From assembly GCA_014802325.1 (NCBI GenBank), contig JAAVCK010000014.1, forward strand, positions 33,940 to 97,939: DNA of 64,000 nt. The letters run 5' to 3'. This stretch comes from Bacteroides sp. GTDB taxonomy: Bacteria > Bacteroidota > Bacteroidia > Bacteroidales > Muribaculaceae. The position numbers and the translations under genes are program-made. Position 1 is the first letter of the stretch. The number at the start of each line of letters is the position of its first letter. The notes beneath the pieces were generated by a model. That model worked only from the letters and a program-made list of their open reading frames with translations, was not told the DNA's origin and did no database searches. Below are positions 1 through 64,000 of the stretch, piece after piece.

Positions 1-636
1 ATCCTCACCAAGATGAATACCAACAAGAACTACTGGGTATTCGAAGGTTCTTCTTTCGCTGCTTATCGTCTTGGCGACTGCTGCCTCTCTAAAGCTGAAG
101 GTGAAGTTGTTGAATATACTCTTCCCTACGACGAATATCAGGTTCTCGACCTCACTGCTGCTGACATCGACAAGTACTTCGCTACCAATGACGCAGGCGA
201 ACTCACCGGTCCTAAAGTACCCTGGGCTGTTGTTAACCCCGAAGGCGCTGACATGGGTGAAGGTTCTGGCTTCATGACTCTCTGCTGCTACGCTACTCCC
301 GAATTCCCCGTTACCTACACCTTCTTCGCACAGGGTTCTAAGATGGCTTGCGACGGCTTCATCTATACTCCTTGCGACGAGCCTACTTTCGCTGATGCTC
401 CCGAAGTAGTATTCGGTGGTGTTGAAAAGGTTGCTGAAGATGGCACTGTAACTCCCGCTCCTACCCCCGTGGTATTTGCCGGCAAGCAGTACAATGATCC
501 CGCTGGTATCGAAAACATCGTTGTTGACGCTGCTGCTGACGTAAACGCCCCCATGTACAACGTACTTGGCCAGCGCGTTAACGAGTCTTACAAAGGCCTC
601 GTTATCAAGAACGGCAAGAAGTTCATCAACAAGTAA
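1..636 (+). CDS. C-terminal part of a secreted protein with a T9SS-like C-terminal sorting domain (5' truncated by window edge)
   Basis: Frame is open from base 1; C-terminus 'MYNVLGQRVNESYKGLVIKNGKKFINK' resembles type A sorting domains. Confidence 0.7.
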   Translation: MLTKMNTNKNYWVFEGSSFAAYRLGDCCLSKAEGEVVEYTLPYDEYQVLDLTAADIDKYFATNDAGELTGPKVPWAVVNPEGADMGEGSGFMTLCCYATPEFPVTYTFFAQGSKMACDGFIYTPCDEPTFADAPEVVFGGVEKVAEDGTVTPAPTPVVFAGKQYNDPAGIENIVVDAAADVNAPMYNVLGQRVNESYKGLVIKNGKKFINK

Positions 637-661
637 TTCTTGACCCCAATTAACCCCATCA

Positions 662-700
662 GGCGGGACGTGTCACTGACACGCCCCGCCAATTTTTTTA
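662..700 (+). terminator. Rho-independent terminator after the first CDS
   Basis: ggcgggacgtgtcactgacacgccccgcc hairpin followed by aattttttt. Confidence 0.85.
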
Positions 701-730
701 TACCCACGCAACCCCTCAGACCTATAGGGA

Positions 731-877
731 CGCACACTGGGGTGCGTCAAGATTGGTAAAAATGTAATTTCACCACCCATCGTTGCGCACCATTCTTCGC
801 GTAGCGAAGCGGCAAGCCGATTACACAGCCGGAAGCTCAGTGGGGAGCGTCCAAACCAATCGGTGTATAATATAAGC
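731..877. repeat. Composite intergenic repeat 'D' copy 1
   Basis: gacgcacactggggtgcgtc hairpin, cttcgcgtagcgaag hairpin; ~145 bp direct repeat with 1091-1237. Confidence 0.75.
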
Positions 878-1069
878 CACGGAGTGGCTTGACTACGTTA
901 ACCCCGGGTGCTTGTCACCCGGGGTATTTTCATCAGGAATTACCAACCACGGAGTGGTTGTACAAAATCTGTGGCGGTTGTCCAACCACTCCGTGGTTGA
1001 TTTGCCATCTTATTTTATACTCCGGGTGTCAAGCACCCGGGGTTAACAATGTGGCAGCCACTCCGTGGC
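876..1069. repeat. A-B-C/C'-B'-A' inverted REP-like element without transposase
   Basis: gccacggagtggc (876-888), aaccccgggtgcttgtcacccggggt (900-925), caaccacggagtggttg (944-960), and mirrored copies at 983-999, 1019-1044, 1057-1069. Confidence 0.85.
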
Positions 1070-1090
1070 TTTTGTATTTGCGTAGTATTT

Positions 1091-1237
1091 GTGCACTGGG
1101 GTGCGTCAAGATTGGTAAAAATGTAGTTTCACCACCCATCGTAGCGCACCATCCGTCGCGTAGCGAAGCGGCAAGCCGATTACACCGCCGGACGCTAACT
1201 GGGGAGTGTCCAAACCAATCGTTGTATGATATAAGCC
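1091..1237. repeat. Composite intergenic repeat 'D' copy 2
   Basis: Direct repeat of 731-877. Confidence 0.75.
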
Positions 1238-1367
1238 TCTCCGTGGCTTTTTTTGACTCACACCCGTGGACGCTCGGTTTTGCTCCAGCAGACGCCACGG
1301 GTGTTATACTTTACCCCCGGTGTGCGTCCTTACTGGCATTGCGGATCGCCAGGCTGTCCTATAAACA

Positions 1368-1400
1368 ATCCCCTGCACTCGATGCCGAATGCAGGGGATG
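1368..1400 (-). terminator. Hairpin downstream of the large FN3 protein gene
   Basis: aatcccctgcactcgatgccgaatgcaggggat stem-loop between stop codon and repeat cluster. Confidence 0.6.
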
Positions 1401-1421
1401 CGTATTAAGTAATAGATACTG

Positions 1422-4400
1422 TTACTTCACAAGCACCTTCTTCACGGTCGAGCCGATGCGCATGATGTAAATGCCCGCAGAAGGCTTGGCCACGCGCTGA
1501 CCCTGTAGATTGAAGAATTCTGCATCGAGGTTGTCGGCAGCAATGCTATCGATACCCGACATATCATTGACTGTCACTACGTTGGATGCCGATCCGAGAC
1601 CCTTGTTGTAGACGGCTACCACGGCATATGAGTATGTAGTACCCTCGGTAACGTTAGAGTCGGTGTACTCGCACTTATCCACGGTAGCATCGTTGATCTT
1701 CGCACCGTCGCGATACACGTCGTAACCCACAAGCGAAGTGGTCACTTCAGCACCCTCGGGAATGTAGGTCACGTCGTCAACCATAAACATAAACGCATTC
1801 TGAGCGCAAGAGTTGATGGCGAAACGCTTCGCACCGGCGGGCACTTTAAACTCATAGCGAGTCCATGCAGCGGGCACGGGATAATATGTAGCCACTTCTA
1901 TGAAATCAGCCGGCTCGATGCCACCGGTCGAGTATAGTATGCGCATCTTTTCGGGATAGCTGCCGCTGTAGCTGCGGGCGTAGAACGATATGGTCTGCGC
2001 CGAGCCGTCGAGCTCAGGCGAGATAGCCCAGTCATTGGCCACGCCGAAATCCGCGCGGTAGAGCGAGAAAAGATACTTAGTGCCCGAGTGAGCGGCAGTG
2101 GTAGAGTTGCCGGTAGTATTAGCATCCCACAACCAGAACGAACCCTTCGTAACGCCTTCGGTGATGTTGGGTAACTGGATATCCTGGAAGCCGTCGACGG
2201 GTGAGTTGTCCATATCGGCAAAAATCCAGTCGCCATAGCGGGAGGTGAATCCCAGGCCGTTCTCGAAGTCCTCTGTCACAGCATCGGCGGGCAGAGCGTT
2301 GATGTCGGGAGAGTTCCAGGTCAGTTTCACGCGGCCGGCTTCTATAGTAGCAACGAGGTCGGTAGCCGCCGGTAGGGTAGAGGCCACGGGGGTAACTTCG
2401 ATAGATTCCGACGAGTTGTTGGAGTCGTTCATGTCACTTGTCATAACCACGGTTGCGGTCAGAGTCACTTCATCCTCAGCCAGCGGCGACATAAGGATAT
2501 CGAATACCACCGCGTCGCTTGTGCCGGCTGCCAGAGCCTCACACTTCTTTGAAGCCACAGCCTCGCCGTCGGCATAAAGCTCCACGGTGTAAGCGGCAGC
2601 ATCGTTCATACCTTCGTTGAGCACGTTGACGGCCACCTGATACTCAGTGCCGGCAGTAACTTCCTTCGGAGCACTGATGGCCATTACCGAAAGGTCGTCG
2701 GCCAATACGGTGCCGATCTTAAGATTGTCGACCAGAGTATACGATGCGGCTTTCACCACAGCGTCGAGGCTCACCTGAATCACCTTGCCGACGTAATCCG
2801 AAAGGTCAACCGATATGCGGTTCCAGCTGTTGGCAGGACCGGTCTCGCTGACCACCACGTGCTTCACGGGAGTGAATTCAATCTCGCCTTTCACCTTCAC
2901 TCCGACCGTAATCTCGTTGATGTCGGGCAACGGATTGCCAAGATCATCCGTCATGTCACCGATATTATAGGTATAGAATGTCAGGCCGGGGTTGCTGATG
3001 GCATCAAGTGATACCAGACCGGTGTAAAGCTCGGCCGAAGTATCCTCATAGCGGCCATACATAGCTGCCATACCGTTATCATAGTCCTGCGAGGGAAGGA
3101 GATTGTCGTCATACATAGCCCATTCGCCGCCTCCTGCACCGTTGACACCGAAGATGTATTTCTTGAAATCATCCTGGTTGGTGAGAGTCAATCCGTTGTA
3201 GGGCGTACCTGCGGGGAAGAAATCCGAGAGGCCATACTGGCCGTTGCCGCGGTCGGTGAACGGATATACCACAAACTGTACGAACTCCTGACTGCCGACT
3301 GCTACAGCCTGATAAGTATACGTTGTGGCGGTAAGACGGCCCGATACGGCATTAGGAGTACCGTTAATAATACGGTATACCTGATACGTCACCATCGTCT
3401 CGTCGATAGCGCCGCCGCTTTCGGTGGTAGTCACTGCATCCCATTCCAAAGTCACCTCGCCCGGATTTTCGGTCTCAAACGCTACAAGTCCTGTCAGGGG
3501 AGCTGGATAGTCCACACCCACGAAGGTCGTAGCCACGGCTTCAGGTGCTGTACCGTCGGCATTGACCGACACAACAGTGTAGGTGTATGTGCCCGACGAA
3601 GGAAGATTGTCGGTGTAGGTCAGAGTAGCGCCCATGGCAGGTGCCGTCCATGTGTTGATTACCGAGCCGTCACGCATCAGATTCACATACATAAGCTCGT
3701 CGAGAGGCTTGCCGCCGAGAGTCTTGTCGGGGGTCACAAACGATATGGTAGCAGTCAGTGCGCCGTTGGCACCGGGAGTAGCCGTGAGATCGCCCACTGC
3801 TGCCGGGCAGTCGGCTACCTTCGGAGCGCTTACGGCGAAATTGTCGGCGTAGAGATACATCTTGTCCTTATCCGATATACCGTGGATACCGAAGTAGTAA
3901 ATGCCGTCGGCCTCAGGCACGAAAGTGGCTGACCAGTGATAAGGATTGTCGAGCAGGGAGGTTACCTGCGTAGGTTCGAGAAGCACGGTGGTCATGGCGC
4001 CGGGTTCGTCAGCTTTGCCCACCTTCACTTCCACGCGTTCGGCGAAGTTGGCGTTGCTTACGGCAAATTCGGCCGAGATATCGTAGATCTTTCCGCCGAG
4101 GAGTTTCACTCCGGGCGACATGAGCCAGTCGTCCATCGCCAGTGAAGAGTTCCACATTATGCGGGCGTGGCCGTCGTAGCATATCCAGGTCATATCGTCG
4201 TAGTTGGCATCCACCGCCTTGAATCCGTTCATCTGATCGTCGTCAAACGTGGCTACATACGGAGGAGTCACCGATCCGAGAGTCACGATGTTGCTCTGCG
4301 CTACCTCCGAAGTCAGACCCTCGGCCGTAGCGGTCACGGTGTAGTAATATGAAATCATATCATCCGTCACGGCGATATTTTCGGTAAAGGTAGTGGCTGT

Positions 4401-5921
4401 GAAATCTTCGGCCACCTTCACTGCGCCGGGATAGCGGGTCACGGTGTAGGTCACGGCGTTGAGATCGATAAATCCGCCGTTGACCGACGCTTTCACAGGC
4501 AGCCAGGTCACGGTCATCACGCCGTCGGCATACCGGGCCGTCACCTTGGTGGCCTCGGGGGTGTCGGCACCCACATATGAGCTCACCTCGGTCGAGGGGC
4601 TGTCGCCGGCCTCGTTGCTTACCTTGACGTTGAATGTGTAGAATCCTGCGGTAGCAACCGAAACTTCGGCCTTGACTTCCGCGCCATATTCGGCAGTGCC
4701 GGTAGCGGCAGTCTCGCCGTTGGCTGTCACGGTGTAGGTCAGCTGACCCGTAGGTTCTCCGCCGGCAAACAGCGTAGAGGGTGCCGTGAAGTCAATCGTA
4801 CCGGTCAGCGATGAGCCGGCGAAGTTGGCAGTCACGCCGCTCACAGCTGCCGGAGCGTTGTCCTCAGCCAGGGGCGGCATGATGGCCAGACCGGTCACTT
4901 CCTCGTTGCCGGGGAACTGAAAGAGCACCGTGGCTGCACCGGTAGTGGTGTCGATTTCGGTGAGAAATCCCTGCTCTGCCGTGTTGTATACAGTCCAGAG
5001 CATGCGGTCGGTCTTCGTGTCGAAGATAGCGTCGGAGGCATAGAGCGAGTCATAGCCGGTCTCGCCCACCTTCGTAGCTTCGCCGGTGGCCTTGTCTATC
5101 TTATAGAGGGTCGATCCGGTGCACACGTATCTCTGTGATGTGGCGTAGGCTTCTTCGTCGAGGTTGCTGAGCACACCCCAGAGCTGACCTTTGCTGTCGC
5201 ATGCTATGGCGTTCCATATACCGAACTGATCTATGGCAAGAGTGCCTATTGGATTGAAGCTCACGTCTTTGTGCTCCATGTCGAAGTTCACTGTGGTGAG
5301 CACGAAGTAGTCGCTCACATTGGCTATGGCATACACCTGCTGCGAAGTTTCATCGTAGGTCATGGTGTAGGTGTAATAGCCGGCGGTGACGTCATATACC
5401 TCATTGCCCGTATTCACGTCGTAGCCCAGGAAGAGCTTGTAGGCGCCCCAGGGTGAATCGTAATACTGACATACGTAGTAAATGTCGCCCACAAGCACTC
5501 CGCCATACTGAGCGTTGGCGTAGCGAAACAGACGTTCAAACTCCTGACCCTCTTTGGTCGGCACGGTGTATACACCGTTGGCCGAGAAGGCGTCAGAATA
5601 CAGCACCGAGCCGATGAGATTGGGCAGTTTCAGCTCTTCGGCTATCGCGCCTACCTTGAAGGGCGCTTTTACGTTTGCGGGCTTCACACTGCGCGAGGCC
5701 GATGCAAATACGTTGGCTGAAGCTGTCTGACGCACCTTGGGCATCGGTATAGCTCCCTTGGTTGCGACGGGCTTGTCAGAGGCCGGTGCGGCTACTGCCG
5801 ACACTGTCCGGTTTCCGGTGTCGCCCGACGGATTTCTTTTTGCCAGTGGCGCGCCCGACATGCTTAGTGCTGTCATCGCAGCCATCATGAGCGAAAAAAT
5901 CCTGACAAGATTTTTTTTCAT
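1422..5921 (-). CDS. Large secreted multi-domain protein (fibronectin type III / jellyroll-like domains) with T9SS C-terminal sorting domain
   Basis: 1499 aa; signal peptide MKKNLVRIFSLMMAAMTALSMSGAP; FN3-like repeats; C-term 'AEFFNLQGQRVAKPSAGIYIMRIGSTVKKVLVK'; paralog of 28816-33324. Confidence 0.85.
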   Translation of the reverse strand: MKKNLVRIFSLMMAAMTALSMSGAPLAKRNPSGDTGNRTVSAVAAPASDKPVATKGAIPMPKVRQTASANVFASASRSVKPANVKAPFKVGAIAEELKLPNLIGSVLYSDAFSANGVYTVPTKEGQEFERLFRYANAQYGGVLVGDIYYVCQYYDSPWGAYKLFLGYDVNTGNEVYDVTAGYYTYTMTYDETSQQVYAIANVSDYFVLTTVNFDMEHKDVSFNPIGTLAIDQFGIWNAIACDSKGQLWGVLSNLDEEAYATSQRYVCTGSTLYKIDKATGEATKVGETGYDSLYASDAIFDTKTDRMLWTVYNTAEQGFLTEIDTTTGAATVLFQFPGNEEVTGLAIMPPLAEDNAPAAVSGVTANFAGSSLTGTIDFTAPSTLFAGGEPTGQLTYTVTANGETAATGTAEYGAEVKAEVSVATAGFYTFNVKVSNEAGDSPSTEVSSYVGADTPEATKVTARYADGVMTVTWLPVKASVNGGFIDLNAVTYTVTRYPGAVKVAEDFTATTFTENIAVTDDMISYYYTVTATAEGLTSEVAQSNIVTLGSVTPPYVATFDDDQMNGFKAVDANYDDMTWICYDGHARIMWNSSLAMDDWLMSPGVKLLGGKIYDISAEFAVSNANFAERVEVKVGKADEPGAMTTVLLEPTQVTSLLDNPYHWSATFVPEADGIYYFGIHGISDKDKMYLYADNFAVSAPKVADCPAAVGDLTATPGANGALTATISFVTPDKTLGGKPLDELMYVNLMRDGSVINTWTAPAMGATLTYTDNLPSSGTYTYTVVSVNADGTAPEAVATTFVGVDYPAPLTGLVAFETENPGEVTLEWDAVTTTESGGAIDETMVTYQVYRIINGTPNAVSGRLTATTYTYQAVAVGSQEFVQFVVYPFTDRGNGQYGLSDFFPAGTPYNGLTLTNQDDFKKYIFGVNGAGGGEWAMYDDNLLPSQDYDNGMAAMYGRYEDTSAELYTGLVSLDAISNPGLTFYTYNIGDMTDDLGNPLPDINEITVGVKVKGEIEFTPVKHVVVSETGPANSWNRISVDLSDYVGKVIQVSLDAVVKAASYTLVDNLKIGTVLADDLSVMAISAPKEVTAGTEYQVAVNVLNEGMNDAAAYTVELYADGEAVASKKCEALAAGTSDAVVFDILMSPLAEDEVTLTATVVMTSDMNDSNNSSESIEVTPVASTLPAATDLVATIEAGRVKLTWNSPDINALPADAVTEDFENGLGFTSRYGDWIFADMDNSPVDGFQDIQLPNITEGVTKGSFWLWDANTTGNSTTAAHSGTKYLFSLYRADFGVANDWAISPELDGSAQTISFYARSYSGSYPEKMRILYSTGGIEPADFIEVATYYPVPAAWTRYEFKVPAGAKRFAINSCAQNAFMFMVDDVTYIPEGAEVTTSLVGYDVYRDGAKINDATVDKCEYTDSNVTEGTTYSYAVVAVYNKGLGSASNVVTVNDMSGIDSIAADNLDAEFFNLQGQRVAKPSAGIYIMRIGSTVKKVLVK

Positions 5922-6233
5922 TTTTGTGAATTATGGTGGTTTCGTGAAATTAGATGCGGCGAGGGCTGAAACCGTTTACACCTGCGCGCGATCTTTGTAT
6001 AATTGATTAAGCGCTACAAAGATACGCAACCATGTGCAATTTTTCATGCGATAATGTAGAAATATTCCTTACTTTGCTGTCAAAATGCCATCTTTTTTTA
6101 ATTTCAGCTCTTTTATGCGCTTGTCAGCCGCGCGCATAGCTCAATTTAGGCGGCGGTGTTGCATCAGGCGAAAAAAAGTATTAATTTTGCACCATCACGT
6201 TTTGCACAACCCTTTTTTTCATCACCACGAGTT

Positions 6234-7571
6234 ATGAATCCAGCCTCGACGCTATCACTTGCCCTCCTTCTGTCGTCGGCAGCCGCATCGGCTCAGCTTG
6301 CACTCCTGCCCCCCGCGCAGCCGCGCAACATCATTTACGATACCCCTGTGGAAATCACTGATACAGTGACTTATGTGTCGCCCTACGATGTGGTCGACGA
6401 CTATGCCGTCGACCCTGACCTGTTTCCCCGATATGTCCCCTCGCTCCCGGCTTTCTATCGTCCGGTGGTGTTTGATACATTCCACTTCATCGATCCCGTG
6501 CCTATGACCGGCGAGCAGCTGCCCGCTGATTCGCTCTACGGCTGGCTCGACAGGCTCGGATTTCAGGAACAGCTTATAGCCAACGCCCGCCAGCGCTTTA
6601 TCATCGACAATCCCGCCGCCGTGGTCTACAATGAGGCCCATCTTCCCGAGCCCCCCAAGCACTTCGTGGCCACCGTCGATCCCACTACCGCCGTAATCAC
6701 CATCGAGGAAATCAAGGCGGTGCCGGCCGTGGCTCCCGACATCGAGCCTGAATTTGAGAAGCGCCACTGGATACGCAAGTTCAACGCCGCACTGCAATTC
6801 TCGCAGGCCTACGTGTCACCCAACTGGTATCAGGGCGGTAACAACAACCTCAATGCCCTCGCAAGCGTGTACTACAACGTGCGCCTCAATCCCAAGATGC
6901 ATCCCAACTGGCTCTTTGAGACTACTTTCCAGTACAAGCTCGGCATCAACGACACCCGCGACGACGAGCTGCGCAACTACTCCATATCCGAAGACCTCCT
7001 GCAACTCAACATGATGGCCGGTTATAAGGCCGCTAAGGGATGGTACTACTCATCCAACCTCACCTTCAAGACTCAGGTGCTCAACAGCTATAAGACAAAC
7101 ACCTACGATCTTAAGGCTGCTTTCATGTCGCCCGCCGAGCTCAACGTCGGTCTCGGTATGACCTACAACCACACCAATGCCAAAAAGACCTTCACCATCG
7201 ACGCTTCCATATCACCCCTCTCGTGGAACCTCAAGACATGCCTCAACCATAAGATGGACGAGACGGCGCTCGGTCTGAAGCCCGGACACTCCACACTCAA
7301 CCAGATAGGTAGCAACGCCGAGGTAAAGATTTCGTGGAACATCACGTCAAATATCTCTTACCGCTCCCGCTTCTTCGTCTTCACCGACTATGAGTACGTG
7401 CAGGGCGACTGGGAAAATACCTTCAATTTCGCCATCAACAAGTTTCTCTCCACCCAGCTGTTCTTCCATGCCCGCTACGACTCGTCAGTCCCCTCCAATC
7501 CCGACTGGCATAAGCTCCAGCTGAAAGAGATTCTGTCGTTTGGTATATCCTACAGCTTCAGCTCTCTATGA
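6234..7571 (+). CDS. DUF3078-like outer membrane beta-barrel protein
   Basis: Signal peptide from M at 6234; 'NWYQGGNNNLNALASVYYNVRL' pattern; TAATTTTG promoter element upstream. Confidence 0.7.
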   Translation: MNPASTLSLALLLSSAAASAQLALLPPAQPRNIIYDTPVEITDTVTYVSPYDVVDDYAVDPDLFPRYVPSLPAFYRPVVFDTFHFIDPVPMTGEQLPADSLYGWLDRLGFQEQLIANARQRFIIDNPAAVVYNEAHLPEPPKHFVATVDPTTAVITIEEIKAVPAVAPDIEPEFEKRHWIRKFNAALQFSQAYVSPNWYQGGNNNLNALASVYYNVRLNPKMHPNWLFETTFQYKLGINDTRDDELRNYSISEDLLQLNMMAGYKAAKGWYYSSNLTFKTQVLNSYKTNTYDLKAAFMSPAELNVGLGMTYNHTNAKKTFTIDASISPLSWNLKTCLNHKMDETALGLKPGHSTLNQIGSNAEVKISWNITSNISYRSRFFVFTDYEYVQGDWENTFNFAINKFLSTQLFFHARYDSSVPSNPDWHKLQLKEILSFGISYSFSSL

Positions 7572-8134
7572 TGCGACTCCCGGTGCTTCTGCTCGCCATT
7601 CTGAGTGTCAGCTCAGCCCCGGCAGCCGAACCCACGCCCTCGGCTATCGACGAGGCTGTAAGCCGGCTCTCATCCCTCCCTCTTCACCCGATCGAGGGCC
7701 TGTGGCAGATGCCAGGCCACGAAAGTGTGTTGGAGATAGTGCGCGATTCGGTGTCACCCTCGGGCGAAGTGGCCCGCTATCGCATTGAAGCCATCGTGTC
7801 GGCCGATCTCGCCGTGACCCCGGGCACTGTAGTGGGTACAGTCACTCCCACAGCGGCCTATGGCATATATGATTCGCGTATTTTTACCGACGTAGAGGGT
7901 GACCGGCGTCTTATCCCCACGTCGCCGCGCCGATGCACCATTACTCTCGATAATGACGAGTCGCGCCTCGTGGCCCGCCGCTATGGGCGCAACATCACTC
8001 TGCGCTGGTGGCGTCTGCTTCCGTATATGTTTCGCTGGGCTGTCAGCGTCAACTCACAAAGCGCTCCCGATACCGACGGGCTGGTGCGTATCTATCCCGA
8101 AACATCTTCTCCTGGCGTCCCCGTATATCTATGA
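7568..8134 (+). CDS. Hypothetical secreted protein
   Basis: Signal peptide MMRLPVLLLAILSVSSAPAAE; overlaps upstream stop (ATGA-type coupling). Confidence 0.65.
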   Translation: MMRLPVLLLAILSVSSAPAAEPTPSAIDEAVSRLSSLPLHPIEGLWQMPGHESVLEIVRDSVSPSGEVARYRIEAIVSADLAVTPGTVVGTVTPTAAYGIYDSRIFTDVEGDRRLIPTSPRRCTITLDNDESRLVARRYGRNITLRWWRLLPYMFRWAVSVNSQSAPDTDGLVRIYPETSSPGVPVYL

Positions 8135-8595
8135 TCCGACTCCTCCTCTTCATGCTCCTGACGTGTGTTTCAGTCGCTGCCTCGGCCGACGACACCACCC
8201 GACCGCAACTTAAGCGCCGCGCCCGCGCCTCGGACTCGGTCACTCTCCCTGCTGTAGACTCCATAATTGCTTTGGGTGGCGAGATAGCCGTCAGCGGATT
8301 TGACAAGCCGCTCGACTCGCGCCGCGAGACTTTCCACGTCACCTCCTCCATGCCCGACACTATCACAGCCATTACCCTGCGGCTGGTATATAGCGATGTG
8401 GCCGGACGCCGTCTCCACGAAGTAGTACGTAAAGTCGACTGCATCATACCGCCCTACGATACACGTATGGTCAGCATCCCGTCGTTTGACCGTCAGTGTC
8501 GTTACTTTTACGCCCGCGGCAAGCAGTCGCGAGCCTCAGGCGTAGCCCCCTTTGAAGTCACCATACACCCCTTGACGATTTATCTCAAGTTATGA
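8131..8595 (+). CDS. Hypothetical secreted protein
   Basis: M at 8131 overlaps the previous stop (atga); signal peptide MIRLLLFMLLTCVSVAASA. Confidence 0.6.
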   Translation: MIRLLLFMLLTCVSVAASADDTTRPQLKRRARASDSVTLPAVDSIIALGGEIAVSGFDKPLDSRRETFHVTSSMPDTITAITLRLVYSDVAGRRLHEVVRKVDCIIPPYDTRMVSIPSFDRQCRYFYARGKQSRASGVAPFEVTIHPLTIYLKL

Positions 8596-8647
8596 TTCAT
8601 GATTCACGATTTATGATTCATGATTTATGATTCACGATTCATGATTT
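8592..8647 (+). repeat. Heptamer array (ATGATTC)n, ~8 units
   Basis: atgattc atgattc acgattt atgattc atgattt atgattc acgattc atgattt; includes the TGA stop of the preceding CDS. Confidence 0.9.
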
Positions 8648-8680
8648 TTCAGTCTAAATATCAAATACAAATACCACTAA

Positions 8681-9010
8681 ATGTTTCAGTTAAATTTTGA
8701 GGGCCTGATGATGGGTCTGGCCACATTCCTCATAATAGGACTCTTTCACCCGCTCGTCATAAAGGGCGAGTATTACCTCGGCGCACGAGTGTCAAAAATT
8801 CTCTTCATCATTATGGGCATAGCCTCAGCCGTAGCATCGGCGCTGGTGAGCGGATTCATCCCCTCCACACTCCTCGGCATCATATCATTCTCCTCGTTCT
8901 GGGGCATTCTCGAAGTGTCCGAACAGGTCAAGCGAGTGGAGCGCGGATGGTTTCCCGCCAACCCCCGACGCGCCCGACGCGCCGATTCAAAAAAATCACA
9001 CGATGATTAA
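8681..9010 (+). CDS. DUF4491-like small membrane protein
   Basis: 109 aa, several TM segments, 'SFSSFWGILEVSEQVKRVERGWFP'. Confidence 0.7.
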   Translation: MFQLNFEGLMMGLATFLIIGLFHPLVIKGEYYLGARVSKILFIIMGIASAVASALVSGFIPSTLLGIISFSSFWGILEVSEQVKRVERGWFPANPRRARRADSKKSHDD

Positions 9011-9070
9011 AAAATTTTTTAGTCAATCATAATTTTAATTCTTAACTTTGCGTAAAAATTAAAAGTAAGA

Positions 9071-11083
9071 ATGTCAGCCAGCAGTTACCTCCAGATCACC
9101 CTTCGGGTGGAAGTCGACCAAGTGACCCGCACCGTGCTCAACTATCCCTATGGCGAGCAGCCGGTTTGGGAGCGTTGGCTTGTGGCCCCCGCAGCCGCTA
9201 TACGCCGTTTTCTCAACGCCTCGGAGTGCTACGTCATGCAGCAGTGGGAGAGCGGACGATGCTTCTCGCTCATCACGCGCAACAGCCTTCGCCCCGACGA
9301 CGGCTACTTCATGATCTCGCTTTTCGTGGCCGCAGGTTGCGCCCTCACCGGCAAGCAGATCATTGCCCTGCTGGCGGCCCTCAAGAAGTCGCTCGTAGAG
9401 GACGGCGACACCACTTTTGAAGCCATCGACCGTGCCATAGCCGCTGCCGGCATTCCTTCTGATCCGCTCCACATGCGGTCGTGGGCATTTCGTCCCGCTC
9501 CCGCCGACGCGCAGGTGCGCGATGCTGCCTATCGTACCTTCATCTCGTCGTCCGAACTCGCCGGTATATTCTCCTTCCCCGGTCAGCCCGACTACGATGC
9601 TTACCGCTGCATCATCGTGGTGCCCGCCTCGGCCTCGCTGCGCCCCGGCACCAAGATGCCCCGCATCACATCGCCCATACGCAAACTCTATACCCTCCTC
9701 GCTCCCGCAGGCGTAGAGCTGCTGCGCGACACCGCCTACAGCGGCGAGCGCGTCACCATCACATACACCCGTCCCGGATTCTCTCCCCGCCAGGAGGTCA
9801 TCACCGTGGGCAATCCCTCGGCTTTCGTGCGCCTCGAAGGCTCTACCATCCGCATCCGCGAGGCCCGCGAGTGCGGCGTACGTTTCACCCGTAAGGTGCC
9901 TCTGGAAGTGCGTTCGTCCAAGGAAGACGGCACCGTGACCGGCTACACCATTGCCATCAACGGCCGCTCCATCAACACCATGGAGCCATACGTGGAGTTT
10001 ACTGAAAAAGACCTCACCGAATATGCCACGGTCGAGATCAAAGCCGCATCCAATGGATTCACTCCCCTTAAGATAGATAAATCCACAGCCGAACTCCTCG
10101 ATGCAGACCGTCTCGTCCTTGAGCTCGACCCCATAGAGCAGGGTGTCACACTCCGCCTCGACTTTGGCGATGGCAGGGTAGTGGAGCAGGTGATTTCCAT
10201 CGAAAAAAACACTCCCGAATATACCACTCTCCGCTCAGGCAAGTTTCACGGCTACCGTGCCTACCGCACCGTCAATCAGGATCCCGACGATACGGGCGAG
10301 ATCTACACTGTCGACGTCAGCGCCGGACATCGCTCGGCGACTTCCCACGTTGCCCCCGAGCCTGCTCCAGCTCCGCGTCAGCCCGAAGCGCCCGTGTTTG
10401 AAAACATTGCCGACGATACCGCCGACCGTCCCGATCCCGAGGACGAAATTGATACCACTGTGCCCGTAGTGGCTACCGAGTCCGACACCGAGCGCATCCG
10501 CGAGGCCGAGGATGAGGTGGCTAAGTCGCGCAAGCGCCGCAATCTGCTCCTTGCCGCCGCTGGTGCCGTAGTGGTGCTCGTGGTAGTGCTCGTGTTCTTC
10601 ATACCCCTCGGCAAGACCGTTGGCTCTGATGCCGACGATATGCCGGCCATGGTCGAGAATACTGACTCCGTGGCTCCTGCCGCTGACGCTGCGCCCGCAG
10701 CCGCTCCCGAAGCTGCCGCCGCTCCGCAGGCGTCCACTTTAGGCGCTGATGCCGAATATCTCAACTCCAACCGTCAGTGGGCCGTGTCGGCTCTCTCATC
10801 ACCTGCCGGCAACGCTCTGATGAATGCCATAGCCGAGGGCGACGTCGACGCCATAGCCCGCAACGAATATTTCATCTCCGGTGTATGCTCCAACTCCCGT
10901 GCCCGCAAGGCGCTCGAACTGATGTGGCGCGGTAAGACCGGTCCCACGCGCGGATCTATAGCCCGGGAACTCAAGAAAGCTGCCGCTTCGGGTACTATCG
11001 ACCTCGATAAGCTCGTCGACCGTCTGGCTCGCGTGCAGCCCCAGGCCGTCGATGCCAACACACTCCCTCTTCCCACACGCTGA
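9071..11083 (+). CDS. Hypothetical protein with long N-terminal region, single TM and short C-terminal domain
   Basis: 670 aa; TM 'NLLLAAAGAVVVLVVVLVFFIPLG'; TAACTTTG promoter upstream. Confidence 0.65.
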   Translation: MSASSYLQITLRVEVDQVTRTVLNYPYGEQPVWERWLVAPAAAIRRFLNASECYVMQQWESGRCFSLITRNSLRPDDGYFMISLFVAAGCALTGKQIIALLAALKKSLVEDGDTTFEAIDRAIAAAGIPSDPLHMRSWAFRPAPADAQVRDAAYRTFISSSELAGIFSFPGQPDYDAYRCIIVVPASASLRPGTKMPRITSPIRKLYTLLAPAGVELLRDTAYSGERVTITYTRPGFSPRQEVITVGNPSAFVRLEGSTIRIREARECGVRFTRKVPLEVRSSKEDGTVTGYTIAINGRSINTMEPYVEFTEKDLTEYATVEIKAASNGFTPLKIDKSTAELLDADRLVLELDPIEQGVTLRLDFGDGRVVEQVISIEKNTPEYTTLRSGKFHGYRAYRTVNQDPDDTGEIYTVDVSAGHRSATSHVAPEPAPAPRQPEAPVFENIADDTADRPDPEDEIDTTVPVVATESDTERIREAEDEVAKSRKRRNLLLAAAGAVVVLVVVLVFFIPLGKTVGSDADDMPAMVENTDSVAPAADAAPAAAPEAAAAPQASTLGADAEYLNSNRQWAVSALSSPAGNALMNAIAEGDVDAIARNEYFISGVCSNSRARKALELMWRGKTGPTRGSIARELKKAAASGTIDLDKLVDRLARVQPQAVDANTLPLPTR

Positions 11084-11091
11084 TCTGACTT

Positions 11092-12333
11092 ATGATACGT
11101 AAAGATTTTGAAATCATGGCCCCGGTGGGCAGCTGCGAGTCGCTCCATGCTGCCATCGACGCCGGTGCCGACGCCATATATTTCGGAGTCGAAGGACTCA
11201 ACATGCGCTCCCGTTCGAGCGTCAACTTCACCCTCGACGATCTCCACAACATTGCCGCTATCTGCAATGCCGCCGGAGTGAAGTCGTATCTTACAGTCAA
11301 CACCATCCTCTACGACGACGACATGGCCGCCGCGCGCGCCGTGATCGACGCCGTGGCCGCCTCGGAGATTTCTGCCATCATAGCCAGTGACATCGCTGCC
11401 ATCGAATATGCCCGCTCCCGCGGAGTGGAAGTTCACATCTCCACCCAGTGCAATATCAGCAACACCGAGGCCGTGAGATTTTATGCCCGCTACGCCGACG
11501 TGGTGGTGCTCGCCCGCGAGCTTAATATGCAGCAGGTAGCCGCCATACACCGTGCCATCGTCGAAGAGAATATCACCGGACCGTCCGGACGCCTCGTGCG
11601 TATCGAAATGTTCTGCCACGGAGCGCTCTGTATGGCCGTGTCGGGCAAGTGCTACCTCTCTCTCCACGAGATGAACTCCAGCGCCAACCGCGGAGCCTGC
11701 ACCCAGATCTGCCGCCGCTCTTACACCGTCACCGACCGCGAGACCGGCGACGAACTTGAGGTCGAAAACAAATACATCATGTCGCCCAAGGACTTGAAGA
11801 CCATTCATTTCCTTAACAAGATGATCGACGCCGGAGTCACCGTGTTCAAGATCGAAGGTCGTGCACGCGGACCCGAATACGTTAAGGTGGTGGTCGAAGC
11901 CTACTCAGCCGCCATCAATGCCATTATCGACGGCACTTACACCCCCGAAGCCATTGCCGGTTGGGATCAAAATCTCGCCAAAGTGTTCAATCGCGGATTC
12001 TGGGACGGCTATTATCTCGGTCAGCGCCTCGGCGAGTGGTCATCGAAATACGGCTCTTCAGCCACCCGCACCAAGCGTTACGCCGCCAAAGGCGTGAGAT
12101 ATTTCCCGAATATCGGGGTAGGGGAGTTCGTGATGGAAAACGGCCAACTGCATCTCGGCGACGAGATTGTCATCACCGGGCCCACCACAGGCGCCATCAT
12201 CCTCACCCTTGAGGAAATGCGTGTCGATCTGAAGCCCGTCGACACTGTCAGTCGCGGTGACCACTTCTCCATCCGCGTCCCACAAAAGATCCGCCCCAGC
12301 GACCGCCTCTACCTCTGGGAAAAGAACGACTGA
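11092..12333 (+). CDS. Peptidase U32 family protein
   Basis: 'FEIMAPVGSCESLHAAIDAGADAIYFGVEGLNMR', 'VFKIEGRARGPEYVKVVVEAY'. Confidence 0.9.
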   Translation: MIRKDFEIMAPVGSCESLHAAIDAGADAIYFGVEGLNMRSRSSVNFTLDDLHNIAAICNAAGVKSYLTVNTILYDDDMAAARAVIDAVAASEISAIIASDIAAIEYARSRGVEVHISTQCNISNTEAVRFYARYADVVVLARELNMQQVAAIHRAIVEENITGPSGRLVRIEMFCHGALCMAVSGKCYLSLHEMNSSANRGACTQICRRSYTVTDRETGDELEVENKYIMSPKDLKTIHFLNKMIDAGVTVFKIEGRARGPEYVKVVVEAYSAAINAIIDGTYTPEAIAGWDQNLAKVFNRGFWDGYYLGQRLGEWSSKYGSSATRTKRYAAKGVRYFPNIGVGEFVMENGQLHLGDEIVITGPTTGAIILTLEEMRVDLKPVDTVSRGDHFSIRVPQKIRPSDRLYLWEKND

Positions 12334-12367
12334 TCCCCCGAAAAATATACACTGACCCTCCAAAACC

Positions 12368-12551
12368 TGTAGAGGCGCTCACTTGGGAGCTTCCGGCGGC
12401 GCAAAAAACGAGCGCCCACGGGTGCGAGTCAAAAAAGCCACTCCGTTGCGATCGTTTGCTCTCTTTGAGTGGCATTGTCACGCATCATTCTTCGCGTAGC
12501 GAAGCGGCAAGCCGATTACGAGGCCGTACGCTCCCCGGTGAGCGTCCCTGC
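12368..12551. repeat. Composite intergenic repeat 'D' related copy
   Basis: ctgtagaggcgctcacttgggagc...cccacgggtgcgagtcaaaaaagcca...cttcgcgtagcgaagcggcaagccgattac...gctccccggtgagcgtcc. Confidence 0.65.
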
Positions 12552-12656
12552 AGGAATCACATTAGAAATATCTACTGACCCGTGTCTGCCATCAGTGGGC
12601 TTCACCATCAAAAAAGTAACTTTTTTGCCTCGATTGATTAGAAAAATGTAAATTTA

Positions 12657-12688
12657 TTTGGAAGTTAATGTAATTTGTTTTACCTTTG
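12657..12688 (+). promoter_or_regulatory. Bacteroidetes-type promoter of the small RNA
   Basis: TTTG (12657-12660) - 20 nt - TACCTTTG (12681-12688). Confidence 0.65.
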
Positions 12689-12694
12689 CCCTAA

Positions 12695-12922
12695 ATTTCA
12701 CCTGGTGTTGCAATCCTTATACTGATAAAATTTTTACGCTATACTAAGGACTAAGGAAAGGCAATAGCTTGCAGTCAAGGAGTCGCGATGACCCCCGAGC
12801 TTCAGGTAAGGTGTGATTATTGTAAGTATGATATGATCTCTACATTTAGTTAATTACGAATCACATGCCTTATGGCTTTAGTCCTGTTATCCCTTGATAG
12901 AAAGGTATAACGGGCTTTTTTT
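12695..12922 (+). ncRNA. Structured small RNA candidate (6S RNA-like)
   Basis: Promoter just upstream, no ORF, long-range closing stem ggactaa(12748)/ttagtcc(12878) and aaggca/tgcctt, inner stem agcttg/cgagct, terminator at the 3' end. Confidence 0.5.
12883..12922 (+). terminator. Rho-independent terminator
   Basis: cctgttat...ataacggg stem followed by cttttttt. Confidence 0.85.
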
Positions 12923-13124
12923 ATGCCCGCGCGCTCCGTCAGTATACATAGGCATCTGTCGCGATTGGTATTTTTGGGAACAAATGCCGCTTTTTTTACT
13001 CATTTTTGCCCGAAAGTTCACCTTTATAGTGAATAATGTCTGATTTCTTAGTAACTTTGCATAATAATATTTTACGTTTCCAACATTCGATTAATTAATC
13101 ACAAACTGTTTTTTTATAAAAGCG

Positions 13125-14312
13125 ATGAAAATTAATTTTCTTTCATTAACTGTTTTAGGTCTGGGCCTTTCGGCCGCTATGCTCACCTCTTGCTCAGGCA
13201 ACGGTCAGCAGCAGGGCGCAGGTGCGATGCCTGCACCCGAGATCGCGACTATGGTGGTTTCGTCAGCCGACACTCGCGTCGACAACACTTTCCCCGCCAC
13301 CATCAAGGGTAAAACCGATATTGCTATCCGTCCGCAGGTGACCGGTTTCATCACCAAAGTTCATGTTGACGAAGGCGATTACGTGCGTAAAGGACAGGTG
13401 CTTTTTACACTTGACCAGGTGCAGTTTAATGCCGCCGTTGATCAGGCCCGCGCTCAGGTCAACTCTGCTCAGGCTGCCGTAAGCACCGCTCAGCTCACCG
13501 CCGACAACAAGAAACATCTGCTCGACAAAAACATCATCAGCGAGTATGAATATCAGATGGCTGCCAATCAGCTCAGCCAGGCCAAAGCAGCTCTCGCCAC
13601 CGCTCAGGCTGCTCTGGTCACCGCTCAGAAAAATCTCGCTTACACCACTGTTACCGCCCCCAGCGACGGCGTGGTAGGTTCGATCCCCAACCGTGAAGGT
13701 TCGCTCGCTTCGCCCTCGTCGGTTGAGCCCCTCACCACCGTCAGCGACAATTCGCAGGTCTATGCCTACTTCTCTCTCACCGAGAAGGAAGCTCTTGAGC
13801 TTGTGGGCAACGGTGCCACCTCGCTCAACGCTGCCATTGCAGCCCTCCCCTCGGTGCAGCTCCGTCTGGCCGACGGTTCGGTATATCCCCTCGAAGGCAA
13901 GATAGCCACCGTGTCGGGCGTGATCGACGCAAGCACCGGCGCCTCAAATGTGCGTGCGCTCTTCGACAACCCCTCGGGTGTGCTCCGCAGCGGTTCGTCG
14001 GGCACCATCGTGCTCCCCACCTTCAGCTCCGACGTGATCACCATTCCCCAGCGCGCCACTTCCGAGCTCCAGAACCTCCGCTTCGCTTACGTGGTCAATG
14101 ACTCCAACGTTGTCCGTCAGGTACCCGTGACCGTTGAGGATATGAACGACGGCCGCAACTTCATCGTCACCTCAGGCCTCAAGCCCGGCGACCGCATTGC
14201 CGTAGAAGGCATCGGCACCACCGTCAAGGCCGGTGTGACCATTCAGCCCAAGGACGCCGCCGCAGCAGCTGATCGGCAGCCCGCTCAGCAGGAAGAGCCC
14301 GCCGCCGAATAA
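13125..14312 (+). CDS. RND efflux transporter periplasmic adaptor subunit
   Basis: Lipoprotein signal; 'IRPQVTGFITKVHVDEGDYVRKGQVLFTLD'; first gene of a three-gene RND operon. Confidence 0.93.
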   Translation: MKINFLSLTVLGLGLSAAMLTSCSGNGQQQGAGAMPAPEIATMVVSSADTRVDNTFPATIKGKTDIAIRPQVTGFITKVHVDEGDYVRKGQVLFTLDQVQFNAAVDQARAQVNSAQAAVSTAQLTADNKKHLLDKNIISEYEYQMAANQLSQAKAALATAQAALVTAQKNLAYTTVTAPSDGVVGSIPNREGSLASPSSVEPLTTVSDNSQVYAYFSLTEKEALELVGNGATSLNAAIAALPSVQLRLADGSVYPLEGKIATVSGVIDASTGASNVRALFDNPSGVLRSGSSGTIVLPTFSSDVITIPQRATSELQNLRFAYVVNDSNVVRQVPVTVEDMNDGRNFIVTSGLKPGDRIAVEGIGTTVKAGVTIQPKDAAAAADRQPAQQEEPAAE

Positions 14313-14366
14313 TCATCATTATCTCTCACGATTACTATTTTTCTCTATTTATCCAACTGACTTGCA

Positions 14367-17300
14367 ATGAAACTTGATACGTTTATCAATCGGCCTGTGC
14401 TCTCCACGGTGATCTCCATCTTCATCGTGCTGCTCGGTCTGATTGGACTTATGGCGCTTCCCGTTCAGCAGTATCCTGACATCGCGCCGCCTACAGTCTC
14501 GGTGACCACCACTTATACCGGTGCAAATGCCCAGGCTGTGCTCAACTCAGTTATCGCCCCCCTCGAAGAGTCGATCAATGGTGCGCAGGACATGACCTAC
14601 ATGACCTCTACCGCCACCAACACCGGCTCCGCCACCATCAATGTTTACTTCAAGCAGGGTCGCGACGCCGATATGGCCGCCGTCGATGTGCAGAACCGCG
14701 TGGCCAAGGCTCAGGGTCTGCTCCCCGCCGAAGTTACCCGTGTGGGTGTGATCACTCAGAAGCGTCAGACCTCTATGCTCGTGTCGGTCTGTCTATATGT
14801 TGAGGAAGAAGGCACTTACACCGAAGAGTTTATCGAAAACTACCTTAAGATCAACGTCGTGCCCGCCCTCCAGCGTGTCTCGGGTGTGGGCGATGTGATG
14901 GTGATGGGTGCCGACTACTCCATGCGTATCTGGCTCAAGCCCGACGTTATGGCTCAGTATGGCCTCATGCCTACCGACGTAGCTGCCGCTCTGTCCGAGC
15001 AGAACATCGAGGCCGCGCCCGGTGCGTTCGGTGAGCAAGGCGACCAGACCTTCCAGTACACCATGAAGTACAAAGGCCGCCTCGTCACCCCCGAGGAATT
15101 CGAGAATATCGTGGTGCGCGCCACATCCGACGGCGAAATCCTTTATCTTAAGGATGTGGCCAATGTGGAGCTCGGCCGTGTGACCTACGGATTCCACTCT
15201 ACCATGAACGGTAAGACCGCCGTCAACTGTATGATATTCCAGACTCCCGGTTCTAACGCTACGCAGACCATCAACGATGTGCTCGCTTATGTCGATCAGG
15301 CCAAGAAGGACCTCCCCAAAGGTCTGGCGTTCACCATTCCTATGAACGTCAACCGATTCCTCAACGCATCGATCGATAAGGTGCTCCACACTCTCGTCGA
15401 GGCATTCATCCTCGTGTTTATCGTGGTTTACATCTTCCTTCAGGACTTCCGCTCCACCATTATCCCTGCCATCGCCATCCCTGTGGCCCTTATCGGTACA
15501 TTCTTTGTGATGTATCTTATCGGCTTCACCATCAACCTCATCACCCTCTCGGCTATAGTGCTCGCGATCGCCATCGTGGTCGACGACGCCATTGTGGTGG
15601 TCGAGGCCGTCCATGCCAAGCTCGACGCCGGCTACCACAGCGCTCGCCGTGCTTCCATCGACGCCATGAACGAAATCGCCTCGGCTCTTATATCGATCAC
15701 GCTCGTCATGATGCTCGTGTTTATCCCGGTGTCGTTCATGCCCGGCACGAGCGGTACGTTCTACAATCAGTTCGGTATCACCATGGCTATCGCCATATTC
15801 TTCTCGGCAGTCAACGCACTCACGCTGTCGCCTGCGCTCTGCGCCGTGTTCCTTAAGGCTCACGACTCCGACGCATCGCTCAAGGAGCGCCTCAGCGAGA
15901 GCTACTCCGCTGCCGGACAGGCCATCAAGAAGCGCTACAAGAAGTCGCTCTCAGTGCCCATGCCCCCGCTGTTGACCGCCGTGTTTGTGATCGCCGCAGT
16001 GCTATTCATGATTCTCGGCTGGTACAGCACTGAAAATATCCTCAAACTCATCATCGCTTCTATCTGTGCGGTCCTCGCACTCCTCGGCATCTTCAACGAT
16101 CGCTTCCACGAAGGTTTCGAGACCGGCTACCGCCGCGTCCTCAAGATATACCGCAAGCTCGTGGAATTCTTCATCGGCCACAAAATTCTGTCTGGAGTCA
16201 TCGTTGCTGCATCAATAGCCATTCTGGTGTTCCTCATGCGTATCACACCTACCGGTATGGTGCCCAACGAAGACACCGGTACCATATTCGCCGTAGTCGA
16301 TATGCCCCCGGGCACCTCGCAGGAGCGCACCGGTCAGGTGCTCGCTCAGGTCGACTCGATCTGTGCCATGATACCCGCCATCGAGACCCGCACCATGATC
16401 AACGGTTACTCTTTCGTGGCCGGCCAGGGTTCCACCTACGGTACATTCATCCTCAACCTCCGCGACTGGAGCGAACGTGGTAAGGGCGAAAGCTCCGACG
16501 ATATTCTTAAGCAACTCTACGGACTCTCGGCCATGCGTATCAAGGACGGCCGCGTCATGTTCTTCGCGCCTCCTATGATCACCGGTTTCTCTGTGACCAA
16601 CGGTTTCTCGATCGAAATGCAGGATAAGACCGGTGGCGATGTCAACGAATTCTTCGCCGTAGTGCAGGGATTCCTCGCCCAGCTCAACGCTCAGCCCGAG
16701 ATTCAGATGGCCTACACCACATTCAACCCCACATTCCCCCAATATATGGTGGATGTCGACGTGGCCAAGGCCAAGCAGGCAGGCATTTCGCCCAGCACCA
16801 TCCTCACCACACTCCAGGGCTACTATGGCGGTATGTATGTGTCCAACTTCAACCGCTTCGGTAAGCTCTACCGTGTGATGATGCAGGCATCGCCAGATGC
16901 GCGTGTCAACCCCGAGACCCTCAGCGCCATCAAGGTGCGCAACGGCTCAGGCATGGCTTCGCTCTCCAACTACGTCACCCTCAAGCGCGTATACGGTCCC
17001 GACCTTCTGACCCGATTCAACATGTTCCAGTCTATCTCCGTGACCGGTCAGCCCAACCCCGGATATTCGTCGGGTGAAGCCATCGCAGCCATCAATCGTG
17101 TGGCCGAGCAGGCGCTTCCTCAGGGCTACGGTTTCGAGTTCTCGGGTATGACCCGTGAGGAGCAGAATTCTTCGGCCGGCGCTACTGCCGTCATCTTCGG
17201 TCTGTGTCTGCTCTTCGTCTACCTGCTCCTCTCGGCGCAGTATGAAAGCTACATCCTCCCCTGGGCCGTTATTCTCTCCATCCCCTTCGGTCTGATGGGT

Positions 17301-17741
17301 ACGTTTATCTTCGCTGACATTGCAGGTATCGACAATAACATCTACCTCCAGATCGCGCTCATCATGCTTATCGGTCTTCTGGCCAAAAACGCCATCCTCA
17401 TCGTTGAGTTTGCCGTTGAGCGCCGTCGCACCGGTATGTCCATCGTCAACGCCGCCATCGACGGTGCTTCCGCCCGTCTCCGACCCATTCTCATGACCTC
17501 GTTTGCCATGATTATCGGTCTGCTCCCCATGATGTTTGCCACCGGTGCGGGTGCCAACGGCAACCGTGCTCTCGGTACCGGTTCGGTCGGCGGTATGCTT
17601 ATCGGTATGATACTACAGCTTCTCATCGTGCCCGCGCTCTTCGTAGTGTTCCAGTATCTTCAGGAACTTGTCAAGCCCCTCAAGTGGGAAGACACTGACA
17701 ATCAGGGCATCGAAAGCGAAATCGAGCAGTATTCACGTTAA
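14367..17741 (+). CDS. RND efflux inner membrane permease (HAE1/AcrB family)
   Basis: 1124 aa; 'MKLDTFINRPVLSTVISIFIVLLGLIGLMALPVQQYPDIAPPTVSVTTTYTGANA'. Confidence 0.95.
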   Translation: MKLDTFINRPVLSTVISIFIVLLGLIGLMALPVQQYPDIAPPTVSVTTTYTGANAQAVLNSVIAPLEESINGAQDMTYMTSTATNTGSATINVYFKQGRDADMAAVDVQNRVAKAQGLLPAEVTRVGVITQKRQTSMLVSVCLYVEEEGTYTEEFIENYLKINVVPALQRVSGVGDVMVMGADYSMRIWLKPDVMAQYGLMPTDVAAALSEQNIEAAPGAFGEQGDQTFQYTMKYKGRLVTPEEFENIVVRATSDGEILYLKDVANVELGRVTYGFHSTMNGKTAVNCMIFQTPGSNATQTINDVLAYVDQAKKDLPKGLAFTIPMNVNRFLNASIDKVLHTLVEAFILVFIVVYIFLQDFRSTIIPAIAIPVALIGTFFVMYLIGFTINLITLSAIVLAIAIVVDDAIVVVEAVHAKLDAGYHSARRASIDAMNEIASALISITLVMMLVFIPVSFMPGTSGTFYNQFGITMAIAIFFSAVNALTLSPALCAVFLKAHDSDASLKERLSESYSAAGQAIKKRYKKSLSVPMPPLLTAVFVIAAVLFMILGWYSTENILKLIIASICAVLALLGIFNDRFHEGFETGYRRVLKIYRKLVEFFIGHKILSGVIVAASIAILVFLMRITPTGMVPNEDTGTIFAVVDMPPGTSQERTGQVLAQVDSICAMIPAIETRTMINGYSFVAGQGSTYGTFILNLRDWSERGKGESSDDILKQLYGLSAMRIKDGRVMFFAPPMITGFSVTNGFSIEMQDKTGGDVNEFFAVVQGFLAQLNAQPEIQMAYTTFNPTFPQYMVDVDVAKAKQAGISPSTILTTLQGYYGGMYVSNFNRFGKLYRVMMQASPDARVNPETLSAIKVRNGSGMASLSNYVTLKRVYGPDLLTRFNMFQSISVTGQPNPGYSSGEAIAAINRVAEQALPQGYGFEFSGMTREEQNSSAGATAVIFGLCLLFVYLLLSAQYESYILPWAVILSIPFGLMGTFIFADIAGIDNNIYLQIALIMLIGLLAKNAILIVEFAVERRRTGMSIVNAAIDGASARLRPILMTSFAMIIGLLPMMFATGAGANGNRALGTGSVGGMLIGMILQLLIVPALFVVFQYLQELVKPLKWEDTDNQGIESEIEQYSR

Positions 17742-17764
17742 TCCATCTCCCTTACGTTTTAAAG

Positions 17765-19150
17765 ATGAAAATCAGAAATTTATCACTTGTCCTTGCAGCT
17801 GCGTTGAGCCTCTCTGTGCTCAACGGCTGCGGGATCTATAAGAAATATGACGTCGACGATGTCGATTCGCAGCTCGTGCGTCAGTATGCCGCCGCACTTG
17901 AGGAGCAGACCGATTCTCTCGCTTTCGGCAATCTCGGATGGCAGCAGGTGTTTACCGACCCCGTGCTCGTCGACCTCATCAACGGCGCTTTGGAAAATAA
18001 CAAGGACCTCGCCAACGCCAAACTCAACGTCGACATTGCCCACGCTCAGATGCAAGGCGCTCGCCTGAGCTACCTTCCCTCCGTGGCCTTAGCTCCCAAC
18101 GGCGCCGGCGCTTCATACGCCAATAGCGCTCTCTCGTGGAGCTATCAGATACCTCTGGCTGTGAGCTGGGAGGTCGACATATTCGGCAAGATTCTCAATA
18201 CCAAGCGCGGTGCCGAGGCAAGCTATCAGATGGCAAAAGCCTATGAGCATGCCGTACGCTCGCAGATCATCGCCGGTGTGGCCAACTGCTACTACTCGCT
18301 GTCGGCTCTCAACACTCAGCTCGAAATCTCGCGCTCCACTGCCGAACTATGGCGTCAGAGCGTGCAGGTGATGCGTGATTTGAAGGAGGCCGGACGTCTC
18401 AACGAGAGTGCCGTTGTACAGAGCAATGCCCAGTACTACAGCATCCTCGCCTCTATCACTGATCTTGAGGCTTCAGTGCATCAGCTCAACAATTCCCTCT
18501 CGCTGCTCATGAATGTCATGCCGCAGAAGTGGGATATTCCCTCAGGCGCTTCGCTCTCTGCTCCCGTGGAGTACTCCAAGACCATACCCATGACCGCTCT
18601 CGCAGCCCGTCCTGACGTGCAGGCCGCCGAAATGAGCTTCGCCGTGGCTTACTACTCCACCGCTTCAGCCCGCGCTGCTTTCTATCCCGGTGTGTCGATC
18701 ACTGCCAACGGCGGTTTCACCAACCTCCTCGGCTCTATGATAGTCAACCCCGGCGACTGGTTCCTTCAGCTCGCAGGCAGCCTCACCGCGCCGCTCTTCG
18801 CCCGCGGTCAGAATATTGCACGCCTCAAGGCTGCCAAGGCTTCGCAGCAGCAGGCGCTCAATAATTTCGAGTACTCCATCATGAGCGCTGCCGCCGAGGT
18901 GTCAAATGCCATGACCGTCTACGAAGAAGCTGTCGACAAGCAGAAGTATCTCGCCGTGCAGGTCGAGGAACTTACCAAGTCGGTCGACTACACTTCCGAG
19001 CTCCTTCTCTACGGAGGCACCACCACCTACCTTGAAGTCCTCACTGCGCAGCAGGGGCTCCTCCAGGCTCAGCTCGGCATGGTCAACTCCAATCTCACCG
19101 CTTCGCAGGCCATCATCAACCTCTATCAGGCTCTGGGCGGCGGACGATAA
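17765..19150 (+). CDS. Outer membrane efflux lipoprotein (TolC/NodT family)
   Basis: Lipobox 'LSVLNGCGIYKKY'; 'LLYGGTTTYLEVLTAQQGLLQAQL'. Confidence 0.93.
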   Translation: MKIRNLSLVLAAALSLSVLNGCGIYKKYDVDDVDSQLVRQYAAALEEQTDSLAFGNLGWQQVFTDPVLVDLINGALENNKDLANAKLNVDIAHAQMQGARLSYLPSVALAPNGAGASYANSALSWSYQIPLAVSWEVDIFGKILNTKRGAEASYQMAKAYEHAVRSQIIAGVANCYYSLSALNTQLEISRSTAELWRQSVQVMRDLKEAGRLNESAVVQSNAQYYSILASITDLEASVHQLNNSLSLLMNVMPQKWDIPSGASLSAPVEYSKTIPMTALAARPDVQAAEMSFAVAYYSTASARAAFYPGVSITANGGFTNLLGSMIVNPGDWFLQLAGSLTAPLFARGQNIARLKAAKASQQQALNNFEYSIMSAAAEVSNAMTVYEEAVDKQKYLAVQVEELTKSVDYTSELLLYGGTTTYLEVLTAQQGLLQAQLGMVNSNLTASQAIINLYQALGGGR

Positions 19151-19183
19151 TTCTTTTTTCAGAAATCTAAAATCCCTACTATC

Positions 19184-19969
19184 ATGATAAGCGACAAAGC
19201 CTACATCGACCCCTCGGCCAAAATAGGCAAGAACGTAACCATCCACCCCTTTGCCTTCATCGACAAAGACGTGGAGATAGGCGATAACTGCAACATCCGC
19301 CCCTTCGCAAGCATCGTGCGCGGCACGCGCATGGGCGAGGGTTGTCAGGTGTTTCAGGGTGCCATTGTCGGCGCCGATCCGCAGGACTTCCGCTGGAAAG
19401 GCGGCTTCACATATTGCTTCATAGGCAATAACGTCACCATTCGCGAAAACGTCATCATCAACCGCGGCATCGCCTCCGAAGGGGGCACTCGCATCGGCGA
19501 CGGATGTTTCCTTATGGCCAACTCCCACGTGGGTCACGATTCCCACCTCAAGGGCAACGACGTGATTGGCAACGGTGTTTCCGTGGCCGGTGAAGTGGAG
19601 ATGGGCGAAAATACCATCCTGTCGTCTGGCGCCATCGTTCACGAGCGCTGCCGCATCGGCGACTGGGTAGTCGTTAAGGGTGGATGCCGCATCGGAAGCA
19701 ACGTGCCTCCTTTCGTCATCATGGCCCACAATCCCACGGCATATTTCGGTGTCAACGCCAAAGTCATGGCCAAAAACGGCTTCTCTGAAGAGACCATCAC
19801 CGAGATTGCCAAGGCATACCGCCACGTATATCAGACCGGCACCTCCGTATTCAATGCCCTTCGCCGCATCGAAGAAGACGTGCTTCCATCAGAGGAGCGC
19901 ACCAACATCATGAAGTTTATAGCCGACTGCGACCTCAAGATTGCAGCCGTGTCTAAAGACCTTTCCTGA
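19184..19969 (+). CDS. lpxA: LpxA-family acyl-ACP-UDP-GlcNAc O-acyltransferase
   Basis: Left-handed beta-helix hexapeptide repeats; 'NSHVGHDSHLKGNDVIGNGVSVAGEVEM', 'AYFGVNAKVMAKNGFSEETI'. Confidence 0.8.
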   Translation: MISDKAYIDPSAKIGKNVTIHPFAFIDKDVEIGDNCNIRPFASIVRGTRMGEGCQVFQGAIVGADPQDFRWKGGFTYCFIGNNVTIRENVIINRGIASEGGTRIGDGCFLMANSHVGHDSHLKGNDVIGNGVSVAGEVEMGENTILSSGAIVHERCRIGDWVVVKGGCRIGSNVPPFVIMAHNPTAYFGVNAKVMAKNGFSEETITEIAKAYRHVYQTGTSVFNALRRIEEDVLPSEERTNIMKFIADCDLKIAAVSKDLS

Positions 19970-20005
19970 TAAAACTCCGCACACAAGCGACACTTGATTT
20001 TCCTT

Positions 20006-20037
20006 ATCGCGTTTCCGCCCCGGAAGCGCGATTTTTT
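20006..20037 (+). terminator. Rho-independent terminator after lpxA-like gene
   Basis: atcgcgtttccgccccggaagcgcgat hairpin followed by tttttc. Confidence 0.8.
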
Positions 20038-20085
20038 CATGTATCCCGCGTCATGAATACGTAATGAAAATATGTACACCACACC

Positions 20086-20180
20086 TGTAGTGACGCACAC
20101 TGAGGTGCGTCCGGCGGAGCAAAACCGAGCGCCCACGGTTGCGAGTCAAAAAAGAGCCACGGAGTGGCTGTCACAATGTA
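20086..20180. repeat. Composite repeat 'D' plus hairpin A
   Basis: cctgtagtgacgcacactgaggtgcgtccgg...gcgagtcaaaaaagagccacggagtggc. Confidence 0.65.
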
Positions 20181-20475
20181 AGGGGATGTGTCAAAATAGA
20201 CTTTTTTCAAAAAGGAACAAGCGTCCGGCGGACGCTGATTTACGCGTAACCCGGGTCGCCGAAGCTCAGCGTAGGCGCCCCGGGGTTAAATGCCGAAACC
20301 AAAAAGGCATCCGATAGGTCACCGAATGAAAAGCAAATCAATAAGTTATATAATCGGCGTCCTGACGGACGCCAAGGTTTTCAGGCCAATAGCCGGCGAC
20401 GCCTCCACATAGCTACGGGGCGCCGGTTACGAATAACTCAATGCCCTGCGGGCATTCTTTTTTCGACACAGCCTC
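20181..20475. mobile_element. Hairpin-rich MITE-like element with IS-like ends
   Basis: Left end aggggatgtgtcaaaatag; right end (revcomp) aggaggctgtgtcgaaaaaag; several internal stem-loops; no ORF. Confidence 0.4.
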
Positions 20476-20802
20476 CTACATGAGCGAGGCTTGATTCAAC
20501 GAAATACCATATGATTAGCCCGGGCTACCGACGAAAAAATCGGTGGCCCGGGCTAAAATATCTGATGTCAGATTACACTGCGGTGATCAGATAGTAATTT
20601 TTCTTGCCGCGCTGCACGAGGATATATTTATCGTTGAGCAGCATGGCCGTTGACGATTCGGCATAGGGGTCGGTGACCTTCTCTTTATTGATCGACACAC
20701 CGCCGCCCTGTACCATCTTGCGCATCTCGCCCTTCGAGGGGAACACGGCTGCATGCTCGGTCAGAAGATCGGCCAGTTTCACGCCCTCTTCCAGAGCCTT
20801 GC
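20475..20802 (-). pseudogene. Duplicated tyrS 3' end plus downstream terminator hairpin (copy 1 of 328-bp direct repeat)
   Basis: Matches 22227-22554 with 3 visible mismatches; 5' part of tyrS missing. Confidence 0.95.
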
Positions 20803-20952
20803 TAGTTTTCTATTTTGAGTCACGATAATGGTTATTCACTTAAAATGGACTTTTTACCCTTTGTACAGACGTTGTTTTAACATAATATTAATTTCAATTC
20901 GTATGCTATTTTGTGGAATACGTTATAATTATTAAAATTTTTATCAATTTTA

Positions 20953-20984
20953 TTTGTAATTATATAATTTTTAAATTAAATTTG
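20953..20984 (+). promoter_or_regulatory. Bacteroidetes-type promoter of the island operon
   Basis: TTTG (20953-20956) - 20 nt - TAAATTTG (20977-20984). Confidence 0.7.
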
Positions 20985-21015
20985 CAGAAGTATTAACTGC
21001 TAAATAACTGTAATT

Positions 21016-21783
21016 ATGAAAAACCTTTATTTTTGTATCGTTTTTACAATGCTTATTTTTTCTTCTTGTTCCAAAGACGATTTATCTTTAGTTGATTCGT
21101 TAGATTCTGCTAGAGAATTGTACGAAGAATTAAGTAATTTTACTCCGGGTTCAATATTAACAACAGAGCCTACTAGTCGAGCTTTAGATATTAACAACCG
21201 GAATTTTATAGCATTCTCACAAGAAGAAATAGAATACCTTTCTTCCCTGGACCAGAAGAACTTTGTATTAGAACGAGAAACTTTATTTATAAATTCAAAT
21301 TTTAAAGAAGAATACGTATAGGCATATTTAGATTCAATTTCCGTAGTGAACAGACTTAGTATAGGTATCACTTTGGGAGGACCCAAAGAGGTAGAGAAAT
21401 TGGAATCGTTTATGGTAAGTTATATGGATAGTGATGGGGGTTGGGAAAATGTTGAACCTTATCTTCTTGGTATTAGATCTAAAAAAGCGCAGCAAGTATA
21501 TGTTAAGATAGCAGTATATATAGATAAGTCCGCCAAGCCAATAATCAGTGAGTTATTTAATAGAGAAGTATTAGGTGATGTTAGTGAAGATAGAGGTCTG
21601 TGCGAGATGGCTGCAATGGCTCGATTAGCATCTTTGGGTATAGATATGAAAGTTAGTGAAATGGTTGACGCAATGACTGGCGGCGGAGGCGGTGCGCTAG
21701 AAGGACTAGAATTGATAGCTGGAGCTGCTTCTTTGCTGCATATATGGCTTGATTATGAAATATGTAAAGGAAGATGGCATTAA
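21016..21783 (+). pseudogene. Lipoprotein gene interrupted by one in-frame TAG at 21319-21321
   Basis: ORFs 21016-21321 and 21346-21783 share one frame; lipobox 'LIFSSCSKDD'; coding continues after TAG as AYLDSISVVNRLSIGITLGG. Confidence 0.8.
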
Positions 21784-21796
21784 TAAATTTTTAATT

Positions 21797-22075
21797 ATGG
21801 AAAATTCAAATTTAACTATTCCCAAATGGGTTAAATGGCTACTTGCCCCGATAGTGGGAGCGATGGTGTATTGTGGAATTATACACTCCATGCCCGGCTA
21901 CATACTGATTTTTATGCTCGCGTGGTTTGTAATATATGCATGCGTGGCGAGCTACTATTTATATAAAAATCACCAGACCAAAGCTATCATCGGCCTTTGG
22001 ATAGTACTGATTGTATTCGTTGGCACATTCATTTTCAATGCCTACGGCGTAAATAAGCTATTGGGTGTCGAATAA
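21797..22075 (+). CDS. Small multi-TM membrane protein (possible immunity-type partner)
   Basis: M at 21797 'MENSNLTIPKWVKWLLAPIVGAMVYCGIIHSMPGYILIFMLAWFVIYACVASYYLY...'; 13 nt after the preceding stop. Confidence 0.7.
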   Translation: MENSNLTIPKWVKWLLAPIVGAMVYCGIIHSMPGYILIFMLAWFVIYACVASYYLYKNHQTKAIIGLWIVLIVFVGTFIFNAYGVNKLLGVE

Positions 22076-22097
22076 CGAAAATTTTTGTACCACCACT

Positions 22098-22226
22098 GTA
22101 TGGACGCACACTGGGGTGCGTCCGGCCTCGTAATCGGCTTGCCGCTTCGCTACGCGAAGAATGGCGCATGTCCGCGGCTGCGAAAAATTACCCTTTTGCT
22201 CTGCCGGGCGCTCCTTCGGAAGCGCC
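22098..22226. repeat. Composite repeat 'D' related copy
   Basis: gacgcacactggggtgcgtccggcctcgtaatcggcttgccgcttcgctacgcgaag...gcgctccttcggaagcgcc. Confidence 0.65.
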
Positions 22227-22554
22227 CCTACATGAGCGAGGCTTGATTCAACGAAATACCATATGATTAGCCCGGGCTACCGACGAAAAAATCGGTGGCC
22301 CGGGCTAAAATATCTGATGTCAGATTACACTGCGGTGAGCAGATAGTAATTTTTCTTGCCGCGCTGCACGAGGATATATTTATCGTTGAGCAGCATGGCC
22401 GTTGACGATTCGGCGTAGGGGTCGGTGACCTTCTCTTTATTGATCGACACACCGCCGCCCTGCACCATCTTGCGCATCTCGCCCTTCGAGGGGAACACGG
22501 CTGCATGCTCGGTCAGAAGATCGGCCAGTTTCACGCCCTCTTCCAGAGCCTTGC
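22227..22554. repeat. Copy 2 of the 328-bp direct repeat (3' end of intact tyrS and downstream hairpin)
   Basis: Matches 20475-20802 at offset 1752. Confidence 0.95.
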
Positions 22555-23617
22555 GGGGAATCTCAAAGCGGGGCACACCGTCCATCACCTGAAGAAGAGT
22601 CTCTTCGTCGATGCGGTGGAGAATCTCGCCGGCCTTGTTGGAAAACAGGATTTGCGATGCCTCCACAGCGGCCTCGTAATCCTCGCGCGAGTGAACGAGC
22701 ACTGTGATTTCCTCGGCCAGACGGCGCTGAAGGGCGCGGCTGCCGGGATCGGCTTCCTGCTGACGGGCCAGCTCGTCGATCTCCTCGCGGCTGAGCGTGG
22801 TGAAGATCTTGATGTATTTCAGCGCGTCGTCGTCGCTCACATTTAGCCAGAACTGATAGAACTTGTAGGGCGACGTATAGCGCGGGTCAAGCCATACATT
22901 GCCGCTCTCCGTCTTGCCGAACTTACCGCCGTCGGCCTTGGTGATGAGCGGGCAGGTCAGAGCATAAGCCTCACCTCCGGCAGTGCGGCGTATAAGCTCG
23001 GTGCCGGTGGTGATGTTGCCCCACTGATCCGAGCCGCCCAGTTGCAGACGGCAGTTTTTCTCCTTGTATAGATGCAGGAAGTCATAGCCCTGGCAGAGCT
23101 GGTAGCTGAACTCGGTGAACGACATACCCTCGCGCGACTCGCCCGAGAGACGCTTCTTTACCGAATCCTTGGCCATCATGTAGTTCACGGTGATGTGCTT
23201 GCCGATATCGCGGATGAAGTCGAGAAATGTGAAGTTTTTCATCCAGTCATAGTTGTTGACCATCTCGGCAGCGTTGGGCGCATCGCTTTCAAAGTCGAGA
23301 AACTTCGAGAGCTGCTTCTTGATGGCCTCCTGATTGTGGCGCAGCGTCTCCTCGTCGAGCAGCTTGCGCTCCTGGCTCTTCATCGAGGGGTCGCCTATCA
23401 TACCGGTGGCGCCGCCTATGAGTGCCAGCGGCTTGTGGCCGGCGCGCTGGAAGTGGCGGAGCATCATCACACCCACCAGGTGGCCTATGTGCAGTGAGTC
23501 GGCCGTAGGGTCGATGCCCAGATAGGCCGTGGTCATTTCTTTTTTGAGTTGTTCTTCAGTGCCGGGCATCATCTGGTGGATCATGCCGCGCCACGTGAGT
23601 TCTTCAATAAAGTCCAT
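22325..23617 (-). CDS. tyrS: Tyrosine-tRNA ligase
   Basis: '[81 protein letters not shown]'. Confidence 0.97.
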
Positions 23618-23650
23618 AGTTATGAGTTGTAATGTTGTATTTTTGTTTGA

Positions 23651-24700
23651 TTATTTCTTCTTGCCGCCGTCTATGGTCACGATATTGCCGTCGGGCAGAT
23701 GGGTGAGAGGAGTGACTTTCATGGAGCGGAGCGACGAGCGGCCGCCCGAGGGAGCACTGTCGTGGTAAAAGAGATACCACTTGCCGTCCACTTCCACCAC
23801 CGACTGGTGGGTGGTCCATCCCGTCACGGGGGTGAGTATCGTGCCGCCGTACACAAACGGTCCGTAAGGACTGTCGGCCGTGGCATAGCATATCAGGTGC
23901 GACGAGCCGGTGGAGTAGGTGAGATAATACTTGTCGCCATAGCGGTGTATCCACGGTGCCTCGAAGTAGCGCCGGGGATCCGACTCAAGCATGCGGTTGC
24001 CCAGCGAGTCGGTTATCACTACGTGGCGGGGCTGCTCGGCCAGCTGCTTCATGTCGGGCGTGAGCTTAGCCACGCGAGGCCCGAAAGCGAGGTCGTCTTT
24101 GGCAGGGCGGGGCGCCATCTCGCGCAATATATTGTTGTCGTCATAGCGCTGATTCTGGCCACCGTTCAGACCGCCGAAATACAGATAATAGTCATCGCCG
24201 TCGCGATACACGGCCGGGTCGATACTGTAGCTGCCGCGTATCGGGTCGGGCTCGGCCTTAAACGGTCCGGCAGGCGAGTCGGCCGTGGCCACGCCTATGC
24301 GGAAAAGGCCGTTATAGTCCTTAGCCGAGAAATATAGATAATACTTGCCGTCCTTCTCGGCCACATCCGTGGCCCACATCTGCCGCGCCACCCAGGGCAC
24401 ATCGTCGATCGACAGTATAGCGCCGTGGTCGGTCACCTCGGCTGTCATAGGGTCGCCCGTGAGCGAAAATGCGTGATAGTCGCGCATGTCGTAGTGCGCG
24501 CCGTCTGAAGCGTCGGTCACCGGCGAGTCCCAGTCGTGTGAAGTGTAGATATACACCTTGCCGTCAAACACGTGCGCGGCCGGATCGGCCATATAGTCGG
24601 CCGGCCATAGATAGCGTGACTCCTGCACTGCGGGCTCTGCGGCCGACGCCGCAGCAGCTATGAGCGCCACCGACGGGAGAAGAGCGTTTAATAATTTCAT
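23651..24700 (-). CDS. Glycoside hydrolase family 43 protein
   Basis: Signal peptide; 'ADPAAHVFDGKVYIYTSHDWD', 'WATDVAEKDGKYYLYFSAKD', 'EAPWIHRYGDKYYLTYSTGSSH'. Confidence 0.9.
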   Translation of the reverse strand: MKLLNALLPSVALIAAAASAAEPAVQESRYLWPADYMADPAAHVFDGKVYIYTSHDWDSPVTDASDGAHYDMRDYHAFSLTGDPMTAEVTDHGAILSIDDVPWVARQMWATDVAEKDGKYYLYFSAKDYNGLFRIGVATADSPAGPFKAEPDPIRGSYSIDPAVYRDGDDYYLYFGGLNGGQNQRYDDNNILREMAPRPAKDDLAFGPRVAKLTPDMKQLAEQPRHVVITDSLGNRMLESDPRRYFEAPWIHRYGDKYYLTYSTGSSHLICYATADSPYGPFVYGGTILTPVTGWTTHQSVVEVDGKWYLFYHDSAPSGGRSSLRSMKVTPLTHLPDGNIVTIDGGKKK

Positions 24701-24728
24701 ATATATGAAGATCTTAAGGTGTATCTAC

Positions 24729-25928
24729 TTATTTCAGAGCTGCCACAGCTGCGCGTATGCGCGACATGGCGGTGCGGATATTGTCGTCGCTCGTGGCATA
24801 CGACAGGCGCAGATAGCCCTGCATACCGAACGCGGCGCCGTCCACGGTGGCCACGTGAGCCTCTTCGAGCAGATACATGGCCAGCTCGCCCGAAGTGTGG
24901 ATCACACTGCCGCGGGGAGTGGTGCGTCCCAGCAGACCGGTCACGCGGGGGAAGAGATAAAATGCTCCCTGAGGCACATTCACCGTCCAGCCCTCGATCT
25001 GTCGGGCCAGTTCCACTATCAGGTCGCGGCGGCGGCGGAATGCCTCACACATCTCGCGCACACAATCCTGCGGGCCGTTGTAGGCAGCTTCGGCGGCCTT
25101 CTGGGCTATCGACGAGGCATTGCTTGAATACTGACCCTGGAGCTTCGACACGGCCTTGGCTATGGGCAGCGGAGCGGCGCAGTAGCCTATGCGCCATCCG
25201 GTCATGGCATATGCCTTTGACACGCCGTTGACTATTATGGTGCGTCCGGCTATTTCGGGGAATGAGCCGAGCGAGGTGAATCCGTCGGTGAAATTGATAT
25301 GCTCATAGATTTCGTCGGCCAGCACCATCACCTGAGGATAGTCTTTCAGCACATCCACCAGTGCGCGCAGTTCGGCGGGGGAGTATACGCTGCCGGTGGG
25401 ATTTGACGGCGAGCATAGCATCACCATCACGGTGCGCGGCGTGATGGCAGCCCGCAGCTGCTCGGGTGTGATCTTGAAGTCGCGCGAGATGTTGGCCCTG
25501 ATCTCCACGGGCACACCTTCGGCCAGTTTCACCATCTCCACATAGCTCACCCATGCAGGCATCGGTATTATCACCTCGTCGCCGCGGTTGACGGTGGCGA
25601 GTATCACATTACACAGAGCCTGCTTCGCACCGTTGCCCACCACGATCTGCTCGGGGGCGAATTGCAGGCCGTTTTCGTCGCGCAGCTTGCGGCAGATGGC
25701 CTCGCGCAGCGACATGAAGCCCGGCACCGGGGTGTAGAATGTAAAGTTGTCGTCGATCGCCTTCTTGGCTGCATGCTTGATATGATGCGGCGTGGGGAAG
25801 TCAGGTTCTCCCACCGACATATTGATCACATCTACGCCGGCGGCACGGAGTTCATTGCTTTTTTGCGACATGGCAAGTGTGGCCGATACGGCCAGCGACT
25901 TGACGCGGTCAGATATATGAGTATTCAT
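24729..25928 (-). CDS. Pyridoxal phosphate-dependent class I/II aminotransferase (aspartate aminotransferase-like)
   Basis: 'VINMSVGEPDFPTPHHIKHAAKKAIDDNFTFYTPVPG', 'NGVSKAYAMTGWRIGYCAAP'. Confidence 0.95.
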   Translation of the reverse strand: MNTHISDRVKSLAVSATLAMSQKSNELRAAGVDVINMSVGEPDFPTPHHIKHAAKKAIDDNFTFYTPVPGFMSLREAICRKLRDENGLQFAPEQIVVGNGAKQALCNVILATVNRGDEVIIPMPAWVSYVEMVKLAEGVPVEIRANISRDFKITPEQLRAAITPRTVMVMLCSPSNPTGSVYSPAELRALVDVLKDYPQVMVLADEIYEHINFTDGFTSLGSFPEIAGRTIIVNGVSKAYAMTGWRIGYCAAPLPIAKAVSKLQGQYSSNASSIAQKAAEAAYNGPQDCVREMCEAFRRRRDLIVELARQIEGWTVNVPQGAFYLFPRVTGLLGRTTPRGSVIHTSGELAMYLLEEAHVATVDGAAFGMQGYLRLSYATSDDNIRTAMSRIRAAVAALK

Positions 25929-26036
25929 CGGTAATAAAAATTTTCTACAAAGATAGCAAGAATTATTGAATATTCCGCGCGATTATTTCCACGCTAAAAT
26001 TTGGACCGGCGTAGCACGTAATCTGACGAAAATTCA

Positions 26037-26044
26037 CTAAATTT
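26037..26044 (+). promoter_or_regulatory. -7 element TAAATTTG upstream of pheS
   Basis: TAnnTTTG consensus. Confidence 0.5.
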
Positions 26045-26093
26045 GCAGTGTGTTACCCCGTCGGGGCTACGTTAATTTGCAATATTCATAGCT

Positions 26094-27113
26094 ATGCTAA
26101 ATAAAATCAACGAATTAAAGGCTGAAATCGACGCTCTGCAGGCGTCGGCTGCAGCCGATGTCGAGGCGCTGCGCATCGCATATCTCAGCAAAAAGGGAAA
26201 AGTGTCGCAGCTCTTCAATGAGTTCCGCACTCTCTCGGCCGACCAGAAGCGCGAGCTCGGCCAGGCCATCAATGAGCTGAAAAATCATGCTGCCGAGCGC
26301 ATCAATTCTCTCAAGGATTCTTTCGGCGACGCCGCTGAGACCGAGGCCGACATTGACCTCACCCGCTCCGAGGCATCAATGCCGTTAGGCACACGCCACC
26401 CCCTGTCGCTCGTGCGCAACGAGATTATCTCCATTTTCTCGCGTCTGGGATTCACCATCGCCGAAGGTCCCGAGATCGAGGACGACTGGCACGTATTCTC
26501 GTCGCTCAACTTTGCCGCTGACCATCCTGCCCGCGACATGCAGGACACTTTCTTCATTCAGCGAAGCCCCGACGTGCTGCTCCGCACCCACACTTCATCG
26601 GTCCAGAGCCGCGTCATGGAGACTACCAAGCCCCCCATCCGCATCATCTGTCCCGGTCGTGTGTATCGCAACGAAGCCATCTCGGCCCGCGCCCACTGCT
26701 TCTTCCATCAGGTCGAGGCGCTCTACGTTGACGAAAACGTCTCGTATGCCGACCTCCGGCAGACGCTCCTCTACTTCGCCCGCGAGATGTTTGGCACCGA
26801 CACCGAAATCCGACTCCGTCCCAGCTACTTCCCCTTCACCGAGCCTTCGGCCGAAATGGATATCTCTTGTAAGATCTGCGGTGGTAAAGGATGCGGTTTC
26901 TGCAAACACACCGGTTGGGTCGAGATCCTCGGCTGCGGTATGGTCGACCCCAATGTGCTCGAAGCTTGCGGTATCGACTCTAAAAAATACAGCGGCTTCG
27001 CACTCGGCATGGGTGTCGAGCGTATCACCAACCTGAAATATCAGGTCAACGACCTGCGACTCTTCTCGGAGAACGACGTCAGATTCCTTGACGAGTTCAC
27101 TTCTGCCCGATGA
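26094..27113 (+). CDS. pheS: Phenylalanine-tRNA ligase alpha subunit
   Basis: 'GTRHPLSLVRNEIISIFSRLGFTIAEGPEIEDDWHVFSSLNF', 'GMGVERITNLKYQVNDLRLF'. Confidence 0.97.
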   Translation: MLNKINELKAEIDALQASAAADVEALRIAYLSKKGKVSQLFNEFRTLSADQKRELGQAINELKNHAAERINSLKDSFGDAAETEADIDLTRSEASMPLGTRHPLSLVRNEIISIFSRLGFTIAEGPEIEDDWHVFSSLNFAADHPARDMQDTFFIQRSPDVLLRTHTSSVQSRVMETTKPPIRIICPGRVYRNEAISARAHCFFHQVEALYVDENVSYADLRQTLLYFAREMFGTDTEIRLRPSYFPFTEPSAEMDISCKICGGKGCGFCKHTGWVEILGCGMVDPNVLEACGIDSKKYSGFALGMGVERITNLKYQVNDLRLFSENDVRFLDEFTSAR

Positions 27114-27757
27114 CAATCGCCGAGCGCTACAGTCGGGTCATAGAGTGGTTTCAGCAGACCATGCCGGTGGCTGAGACCGAACTCCACTACGACAATCCAT
27201 TCCAGCTCCTCGTAGCCGTAATTCTGTCGGCCCAGTGCACCGACAAGCGCGTCAACCTTGTCACTCCGGCGCTCTTCAACGCATATCCCACTCCTCAGGC
27301 CTTGGCTGATGCCTCGGCCGAGGAGATTTTCAGTTATATAAGTTCCGTATCGTTTCCCAACAATAAGACCCGGCTCCTGCTCGGCATGGCCCGCAAGCTC
27401 GTGGACCAATACGACGGCCGCGTACCCGACGATATGGACAGTCTGCTTTCGCTACCGGGCGTCGGACGCAAGACGGCCAACGTCATCCTCTCCGTCGTCT
27501 ACCACCGCGCCGCTATGGCGGTCGACACCCACGTGTTTCGCGTCAGCGAGCGCATCGGACTCACCACTCGCTCGCGCAACCCCCTCACCACCGAAAAGAC
27601 TCTCATGCGCCACATACCCGCAGAGATAGTCCCCACCGCCCACCACTGGCTCATACTTCACGGCCGCTACGTATGCAAGGCCCGCAAACCTCTCTGCGGC
27701 GAGTGCGGTCTGAAACCTTTCTGCCGTCACTACGCAAAGACTTCGTCAAATGGATAA
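27110..27757 (+). CDS. nth: Endonuclease III
   Basis: 'PFQLLVAVILSAQCTDKRVN', 'SLPGVGRKTANVILSV', C-terminal Fe-S Cys motif CKARKPLCGECGLKPFC. Confidence 0.95.
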   Translation: MTIAERYSRVIEWFQQTMPVAETELHYDNPFQLLVAVILSAQCTDKRVNLVTPALFNAYPTPQALADASAEEIFSYISSVSFPNNKTRLLLGMARKLVDQYDGRVPDDMDSLLSLPGVGRKTANVILSVVYHRAAMAVDTHVFRVSERIGLTTRSRNPLTTEKTLMRHIPAEIVPTAHHWLILHGRYVCKARKPLCGECGLKPFCRHYAKTSSNG

Positions 27758-28376
27758 TACTTTTCTCTTCATCATCGAGGTGCTCGGCACCGTGGCATTC
27801 GCCATAAGCGGTATCCGACTGGCCGCACGCAAACATTTCGACTGGTTTGGCGCATACACCATCGGTCTGGTCACAGCCATCGGCGGCGGCACACTGCGCG
27901 ACGTGCTGCTCGACATACCCGTATTCTGGATGCAGACATGGTGGTATCTCGCAGTTACGGCCATGTCGCTGGCCGTAGTGGTGATGTTTCACCGCGTGCT
28001 CACCTCCGGTTCGCGTCCCCTCTTTGTGTTCGACACCATCGGACTTGCCCTCTTCGTGATGATAGGCATACAGAAGACTCTTGCCGTGGGCTATCCCATG
28101 TGGGTAGCCATAGTGATGGGTATCATCACCGGCTCGTTTGGAGGCGTGGTGCGCGACATCATGATCAACGAAGAGCCCCTCTTTTTCCGCAAGGACATCT
28201 ACGCCACAGCATGCCTCGGAGGCGGACTCATTTACTGGTTCGCAGCCCTCGCCGGCTTCTCACCCATGGTGCAGCAGATAGCCTGCGCCCTCGTCATCGT
28301 AGGCCTCCGCTACGGCGCCCTCCGCTACGGCTGGCAACTCCCCGTCCTCTCCTCCTCCCCCGACGACAACGAGTGA
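27750..28376 (+). CDS. Trimeric intracellular cation channel (TRIC/UPF0126) family protein
   Basis: 'EVLGTVAFAISGIRLAARKHFDWFGAYTIGLVTAIGGGTLRDVLL'. Confidence 0.88.
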   Translation: MDNTFLFIIEVLGTVAFAISGIRLAARKHFDWFGAYTIGLVTAIGGGTLRDVLLDIPVFWMQTWWYLAVTAMSLAVVVMFHRVLTSGSRPLFVFDTIGLALFVMIGIQKTLAVGYPMWVAIVMGIITGSFGGVVRDIMINEEPLFFRKDIYATACLGGGLIYWFAALAGFSPMVQQIACALVIVGLRYGALRYGWQLPVLSSSPDDNE

Positions 28377-28446
28377 CCCCGCTTGCAATAAAGTGATGCA
28401 AAATTGCGCCCCAGCCGGCAGCTCGTTTTTACCAACGCTAAAAAAC

Positions 28447-28641
28447 GCCACGGAGTGGCAGTCATTCGGTTAACCCCGGGTACTTGCCACCCGGGGAACA
28501 CACCACCCCCACGTCACAACCGCGGAGCGGTTGAACAATGGTGGCTCGATTGTACAACCACTCCGTGGTTGATTTGGCAATGGTTTTTATACCCCGGGAG
28601 GCAAGTACACGGGGTTAACATTGTGGCAGCCACTCCGTGGC
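28447..28641. repeat. A-B-C/C'-B'-A' inverted REP-like element without transposase
   Basis: A 28447-28459, B 28472-28496, C 28517-28533, C' 28555-28571, B' 28591-28616, A' 28629-28641; T run after A'. Confidence 0.85.
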
Positions 28642-28756
28642 TTTTTTTGACTCGCACCCGTAGGCGCTCGGTTTTAGCCCAGCCGTACGCACCCCAGTGT
28701 GCTATACTTTCCCCACAGACTTCACCTGCGCTCCAGCTGACTTCTGTGGGTATAGA

Positions 28757-28793
28757 AAAGCCCCGGCATTCGCTTGTGGAATGTCGGGGCTGA
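28757..28793 (-). terminator. Rho-independent terminator of the large FN3 protein gene
   Basis: Minus strand: agccccgacattccacaagcgaatgccggggctttt. Confidence 0.8.
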
Positions 28794-28815
28794 TAAGGTA
28801 TTGTAAACTTTCGGT

Positions 28816-31800
28816 TTACTTCACGAGCACTTTCTTCACGGTGTTGCCGCGGCGCATGATGTAGATGCCGCTCGACGGATTAGCTACTCGCTGACCCTGG
28901 AGGTTGAAGAACTCGGCGTCGATGCTGTCGGCCGTGATAAGCTCAATGCCCGATGCATCGAAGAGCACCTTGACAGCGTCGCTGGGAGCCGAATTGCCGG
29001 TGGCGTACACGGTCACTACCACATATTCGTAGGTCTTGCCGTCTTCAACGTTGAAGTCAACGTATGACAGACCTTCCACGGGCGATTCGGTGATCTTCAC
29101 GCCATCGCGATACACATCGTAGCCCTTGATTTCAAGTGACTGCGCGGGAGCATTGGCCGGGATGAATGTCACGTCGTCGATCAGAAGTATAAACGCGCCT
29201 GTCGAGCATGAGCGGATAGCTACGCGCTTGGCTCCCTCGGGGAGTTCGGCAGAGTAGAGAGTCCACTCATCGGGCACTGTGCCGCCCACTTCTGCTACCT
29301 TCACGAAATCTGAAGTCGAGGTTGATCCGGTAGAATAGTACACCTCGATCTTTTCAGGATATGTACCCGAGAAACTCTTGGCATAGAATGTAACGGTCTG
29401 AGCCGAGCCGTCGAGTTCAGGCGAGATTGCCCAGTCGTTGACGGTAGAGTCATCGTAATTGAACATCGAGAAGAGGAACTTGGTGCCCGAGTGGCCTTCA
29501 AGATCCACTACGGGAGCCTGGCTGTAATCCCATACCCAGAATGAGCCCTTGGTGACACCTACTGTGATATTAGGGATCTCGTAATTTTCTATACCGCCTA
29601 CAAACTGCTGGTCGCCGTCCACAAATATCCAGTCGCCGTAGGTGTCCGAGAAAGCGGTAGCATCCTCGAAGTCCTCGGTCACGGCCTGGCGAGGAGCATT
29701 CGCAAGGTCAGGTTCGCTCCAGGTGAGTTTCACACCGCCGTCGGCTGAAGTGCCAGCCAGATCAGTAGCTGCGGGAAGTGTGGATATTACGGGTGTCACG
29801 GTCACGGTGTCGCTCTCGTTGTTGTCAGCGTATTGGTCGGCTGCATATACCACCTTGGCACTGTAGGTCACGGCCTCGGTAGCGATAGCCGAGAATTCAG
29901 TGTCAAAAGTTACCACTGTCTTGGCGCCTGAAGCGAGTGAGGCCACGGTCTTGGTAGCGCTGAGCTCGCCGTCGGCATACAGTTCTACCGAGAAGTTGGC
30001 GGCTTCTTTCGAGCCATTGTTGACCACGGTCACGTCTACTGCGTAGGCATTACCTGTATTAACCTTGCCGGGAGCGGTGATGCCGTCGACAGCCAGGTCG
30101 TAGTCTACCATCGACACTAACTTCCACCCGTCGAAAAGTACATAAATGTAAGATACAAGTGTGCCGGTGAATGTAGCCTGCACGGTCTTGCCGGCGAAAG
30201 CGCTGAGATCAACGGTCACTTTATTCCACTCCATCTCTGCGCCGGTAGACTGTGCGGTAGCATCGTAGACGTTGGTGGTGACACCGGTGGACATGTCGGT
30301 TATGTCAAGTGATATTTTGTTGAGGTCTTCTTCGCCTACAGGCATGATGTAGAATACCATGGCCGGATTGGCAGTATCCGAAAGATCGATTTTTCCGGTG
30401 AAGAGAGTTGCATAATCTTCGATATACTGACCGGTCATGTAAAGGAACATATTGTCGCCTTCTGCCGAAGTTACGTCGGAGAAGGTGGCGTCAGTGGCTA
30501 ATTTCCACTCACCGCCGCCGGCTTTGCTTGTACCGAGAATGTAGGTGTTGAGGTCGTTTTGGTCGGTCATAGAGAACTTGGTGTACGGAGTACCGACGGC
30601 CGCGAGGTCGCTGATATTACCTTCGCCCTCGTCATTGCCGTTGTAAGCGAACACGAGGAATTGCATGAAGGTCTGCTGTCCGGCCTCAAGTGCCTGATAG
30701 GTGAATGTAGTCTCGGAGATCTTCTCTGACACGGCTTCGCGATATGTACCGTCGAAGCTGTAAACCTGATATTTGATCTGCGATGCGGGTATCTTAAGAC
30801 CGTTGACATCGGTAGTCACTGCATCCCAGCTGATGGTGACCACGCCGGGTTCGCCGAGTTCGGTCACGGTGATGTTCATGGGAGCGGCGGGAATGTCGAT
30901 ACCCACGAATACCGACTGCTCGGCCACTGCGCCTACGCCTTCCGCATTATAGGCAGTCACGCTGTAAAGCACGTTGCCGCCGGCGGTAAGCACGTCGCTG
31001 TAGCTGAGCGATGCGCCGGGTGCGGGAGCGGTCCAGGTATTGATCAGAGCGCCGTCGCGGGTGAGTTCGATCTTTTCGAGCGAGGTGAGGGTATTGCCGT
31101 TGATAGCTTTGTCAGGAGCGGTAAAGGTCACCACTGTGCTCAGACCACCATCGGCGTCGGGAGTTACCTTAAGATCGGTGGCGGCTGCAGGTGCAGCGGT
31201 CGAGCGGGGTGCGGTCACTCCGAAGTTATCTACCGCAAGATAATACTGGTCAGCGTCTGAAATACCGTGGAAACCTATATAGTATTCTCCGTCTTCCTCC
31301 ACCATTATGGTGCTTGACATCTTGTAGGGATCGGTGTATACGCAGGCTATTACGGTAGGTTCAAGTACTACCTCGGTCATTCCGGCTACGGTAGCGCTCT
31401 TGCCTAATTTCACTTCCACACGTTCGATATAGGTGGAGCTGCTGCCGCCGTAGATATCGGCTACCACATCGTAGAGCTTGCCGCCCTGAAGTTTGATGGC
31501 TGGCGAGATCAGCCAGTCGTCGGTGCTGAGCGAGGAATTGTAGGCTACGCGGGCGTGGTCGCCATTGTGTACCCAGGTAGTTTTGTCGCCGTTGGCGTCG
31601 ATTACGGTGTAGCCGTCGATGCCGTCGGAGAAGTCGTCAATAAACGGGGGCACGAAGCCTGTGCCGAGTACTATGCTATTTGATACGCCGGGCTGCGATT
31701 TCATACCTTCGCACTCTGCCACTACCTCGTAGGTGTATTTTACTATGCCGTCGGGTACGGTGAGGGCATCGGTGACGGTGGTGGCGGTGATGCCGGTGGC

Positions 31801-33324
31801 CACTGCCACGCCGTCGGGCTGACGGGTCACGGTGTAAGTCACGCCTTCAGCGTTCATATAGCCGCCGTTGACTGTGCCGGTTACTGCTGTCCAGTTTACG
31901 GTGGCGGTCTGGGCGGCAGCGTCGTAGGTAGCGGTTACCGAGGGAGCGGCGGGGGTGTCGTTGCCTACATATATGTTCTTGATTTTTGTCTTGGGGCCGT
32001 CGCCGGCTGCGTTGCTCACATATACTTCAAATGTGTAGAGTCCGCTTTCGAGTGTCACTTCGGCTGAAGTTTCTGCGCCGAATTCGGTGGTGCCGGTTGC
32101 TACGTTCTCGTTGTTGGCAAGTACGGTATATGTCACTTCGCCCGAGGCGGCTGAGCCGTCATAGAGTGTTGAGGGGGCGGTGAACGATACTGTACCGGTG
32201 AGAGCATTGTCGGTAAACTCTATCTTCACATTTTCTACAGCAGAGGGGGCGTTGGCGGATGCTGAGGGTCGGGGTGATACCACACCGCACACTTCCTCGC
32301 AGTTGGGGAACTGATATACGCGGGTGGCTGCACCTGTGGTGGTGTTCACTTCGCAAAGCCAGCCGGTATCATCGTTAGGTGAAAGGGTCCAGTAGAATTT
32401 GCCGGTAACGGTGTCAAACGTACCGTCGCTGTAGTAATTAGGCAACTGGCCGGTCGAGCCTATAAGGGTAAAGGCTGCTGTGGTTTTATCTACCTGATAG
32501 AGATACGAACCTACCACATTCTCGTTGTTGTCGATGTCGGCAGCTATAGCGTAAAGTTCGCCCGTGGGAGAGCAGGCTATGGTGAACACCATGTAGTAGT
32601 TGTCTGATGTAAGGTTGGCGGGTTTGCCTATCTGGCCTACTTCTTCAAACTGCACTTCTGATTCGTCGAAAGTTATCTTCACAAGTGCATAAGAGCCTTC
32701 CACGGTGGCCAGACCATATACCTCCGACGTGGTCTCGTCGTAAGTCATTGAGTAGGTCTGATAAGTGTACGACTGATTGTATACCTCTTCGCCGGTAGTG
32801 ATATCGTAGCCTATATAATTTATGAAGGTATAGATACCTAAGAAGTCCGTGACTTCGCATGTGTAATAGGTATCGTCGAGAAGCACACCGCCATATTCAC
32901 CGTTTGCACCGGATACTATAAGATCAAATGATTGATTGTCGGCGGTAGGGATTTTGTACAGACCGTAGCCCATGCTCTCGTCGTCTGACCAGATCACACC
33001 GCCGTAAAGATTCACGCGGCTGTCGACCTGCGATGCGTAAGCGGCTGCCTTGTAGGGAGCTTTGACGGGCACGTTGGCATTTTTGCGGGCCTGTTTGAAT
33101 ACATTTTGCGCTGATGCCTTTTTGACTTTAGGCATAAGGGCTTTGCCGTTTTTCGGCGCTTTTTCGGCCGATTTCGGCTGGATTTTAGCGTCGCTCACTG
33201 TGAGCTGACGGCTCTCCGCTACCGGTGCTTTCAGCTTGCGGGGCGCGGTAGGTGCGGCTACCGTGCTGAGCGCTGTGGCTGCGGCTAACAGAAATGAAAA
33301 AATCCGTGTAAGACTTTTTTTCAT
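28816..33324 (-). CDS. Large secreted multi-domain protein (fibronectin type III / jellyroll-like) with T9SS sorting domain
   Basis: 1502 aa; paralog of 1422-5921; C-term 'AEFFNLQGQRVANPSSGIYIMRRGNTVKKVLVK'. Confidence 0.85.
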   Translation of the reverse strand: MKKSLTRIFSFLLAAATALSTVAAPTAPRKLKAPVAESRQLTVSDAKIQPKSAEKAPKNGKALMPKVKKASAQNVFKQARKNANVPVKAPYKAAAYASQVDSRVNLYGGVIWSDDESMGYGLYKIPTADNQSFDLIVSGANGEYGGVLLDDTYYTCEVTDFLGIYTFINYIGYDITTGEEVYNQSYTYQTYSMTYDETTSEVYGLATVEGSYALVKITFDESEVQFEEVGQIGKPANLTSDNYYMVFTIACSPTGELYAIAADIDNNENVVGSYLYQVDKTTAAFTLIGSTGQLPNYYSDGTFDTVTGKFYWTLSPNDDTGWLCEVNTTTGAATRVYQFPNCEEVCGVVSPRPSASANAPSAVENVKIEFTDNALTGTVSFTAPSTLYDGSAASGEVTYTVLANNENVATGTTEFGAETSAEVTLESGLYTFEVYVSNAAGDGPKTKIKNIYVGNDTPAAPSVTATYDAAAQTATVNWTAVTGTVNGGYMNAEGVTYTVTRQPDGVAVATGITATTVTDALTVPDGIVKYTYEVVAECEGMKSQPGVSNSIVLGTGFVPPFIDDFSDGIDGYTVIDANGDKTTWVHNGDHARVAYNSSLSTDDWLISPAIKLQGGKLYDVVADIYGGSSSTYIERVEVKLGKSATVAGMTEVVLEPTVIACVYTDPYKMSSTIMVEEDGEYYIGFHGISDADQYYLAVDNFGVTAPRSTAAPAAATDLKVTPDADGGLSTVVTFTAPDKAINGNTLTSLEKIELTRDGALINTWTAPAPGASLSYSDVLTAGGNVLYSVTAYNAEGVGAVAEQSVFVGIDIPAAPMNITVTELGEPGVVTISWDAVTTDVNGLKIPASQIKYQVYSFDGTYREAVSEKISETTFTYQALEAGQQTFMQFLVFAYNGNDEGEGNISDLAAVGTPYTKFSMTDQNDLNTYILGTSKAGGGEWKLATDATFSDVTSAEGDNMFLYMTGQYIEDYATLFTGKIDLSDTANPAMVFYIMPVGEEDLNKISLDITDMSTGVTTNVYDATAQSTGAEMEWNKVTVDLSAFAGKTVQATFTGTLVSYIYVLFDGWKLVSMVDYDLAVDGITAPGKVNTGNAYAVDVTVVNNGSKEAANFSVELYADGELSATKTVASLASGAKTVVTFDTEFSAIATEAVTYSAKVVYAADQYADNNESDTVTVTPVISTLPAATDLAGTSADGGVKLTWSEPDLANAPRQAVTEDFEDATAFSDTYGDWIFVDGDQQFVGGIENYEIPNITVGVTKGSFWVWDYSQAPVVDLEGHSGTKFLFSMFNYDDSTVNDWAISPELDGSAQTVTFYAKSFSGTYPEKIEVYYSTGSTSTSDFVKVAEVGGTVPDEWTLYSAELPEGAKRVAIRSCSTGAFILLIDDVTFIPANAPAQSLEIKGYDVYRDGVKITESPVEGLSYVDFNVEDGKTYEYVVVTVYATGNSAPSDAVKVLFDASGIELITADSIDAEFFNLQGQRVANPSSGIYIMRRGNTVKKVLVK

Positions 33325-33486
33325 AGCGATAATGATGGTTTCTGTTTTAGTTGGGTCAGGCGATGGCCGAAACCTTTTACCGTCGGCTGACCGTGGATTA
33401 AGATTCTTATTGTACCGTATTGAGTGGTCTATTTAATAAGTATGGACGCGTCCGGCCGGGGGCGCGTCCATACCGGAGTAGGGTTG

Positions 33487-36330
33487 TCAGATCTTTACTT
33501 TCACCGCTCCGCCCGGGGTGGCTATGATGTATATGCCCGGGGCGGGGAGAGCTGTGCTGAGTGCGCCGCAGCCCGAAGCCACGGTGCGTCCGCTGATGTC
33601 GATTACGGTGATCACGCCGTCGGCAGTGACGGTGAGCTCGCTTCCGTTGAGTGTATAGGTCAGCGCGGCAGCGGTAGCCTCGGCTATGCCCGACTGTCCA
33701 AGATCACGGGCGGTGGTCACCTGGATAAGCTCGGAGTGGCGCGAAGTGCGTGTGCCGTCGGTAGCGGCCACCTTGTAGAAGTATTCGCTCTCGGGGTTGA
33801 GGCCTGTCACGGCGTATGAGTCGGTGTAGCCGGTGGCTATGGCGTTGTAGGCCGGAAGCACCACATCGTCGTAGGTCGAGCCGTGCATCACTGTCACATC
33901 GTCGATAGCAAGCGAGCCTTTGTTGCCGGCGCGCACATATTCTATCGTCACGCCGCGTGAATTGGAGGGGAAGTCGGTGATTTCGGTCACCACACCGCCC
34001 TTATCGGTCACCACGGGCACCTCTGCTACCACCGGACGGGATGTACCTGCCACGGCTGACACGCGTATTATGTCGCCCTCGGTGGTGCCGTTGCCACGAT
34101 GCCAGAAGCGGATGCCGCGGACACCGTCGGCAAATGTGGCCGAGAAGTTGTCGCCTTCGGTCAGACGGAGCGAGGGTATAGCCTCGCCTGAATATGATGC
34201 GTTGGCGTAGGTGGATGTCGTAGTCGATGAGAATCCGGTGGGGAGAGTGTCGGCGCCGTCGGTGAAGTCTGCGGAGGCCTCAAGCGGTGCGCCATACTGA
34301 CGCTCATACACTGTCAGGCGATAGTCGGTAGCGCCTTCGAGGTGATTCCATGTGGCGGTGAAGCCGTTGTGGGTCACGTCGATGGCTTCGAGTGCTTCCA
34401 CTTGCAGACGGTTGATACCTGCCTGGCCTGTATACACTGATATGGCATCGGATTCGGGAGTGAGTTCGAGTCCGTAAGAGCCGATCACGGTGTAGTAGTA
34501 TTCGGTCTCGGCTTCGAGTCCGGTGACCTCGGCGCGGTCAGCAGCTCCTACGTTGAGCTTTTTGTAACCGTCGGCATATGAGCGTGCTCCCTTGTCGTCG
34601 AGCGTGAACACGCTGAGCAGATATACCGGAGCATCGGTAGCGGTCCATGTGGCTGTGAAAGATTCGTCGGTCACATCTTCAGGCTCTCCTGCCACGATGG
34701 CGGCATAGGGCTCGTGGCCTCCCTTGACCTTGAAGGTGATGATGCCGTCGGCGCTTTCGGCTATCTCGGTCAGAGGTACGTCGATAGCTGTGCCGCCCCA
34801 CATCTTCATGGCCGGCGAGGTCGATGAGGTAAACGAGGTCACACCCTTCGTGCCGGGGAATGTGTCGCCGCTGCGCGATGCATCGCTCTGGGTGTTGTCG
34901 GCTTCCACGATGTCGACATACTGGTGATAGGTGGTGTTGTTGACCGAGTTGTCGTTCCACTTTTCATCGTTGTAGTCCACATGCCATATGAGCATACCGT
35001 GGCCCGGGATATATGTGTCCCAACTCGTCTGCTGGCGGTTTTCAAGCAGGAAAAATTCGTTGGCCTTGGTGGTCTTGATTATTGCGGTGACGTTCTCTAA
35101 CACCGGGGGCAGTGTGGCGTTCATGGCCCGGTCGAGCACCACGGGAGCATTCCATCCCAGAGCGTAGCGCTCAAAAGCGCCGTAGAGCGGGGGAGTCATA
35201 CCGTCGTTGTTGTAGGGACCGTAGTCGAGCGCGCTCCATGCGCCGGGGGTGAAGGCCTCCGAGTAGGAGGTGGCGTAGAGGTCAGGCAGACCCATCACGT
35301 GGCTGAACTCGTGGATAAACGTACCCACGCCGTCGGGACGCGACTGCTCCCACTCGTTGGTGCAGCCGTAGCGGTCCAGACGCACACCGTCGAAGTAGTA
35401 GGGCGTGCTGGTGGCCGATGAGATCTCCCATGAGTGCGGCCATACGGTGTCTTCGCTGCCGTAAGATGCCTCGCCCTGACCGGCGTAAAACACGAACACG
35501 TTGTCGATCAGTCCGTCGTTGTTACGGTCATACTGCGAGAAGTCTACCGTGGCGTCGAGCTGCTGGCAAGCCTCTATCACCATCTCCTCGGGATGCTGGT
35601 CGTTGCCCCACCAGTCGTTGCTGCCGTAGTAGCTCATATTGTTTTTCAGCGTCACGGGGCCGACTACGTCAAACTCCGGACGAAACAGATTGTCCGAACA
35701 CAGCTCGAAGTATTCCTTGGCACATCCGGTGCCGCCGTAGTCGGCAAAGCCGGTCTCGTTGAGCATGCGCGAGAAGTAGTCGTGAGGATCGCTGAGATTG
35801 AATTTCTTGTCTTTATACTCCACGAGTATCACCAGCGCTTTCTGGTCGCCCTTCGAGGGGAACGAAGTGCCGGGGAAAAGACCCGGGCCCAGAGGATAGC
35901 CCTCGTCACTGGTGGCCTTGGCGCGGGGTGCGCGGGATGCTCCCGAGAGTGAACGCTGCTGCAGACGGGGCGACAGCGAGCGGCGCGCGTCGAGCGAACG
36001 GCCTACACGGCTCATGTCAACGCTCTGAAGATACTGCGAGGCCGATACAGGGCGATGAGACTTGTCAGTAGCCTTGATGTCGCTCGCCACCATGGCGCCC
36101 GACTCGTTTACATTGCCGTAATACAGCATTCCGTCGCGCTCCACGAGCAGATAGCCGTCTTCCGACAGCAGATAGTGGAAATACTCATCGCCCATCAGGC
36201 GCACTTTCACAGTGCTACCGTCGGCCATCACACGCTCCGTCACACCCGGGCGGGCGGGAACGGCATGGATGCCGGGGGCGTTAAATAATACTGCCGATGC
36301 TACGGCAGTTGCAAGAATTAATTTTTTCAT
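33487..36330 (-). CDS. M6 family metalloprotease with FN3-like domains and sorting-type C-terminus
   Basis: Zinc-binding 'TFIHEFSHVMGLPDLY'; signal peptide; 'ISGRTVASGCGALSTALPAPGIYIIATPGGAVKVKI'. Confidence 0.92.
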   Translation of the reverse strand: MKKLILATAVASAVLFNAPGIHAVPARPGVTERVMADGSTVKVRLMGDEYFHYLLSEDGYLLVERDGMLYYGNVNESGAMVASDIKATDKSHRPVSASQYLQSVDMSRVGRSLDARRSLSPRLQQRSLSGASRAPRAKATSDEGYPLGPGLFPGTSFPSKGDQKALVILVEYKDKKFNLSDPHDYFSRMLNETGFADYGGTGCAKEYFELCSDNLFRPEFDVVGPVTLKNNMSYYGSNDWWGNDQHPEEMVIEACQQLDATVDFSQYDRNNDGLIDNVFVFYAGQGEASYGSEDTVWPHSWEISSATSTPYYFDGVRLDRYGCTNEWEQSRPDGVGTFIHEFSHVMGLPDLYATSYSEAFTPGAWSALDYGPYNNDGMTPPLYGAFERYALGWNAPVVLDRAMNATLPPVLENVTAIIKTTKANEFFLLENRQQTSWDTYIPGHGMLIWHVDYNDEKWNDNSVNNTTYHQYVDIVEADNTQSDASRSGDTFPGTKGVTSFTSSTSPAMKMWGGTAIDVPLTEIAESADGIITFKVKGGHEPYAAIVAGEPEDVTDESFTATWTATDAPVYLLSVFTLDDKGARSYADGYKKLNVGAADRAEVTGLEAETEYYYTVIGSYGLELTPESDAISVYTGQAGINRLQVEALEAIDVTHNGFTATWNHLEGATDYRLTVYERQYGAPLEASADFTDGADTLPTGFSSTTTSTYANASYSGEAIPSLRLTEGDNFSATFADGVRGIRFWHRGNGTTEGDIIRVSAVAGTSRPVVAEVPVVTDKGGVVTEITDFPSNSRGVTIEYVRAGNKGSLAIDDVTVMHGSTYDDVVLPAYNAIATGYTDSYAVTGLNPESEYFYKVAATDGTRTSRHSELIQVTTARDLGQSGIAEATAAALTYTLNGSELTVTADGVITVIDISGRTVASGCGALSTALPAPGIYIIATPGGAVKVKI

Positions 36331-36590
36331 TTTGTTTCTTAAAAGGAACCTTTATCTGTAGAAATGTTTTGGCTTATTCGTCGATATGCAGCCGTAAGTT
36401 GATTTTGCTACATATCAAGACTGCAAAAGTATTACATTTTCGTCGTGAATCCAAATAATGTGATATAAAAAATTCACGTAAATACATTAAAATTAATAAA
36501 TTCGCCGTCTTTCGTGTGAAACATACAGCGCCGGCCGCATAATTTATGCAGTCGACGCCGTAAGATATTCGCCGGTATCCTTCCGGAGCG

Positions 36591-37244
36591 TTACTCCTTC
36601 ACACCGTAGGCCAGATCGCCCGCGTCACCCAGGCCCGGCACTATGTAGGAGTGCTCGTTGAGGTCATCGTCTATGCAGCCCACCCACACCGTGGTCTTGT
36701 CGTCGGGGAAAGTAGACTTGATATAGTCGATGGCCTTGCGCGAGGCTATCACCGAAGCCACATGTATGTGAGCCGGCTCGCCCTTGGTGAGCAGAGCCTT
36801 GTAGCTCAGCTCCATCGAGCCGCCCGTGGCCAGCATCGGGTCGGCCAGCACTATGGTCTTGCCGTCGATACGCGGCGAGGCGATATACTCTATGAAAATG
36901 TCGAAATTCTCCTTCTCGCGATACTTGCGGTAGGCCGACACAAACGCATTCTGCGCATGGTCGAAATAGTCCAGAAATCCCTTGTGAAACGGTATGCCGG
37001 CGCGGAATATCGTGGCAAGCACCAGCTTCTCGTCAAGTATGTGGCACTTGGCCGTAGCCAGAGGTGTAGGGATGTCGACGGCCTTGTAGCGGAGAGTCTT
37101 TGACAACTCATAGGCCATTATTTCGCCGATACGTTCGAGATTACGGCGGAATCGAAGCATGTCTTTCTGCACCGTCACGTCGCGCAGTTCGGCCATATAC
37201 TGGCTCACGAGCGACGGCGTCTCATCGAAATTTATTATCTTCAT
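36591..37244 (-). CDS. upp: Uracil phosphoribosyltransferase
   Basis: 'IVLADPMLATGGSMELSYKALL', 'VWVGCIDDDLNEHSYIVPGLGDAGDLAYG'. Confidence 0.93.
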   Translation of the reverse strand: MKIINFDETPSLVSQYMAELRDVTVQKDMLRFRRNLERIGEIMAYELSKTLRYKAVDIPTPLATAKCHILDEKLVLATIFRAGIPFHKGFLDYFDHAQNAFVSAYRKYREKENFDIFIEYIASPRIDGKTIVLADPMLATGGSMELSYKALLTKGEPAHIHVASVIASRKAIDYIKSTFPDDKTTVWVGCIDDDLNEHSYIVPGLGDAGDLAYGVKE

Positions 37245-37392
37245 ATCATTCTATATAGTGGTTAATAATCTTGTGCTGCTATAGTTCACCCGCTCCGCGC
37301 CTTGCTGACGCGCTCACCTCCCGGGACCTCGGCTGGTGCACGACTGCGGCCTCGGCCGGTGCGCGACCGGGGTGCTTATGATCGGAGTATTC

Positions 37393-38042
37393 GCCGCGGA
37401 GCGGCAGACATTTGGTTAACCCCGGGTGCTTGCCACCCGGGGTAACGATACCCCCCGCGAACACAACCGCGGAGCGGTTGAACAATGTATCAGTTCCAGT
37501 CATCTTCATACCAAGTCAATCCGTTGATTCTCGCTATACGTTGCATCTCTTCTATCAGATCAGTGGCCGTATGATGTTCCTCCTGATTTATGATATAGTT
37601 TCTGCATGCATCGAGTGCTTCACACCCGACAGAGACAGCATAATATCCCGCGCCCCAATTAGAAAACAGCGGAAACTGAGGATTGTTTTTTAGCCAGTGG
37701 CTACTCCACTGCTTGATTTCTTTTACCAGAGCGGCCACGGCCACCGTAGGATGTACGTCGACAAGTATATGTATATGGTCGGCCATGCCGTTGATACGAT
37801 GTACCTTACACCCCTTCTCTTTCATGATACCATGAATGTAGGCGTAGAGATCCCTCTTATATTCGGGCGTGATGGACGGTATTCGCCGTTTTGTGCCGAA
37901 TACGATGTGGTGGAGTGATCTGGTTTTGCTCATGGATTTGGTGCTGATGTTGTTCAACCGCTCCGCGGTTGTGGTGTTGGGTCTTGATTGTACCCCGGGT
38001 GTCAAGCACCCGGGGTTAACGTTGTGACAGGCGCTCCGCGCC
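37393..38042. mobile_element. RAYT-centred composite element: A-B-C hairpins, tnpA, C'-B'-A' hairpins
   Basis: A 37393-37405, B 37418-37443, C 37464-37480, tnpA 37490-37933, C' 37955-37971, B' 37992-38017, A' 38030-38042. Confidence 0.8.
37490..37933 (-). CDS. tnpA: IS200-type Y1 transposase / REP-associated tyrosine transposase (RAYT)
   Basis: 'HIHILVDVHPTVAVAALVKEIKQWSSHWLKNN' HUH motif and 'WGAGYYAVSVG...NYIINQEEHH'; start taken at MSKTRSLHHIVFGTKRR (37933). Confidence 0.88.
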   Translation of the reverse strand: MSKTRSLHHIVFGTKRRIPSITPEYKRDLYAYIHGIMKEKGCKVHRINGMADHIHILVDVHPTVAVAALVKEIKQWSSHWLKNNPQFPLFSNWGAGYYAVSVGCEALDACRNYIINQEEHHTATDLIEEMQRIARINGLTWYEDDWN

Positions 38043-38178
38043 TTGCTGACGCGCTCACCGATGGTGTGCCCCGACGGGGAATCACGTTGTGACAGGCACT
38101 CACCGGTGGTGTGCCCCGACGGGGAATCACGTTGTGACAGGCGCTCACCGATGGTGGTGTGCCCGACGGGTAATCACT
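38021..38178. repeat. Tandem repeat of ~45 bp units next to the RAYT element
   Basis: gttgtgacaggc(g/a)ctcaccg(a/g)tggtgtgccccgacggggaatcac repeated three times (starts 38021, 38086, 38131). Confidence 0.85.
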
Positions 38179-39412
38179 TTGTCACTTCGCGGCCGCGGAG
38201 GAAGGTGCGCCGTATGAGGGGAGCGGTGTAGGCGTAGGGCATGAAGGCCAGCGACGGCATGGGGCGGGTGATGAAAAACGACGCCAGTTTGCCCTCGGCT
38301 ATCGACCCCGTCTCGGCCTCTACGCCCATGGCATACGCACCGTTGAGCGTCGCGGCATTGAAAGCCTCCTCGGGCGTGAGTTTCATCTTTATGCAGCCGA
38401 GCGACATCACCATCTTCATGTTGCCCGAGGGCGACGATCCCGGATTGTAGTCGCTCGCCAGCGCAAGCGGCAGACCGGCGTCGATCACCTGACGGGCAGG
38501 GCCGTAGGGCATTCCCAGAAAGAACGATGCCCCCGGGAGCATCGTGGGGATGGTCGACGAGCCGTAGAGAGCCTCGATTTCCTGCGCTCCCATGCGTTCG
38601 AGATGGTCAACCGACAGAGCGCCTTTAGCCACACCTACCTGCACGCCGCCCGAGCGGGCCAGTTCGTTGGCATGGATCTTGGGGCGGAGTCCGTAGCGCG
38701 CGGCGGCATCGAGTATGCGCTCGGTGTCGCGCACGGTGAAGAAACCCTTGTCGCAAAACACGTCGACATACTGCGCCACGCCCTGAGCGGCCACGGCGGG
38801 GAGCATGTCGGTGATGATGTGGTCCACGTATTCATCCTGACGGCCATAGTAGGCGCGGGCCACGGCGTGAGCGCCAAGAAATGTGGCGCGCACCACCAGC
38901 GGCGTCGACTCGGCTATGCGGGCCACTACGCGAAGCATCTTCAGCTCGGTGTCGGTCGACAGGCCGTAACCGCTCTTGATCTCCACCGCGCCCGTGCCGG
39001 CAGCTATTATCTCGTCGACGCGGCTCATGGCCTGACGGTAAAGCTCATCCTCGGGAGTGGCGGCAAGCAGATCGGCCGAGTTGAGTATGCCGCCTCCACG
39101 ATCGGCTATCTCCTCGTAGGAGAGGCCGGCTATCTTGTCGACAAACTCGCCCTCGCGGCTTCCGGCATACACGATGTGGGTGTGGGAGTCGCAAAACGAC
39201 GGAAACAGCCAGCCGCCGCAGGCGTCGATCACCTCCTCGCCCTCGGCCGGAGCGGGCATCTGTGCCATCGGGCCATAGGCGGCGATGAGTTCGCCGTCGG
39301 TGCGCAGCCACGCGCCCTTGATCATACCCACCGAGGCCATCTCCACGCCTTCGAGCCGCCGCTTGGCGGGGCTGGTGACGCCTACTATCGAAGCTATATT
39401 CTTGATTATCAT
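38174..39412 (-). CDS. hutI: Imidazolonepropionase
   Basis: 'WLFPSFCDSHTHIVYAGSREGEF', adjacent to hutH. Confidence 0.95.
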   Translation of the reverse strand: MIIKNIASIVGVTSPAKRRLEGVEMASVGMIKGAWLRTDGELIAAYGPMAQMPAPAEGEEVIDACGGWLFPSFCDSHTHIVYAGSREGEFVDKIAGLSYEEIADRGGGILNSADLLAATPEDELYRQAMSRVDEIIAAGTGAVEIKSGYGLSTDTELKMLRVVARIAESTPLVVRATFLGAHAVARAYYGRQDEYVDHIITDMLPAVAAQGVAQYVDVFCDKGFFTVRDTERILDAAARYGLRPKIHANELARSGGVQVGVAKGALSVDHLERMGAQEIEALYGSSTIPTMLPGASFFLGMPYGPARQVIDAGLPLALASDYNPGSSPSGNMKMVMSLGCIKMKLTPEEAFNAATLNGAYAMGVEAETGSIAEGKLASFFITRPMPSLAFMPYAYTAPLIRRTFLRGREVTK

Positions 39413-39413
39413 A

Positions 39414-40895
39414 TCACTCAGCTTTTGATATAAACTCTACTGACTTGGCTATGAGGGGATACATCACCACGTCGTTGTCAACAAACGGCACTTCCTTTCG
39501 GAACGCGGCATGAAACTCCTCAAGCACGGGCGACGTGCGAAGCGGACGGCGGAACTCGATGGCCTGCGACGCATTGAGCATCTCGATGGCAAGCACGCGG
39601 GTGGTGTTGCCCACCACGCGGTAGAGCTTCGTGGCCGAGTTCGACCCCATCGACACGTGGTCTTCCTGACCCTGCGACGACGGTATGGAGTCGCAGCTTG
39701 CGGGCCAGCACAGTCCCTTTGACTGGCTCACGATCGAGGCCGCGGTGTATTGCGGTATCATGAAGCCGCTGTTGACTCCCGGATTGGCCACCAGAAACGA
39801 CGGCAGTCCGCGCTGGCCCGATATGAGCTTGTAGATACGGCGCTCCGATATGTTGGAGAGCTCGGTGAGCGCCACGGCCAGAAAGTCCATAGGCAGCGCT
39901 ATCGGCTCGCCGTGGAAGTTGCCGGCCGACACTATTATGTCGTCGTCGGGGAATATGGTGGGATTGTCGGTCGGAGAGTTGATCTCATCTTCTATCACGG
40001 CCGCCACATGAGCCAGCGTGTCCTTGAAAGCGCCGTGAACCTGCGGCACGCATCGGAATGAGTACGGATCCTGCACGTGCTTCTTGGGACTTTCGATAAT
40101 CTCGCTGCCCTTGAGATATTCTCGCACTGCGGCGGCTGTCTCTATCTGTCCGCGATGGTGGCGCACCTCGTTGACCTGAGGGCCGAACGGCTCTATGCGG
40201 CCGTCGAAGGCGTCGAGCGAGAGCGAGGCTATCTTATCGGCCATCTCGCCCAGATGGCGGCTGCGTATCACGGCCCAGGTGGCATACGCGCTCATAAACT
40301 GCGTGCCGTTGAGCAGCGCCAATCCTTCTTTCGACATCAGGCGCACCGGGGCAAGCCCGATTTCTTCGAGTACTTCCGCAGCCGGGCGCACGCTGCCTTT
40401 ATATTCCACTTCGCCGCAGCCTATGAGCGGGAGCGACAGATGGGCCAGAGGGGCGAGATCGCCCGACGCGCCCAGCGAGCCTTGGGTGTAGACCACGGGC
40501 AGAGCGTCGGCGTTGAAGAGCTTGATGAGGCCTTCCACCGTGGCCGGTTGCACGCCCGAATTGCCGTAGGAGAGCGACTGTATCTTCAGCAGAAGCATCA
40601 GTTTCACTATCTCGGCGGGCACACGCTCGCCAGTGCCGCAGGCGTGCGACATCATCAGGTTCATTTGCAGCTGCGTGAGCTGGTCGGCGCCTATCGAGAT
40701 GTTACACAGCGATCCGAATCCGGTGGTGATACCGTAGATAGGTTCGGTCTGCGTAGCCATCTTGTTGTCAAGATAAGTGCGGCAGCGCTCTATCAGTGAG
40801 CGCGATTCTTCGCTGAGGGCCAGTTTCATGCCCCGGCTGATTATCCGGCCCGCTTCGTCGATGGTCAGACGGGCGGGCGATATATGGTGTATCAT
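39414..40895 (-). CDS. hutH: Histidine ammonia-lyase
   Basis: 'YGITTGFGSLCNISI', MIO motif 'GSLGASGDLAPLAHLSLPLIG'. Confidence 0.97.
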   Translation of the reverse strand: MIHHISPARLTIDEAGRIISRGMKLALSEESRSLIERCRTYLDNKMATQTEPIYGITTGFGSLCNISIGADQLTQLQMNLMMSHACGTGERVPAEIVKLMLLLKIQSLSYGNSGVQPATVEGLIKLFNADALPVVYTQGSLGASGDLAPLAHLSLPLIGCGEVEYKGSVRPAAEVLEEIGLAPVRLMSKEGLALLNGTQFMSAYATWAVIRSRHLGEMADKIASLSLDAFDGRIEPFGPQVNEVRHHRGQIETAAAVREYLKGSEIIESPKKHVQDPYSFRCVPQVHGAFKDTLAHVAAVIEDEINSPTDNPTIFPDDDIIVSAGNFHGEPIALPMDFLAVALTELSNISERRIYKLISGQRGLPSFLVANPGVNSGFMIPQYTAASIVSQSKGLCWPASCDSIPSSQGQEDHVSMGSNSATKLYRVVGNTTRVLAIEMLNASQAIEFRRPLRTSPVLEEFHAAFRKEVPFVDNDVVMYPLIAKSVEFISKAE

Positions 40896-42919
40896 GTCAG
40901 TGAGTTGAGTGTTTGGTCGATAAGTGAGTCAGAAGCTATGTTGGGGAGAGTGACGGTCAGTCCGGGGGTGCGCTCCATCTCGCGGCGTATGGCGAAAATA
41001 GCGCCCTCGTTGCGGGCCCAGCTGCGGCGGGCAATACCGTTGTTCACGTCCCAGAGCAGCATTTCGGTGATATTGCGTGCCGCCTCTGCCGATCCGTCTA
41101 TCACCATGCCGAAGCCGCCGTTGATCACCTCGCCCCAGCCCACGCCGCCGCCGTTGTGGATAGATACCCACGTGGCGCCGCGGAATGAGTCGCCGATCAC
41201 GTTGTGAACGGCCATATCGGCTGTATATTGTGAGCCGTCGTATATGTTTGATGTCTCGCGGTAGGGCGAGTCGGTGCCCGACACGTCGTGATGGTCGCGG
41301 CCCAGCACCACGGGGGCGGTGATTTCGCCCGAAGCTATGGCTTCGTTAAATGCCAGGGCTATGCGTGCGCGGCCTTCGGCGTCGGCATAGAGTATGCGGG
41401 CCTGAGAGCCCACCACCAGATGGTTGCGCGAGGCTTCGCGTATCCAGTGCAGATTGTCGGCGAGCTGCCCGCGGATTTCATCGGGAGCGGTGGCCAGCAT
41501 GTCCTCAAGCACACGGGCCGCTATGCGGTCAGTGGCCTCAAGGTCGCTTTCGAGTCCGGAGGTGCACACCCAGCGGAACGGGCCGAAGCCGTAGTCGAAA
41601 AATTTCGGGCCCATGATGTCCTGCACGTATGAGGGATAGCGGAATGTGCCTTCGTCGTTCATCACGTCGGCTCCGGCTCGGGCGCTTTCGAGCAGGAAGG
41701 CGTTGCCGTAGTCAAAGAAATACATGCCGCGCTCGGCCAGACGGTTGATGGCGGCCACCTGACGGCGAAGCGACTCCTGCACGCGGCGGCGGAACTCCTC
41801 GGGATCGTCGGCCATCATGGCTTTTGACTCCTCCAGTGTAAGTCCGGCCGGATAGTATCCGCCGGCCCAGGGATTATGGAGCGAGGTCTGGTCGCTGCCC
41901 AGATCCACCTTCAGGTCTGGCTCGTCGGCCAGACGCTCCCAGAGGTCCACCACGTTGCCCTGATAGGCCAGCGACACGGCCTCGCGGCCTTCCATGGCGC
42001 GGCGGGCGCGGGCCACGAGGGCGTCGAGGTCGGTGTACACTTCGTCCACCCAGCCCTGGCGGTGACGCTTCTCCACGGCCAGCGGATTGACTTCGGCTAT
42101 GATGCTCACCACGCCCGAGATCACACCGGCCTTGGGCTGAGCGCCCGACATGCCGCCGAGTCCGGCCGACACGAAGAGCATGCCGCCTATCGAGTCGCGA
42201 CCCGGCTCCATGTGCGAGCGGGCGGCATTGAGCACCGTGATGGTGGTGCCGTGCACTATGCCCTGCGGTCCGATATACATATATGATCCGGCGGTCATCT
42301 GTCCGTATTGCGACACTCCCATGGCATTCATCCGCTCCCAGTCGTCGGGCTTGGAGTAGTTGGGTATCACCATACCGTTGGTGACTATCACGCGCGGGGC
42401 GCGCTTGTGGGAGGGGAAGAGACCCAGAGGGTGGCCGGAATACATCACGAGAGTCTGCTCGTCGGTCATCTCGCTCAGATAGCGCATGGTGAGCAGATAC
42501 TGCGCCCAGTTCTGAAACACAGCTCCGTTGCCGCCGTAGGTGATTAGCTCGTGGGGATGCTGGGCCACGGCGGGGTCGAGATTGTTCTGTATCATCATCA
42601 TTATCGCTGCTGCCTGACGCGAGCGTGCCGGATATTCGTCGATGCTGCGGGCGCGCATCTCGTAGTCGGGGCGGAAGCGGTACATGTATATTCGGCCATA
42701 GTCGCGCAACTCGCGGGCAAACTCGGGCGCAAGCTCGGCGTGGAGATGCTCGGGGAAGTAGCGCAGGGCATTTTTCAGCGCCAGGCGTTCCTGATCGGGG
42801 GTGAGTATCTTCTTGCGGCGGGGCGCATGGTTGACTGTTGTGTCGTAGGGGCGCGGTGCGGGCAGCACGTCGGGTATGCCGGCGGCTACCGTTTCGCGAA
42901 ATGTTTTATCGTGTTTCAT
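40892..42919 (-). CDS. hutU: Urocanate hydratase
   Basis: 'YGGNGAVFQNWAQYLLTMRYLSEMTDEQTLVMYSGHPLGLFPSH'. Confidence 0.96.
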   Translation of the reverse strand: MKHDKTFRETVAAGIPDVLPAPRPYDTTVNHAPRRKKILTPDQERLALKNALRYFPEHLHAELAPEFARELRDYGRIYMYRFRPDYEMRARSIDEYPARSRQAAAIMMMIQNNLDPAVAQHPHELITYGGNGAVFQNWAQYLLTMRYLSEMTDEQTLVMYSGHPLGLFPSHKRAPRVIVTNGMVIPNYSKPDDWERMNAMGVSQYGQMTAGSYMYIGPQGIVHGTTITVLNAARSHMEPGRDSIGGMLFVSAGLGGMSGAQPKAGVISGVVSIIAEVNPLAVEKRHRQGWVDEVYTDLDALVARARRAMEGREAVSLAYQGNVVDLWERLADEPDLKVDLGSDQTSLHNPWAGGYYPAGLTLEESKAMMADDPEEFRRRVQESLRRQVAAINRLAERGMYFFDYGNAFLLESARAGADVMNDEGTFRYPSYVQDIMGPKFFDYGFGPFRWVCTSGLESDLEATDRIAARVLEDMLATAPDEIRGQLADNLHWIREASRNHLVVGSQARILYADAEGRARIALAFNEAIASGEITAPVVLGRDHHDVSGTDSPYRETSNIYDGSQYTADMAVHNVIGDSFRGATWVSIHNGGGVGWGEVINGGFGMVIDGSAEAARNITEMLLWDVNNGIARRSWARNEGAIFAIRREMERTPGLTVTLPNIASDSLIDQTLNSLT

Positions 42920-44619
42920 GATTTCATGATGTTGGTTTCTACTGATTTCATCACGGCTTCGGCCTGATGGCGGGCAGCTGCTTCCACCTCGTCGGCCTGC
43001 TTCTTGATTTCGAGGGCTTTGGCGCGGTCAGTCAGCGAGGCGGCGTTGATGAGCACGTTGAGGCGCGCTCCGCCTATCGCCGCAAGTGCCGCCAGTGCGC
43101 CTACTCCGGCGTCGCTTGCCGAGGCGGGGTTGCCGTGGTCGGCTACGTATTGCAGCAGACCGAACGTGTCGAGTGTGGTCTGCATGGTGCGCAGCGGTAT
43201 CATGGCGGCGTGGAGCGTCGCGGCTTCTATGGCCTCGGCGCGGGCGGCGCGTTCCTGCTCGCTGCCCTTGGGCATGGCAAATGCGGCCATCACGCCGTCA
43301 AATGCCGCGGTGTCTTCGTCCACCAGTCCTAACAGCGAGTTGAGCAGTGCCTGCCCTTGCTCGGCACGGTCCGAAAACTCGCGCCAGCGGTCATCCCACC
43401 CTGCTTTATGAGCCGAAAGATTAGCCACCATAGTACCCAGCGCCGCCGCCAGTGCGCCCATGTAGGCCGACACCGAGCCGCCGCCGGGGGCGGGTGATTC
43501 GCTTGCCGTCTCGCGGGCAAATCCCGTGAGAGTAAGGTCGGTCAGCAGCGGCTTGCCCGACTTGTCGGCTATCATATCTTCTATCACCTTCTCGGCGGCC
43601 ACAAACGGCTTGAGCTCGTCAAGCCCCATGCTCTTGATGGCTATGCGGATTATCTCGTCGTCGGGTATGCCGGTGGAGCGCTGCTGCTTGTGGAGGAAAT
43701 ACTTACCGGCATCGATGAGCGTGCGGCGCGGTATGAGTCCCACTATCTCTGTGCCGGTGACGCGGATGCCGCGGGCGGCTGCCGCGCGGGTCACCTCGTC
43801 GAAGGCCACGTGGAGCGGGGTGGTGTTGATGTCGGTGATGTTCATCGACACCTGCGCTATGCCATATTCGTCGATATACCAGCCTATGGCCTTCGTGCCC
43901 TTGAGAGTGCCGGGTATCATGACGGGATTGCCGTTCTCGTCCTTGAGCGGCTTGCCCGTCAGCACTCCGCCCTCGCGGGCGGGACGGCCTTTCTCGCGCA
44001 CGTCAAATGCTATGGCGTTGGCGCGGCGGGTCGACGTGGTGTTGAGGTTGAAGTTAACGGCTATCAGGAAGTCGCGTGCACCCACGGCCGTAGCGCCCGT
44101 GCGAGCCTTGTGCTCGGTCAGAGGGCCGCGGCCGAAGTCCGGGCCTTCGGCCGGGTCATCGAGGCGTTCGGCCAGACCTTCATATTCACCCTTGCGCACC
44201 ACGGCCAGATTCTTGCGGGCCGGGGTCGACGCGGCAGCTTCGTAGCAGTAGGTCGGTATGTCGAGCTCGGTAGAGATGCGTTCGGCCAGCTTGCGGGCAA
44301 GTTCGGCGCACTCTTCGAGTGTGATGCCCGACACGGGTATGAGCGGCAACACATCCGTAGCACCCATGCGGGGATGCGCGCCGTGGTGCCGACGCATGTC
44401 GATCAGTTCGGCCGCGCGCTTCACGCCGCGAAATGCCGCTTCGGTCACAGCCTCGGGTTCACCCACGAAAGTCACCACAGTGCGGTTGGTAGCCTCGCCG
44501 GGGTCCACGTCGAGCAGACGAATACCCTCCACGCTCTCTATAGCGTCGGTGATTGACTTTATTACATCTTTATCGCGCCCCTCACTGAAATTGGGCACAC
44601 ATTCAACTATTTTTTGCAT
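42916..44619 (-). CDS. ftcD: Bifunctional glutamate formimidoyltransferase / formimidoyltetrahydrofolate cyclodeaminase
   Basis: 'MQKIVECVPNFSEGRDKDVI', C-terminal cyclodeaminase domain 'SESPAPGGGSVSAYMGALAAALGTMVANLS'; start taken at MQK. Confidence 0.94.
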   Translation of the reverse strand: MQKIVECVPNFSEGRDKDVIKSITDAIESVEGIRLLDVDPGEATNRTVVTFVGEPEAVTEAAFRGVKRAAELIDMRRHHGAHPRMGATDVLPLIPVSGITLEECAELARKLAERISTELDIPTYCYEAAASTPARKNLAVVRKGEYEGLAERLDDPAEGPDFGRGPLTEHKARTGATAVGARDFLIAVNFNLNTTSTRRANAIAFDVREKGRPAREGGVLTGKPLKDENGNPVMIPGTLKGTKAIGWYIDEYGIAQVSMNITDINTTPLHVAFDEVTRAAAARGIRVTGTEIVGLIPRRTLIDAGKYFLHKQQRSTGIPDDEIIRIAIKSMGLDELKPFVAAEKVIEDMIADKSGKPLLTDLTLTGFARETASESPAPGGGSVSAYMGALAAALGTMVANLSAHKAGWDDRWREFSDRAEQGQALLNSLLGLVDEDTAAFDGVMAAFAMPKGSEQERAARAEAIEAATLHAAMIPLRTMQTTLDTFGLLQYVADHGNPASASDAGVGALAALAAIGGARLNVLINAASLTDRAKALEIKKQADEVEAAARHQAEAVMKSVETNIMKS

Positions 44620-45346
44620 AGCTATTATATTCAATATTTTCTATCTTACTTTTCAAATAGGGTGTGGGCATAATGGCATATGCCTTCTTGAAATAATCCA
44701 GAGCGTCGGATTTATCCCCTTGCGACTCGGCATAGAAACCCAACGCCAGCAGAGCATCGACATTATCGGGTGCCACCTCGGTGATGCGGCGGTATACATC
44801 CATCGCTGCAGAGAAATCGCCTGTCAACATATAGCCCCGAGCCTTGTCGTGAAGGAAAGTCACGTTGTCGGGCAGACCCGCCAGCATCTTGTCGGCATAA
44901 GCCACCATGCCCGGGCCGTCGCAGCGGTAGGTGTAATATCTCAGCAGGTAGCTGTCGATAGAGCGGCGCACCCATGCCTCGCGGCGTGCTATCATCAGCA
45001 GAAAATCCTCGTAGACATCGCCGCGTGCCAGCGCAAACGATTCGTCCTCCACCGATATGAATACCTTCTCGAACGGCTGACGGTTGGATACCGCGTTGCG
45101 AAACAGCCGCAACTGCTCCGTGGAGTCGTTGCGCACTCCTGCCACCGCTATAGCCTTGCCGGTCAGGGCAGCATCGTCGGGGCGTTCGGTCACCATGAGC
45201 TGAAGCATCGCCTGAGCCGACGCCCACTCCTTATATTGTATGAAGCGGTCGGCCTTTACTGAAAGTTGTTCAAATGTGGGTGTTTCACCACGCGCGGCCA
45301 CTATCGCGGCCACTGCGGTAGTTAATAATATTAATCGTCTTAGCAT
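44603..45346 (-). CDS. TPR-like secreted protein
   Basis: Signal peptide; 'PDNVDALLALGFYAESQGDKSDALDYFKKAYAI'. Confidence 0.75.
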   Translation of the reverse strand: MLRRLILLTTAVAAIVAARGETPTFEQLSVKADRFIQYKEWASAQAMLQLMVTERPDDAALTGKAIAVAGVRNDSTEQLRLFRNAVSNRQPFEKVFISVEDESFALARGDVYEDFLLMIARREAWVRRSIDSYLLRYYTYRCDGPGMVAYADKMLAGLPDNVTFLHDKARGYMLTGDFSAAMDVYRRITEVAPDNVDALLALGFYAESQGDKSDALDYFKKAYAIMPTPYLKSKIENIEYNSYAKNS

Positions 45347-46068
45347 CGTCGGCTGTAATTTAATATGTTCTCTACCAGATAGAGCGACTTGATGTCGCTG
45401 CGGAGCACCTCCATATCATCATAAGCGGGATTGGCGCTGTGGAGTATCACCATCGAATTGTCGGGGTGCTTTCTCACAAACTTCACCATACGGTATTCCT
45501 CAAGGCCCACCACATAGATCTGACCCCAGAAAATGTTGCGCATATCGTTGATGGGGCGGATGGCCACATAGCCCCCGTCGCATATCGTGGGCGACATAGA
45601 GTCACCTCTCACCGGCACTATTATCTGCTTGTGTTTCAGTCCCGGCAGCGACACAGCACCTATCGGACGCTGCTCGCTGAATATAGCTTCCAGATTGTGG
45701 CATCCCGCCGTCACGTCTATATCGTAGACCGGAGTCCCGTCGTCGGTCATGACCGAAGGCACGAGCGGATTGTCGATGAGGATTTCCTCAGCCATCAGAG
45801 GCTTCGCATAAGGCGAGTCAAGACCGTCGCGAAGCCACGACTTCGACACACCAGCGTCGATGACTATGCGGTTGATAAGACTCTCGGAAACGGGCGATTT
45901 ACCCGTCAGCACCTTCGACAGATTGCTCGGGTCGATACCTATAAGGCGGGCAAACCGGGCCTGCGACATATTATTGATGCGCATGATATAGTGGATGCGG
46001 TCAATCACCGTATCGGTCTTCGGCTCGGGTAAATCCACAATAGGGCGTGGTAAGTATTCGTTGGTCAT
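45340..46068 (-). CDS. XRE-type transcriptional repressor with S24 peptidase domain
   Basis: HTH 'NNMSQARFARLIGIDPSNLSKVLTG'; S24 'VPVRGDSMSPTICDGGYVAIRP...RMVKFVRKH'; start at MTNEYL (46068). Confidence 0.88.
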   Translation of the reverse strand: MTNEYLPRPIVDLPEPKTDTVIDRIHYIMRINNMSQARFARLIGIDPSNLSKVLTGKSPVSESLINRIVIDAGVSKSWLRDGLDSPYAKPLMAEEILIDNPLVPSVMTDDGTPVYDIDVTAGCHNLEAIFSEQRPIGAVSLPGLKHKQIIVPVRGDSMSPTICDGGYVAIRPINDMRNIFWGQIYVVGLEEYRMVKFVRKHPDNSMVILHSANPAYDDMEVLRSDIKSLYLVENILNYSRRC

Positions 46069-46077
46069 TAGCGGAAA

Positions 46078-46108
46078 GATAGTATTTTTACATTGCAAAA
46101 ATACTATC
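46078..46108. promoter_or_regulatory. Perfect operator-like palindrome upstream of the S24 repressor
   Basis: GATAGTATTTTT-acattgc-AAAAATACTATC, 12-bp perfect arms, 9 bp before the start codon. Confidence 0.75.
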
Positions 46109-46556
46109 AAACTCCCGCAATTCCAAGAAAAATCCCCGGAAAAAATAGTAATAATCCCCCCACACCCCCGCCCCCCGGTAAGGCCGCACACTTGGAAGCG
46201 TCCGCCCGCGCAAAAACTCGCACCATCATCCGCCGTCGTCGCGCACCATCCGCCGCCGCGTTAATGAAAATCAGGGCTGGAAGCCCGTCGTTGTACTAAA
46301 CCGCGGGTGAAGCCCGCGGACAAGTGCCCCTGACAACATGAGCTGCGGAGCTGCAATGTTGTTTTCTCCACGAGCTTGCCACCCGGGGCATCAAAACCAA
46401 TGCCAAATCAGCCACGGAGTGGTTGTACAATCGATCCGCTATTGTTCACCCGCCCCCCCCCGCAAAAATGTAACTTCACCATGCCAAGCCGTTAAAAACT
46501 CCTAAGATTGGGTCAGCGGCGCGGGATGGGTCGAAAAACTTTTGTATCTTTGTGGT

Positions 46557-47258
46557 ATGATGAGATTTTTGTCGTTACTTATAGTTGCTGCGGCCATGCT
46601 CGGCGCGGCTTGCTCAAGGACCGCTCCGGCCGTGGTGTATCCCGACCGAGAGATTTATCCCGTGGCCGGTATCGACATCAGTTCTCACAACGGCGAAGTG
46701 GATTTCGACGCCGTCAAGGCCGACGGATATGATTTTGTAATCATCAAGGCCACCGAAGGAGCTACCTTCAAGGATAAGGCTTTTCTCGACAACTACAATC
46801 GAGCCATCGAGGCCGGACTCAGTGTGGGCGCCTATCACTTCTTCCGTTTCGAGACCAGCGGCTACATGCAGGGTCTTAACTTCGTGAACTCTATCAACGG
46901 TAGGGAGTTGCATCTGCCCGTGGCTATCGACATAGAGGAGTGGACCAATTCGGCCGCCCAGCCCACATCGCATGTGCTTGACCGTCTCAACGAGATGATC
47001 GACCACCTTGAGCGCCACGGCTACCGCGTGATGCTCTATACCAACAAAAACGGCTACGAGCGCTTCGTGCGCGGCAATTTCCCCGGCTACCCCGTGTGGC
47101 TCTGTTCGCTCGTCGATCCTCCCGCCGAACCTATGCGCTGGACTCTCTGGCAGGCTACCCACCGCGGTAAGGTGGCCGGCACGGATCATCCCGTCGACAT
47201 CAATGCCTTCAACGGCTCTCGCGAAGAGTGGGACAAGTGGCTTCAGGCCATGCAATAA
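46557..47258 (+). CDS. GH25 lysozyme-like lipoprotein
   Basis: Lipobox 'AMLGAACSRT'; 'VAGIDISSHNGEVDFDAVKADGYDFVIIKATEGATFKD'. Confidence 0.93.
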   Translation: MMRFLSLLIVAAAMLGAACSRTAPAVVYPDREIYPVAGIDISSHNGEVDFDAVKADGYDFVIIKATEGATFKDKAFLDNYNRAIEAGLSVGAYHFFRFETSGYMQGLNFVNSINGRELHLPVAIDIEEWTNSAAQPTSHVLDRLNEMIDHLERHGYRVMLYTNKNGYERFVRGNFPGYPVWLCSLVDPPAEPMRWTLWQATHRGKVAGTDHPVDINAFNGSREEWDKWLQAMQ

Positions 47259-47306
47259 TCACACATAACTTACGTTATATATTTGTATTAATACGTCTTT
47301 CCATCA

Positions 47307-50300
47307 ATGAACCTCTCATATTCACTCCTTACACATGTAGTGCGGCTGGCCGTGATTTTGGCCGTGATGTTGACTCCGGCCCGTGGAGCCGCCTTTTCGT
47401 CTGACACCTATACCGACTCCTCCGCTCTTGCCGAGGGTAAATGGGTGAAGATCTCCGTGGCCGAGACCGGACTTTACTGCATCACCGCAGCCGACCTGCG
47501 CTCGTGGGGTTTCAGCGACCCCTCGCGCGTGAGAATCCACGGCTACGGCGGTCAGCGTATCTCTGATCATATGACTCAAGCCGGATTTATCGACGATCTG
47601 CCTCAGGTGCAGAGCGTGGTGTCGCAGCGCGGCGTGGTGTTCTACGCCCTCGGCCCTGAGACGTGGACCTATTCCGACAACTCGTGGAGCCATTCGCTCA
47701 ATCCCTTCTCTACGGCCGGATATTATTTCGTGACCGAGAGCGACGCGCCCGCGCGTGAAATCGTCACCGAGGGTCGCGAACTGACCGCTGACCGCACGTT
47801 TGCCACATCGTTTACCGAACATCTCTTCCACGAGACCGATAAAGTATCTCCCGCCACACTGGGTCTGCTCCTCGTGGGCGAGGATTTCCGCTATACATCG
47901 TCGCAGTCTTTCCGCTTCTCCACTCCCGGCGCTATCGTGCCCTCCGAAGCTGTGGCAAGGGTGAATTTTCTTTCGGCCACCACCGGGCAGTCGACTGTGG
48001 CGCTCTCGGCCGACAACAATGCCCTCTCGCTCTCGGGTGTCTACACTTTCCCGGCTTCGTCGGAAGGCTCGACAGGACTCAGCGAAGGCACGTTTACTAT
48101 CGGCGGCAACAATACCTCCATCGGTGTTCGCTTCAATGGTGGCGGCGTTGTGTCGATGGCTTATCTCGATTATATCGAGCTGCTCTATAAGCGTCTTATA
48201 ACTCTCGACGGCGGTAAACTCGGTTTTTCCACCGATTCTCCCGGTGTGGAACTCGCTGTGGCCGACAATAAGGACGTGACCGTGTGGGATGTCACCGATC
48301 CTCTCAATATCAATCAGCTCTCCACCACGACCGCCACGGGCGGGGCGCTCCGATGGGTGACGCCTTACGCCGGTATGCGCTCCTACTGCGCATGGAGTGC
48401 GTCGGCCGTGCTGCCTTCGCCCAAATATGTGGGACTGATAGCCAATCAGAATCTCCACGCACGCACCACGCCCGACATGGTGATTGTGACCACTGCCGAT
48501 AATCTGACCCAGGCCAACCGTGTTGCAGCTCTCCACGATGACCTCGACGTGCTCGTAGTGACTCAAGACCAGGTATATAACGAATTTTCATCAGGCGTAG
48601 CCGATCCGTCGGGCATACGCAAGATGGCCAAAATGTATTTCGACCGTTCGGCTGCGGGCGCCGAGGGCGGCAATTTCCGCTACCTCCTCCTTTTCGGCCG
48701 TCCTACCTACGACAACCGCCGACTTACCGGCGACATGGCTCAGGCCGGATATGAGACCATCCCTGCATGGTCCACCGATAGCGGACTGAATGAAAACGTG
48801 GCTTATTGCTCCGACGATTTCTTCGCCATGCTCGAAGACGGCTCTGGCCTCCGATGGGGCAACGAAGTGCTCAATATAGCCGTCGGACGTATCCCCGCCA
48901 CCTCTGCCGACGAGGCCGCCGTGTTTGTTGACCGCCTGACTGACTACATCACCACCCCCGGCGGCGGTGAGTGGGTGCAGCGTGCTGTCCTCACGGCCGA
49001 CGATGGCGACAGCTCCGTGCATCTCATTCAGTCTGAAAAGATGTACAACGGCTTCCTCTCATCATCGCGCGGAGCCGACATTAATTATAAGAAAGTATAT
49101 TTCGGCGCTTACACCCTTTCCAATGGCGTCTATGCCGAGGCCGTGTCGACTTTCCGCCGCGAGATCGAAGACGGTGTGCTGCTGTGGAGCTTCATTGGTC
49201 ATGCTACCGTCGACAATCTTACCGGCGAGGGACTTCTACCTCCCGGCGAGGTCTACAAGCTCTATCTGCGCAAACCGCTCATATTCTACGGCGCTACATG
49301 CTCGTTCGGCCGCTGGGACGGCGACCGCACTTCGGGCATCGAGGCTCTGTGTATGCGCGAGAGCGGTGGTGCCATCGCTGCCATATCGGCCGTGCGCCCC
49401 GTATATATCGCGCTCAATGAACTGATGTCTACCGCCTTCGCCAAAAACCTTTTCCAAGCCGACTCCTCAGGCCGATTCCCCACCGTGGGCGAAGCCATGA
49501 TGAAGGCTAAAAACAGCATCGGCTCCGACACCAACAAGCGCCGCTACGTGATGCTCGGCGACCCGGCCATGCGTCCGGCCATTCCCGAAAACCGCGTGGA
49601 AGTGGTGAGCATCAACGGTGTCGATGCTACTGACCCGCAGACCCCGCCCGTGATTTCAGCGCTTCAGAAAGTGTCGATCAAGGGACACGTCACCGACTAT
49701 GCCGGCAACCGTCTCGACGATTTCACCGGCTCTCTTTCCTACACCATTTTCGACGCTGAATATTCCACTGTTTCCAACGAGCGCGACGAAAACGAGCGTG
49801 AAGTATCGTTTGAGCAGCAGGGCAACCGCGTAGCAGCCGGTCGCACCGCCGTCATCGCCGGCGAGTTTGAAATTTCGCTCACCATGCCCTCGGAAGTGGC
49901 CGACAATTTCCGCCCCGGTGCCATGTCGCTCTACGCCATCTCGGCCGACAAGGCCAACGACGCCGCCGATACATTCCGCAACTTCTATATCTACGGGTTC
50001 GACGATCAGGCCACAGCCGATCTCAACGCCCCGAAGATCGAGTATATGTATATGAATCACGACTCGTTTGAAGACGGAAGCACCGTCAACGCCGCCCCCA
50101 TGCTTATAGCCCGCGTGAGCGATGATACGGGTATCAACCTCTCCACCGCCGGCGTAGGCCACCAGATGAGCGTGCGCATCGACCGCAAGGATTCATACAG
50201 CGATGTGGCTGCTTCGTTCAGCCCCGATGAAGATGGTTCGCCTGCCGGCACTATCTCCTACCGTCTGCCCGAACTCATGCCGGGCGACCACGAACTGGAG

Positions 50301-50693
50301 TTCCGCGTGTGGGACGTCAATGGAAATTCCGCCTCTAAGACCCTCACGTTCAGTGTCGACAGTTCGGCCGCACCCTCTATATTCGATGTCTGGACCGACG
50401 CAAGTCCGGCCCGCAACGAGGCTAATTTTTATGTGAGCCACGACCGTCCCGACGAAATTCTCAACGTCACCGTGGAAGTATTTGACTTCAACGGCACCCT
50501 TCAGTGGAGCGAAACCGCCACCGGACGTGCCGACATGTTCTCATCATCGCCTGTGAAGTGGAATCTGGTCAACAACAGTGGTCAGCGGGTCAACCGCGGC
50601 ATCTACATCTACCGCGCCCGAATTGCCACATCCGACAATCCCGACCTCGTATCCACCTCCCGCAGCCGCCGCCTGGCCGTCGCCGCCTTCTAA
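47307..50693 (+). CDS. porU: Type IX secretion system sortase PorU (C25 gingipain-like)
   Basis: 1128 aa; 'GKWVKISVAETGLYCITAADLRSWGF', 'PDMVIVTTADNLTQANRVAALHDDLDVLVVTQDQVYNEFSSGVADPSGIRKMAKMYFDR', C-term 'NRGIYIYRARIAT'. Confidence 0.9.
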   Translation: MNLSYSLLTHVVRLAVILAVMLTPARGAAFSSDTYTDSSALAEGKWVKISVAETGLYCITAADLRSWGFSDPSRVRIHGYGGQRISDHMTQAGFIDDLPQVQSVVSQRGVVFYALGPETWTYSDNSWSHSLNPFSTAGYYFVTESDAPAREIVTEGRELTADRTFATSFTEHLFHETDKVSPATLGLLLVGEDFRYTSSQSFRFSTPGAIVPSEAVARVNFLSATTGQSTVALSADNNALSLSGVYTFPASSEGSTGLSEGTFTIGGNNTSIGVRFNGGGVVSMAYLDYIELLYKRLITLDGGKLGFSTDSPGVELAVADNKDVTVWDVTDPLNINQLSTTTATGGALRWVTPYAGMRSYCAWSASAVLPSPKYVGLIANQNLHARTTPDMVIVTTADNLTQANRVAALHDDLDVLVVTQDQVYNEFSSGVADPSGIRKMAKMYFDRSAAGAEGGNFRYLLLFGRPTYDNRRLTGDMAQAGYETIPAWSTDSGLNENVAYCSDDFFAMLEDGSGLRWGNEVLNIAVGRIPATSADEAAVFVDRLTDYITTPGGGEWVQRAVLTADDGDSSVHLIQSEKMYNGFLSSSRGADINYKKVYFGAYTLSNGVYAEAVSTFRREIEDGVLLWSFIGHATVDNLTGEGLLPPGEVYKLYLRKPLIFYGATCSFGRWDGDRTSGIEALCMRESGGAIAAISAVRPVYIALNELMSTAFAKNLFQADSSGRFPTVGEAMMKAKNSIGSDTNKRRYVMLGDPAMRPAIPENRVEVVSINGVDATDPQTPPVISALQKVSIKGHVTDYAGNRLDDFTGSLSYTIFDAEYSTVSNERDENEREVSFEQQGNRVAAGRTAVIAGEFEISLTMPSEVADNFRPGAMSLYAISADKANDAADTFRNFYIYGFDDQATADLNAPKIEYMYMNHDSFEDGSTVNAAPMLIARVSDDTGINLSTAGVGHQMSVRIDRKDSYSDVAASFSPDEDGSPAGTISYRLPELMPGDHELEFRVWDVNGNSASKTLTFSVDSSAAPSIFDVWTDASPARNEANFYVSHDRPDEILNVTVEVFDFNGTLQWSETATGRADMFSSSPVKWNLVNNSGQRVNRGIYIYRARIATSDNPDLVSTSRSRRLAVAAF

Positions 50694-50822
50694 CCGGCTA
50701 ATCACCCACAACACCCCGTCCCACCTGTAGGGCGCACACTGGGCTGTGTCCGGCCGAGCAAAAATGTAACTTCATTGCCGCTGTTCCACAGCCGTCGCAC
50801 CCACGGGTGCGCGTCTCAAAAA

Positions 50823-50908
50823 GCCACGGAGTGGCTACCACAACGTTAACCCCGGGTGCTTGTCACCCGGGGTACAAACCCCACCGCGACACAACCGCGG
50901 AGCGGTTG
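50823..50908. repeat. A-B-C half element, direct copy 1
   Basis: gccacggagtggc, aaccccgggtgcttgtcacccggggt, caaccgcggagcggttg. Confidence 0.85.
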
Positions 50909-50956
50909 CACAAAAAAATCATGAATCTATGCACACCTATAGGTGTGTCTCAAAAA

Positions 50957-51042
50957 GCCACGGAGTGGCTACCACAACGTTAACCCCGGGTGCTTGTCAC
51001 CCGGGGTACAAAGTGCACGACGACACAACCGCGGAGCGGTTG
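50957..51042. repeat. A-B-C half element, direct copy 2
   Basis: Same hairpins as copy 1 with the same internal spacing (86 bp). Confidence 0.85.
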
Positions 51043-51049
51043 CACAAAT

Positions 51050-51102
51050 AATCATGAATCATGCATCATGAATCATGCATCATGAATCATGAATCAAAAA
51101 GG
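51050..51102 (-). repeat. Heptamer array (GAATCAT/GCATCAT)n
   Basis: aatcatgaatcatgcatcatgaatcatgcatcatgaatcatgaatcaaaaagg. Confidence 0.85.
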
Positions 51103-51107
51103 AACCG

Positions 51108-52397
51108 TCACCAACTTCCCGAGGCGCCACCGCCACCGGTACTACCGCCTCCGAAGCTACCCCCTGAAAAACCACCGAAGCCACCGCCACCACCTCGGCC
51201 ACCAAGCATACTGCCCAGAATAGCCGCAGCCGCGGCAGCATTAGCCGTATTGTCGGCACGACGCGGCAGCCTCCGGCGACGCTGAGTCGTAAATCCGCAT
51301 GCCTTGCACGCATAAGTATCAGTAATCTCACCCTCCGAGCGAGTTGTCGGCACAGTGGTAGTGCGTGAGTCCACCAGGCTCAGCGCCCGGGCATGACATC
51401 GCGGACACTCCGTGTAGGCCGCTTTAGTGTTCACGTAAGGTATCACCTCCGTATTATTGCAATCCGGACACAGCCATACATCGTAGTCAATCGAATTGAT
51501 GCGCTCCTCAGCATCCTCGGCAGGAGTGAGATAGCGGTTGTCCGTCTCCTCGTCGAGCAGCTGCATGCGATGCCCGCAGTTGCCGCACATGCGTTTGTGG
51601 TAGCGTATCCGCCGCCTTTCCCAAAGAAGAAGCAGTAGCGCCGGCAAGCCCATACCTATCGACAGGAAAGCTATCAGAGCCACAGTGTCACGTATGCGGT
51701 CGAGAGCCTGGTATCGCTCCGACTCCGAGCGGCCGCGGGTATGGAACATCGTGTAGGCTACCCAGCAGAAAGTGACGATGCCGATCGTTATCGCAAAATT
51801 CAGATACATTCCGAATATATCTTCGCTTGTCAATTCGTCGCCGTGCGATGCCGATACCCGGGAGTCGCGCGGAAGAGCTGAGCGCAGCTCTTCGGCCACC
51901 GCCGGATCGCTCAATCGCTCGGATATGGCGGCCACACCGGCCAGCGTACCCGCGTCGTAGTCACCTTCAGCAAATCGCGGTGCCATCTCGTTGCGGATTA
52001 TTCGGCCTGCTATTATGTCGGGAAGCGCCCCTTCAGCGCCGTAGCCCGTGCGTATCACGGCCTTGCGGTCGCCCGTGGAGATGAGCATGAGCACACCGTT
52101 GTCCTTATCGCTACGTCCTATCTGCCACTTCTCGAACAGGTCGGTGGCGAAGCGGTCAGGATCGGTCGACGGGTCTATCTGATCCACCACTACCACGGCA
52201 AGCTCCGTTGTGGTGTTGTCCCACAACCGGCCTATAGCGTCGTCGAGGCGGGTTACAGTCGCGGGCGAGAGCGCCCCGGCTTGATCGGTTACGTAGCGGT
52301 GTGCGTCGGTCAGATGCACGTTGCGCACTTCGTCGACGGTCACGGCTCCGGCCGCAGCAGCTGCCAGAACAAGCAGAAGGAGAAGAATCTTTTTCAT
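51108..52397 (-). CDS. TPM domain membrane protein with zinc-ribbon-like Cys pairs and Gly-rich C-terminus
   Basis: 'VHLTDAHRYVTDQAGALSPATVTRLDDAIGRLWDNTTTELAVVVVDQI'; CGNCG...CPDC...CPRC...CKAC; GGRGGGGGFGGFSGGSFGGGSTGGGGASGSW. Confidence 0.88.
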   Translation of the reverse strand: MKKILLLLLVLAAAAAGAVTVDEVRNVHLTDAHRYVTDQAGALSPATVTRLDDAIGRLWDNTTTELAVVVVDQIDPSTDPDRFATDLFEKWQIGRSDKDNGVLMLISTGDRKAVIRTGYGAEGALPDIIAGRIIRNEMAPRFAEGDYDAGTLAGVAAISERLSDPAVAEELRSALPRDSRVSASHGDELTSEDIFGMYLNFAITIGIVTFCWVAYTMFHTRGRSESERYQALDRIRDTVALIAFLSIGMGLPALLLLLWERRRIRYHKRMCGNCGHRMQLLDEETDNRYLTPAEDAEERINSIDYDVWLCPDCNNTEVIPYVNTKAAYTECPRCHARALSLVDSRTTTVPTTRSEGEITDTYACKACGFTTQRRRRLPRRADNTANAAAAAAILGSMLGGRGGGGGFGGFSGGSFGGGSTGGGGASGSW

Positions 52398-52398
52398 G

Positions 52399-53745
52399 TC
52401 AGTTGTTGATTTTTAGGCTCATGCCGTTGAGCTGGCGATAGAGTTCGAGGGCATACACGTCGGTCATACCCGAGATATAGTCCACAGCGGCGAGGAGTTT
52501 GCCGTAGAGCGATGTATGGGTCTTCTCATACTGCCGCGGTATCTTGGCCAGCAGCAGACGCGAATAGTTGAGATCCGGATTGAGCACGGCATCGATCACC
52601 TTTTCCATCAGGAATGAGATGATGCGGTTACCGGCCAGTTCGATGTCTATCACATCGGGCGCGCTGTAAATCCGCTGCCACGACAGCCGTTCGCAAGCCT
52701 TGTAAGCCTGACGCTCGGTAGGTGTGATATGGTTGAGCAGTTGACCGTCAAACTCGCCGCGGAGTATCGCCTCCTCGTTTTCCACGAAAGTGAGGGCGCA
52801 CCGCTCCACGAGCACACCTATTATCGAGGCGCGCAGATAGGCTATCTTCTCGTTGGGATCGTCCACATGGTCGAGCGATGTCAGGCGGCGGCAGCGGTCG
52901 TCGTAGTTGAAAAATTGCAGGAAGAGGTCTATCACCTGCTCTGTGGGCAGGAGGCCGAGCTTGTGGGCATCTTCTATGTCCATGATTTCATAGCAGATGT
53001 CGTCGGCCGCTTCCACTATGTATACCAGCGGATGGCGCGCGTAGCCCGGAGCCTGGTCGGGCGCAGTGACGCGCAGCAGTCCGGTGTGGGCTGCCACTCG
53101 CTCGAAATCTGAGGTCTCGGAGGTGAAGAAGCCGAATTTCGGATGCTCGTGCGAAGCCAGTACGGATGCGTAGGGATATTTCACTATCGACGCCAGAGTG
53201 GAGTAGGTGAGAGCGAAACCGCCCGGACGCCGACCCAAAAACTGATGGGTGAGCAGGCGGAATGCGTTGGCGTTGCCCTCGAAGTGAGTCAGATCGGCCC
53301 ACTGTTCGGCTGTCAGACTTGCGCGCAGCGGACGGCCCGGTCCCTCGCTGAAAAACGACGAGATGGCCTTTTCGCCTGAGTGGCCAAAGGGCGGATTGCC
53401 CATGTCGTGGGCCAGGCAAGCAGCTGCTACAATCTCTCCGGCTGCATCGAGCTTCCCTACCCAAGACTCACCCTCATATTTGCGCTTGAGGGCTGCGGCC
53501 ACCTCGCGGGCTATCGACCGGCCCACACATGCCACTTCCATGCTGTGGGTGAGGCGATTGTGGACGAAGATGCTGCCCGGCAGAGGGAATACCTGCGTCT
53601 TGTTCTGGAGTCGGCGGAATGCCGGTGAGAATACTATGCGGTCATAATCGCGCTGAAATTCCGAACGTGTCTCACTCTCGGTCACGTTCAGATGCTCCTG
53701 GCCGAAGCGCAACGGAGTTATGAGTTTGTCCCATGACATCTTCAT
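52399..53745 (-). CDS. dgt: Deoxyguanosinetriphosphate triphosphohydrolase (HD domain)
   Basis: 'FQRDYDRIVFSPAFRRLQNKTQVFPLPGSIFVHNRLTHSMEVACVGRSIA', 'CLAHDMGNPPFGHSGEKAI'. Confidence 0.92.
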   Translation of the reverse strand: MKMSWDKLITPLRFGQEHLNVTESETRSEFQRDYDRIVFSPAFRRLQNKTQVFPLPGSIFVHNRLTHSMEVACVGRSIAREVAAALKRKYEGESWVGKLDAAGEIVAAACLAHDMGNPPFGHSGEKAISSFFSEGPGRPLRASLTAEQWADLTHFEGNANAFRLLTHQFLGRRPGGFALTYSTLASIVKYPYASVLASHEHPKFGFFTSETSDFERVAAHTGLLRVTAPDQAPGYARHPLVYIVEAADDICYEIMDIEDAHKLGLLPTEQVIDLFLQFFNYDDRCRRLTSLDHVDDPNEKIAYLRASIIGVLVERCALTFVENEEAILRGEFDGQLLNHITPTERQAYKACERLSWQRIYSAPDVIDIELAGNRIISFLMEKVIDAVLNPDLNYSRLLLAKIPRQYEKTHTSLYGKLLAAVDYISGMTDVYALELYRQLNGMSLKINN

Positions 53746-53828
53746 AATAGTCCGGTCTTAATTTTTTTAATTCTTAAATCTCAAAAATGTTTACAACATC
53801 CACCACCTCCGCCTCAGAATCAGAATTC

Positions 53829-54563
53829 TTAAATCTTCTCCCCCGTGTAGATGGTGCAGACACCGAAGGTGAGCGGGCGGAAGGTGCAGCCTTTGAATCC
53901 CGCACGCTCCATCAGACCGGTCATCTCGGCACCCTGCGGCACAGCAGCTATGCTTTCGGGCAGATAGGAGTAAGCCCGGGTGTCAGACGACACCGCACGT
54001 CCCAGCGTAGGGATGATATGGCGTGTGTAGAGATTGTAAAACGGACGCACCAGACCCGATGTAGGGGTGGATAGTTCGAGTATGCACACCCGGCCACCCT
54101 TGCGGAGCACTCGATACATCTCGCGGTAACCGGCAAGAAGATTCTCGAAGTTGCGCACACCGAACGCGCATGTCACCAGGTCAAACGACTCGTCGGGAAA
54201 CGGCAGTTGCAGGCAGTCGCCCTGCACCAGTTTCACCGTGTCGGAGAGGTCTTCATCCTCCACCTTGCGGCGCCCCTTGGCAAGCATCTGCTCCGAGAGG
54301 TCTATGCCGGTCACAGTGACCGGATCGAGCCTGTGAGCCATAAGTATGGCCAGATCGGCAGTCCCGGTGGCTATGTCGAGAATATCGTCGTGATTACCCT
54401 CGGCCAGCATACCTATGGCGATGCTGCGCCAGCGGCGGTCGATACCGAGCGTCATGGCCCGGTTCATGAAATCGTAGGCCGGCGCGATTGAGTCAAACAT
54501 GTCTTTGACCTGTTTGCCTTTTTCACGCCGGTCGTCATAGGGATTTATTTCTTCGCAGTTCAC
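53829..54563 (-). CDS. menG: Demethylmenaquinone methyltransferase (UbiE/MenG)
   Basis: 'VKDMFDSIAPAYDFMNRAMTLGIDRRWRSIAI', 'LDIATGTADLAI'. Confidence 0.93.
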   Translation of the reverse strand: MNCEEINPYDDRREKGKQVKDMFDSIAPAYDFMNRAMTLGIDRRWRSIAIGMLAEGNHDDILDIATGTADLAILMAHRLDPVTVTGIDLSEQMLAKGRRKVEDEDLSDTVKLVQGDCLQLPFPDESFDLVTCAFGVRNFENLLAGYREMYRVLRKGGRVCILELSTPTSGLVRPFYNLYTRHIIPTLGRAVSSDTRAYSYLPESIAAVPQGAEMTGLMERAGFKGCTFRPLTFGVCTIYTGEKI

Positions 54564-54574
54564 GCGGGGAAGTA

Positions 54575-55528
54575 TCAGGGATTAAGAGTATTGAGGCAGT
54601 CGAGCACGTTTTTCTCTATGCGGTCAAGCAGGTGTGTCTCGTCGGCTTTCACGAAGGGATGGCCGGTGATGTGCTCATAGAGCTCGATGTAGCGGTCTGA
54701 TACACTCTGCACGAACTCATCGGTCATTTCGGGTACTTTCTGTCCGGCCTTACCCATGAAGTCGTGTTCCATAAGCCACTGGCGCACAAATTCTTTTGAG
54801 AGCTGGCGCTGGGGTTCGCCGTTGCGGAAGCGCTCTTCGTAGCCGTCGGCATAGATGTAGCGCGACGAGTCGGGGGTATGGATTTCGTCCATAAGCACGA
54901 TCTTGCCGTCGAGCACGCCGAACTCATATTTGGTGTCGACCAGTATCAGACCCTTTTCGGCAGCCATCTCTGTGCCTTTCCGGAAGAGGGTGAAGGCGTA
55001 GCGGGCCATGGTGTCAAACTGCTCTTCGGTCACGAGTCCCTGAGCTATGGCTTCGCTACGCGATATGTTGAGGTCGTGGCCTTCGTCGGCTTTGGTAGTG
55101 GGAGTGATAATGGGTGTGTCAAACTTCTGCCATTCCTTCAGGCCCTCGGGGAGAGTTATGCCGCATATGCTGTGTTGGCCGGCCTGATAGTCGCGCCAGG
55201 CGCTTCCGGCGATGTATCCGCGCACGATCACTTCGAGTTTCACGGGCTCGCAGCGGTATCCTACGGTCACCATCGGGTCGGGAACGGCGATTTTCCAGTT
55301 GGGTACTTCGTCGGCTGTTGCGTCAAGGAAGGTCGCAGCTATCTGATTGAGAGCCTGACCCTTGTAGGGGATACCCTTGGGTAGAATCACGTCGAAAGCC
55401 GAGATGCGGTCCGTGGCCACCATTACGAGCAGATTGTCGTTGATGGTATACACGTCGCGCACTTTGCCGTGATATACAGCGGTTTGACCGGGAAATTTAA
55501 AGTCGGTGGAGGTTAAGGCCTTTTCCAT
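54575..55528 (-). CDS. purC: Phosphoribosylaminoimidazolesuccinocarboxamide synthase
   Basis: '[39 protein letters not shown]'; start at MEKALTST (55528). Confidence 0.95.
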
Positions 55529-55582
55529 ATTATGATATTTGTTGGGAATATTTTGATACAAAAATACTAAATTCTATTGATT

Positions 55583-55745
55583 AATCATAAATCATGAATC
55601 ATAAATCAAAAAAGAATCATGAATCCTGCATCATAAATCATGAATCAAAAAGGAATCATGAATCCTGCATCATGAATCATAAATCAAAATGGAATCATGA
55701 ATCCTGCATCATGAATCATGAATCAAAAAGGAATCATGAATCAAG
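55583..55745 (-). repeat. Heptamer-based array with 39-bp higher-order period
   Basis: aatcatg aatcctg catcatg aatcatg aatcaaa aagg unit; unit starts 55615, 55654, 55693, 55732. Confidence 0.92.
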
Positions 55746-56522
55746 CGGGCGGTGGACATAGGCGTGGAGACATCCCACAAACAGCGCTCCACCGATGATA
55801 TTGCCTGCGGTTGCCCATAAGAGATTGAGCCACAGGTCGGAGGCGGCTATGTCAGCGCCCAGCATTATGGCGCACGGCAGAAAAAACATGTTGGCCACGC
55901 AGTGCTCGTAGCCCAGCATCACGAATGCGGCCACGGGTATCCAGCATCCTGTCCCCTTGCCGCCGAGCGAGTCCGCCGACATGGCGAGCCATACGGCCAG
56001 ACACACGAGCCAGTTGGCTCCGATGCCGCGCATGAGGGTGGTGAGCCACGGCAGCGACGCCTTGGTCTGAGCCATGGTGATCAGCGATTCGCGGTAGGGC
56101 GATGCGTCGAGTGTGCCGGTGAGTTTCACCAGCAGAAATGCGAAGAGCAGCGCTCCCAGAAAGTTGCCTGACCATACGGCCACCCAGTTGATTATCACGT
56201 CTTTGCCCGATACTTTGCCCTGTAGGTAGGCTGGCATCATCATGGCATTGTTGCCGGTGAAGAGTTCGGCGCCGAGTATCACCGTCAGTACCAGGCCGAT
56301 AGGGAATGTCAGGCCGCTTAGGAGCTTTTGCAGCGAAGGAGTGGTAGATACGTCGGTGAATCCCCATCCGGCTATGATGGACAGAGCGCCACCGAGGGCT
56401 ATGAATGCACCGGCCATCATGGCCAGCGTGAGCAGAAGCAGCGGGCGGCGGCCAAGCGATGATTTGCGCGTGGCGGCGCTGACTGAGAGCTCAAGTATTT
56501 CCTGTGGTGTGCGCAGTGCCAT
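55734..56522 (-). CDS. Formate/nitrite transporter (FNT) family protein
   Basis: 'LIVGAELFTGNNAMMMPAYL'-like FNT signature 'GAELFTGNN'; 'NWLVCLAVWLA'; start at MALRTPQE (56522). Confidence 0.9.
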   Translation of the reverse strand: MALRTPQEILELSVSAATRKSSLGRRPLLLLTLAMMAGAFIALGGALSIIAGWGFTDVSTTPSLQKLLSGLTFPIGLVLTVILGAELFTGNNAMMMPAYLQGKVSGKDVIINWVAVWSGNFLGALLFAFLLVKLTGTLDASPYRESLITMAQTKASLPWLTTLMRGIGANWLVCLAVWLAMSADSLGGKGTGCWIPVAAFVMLGYEHCVANMFFLPCAIMLGADIAASDLWLNLLWATAGNIIGGALFVGCLHAYVHRPLDS

Positions 56523-57211
56523 TAGAGTTCTTCGGTTATTGAGTAATTGATGAAATCGTTGAAGGGCTTGAAGATATGGAATATCTCGGCGGCACGTTCC
56601 ACCCACGAGGGAGTGCTGAAATCCTTCTCGGTCATAGGGGCGAATTTGCCGTATTCCTTCATGCGGATCAGGTGGGCGTAGGGGTGATCGCGCTCCCAGC
56701 CTTTGGGCACGGTCTTGAGACTGTCGCCTATAAGTTCTGTACCGGCCACTGCCACGAGCCGGGGATCGTGGATGATCTCCTCAAACTCTTCGATATTGTC
56801 GACTATAGCTTTACGCACTTTCTTGAGCACGTCGCTCTCGGGCATCCACAGGCCTCCGTAGCAGCCGTTTTCGGTCATGGAGCCGTTGACTCCCACGTGG
56901 AGATAGTCGGCGGCCATACATGTGCGCTTGCCATAGGGTGAGAGCAGGGCGGCGAAGTGGAGCTTGAAAGGCGTCTTGTCTTGCGAAAAGCGGGTATCGC
57001 GATATATGCGGTAGGTGACGTCCTTGCCGCTCTGCGCTGCCATATCCGGCTCGTAGGCCGACATGCAGGATATCAGCCTGTCGAGGTCGGCTATCCACGC
57101 TGCGCGCAGGTCATCGTATTCAGCCTTGTGGGCATGAAACCATTCGCGGTCGTTGTGGCGCCCGAGTTTTCTCAGGAAAGCAAACAAGCGCGGCATGTAG
57201 TACTGTGCCAT
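56522..57211 (-). CDS. DUF2461 family protein
   Basis: 'LFAFLRKLGRHNDREWFHAHKAEYDDLRAAW', 'TYRIYRDTRFSQDKTPFKLHFAA'. Confidence 0.85.
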   Translation of the reverse strand: MAQYYMPRLFAFLRKLGRHNDREWFHAHKAEYDDLRAAWIADLDRLISCMSAYEPDMAAQSGKDVTYRIYRDTRFSQDKTPFKLHFAALLSPYGKRTCMAADYLHVGVNGSMTENGCYGGLWMPESDVLKKVRKAIVDNIEEFEEIIHDPRLVAVAGTELIGDSLKTVPKGWERDHPYAHLIRMKEYGKFAPMTEKDFSTPSWVERAAEIFHIFKPFNDFINYSITEEL

Positions 57212-57231
57212 ATCGGGTATCTATGTGGGGT

Positions 57232-57597
57232 TCAGCGTATTTCTTCCCACTCGGCGTCGGAAATCTGCGATTCCTCCACCACGGTGCGGGATTCGGTTGA
57301 CTGGTAATGATAGTTGCCTTCAAGGTCCTCAAATTCGGCGTACTCGCCCATGTCGCGGGTGAACACTTTGCGGCGTGCCGGAGTGTTGGTGGCAGCGGAG
57401 GTGCTGTCGGTACGTGACTGTGAGAACCATGAGGAGAACATGGAGAAGTAGGGGTCGGCCTGCTGGCGCTGCTCGAAGTCGCGGCGCATACGGTCAGCCA
57501 TCATGCGAGCGGCTTTTTCCTGTATTTTGCGCGAAATCCAGGGCCATGCGGCGCGCACGACGAAATAGAATATAATGAGAGTAATTATAAACCACAT
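57232..57597 (-). CDS. DUF4834-like small membrane-anchored protein
   Basis: N-terminal TM, 121 aa, '...YHYQSTESRTVVEESQISDAEWEEI'. Confidence 0.65.
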   Translation of the reverse strand: MWFIITLIIFYFVVRAAWPWISRKIQEKAARMMADRMRRDFEQRQQADPYFSMFSSWFSQSRTDSTSAATNTPARRKVFTRDMGEYAEFEDLEGNYHYQSTESRTVVEESQISDAEWEEIR

Positions 57598-57629
57598 GAC
57601 AAAAGAGAGATTAAAACGAAAAGACTAAA

Positions 57630-58337
57630 TCAGTCATTCACGGCCTTGCGCTCGGGTATGAGCGAGAGCACGAGGTAGAAGACTATGGTCCAGGCGAGTC
57701 CGGCTACGCCATAGCCTATCACGAATATCACCGTGGCGAGGATGAGGATGTAGCGACGGAGATTTTCTACGAAGGCGAAGTTCTTGAATTTGAGCGAGAA
57801 CATGGGGATATTGCTCACCATGAGCAGTCCTGTGACGGCTATGAGCACTATCATGACCCATGTGGAGGGATAGACGTAGGAATTGAACCATGACAGAGCG
57901 CCAACCCAAAATATGGCGTTGGCCGGGATGGGGAGGCCGAGAAATGACGTGGTCTGACGGTCGTCGATATTGAACTTGGCCAGACGGAGAGCTCCCATGG
58001 CAGGGATGAAGAGGGCGGCGAAGCTCCATGCTCCGTCACCATAGAGCTGCATGGTGTTGAATATCAGCATAGAGGGGGCGAGACCGAAACTCACCAGATC
58101 ACTCAGCGAGTCGAGCTCCTTGCCCATGGCCGAGTAGGCCTTGAGCAGTCGGGCGGCTGCGCCGTCGCAGAAATCAAACACGGCAGCTGCGCCTATGAAG
58201 ATAAATGCCAGCGAGAGGGCTGAAATGCCGTAGTATGACTCGGTGAGATGAAACGACAAAATCACCGCCATAGCTCCCGAGAGCAGGTTGAGGCAGGTGA
58301 TCGTGTTGGGTATGCAGGAAATTATTTTCTTAATCAT
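57630..58337 (-). CDS. pssA: CDP-diacylglycerol-serine O-phosphatidyltransferase
   Basis: 'AVFDFCDGAAARLLKAYSAMGKELDSLSDLVSFGLAPSMLI'; start at MIKKIISCIPN. Confidence 0.93.
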   Translation of the reverse strand: MIKKIISCIPNTITCLNLLSGAMAVILSFHLTESYYGISALSLAFIFIGAAAVFDFCDGAAARLLKAYSAMGKELDSLSDLVSFGLAPSMLIFNTMQLYGDGAWSFAALFIPAMGALRLAKFNIDDRQTTSFLGLPIPANAIFWVGALSWFNSYVYPSTWVMIVLIAVTGLLMVSNIPMFSLKFKNFAFVENLRRYILILATVIFVIGYGVAGLAWTIVFYLVLSLIPERKAVND

Positions 58338-59022
58338 GGCTGATTTCTTTAAGACGGGCCACCGGAGTGATGCCACCCGTAGTGGTGTCGCCTATTTTTA
58401 CAAGTATCTCTGTATCAAGCGGCAGGTAGAGGTCGACTCTCGAACCGAACTTGATGAAGCCCATCTGCTCGTCGATGGTGGCTCTGTCGCCCGGCTCGGC
58501 GTAGGTGACTATCCTTCGGGCCACCGCACCGGCTATCTGGCGGGCGAGCACGTCGTGACCATTATCGGTGTGGATGAGTATGGTAGAGCGCTCGTTTTCG
58601 ATACTTGCCTTGGGGAGGTTGGCGGCCATGAACCGGCCGCTGTGGTGACGCACCAGCTTTACTTCGCCGTCGACGGGATACCAGTTGGCATGGACGTTGA
58701 ATACGCTCATGAACACCGACAGCTGAATGCAGCGGCACTTAAGCACCTCAGGCTCGAAGACTTCTTCGAGAGCCACCACCGTACCGTCGACCGACGATAC
58801 GACCATATTGTGGCGATCGCCCGTAAACTTGCGGTGGGGCGAGCGGAAAAAGTTCATCACCAGAAAGTAGAACACCACCGATATGGCGGTGAAGATGACG
58901 GGTATGGCTACCGGACGAATGAACATCCACGCGGAAAGATTGATGACGATAAATATCATCATCAAGATAATGAGGATGTTACGACCCTCGGCATGGATTT
59001 TCATTTTCATTACGGAGTTCAC
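58330..59022 (-). CDS. psd: Phosphatidylserine decarboxylase family protein
   Basis: 'FMSVFNVHANWYPVDGEV', 'MGFIKFGSRVDLYLPL'; overlaps pssA start. Confidence 0.9.
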   Translation of the reverse strand: MNSVMKMKIHAEGRNILIILMMIFIVINLSAWMFIRPVAIPVIFTAISVVFYFLVMNFFRSPHRKFTGDRHNMVVSSVDGTVVALEEVFEPEVLKCRCIQLSVFMSVFNVHANWYPVDGEVKLVRHHSGRFMAANLPKASIENERSTILIHTDNGHDVLARQIAGAVARRIVTYAEPGDRATIDEQMGFIKFGSRVDLYLPLDTEILVKIGDTTTGGITPVARLKEISHD

Positions 59023-59211
59023 GGCAGTGCGTATTTTTAGCTATTATCGTGCAAAGGTAGTAATTGTAAGAGGAATTTCAAAGAAAATCGCGAAAAATTA
59101 TCGCGATAGTGACCGATCAGCCTATTGTGTGTCATATCTGGCCGCGGAGCGAGGTAGTTATCGCTACGGGCGCGGCAGGGGTTATTGTAATTTTGCCGAA
59201 AATTATCTGAT

Positions 59212-61080
59212 ATGGAATTCAACGCTCAACTCTCAGCCGAAAACGGCCGCCGACTCGCGGCCATCCGTACCGCCTACGACCCGCTTACGGGCGAAGGCGC
59301 ATCGGGCGAACGTGTGGCAGTGGCGCGCGGCGGTAAGATACTCTACCTGCCTGCCGCTGTGACCGCAGCCTCGTCCTACGACCCCTCTATGAGCGATAAT
59401 GCACTCGATACGCTGCGTTTCCGCCACGATTTCGAGTACTGGGCGGCCCGATGCACGCGCATACATGACAAATATACCCGACGCAATGTGCCCTTCGTGC
59501 TCAACCGTCCGCAGCGGCGCGTGGTGGCAGAGCTCGAACGCATGCGTGTGAGCGATGAACCGATAAGGCTTATTGTGCTCAAAGCGCGCCAGTGGGGATG
59601 CTCCACACTGGTGGCGGCCTATATGCTGTGGATACAGATGATACAGATGATACACCGCCACAACTGGAACTCGGTCATATGCGCCCACACTCGCGACACG
59701 TCGCTTACGGTACGCCTGACCACCGAGATGCTCCTCGCATCGTATCCCGACGAATATCTCGACGACGACGAGCGCGCCTGCCTGAAACCTCTGGCCGGAA
59801 TGAGCGGCACCCGCTATATACCCGGGCGCGGCGCGGCCGTGACGGTGACGTCGAGCTACGGCACCAACTCCGTGCGCGGACTTGATGTGACTATGGCTCA
59901 TCTGACCGAAGTGGCTTTCTGGCGTCAGGGTAAAGCGTCGGGCCCCGAGGATACCATGCGTGCCGTGACCAGCGGCATAACCACCGAACCATATACGCTG
60001 ATAGTGCTCGAATCTACCGCCCACGGCGAGAACAACTATTTTCACAACGAGTGGAAGCGCACCGTGGAGGGGCAGAGCGACAAGGCGTGGGTGTTTGTGC
60101 CCTGGTATGAAAACGAAGCCTATATGCGTCCGGTGACCGACCCCGAGACATTCGTGGCCGGGATGGACGGATATGAGGAGTGGCTGTGGCGCGAACACGG
60201 CTGCTGCCTTGAGCAGATATGCTGGTATCGCTGTCGCCGACGCGAGTATGGCGACCGCCGCCACCTTCAGAGCGAGTATCCCACCACACCGGAAGAGGCA
60301 TTTACCGAAGCGTTCAACGGTGTTTTCTCGGCTGCCGACGCCGACAATCTGCGCCTCGACTGCCGACTGCCCGTCACGACCGGCGAGGTGGTGATGAAAG
60401 GGCGCATAGCCGAGGTGAAGGAGAGCGCCGAGGGCGGGACGCTGATATGGAGTCATCCGCGCCCCGACACCGCGCCCAACGACTATATATGTACCGTCGA
60501 CATCGGAGGCCGTACCGACGACGCCGACTACTCGGTGATAACGGTGATGGACCGTCACTTCGATCACAGGGGCATACGTCACCCCGAAGTGGTGGCTACG
60601 TGGCGCGGACATATCGACATGGACATATTGGCCGGAAAGGCGGTGGCGATGGCACGATATTACAGCAACGCCCTGCTGGTGATAGAGAGCAATTCGCTCG
60701 AAAGCGACGCCGCCGAGGCCGGGCCGTATATACTCAAGACCATAGGCCGAAGCTATCAGAATATGTATCGCCGAGTGGCCCGCGACAGTATGGGGGCGGC
60801 CGACAGCCGACCCGGATTTCACACCAACCGTCGGACCAAGGGTGCGATGATCTCAAACCTCGTGGCCAGAGTGCGCGACGGCGAGTACATAGAGCGTGAC
60901 GAACGGGTCATAACCGAGTATCTCAATTATCAGCGACTGCCGGGCACGGGCTACGGTGCCAAGGAGGGATGCCACGACGACATGCTGATGACTCGCGCCA
61001 TGGCTCTATTTGTGGATCTCGACGCTCCGCAGCCCTCGCGCGCCAAGGTCGACGAACTTCTGAAATTGCAGATAAGATAA
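59212..61080 (+). CDS. Orphan phage terminase large subunit-like protein
   Basis: 622 aa; 'IRLIVLKARQWGCSTLVAAYMLWIQ', 'GLDVTMAHLTEVAFW', nuclease-like 'YICTVDIGGRTDDADYSVITVMD', 'LLVIESNSLESD', 'CHDDMLMTRAMA'; no neighbouring phage genes. Confidence 0.85.
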   Translation: MEFNAQLSAENGRRLAAIRTAYDPLTGEGASGERVAVARGGKILYLPAAVTAASSYDPSMSDNALDTLRFRHDFEYWAARCTRIHDKYTRRNVPFVLNRPQRRVVAELERMRVSDEPIRLIVLKARQWGCSTLVAAYMLWIQMIQMIHRHNWNSVICAHTRDTSLTVRLTTEMLLASYPDEYLDDDERACLKPLAGMSGTRYIPGRGAAVTVTSSYGTNSVRGLDVTMAHLTEVAFWRQGKASGPEDTMRAVTSGITTEPYTLIVLESTAHGENNYFHNEWKRTVEGQSDKAWVFVPWYENEAYMRPVTDPETFVAGMDGYEEWLWREHGCCLEQICWYRCRRREYGDRRHLQSEYPTTPEEAFTEAFNGVFSAADADNLRLDCRLPVTTGEVVMKGRIAEVKESAEGGTLIWSHPRPDTAPNDYICTVDIGGRTDDADYSVITVMDRHFDHRGIRHPEVVATWRGHIDMDILAGKAVAMARYYSNALLVIESNSLESDAAEAGPYILKTIGRSYQNMYRRVARDSMGAADSRPGFHTNRRTKGAMISNLVARVRDGEYIERDERVITEYLNYQRLPGTGYGAKEGCHDDMLMTRAMALFVDLDAPQPSRAKVDELLKLQIR

Positions 61081-61111
61081 AAATGCGTATATTTGTGAAA
61101 ACTTACTTACC

Positions 61112-63523
61112 ATGAAAAAGATACTGACCATAGCGATATTAGCCGCAGGAGTAGCCGCGGCCTCGGCGCAGCGAAGCGTGACCACTCTTGCCGACGGATG
61201 GAAATTCTCGCGCGACGGCGGCGAGGAAGTGACAGCGAGCGTGCCACACGACTGGGCCATCTCCGGACCATTCGACCGCTCGATAGACCTTCAGAAAGTG
61301 GCCGTGGAGCAAAACGGCGAGAAGACCGAGACGTGGAAGACAGGACGCACCGGCGCCCTGCCGTTTATCGGTAAAGGCGTGTATACCACCACATTTGAGG
61401 TAGCCGACACGGCCGGACGCTCGTTTGCGCTGGAAATAGACGGCGCCATGAGCCACCCTGTAGTATATGTCAACGACCGCAAAGCCGGCGAGTGGGGCTC
61501 GGGCTACAACTCATTTTATCTCACTATCGACACCCTTCTGACTCCCGGCACAAACATCCTGCGCATCGAGGTGGAAAATCCCGAGAAATCGTCGCGCTGG
61601 TATCCCGGTGCGGGTCTGTACCGTCACGTGCGACTGACCGAGACCGACCGTCTGCACGTGCCCGTATGGGGCACACATGTCACCACTCCGTATGTCGACA
61701 CCGATCAAGCCTCTGTCAGGATAGCCACCCGCATAGCCGGTGCATCCGACACCGAAAAAATCGGTGTGGTGACCACGATCTACGCACCCGACGGCCGCAT
61801 GGTGGCCCGCGACTCGATACTCCACGTGAACCATGGGCGCGAACTGATGCAGAACTTCCTTGTGTCCTCGCCGCAACTGTGGGATCTCGACACCCCGGCC
61901 CTCTACACGGCGCGCACCGAACTGTGGGCCGACGGCCGCAAGACCGACGAGTATGATACACGCTTCGGTATACGGCGCACTGACTTCATACCCCACAAGG
62001 GCTTCTATCTCAACGGCCGGCCGGTGAAATTTCGCGGCGTGTGCAATCATCACGACCTCGGCCCGCTGGGTGCAGCCGTGAACCGCTCGGCTCTTCGCCA
62101 TCAGCTTACTCTGCTTAAAGATATGGGTGTCAACGCTATACGCACTTCCCACAATATGCCTGCGCCCGAACTGGTGGAGCTATGTGACGAGATGGGTATC
62201 ATGCTGATGGTAGAGGCCTTTGACGACTGGAGCTATCGCCCTAAGAGCGAGAACGGCTACGGAAAGATATTTGACGACTGGGCCGAACGCGATATCACCA
62301 ATATGGTGACGCATTACCGCAACAATCCGTCGGTGGTGATGTGGAGCACGGGTAATGAAGTACCCTCGCAGTGGGATCGCCGCAACGGTGCCAAGGTGTC
62401 GGGCCGGCTGCTCGATCTGGTTCACTCGCTCGACGGCACTCGCCCCGTGACCAACGGCATGGATCAGATAAAGGGAGCGCTGACCACCGGATTTGCCGAG
62501 GTGCTCGACGTGCCCGGCTTCAACTATAAGCCCGGCCACTATGAGGATGCTTACCGCCGCCTGCCACAGAAGATGATATTGGGTAGCGAGACGGCATCGA
62601 CAGTATCGTCGCGCGGGGTATACAAGTTTCCCGTGGAGCTGAAGAAGATGGCGGTGTATGACGACAATCAGTCGTCGAGCTACGACACTGAAGCTTGCTC
62701 GTGGTCAAACATACCCGATATAGACTTTGCGGCTGACGACGATATGGAATACGTGATGGGTCAGTTTGTGTGGACGGGATTTGACTACCTGGGAGAGCCC
62801 ACTCCGTATGATACGGATGCGTGGCCGTCGCACAGCAGCTATTTCGGAATCATCGACCTTGCTTCGCTTCCCAAAGACCGCTACTATCTCTATCGCTCGA
62901 AGTGGAACGAGCGTGACACCACCCTGCACATATTACCTCACTGGGAATGGCCTGAGCGTGTGGGTGAGGTGACGCCCGTATTCGTCTATACGTCACTGCC
63001 TAAGGCGGAGCTGTTTGTCAACGGCAAGAGCATGGGCGTGAGAGAGAAAAACGATTCTACCGTGATGCACCGCTACCGACTGATGTGGAACGACGTGGTG
63101 TATGCTCCCGGCGAGATAAAGGTGGTGGCGATGGATGCCGATGGCAATCCGGTGGCCGAGGCTCGCCGAGTGACTCCCGGAAAGGCTGACCGCCTGGTGC
63201 TTACTCCAAGCCGAACGGTGATAGATGCAAACGGCGATGAGCTGGTGTATCTGACGGTGACGGTGACGGATCGCGATGGTAATGAGCTATCACTCGACGA
63301 CCGCGAGGTGAAATTTGAGGTGACGGGTGCGGGGCGGTTTGAGGCGACAGCCAATGGCGACGCGACGTGTCTGATGCCGTTTGGTGAGCCGCGGATGAAG
63401 TTGTTTTCGGGTGCGGCTACGGTGATAGTGCGCGGCGGAACTCAGCCGGGTGAATTGACCGTGAAGGCTACGGCACGCGGCGTGAAGCCGGCAGTGGCGA
63501 GAATCTCAGTGATTCATGATTAA
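61112..63523 (+). CDS. Glycoside hydrolase family 2 protein (beta-galactosidase-like)
   Basis: 803 aa; 'NGRPVKFRGVCNHHDLGPLGAAVNRSALRHQLTLLKDMGVNAIRTSHN', 'NNPSVVMWSTGNEVPSQ'. Confidence 0.95.
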   Translation: MKKILTIAILAAGVAAASAQRSVTTLADGWKFSRDGGEEVTASVPHDWAISGPFDRSIDLQKVAVEQNGEKTETWKTGRTGALPFIGKGVYTTTFEVADTAGRSFALEIDGAMSHPVVYVNDRKAGEWGSGYNSFYLTIDTLLTPGTNILRIEVENPEKSSRWYPGAGLYRHVRLTETDRLHVPVWGTHVTTPYVDTDQASVRIATRIAGASDTEKIGVVTTIYAPDGRMVARDSILHVNHGRELMQNFLVSSPQLWDLDTPALYTARTELWADGRKTDEYDTRFGIRRTDFIPHKGFYLNGRPVKFRGVCNHHDLGPLGAAVNRSALRHQLTLLKDMGVNAIRTSHNMPAPELVELCDEMGIMLMVEAFDDWSYRPKSENGYGKIFDDWAERDITNMVTHYRNNPSVVMWSTGNEVPSQWDRRNGAKVSGRLLDLVHSLDGTRPVTNGMDQIKGALTTGFAEVLDVPGFNYKPGHYEDAYRRLPQKMILGSETASTVSSRGVYKFPVELKKMAVYDDNQSSSYDTEACSWSNIPDIDFAADDDMEYVMGQFVWTGFDYLGEPTPYDTDAWPSHSSYFGIIDLASLPKDRYYLYRSKWNERDTTLHILPHWEWPERVGEVTPVFVYTSLPKAELFVNGKSMGVREKNDSTVMHRYRLMWNDVVYAPGEIKVVAMDADGNPVAEARRVTPGKADRLVLTPSRTVIDANGDELVYLTVTVTDRDGNELSLDDREVKFEVTGAGRFEATANGDATCLMPFGEPRMKLFSGAATVIVRGGTQPGELTVKATARGVKPAVARISVIHD

Positions 63524-63597
63524 GGATTCCTTTTTGATTTATGATTCATGATGCATGATTCATGATTCCTTTTTGATTCATGATTCATGATTTTTGT
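63510..63597 (+). repeat. Heptamer array with 39-bp period at the 3' end of the GH2 gene
   Basis: tgattcatgattaaggattcctttttgatttatgattcatgatgcatgattcatgattcctttttgattcatgattcatgat; contains the TAA stop (63521-63523). Confidence 0.9.
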
Positions 63598-63598
63598 G

Positions 63599-63684
63599 CA
63601 ACCGCTCCGCGGTTGTGTCGCGGTGGGTTTTGTTCCCCGGGTGACAAGCACCCGGGGTTAACGTTGTGGCAGCCACTCCGTGGC
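63599..63684. repeat. C'-B'-A' half element
   Basis: caaccgctccgcggttg (63599-63615), ccccgggtgacaagcacccggggtt (63635-63659), gccactccgtggc (63672-63684) then tttttt. Confidence 0.85.
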
Positions 63685-63732
63685 TTTTTTGAGACACATC
63701 TGTAGGTGTGCATGGGAACGTGGTGGGTGTTT

Positions 63733-63788
63733 GTACCCCCTGGTGGCAACGCCCTGGGGGGGTAACGTTGTGGTAGCCACTCCGTGGC
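63733..63788. repeat. Degenerate B'-A' half element
   Basis: accccctggtggcaacgccctgggggggt and gccactccgtggc then ttttttt. Confidence 0.7.
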
Positions 63789-63862
63789 TTTTTTTGACTC
63801 GCACCCGTGGCCGCTCGGTTTTTGCTCGGCCGGACGCTCCCCAGTGAGCGTCACTACAGGAG
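63789..63862. repeat. Composite repeat 'D' related copy
   Basis: gactcgcacccgtggccgctcggtttttgctcggccggacgctccccagtgagcgtcactacagg. Confidence 0.65.
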
Positions 63863-63867
63863 AGGAT

Positions 63868-64000
63868 TTATGATTTATGATTAATGATTAAGGATTCATG
63901 ATTAAGGAGAAAATCATGAATTATGAATCATGAATTATGAATCATGAATTATGAATCATGAATTATGAATCATGAATTATGAATCATGAATTATGAATCA
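63868..64000. repeat. Heptamer array; last part is a 14-bp tandem repeat (TCATGAATTATGAA)n running off the window
   Basis: From 63914 about six units of tcatgaattatgaa. Confidence 0.92.

Follow-up and report, generated by a model that had tools for sequence, protein, structure and literature searches.

An IS200-like HUH/Y1 transposase in Bacteroidota flanked by mirrored three-hairpin arms that are dispersed as REP-like repeats

A gene for an HUH/Y1 transposase, tnpA, lies between two mirrored arms of three hairpins each in the window, the whole 64,000-nucleotide stretch of a Bacteroides sp. genome that was analysed, and gene-less copies of the same arms are scattered over the host genome, mostly as inverted doublets. 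We read this arrangement as a probable REPtron-like system whose enzyme is an IS200-like HUH/Y1 protein of TnpA-Y1 subclass 1.2. The anatomy of the arms, their dispersal and doublet geometry, the covariation of their stems, their cognacy with tnpA, the synteny of the gene and the presence or absence of arms at an orthologous site were all observed directly.

Architecture of the tnpA locus and class of its protein

The preliminary description of this DNA had placed three palindromes in mirror order on each side of the open reading frame at 37490-37933, within flanks of 88 bp, and had taken A, B and C to be the same on both sides. All the parts are present at those places, both flanks are 88 bp as claimed, and mirrored A-B-C hairpins make up a left arm (37393-37480) and a right arm (37955-38043). 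The identity of the two sides is true of B and C but not of the right A', which shares a CGCGGAGCG core with the left A and differs from it in the outer pairs; these have changed together, so that pairing is kept. The features of the locus are the following:

37393..37405, + strand: hairpin A of the left arm, GCCGCGGAGCGGC, C-GGA-G triloop type
37415..37418, + strand: GTTA foot directly 5' of B, candidate guide sequence (GTTAA-CC conserved across arms)
37419..37443, + strand: hairpin B of the left arm, ACCCCGGGTGCTTGCCACCCGGGGT, with a 10-bp stem and a CTTGC loop
37464..37480, + strand: hairpin C of the left arm, CAACCGCGGAGCGGTTG, C-GGA-G triloop type in the same orientation as A
37481..37485, + strand: AACAA after C, with an inner A-C conserved across arms, the candidate cleavage dinucleotide
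37490..37933, - strand: tnpA, HUH/Y1 transposase of 147 aa with His53, His55 and Tyr113, putatively of TnpA-Y1 subclass 1.2 type
37955..37971, - strand: hairpin C' of the right arm
37992..38016, - strand: hairpin B' of the right arm
38017..38020, - strand: TAAC, reverse complement of the GTTA foot of B'
38029..38043, - strand: hairpin A' of the right arm, AGGCGCTCCGCGCCT, outer pairs changed and pairing kept

The left-right inverted-repeat score at tnpA is 44.5 versus a 99th percentile of 13.6 over 1500 random window positions, only 0.27% of which score at least 18. Beside the right arm, 38051-38185 holds a tandem array of three to four units, each about 45 bp long (CCCCGACGGGG ... CGTTGTGACAG), which resemble decayed B'-A' arm halves. 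The whole unit is also bracketed by an exact 28-bp direct repeat (37291-37318 and 38032-38059), whose right copy overlaps A' and which may have been left behind by an older arm or by an insertion.

At the protein level, TnpA (147 residues) matches Pfam Y1_Tnp, carries the motifs DHIH and YIINQEEHH, and scores 77.6 bits with the NCBI IS200/IS605 model (cut-off 55), which is also matched by 18/18 aligned relatives. The signature of TnpA-Y1 subclass 1.2 is Y---Q--HH (Quentin et al. 2018, PMC6006769), and this motif is found in 77/79 relatives fetched from named genomes. The AlphaFold model of TnpA (mean pLDDT 90.1) has the TnpA-hairpin complexes of IS608 and ISDra2 as its nearest folds, followed by other IS200 structures. 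Two divergent tnpA copies are present in the host genome, where the full element is single-copy, the paralogue is 43% identical and no near-identical full-length copies were found. Judged by motif, length and low copy number, TnpA is classed as an IS200-like TnpA-Y1 of subclass 1.2 type. Genes of this subclass 1.2 type also occur in two records not named as Bacteroidota, Avibacterium paragallinarum NCTC11296 (L190) and a Planctomycetaceae MAG (L137), by horizontal transfer or because the contigs were misbinned.

The RAYT label given to the protein in the preliminary description had to be abandoned. With the NCBI RAYT model TnpA reaches 23.5 bits, far below the cut-off of 80; the class-2 Y motif (YI..NP) is absent from the protein, which has YIINQEEHH instead, and a GT[AG]G foot is not the arm consensus, which reads GTTAA-CC. 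TnpA is therefore not a RAYT by family. It might still be argued that it is a drifted member of the true RAYTs (TnpAREP, class 2), since dispersed REP-like repeats together with a resident single-copy gene are RAYT-like traits; against this stand the scores of the two models, the Y---Q--HH motif of the relatives, the GTTA foot and the position of 4er8, the E. coli RAYT, which ranks below every IS200 structure among the matches listed for the TnpA model, and we consider such an origin extremely improbable. RAYT membership was rejected on the RAYT score, the 18 relatives matching the IS200 model and the fold ranking.

Dispersal and turnover of the arms and synteny of tnpA

The 2.34-Mb host genome contains 24 occurrences of the B pattern and 47 of the C pattern, versus 0 and 6, respectively, for the reversed controls. 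A covariance model identified 27 strong arms of the tnpA-arm family; of these, two flank tnpA, 16 make up eight inverted doublets and the other nine lack a partner in this arrangement. In the doublets, A-B-C is followed by C'-B'-A' in convergent order, + then -, with arm starts 104-106 bp apart (n=8) around a centre AACA...TGTT of about 21 bp, and at its own locus tnpA sits at exactly that point. The eight doublets thus place tnpA at the centre of a REPIN-like unit, and a feature of REPINs and BIMEs, two inverted repeat units separated by a short spacer and dispersed, is present. The window itself holds the following copies:

873..965, + strand: dispersed arm, left half of doublet 1
978..1072, - strand: dispersed arm, right half of doublet 1
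28444..28538, + strand: dispersed arm, left half of doublet 2
28550..28644, - strand: dispersed arm, right half of doublet 2
46339..46430, + strand: weaker, divergent arm, possibly of a second orphan family
50820..50913, + strand: dispersed single arm
50954..51047, + strand: dispersed single arm, in tandem with the arm at 50820..50913
63594..63687, - strand: dispersed single arm

Most single arms (L021, L022, L023, L024) finish at CACAA immediately beside TCATGAATC-type repeats and have A-runs before them, a context that suggests either a preferred site or flanks copied along with the arm.

Two further sets of arms were observed in the host genome (G000). A second, divergent family (L246-L253, L013) keeps the A-B-C plan (for example, GTGCCGGAGGCAC / GATAACCACGGGTGCAAGCCCGTGG / GAGCTGCGGAGCTGC) and is dispersed, its doublets lying about 110 bp apart; arms of this family flank neither of the two tnpA genes detected in the genome. 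The paralogous tnpA (L028, G000:C21:75700-77300) has mirror arms of its own that are unrelated in sequence to the tnpA arms, and none of its arms is dispersed, the sequence of its A/C hairpin being found nowhere else in the host genome, a point that counts against the REPtron-like reading.

The gene order hutI-tnpA-upp is shared by the host and its congener G143, and in G202 tnpA adjoins upp at the point where the contig ends. This synteny makes tnpA appear resident, and the gene looks vertically kept rather than hopping. In none of the other 22 congeners examined does hutI adjoin upp, which would be a possible empty site. The arms have turned over: at the junction of porU and TPM, names assigned by resemblance, two arms are present in the host genome and none in G202, which has another insertion there. 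This comparison demonstrates turnover of the arms and not its mechanism, and neither the hutI-upp congeners nor the porU-TPM site of G202 yielded a precise empty site or a target rule, which also counts against the REPtron-like reading. The insertion in G202 (L233:441-1500) includes a RAYT-like gene of 174 aa with NHVH, scoring 56.3 bits with the RAYT model (cut-off 80), and this gene is enclosed by an inverted repeat of 142 bp whose sides are 92% complementary and which is made up of GGACGCGATTAATCGCGTCC palindromes and ATTCGCGGCG repeats.

These observations bear on one alternative, namely that the element is an ordinary IS200-type insertion sequence whose arms are transposon ends and whose doublets are MITE-like derivatives that arose by internal deletion and move with it. 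TnpA does pass the IS200/IS605 model and has a fold like that of the IS608 TnpA, and a doublet without tnpA resembles the full element minus its gene. However, the full element is single-copy with only a distant paralogue, the position of tnpA is shared with congeners, the arms are mirror images and are also found singly, and subclass 1.2 has been set apart from insertion sequences, with low copy number among the features cited (Quentin et al. 2018, PMC6006769). An insertion sequence of this kind is accordingly regarded as unlikely.

Conservation, covariation and coupling with tnpA

The proposal that each arm consists of three hairpins rather than a single REP pair is borne out by the relatives, where the A-B-C plan recurs, and arms were indeed found around orthologous tnpA genes elsewhere. 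In a model-free test, mirror arms beat every shuffle at 28/31 relatives in the same family (Muribaculaceae) and at 61/75 relatives across Bacteroidota, a set that includes Chryseobacterium, Cyclobacterium, Spirosoma and rumen MAGs. Covariance model R1, derived mostly from the host family, suffices to detect arms beside most relatives; model R2 was scored partly on its own training loci, and the independent evidence consists of the shuffle test and R1.

The arms were aligned through the covariance model, since MAFFT alone put divergent stems out of register. In the alignment of 79 arms, every one of the 23 pairs in the three helices shows changes on both sides, and 94.0% of cells are paired versus 35-45% with the partner slid, a result somewhat inflated because the alignment was fitted to structure. 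What stays fixed is the plan: A and C are hairpins of one kind, each closed by C-GGA-G and pointing the same way; B has GTTAA-CC at its 5' foot and, in its simple form, CTTG in the loop; and A-C lies one base past C. In a subgroup of the relatives (L048, L051, L052, L054, L055) B is compound, with an outer CACCATGCAAG/GCTTGGTG stem enclosing another hairpin.

Only some 2.5% of the standard pairs are G-T (summed over the pair table of the 79 arms), as expected for DNA palindromes. This is among the reasons why it seems quite improbable, even more so than an insertion sequence, that the arms are mainly RNA or transcription signals, such as terminators or mRNA stabilisers at gene ends, to which the association with tnpA would be secondary. 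Several doublets of the window do lie between convergent genes, and orphan arm families occur without any Y1 gene; yet the arms have no Rfam match, their copies are found in both orientations, and their mirror placement at tnpA is far above chance and they evolve with tnpA. The identity of the arms as an RNA family was rejected on the absent Rfam match and the few G-T pairs.

That the arms are cognate REP-like units, as had been claimed, agrees with their dispersal in the host genome and their resemblance to the tnpA arms of that same genome. Over ten genomes, 31/49 dispersed arms best match the tnpA-flanking arm of their own genome, and most of the others match a congener because a single B type is common to G000, G143 and G202. 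The more alike two TnpA proteins are, the more alike are their arms (Mantel rho 0.28, with 0/500 permutations as high, over 92 distinct loci), and arm sequence is shared by 51% of pairs above 60% TnpA identity versus less than 0.5% of pairs below 50%.

Among 299 genomes of the family, tnpA was detected in 144 with a single query or 153 with a profile, and arms in 155. The preliminary description had named arms equally abundant in close relatives lacking any RAYT as grounds for refutation, and on this point the answer is mixed: at least five arms are present in 73/144 genomes with tnpA versus 23/155 without it (odds ratio 5.9; p 2e-11, a value that is too small because the genomes are related; the top per-genome count stands for at least 14), but orphan arm families are common. 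In 19/23 of the genomes with at least five arms and without tnpA at 1e-15, some of them incomplete assemblies, no Y1 gene was found, which argues against the REPtron-like reading and implies that arms persist, or are moved, without tnpA. A hidden divergent tnpA behind the orphan arms was rejected as a general explanation, with PF01797 and an 18-sequence profile accounting for only a few genomes. The link between arms and tnpA is thus real but loose, and orphan families may outlast gene loss, be moved by something else or belong with a gene that was missed.

Proposed mechanism and comparison with known systems

In the biochemistry of IS608 and RAYTs, an HUH/Y1 dimer binds a single-stranded DNA hairpin and the bases 5' of the hairpin choose the cut (PMC8266576). 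By analogy, a resident, vertically kept TnpA would recognise its cognate A-B-C arm in single-stranded form, probably on exposed stretches of the lagging-strand template. The hairpin likely to serve for recognition and as the guide is B, with the GTTAA foot on its 5' side, while A and C, a like pair of GGA-triloop hairpins bounding it, may serve as alternative or accessory binding sites. Cleavage would take place next to the arms, at the A-C or A-T dinucleotide after C, where the GT of the foot could pair with the AC. The arms, mostly as inverted doublets, would then be non-autonomous copies that TnpA cuts, joins and spreads, presumably by a replicative route, the doublet being the putative REPIN-like mobile unit and tnpA occupying the centre of one such doublet.

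Since A and C bracket B in each arm, the enzyme would face six hairpins in a full unit, and to our knowledge no such mode of recognition has been reported for IS200 transposases or RAYTs; within the open-access literature, no earlier description of a three-hairpin subclass 1.2 system was found. The broader proposition, that the enzymes of subclass 1.2 form a class of their own that spreads REPs, is widespread in Bacteroidota and uses a composite three-hairpin substrate in which A and C bracket a guide-bearing B, is one to which we would give an even chance. The system would provide a likely substrate and job for an entire subclass of HUH/Y1 enzymes that was reported in 2018 to lack both REPs and IS properties, and it adds a type of REP in which the three-hairpin plan is fixed and the stems evolve fast, in a setting outside Proteobacteria, the gut Bacteroidota, where REP-like repeats have hardly been described. 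Turnover under strict pairing, together with the cognacy of tnpA and arms, makes the coevolution of enzyme and hairpin directly testable.

With IS200/IS605 elements such as IS608 and ISDra2, the system has in common the catalytic fold, HUH plus one Tyr, hairpin ends and a guide 5' of the hairpin. IS608-type ends consist of one hairpin each and are not known to form mirror-symmetric arms. Unlike in those elements, the gene is resident here and the gene-less arms are the repeated part. RAYTs, which are IS200-like TnpA proteins, are associated with REP palindromes in other bacteria, and the likeness to the RAYT REPtron and to REPIN-BIME units lies in a resident HUH/Y1 gene whose cognate flanking palindromes are dispersed, often as inverted doublets; the differences are another enzyme subclass, an arm of three hairpins (about 90 bp) versus one REP, and GTTAA-CC versus GT[AG]G. 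TIRtrons (TIRYT) likewise have long inverted repeats flanking a tyrosine transposase and dimers elsewhere, features that are present here, and some of their repeats are self-complementary or 'double palindromic', but their proteins are RAYT-like, their TIR motifs are others (GGGGWSAS) and the available part of that account reports no conserved A-B-C plan (Di Nocera et al. 2013, PMC3733652). For subclass 1.2 itself, the published survey lists 'no' REPs and finds IS200-type terminal structures generally absent (Quentin et al. 2018, PMC6006769); the present system shares with it the Y---Q--HH motif, a length of about 148 aa, an IS200-related core, low copy number and occurrence in Bacteroidetes, and departs from what was reported in having mirrored multi-hairpin arms at most members, dispersed in many genomes.
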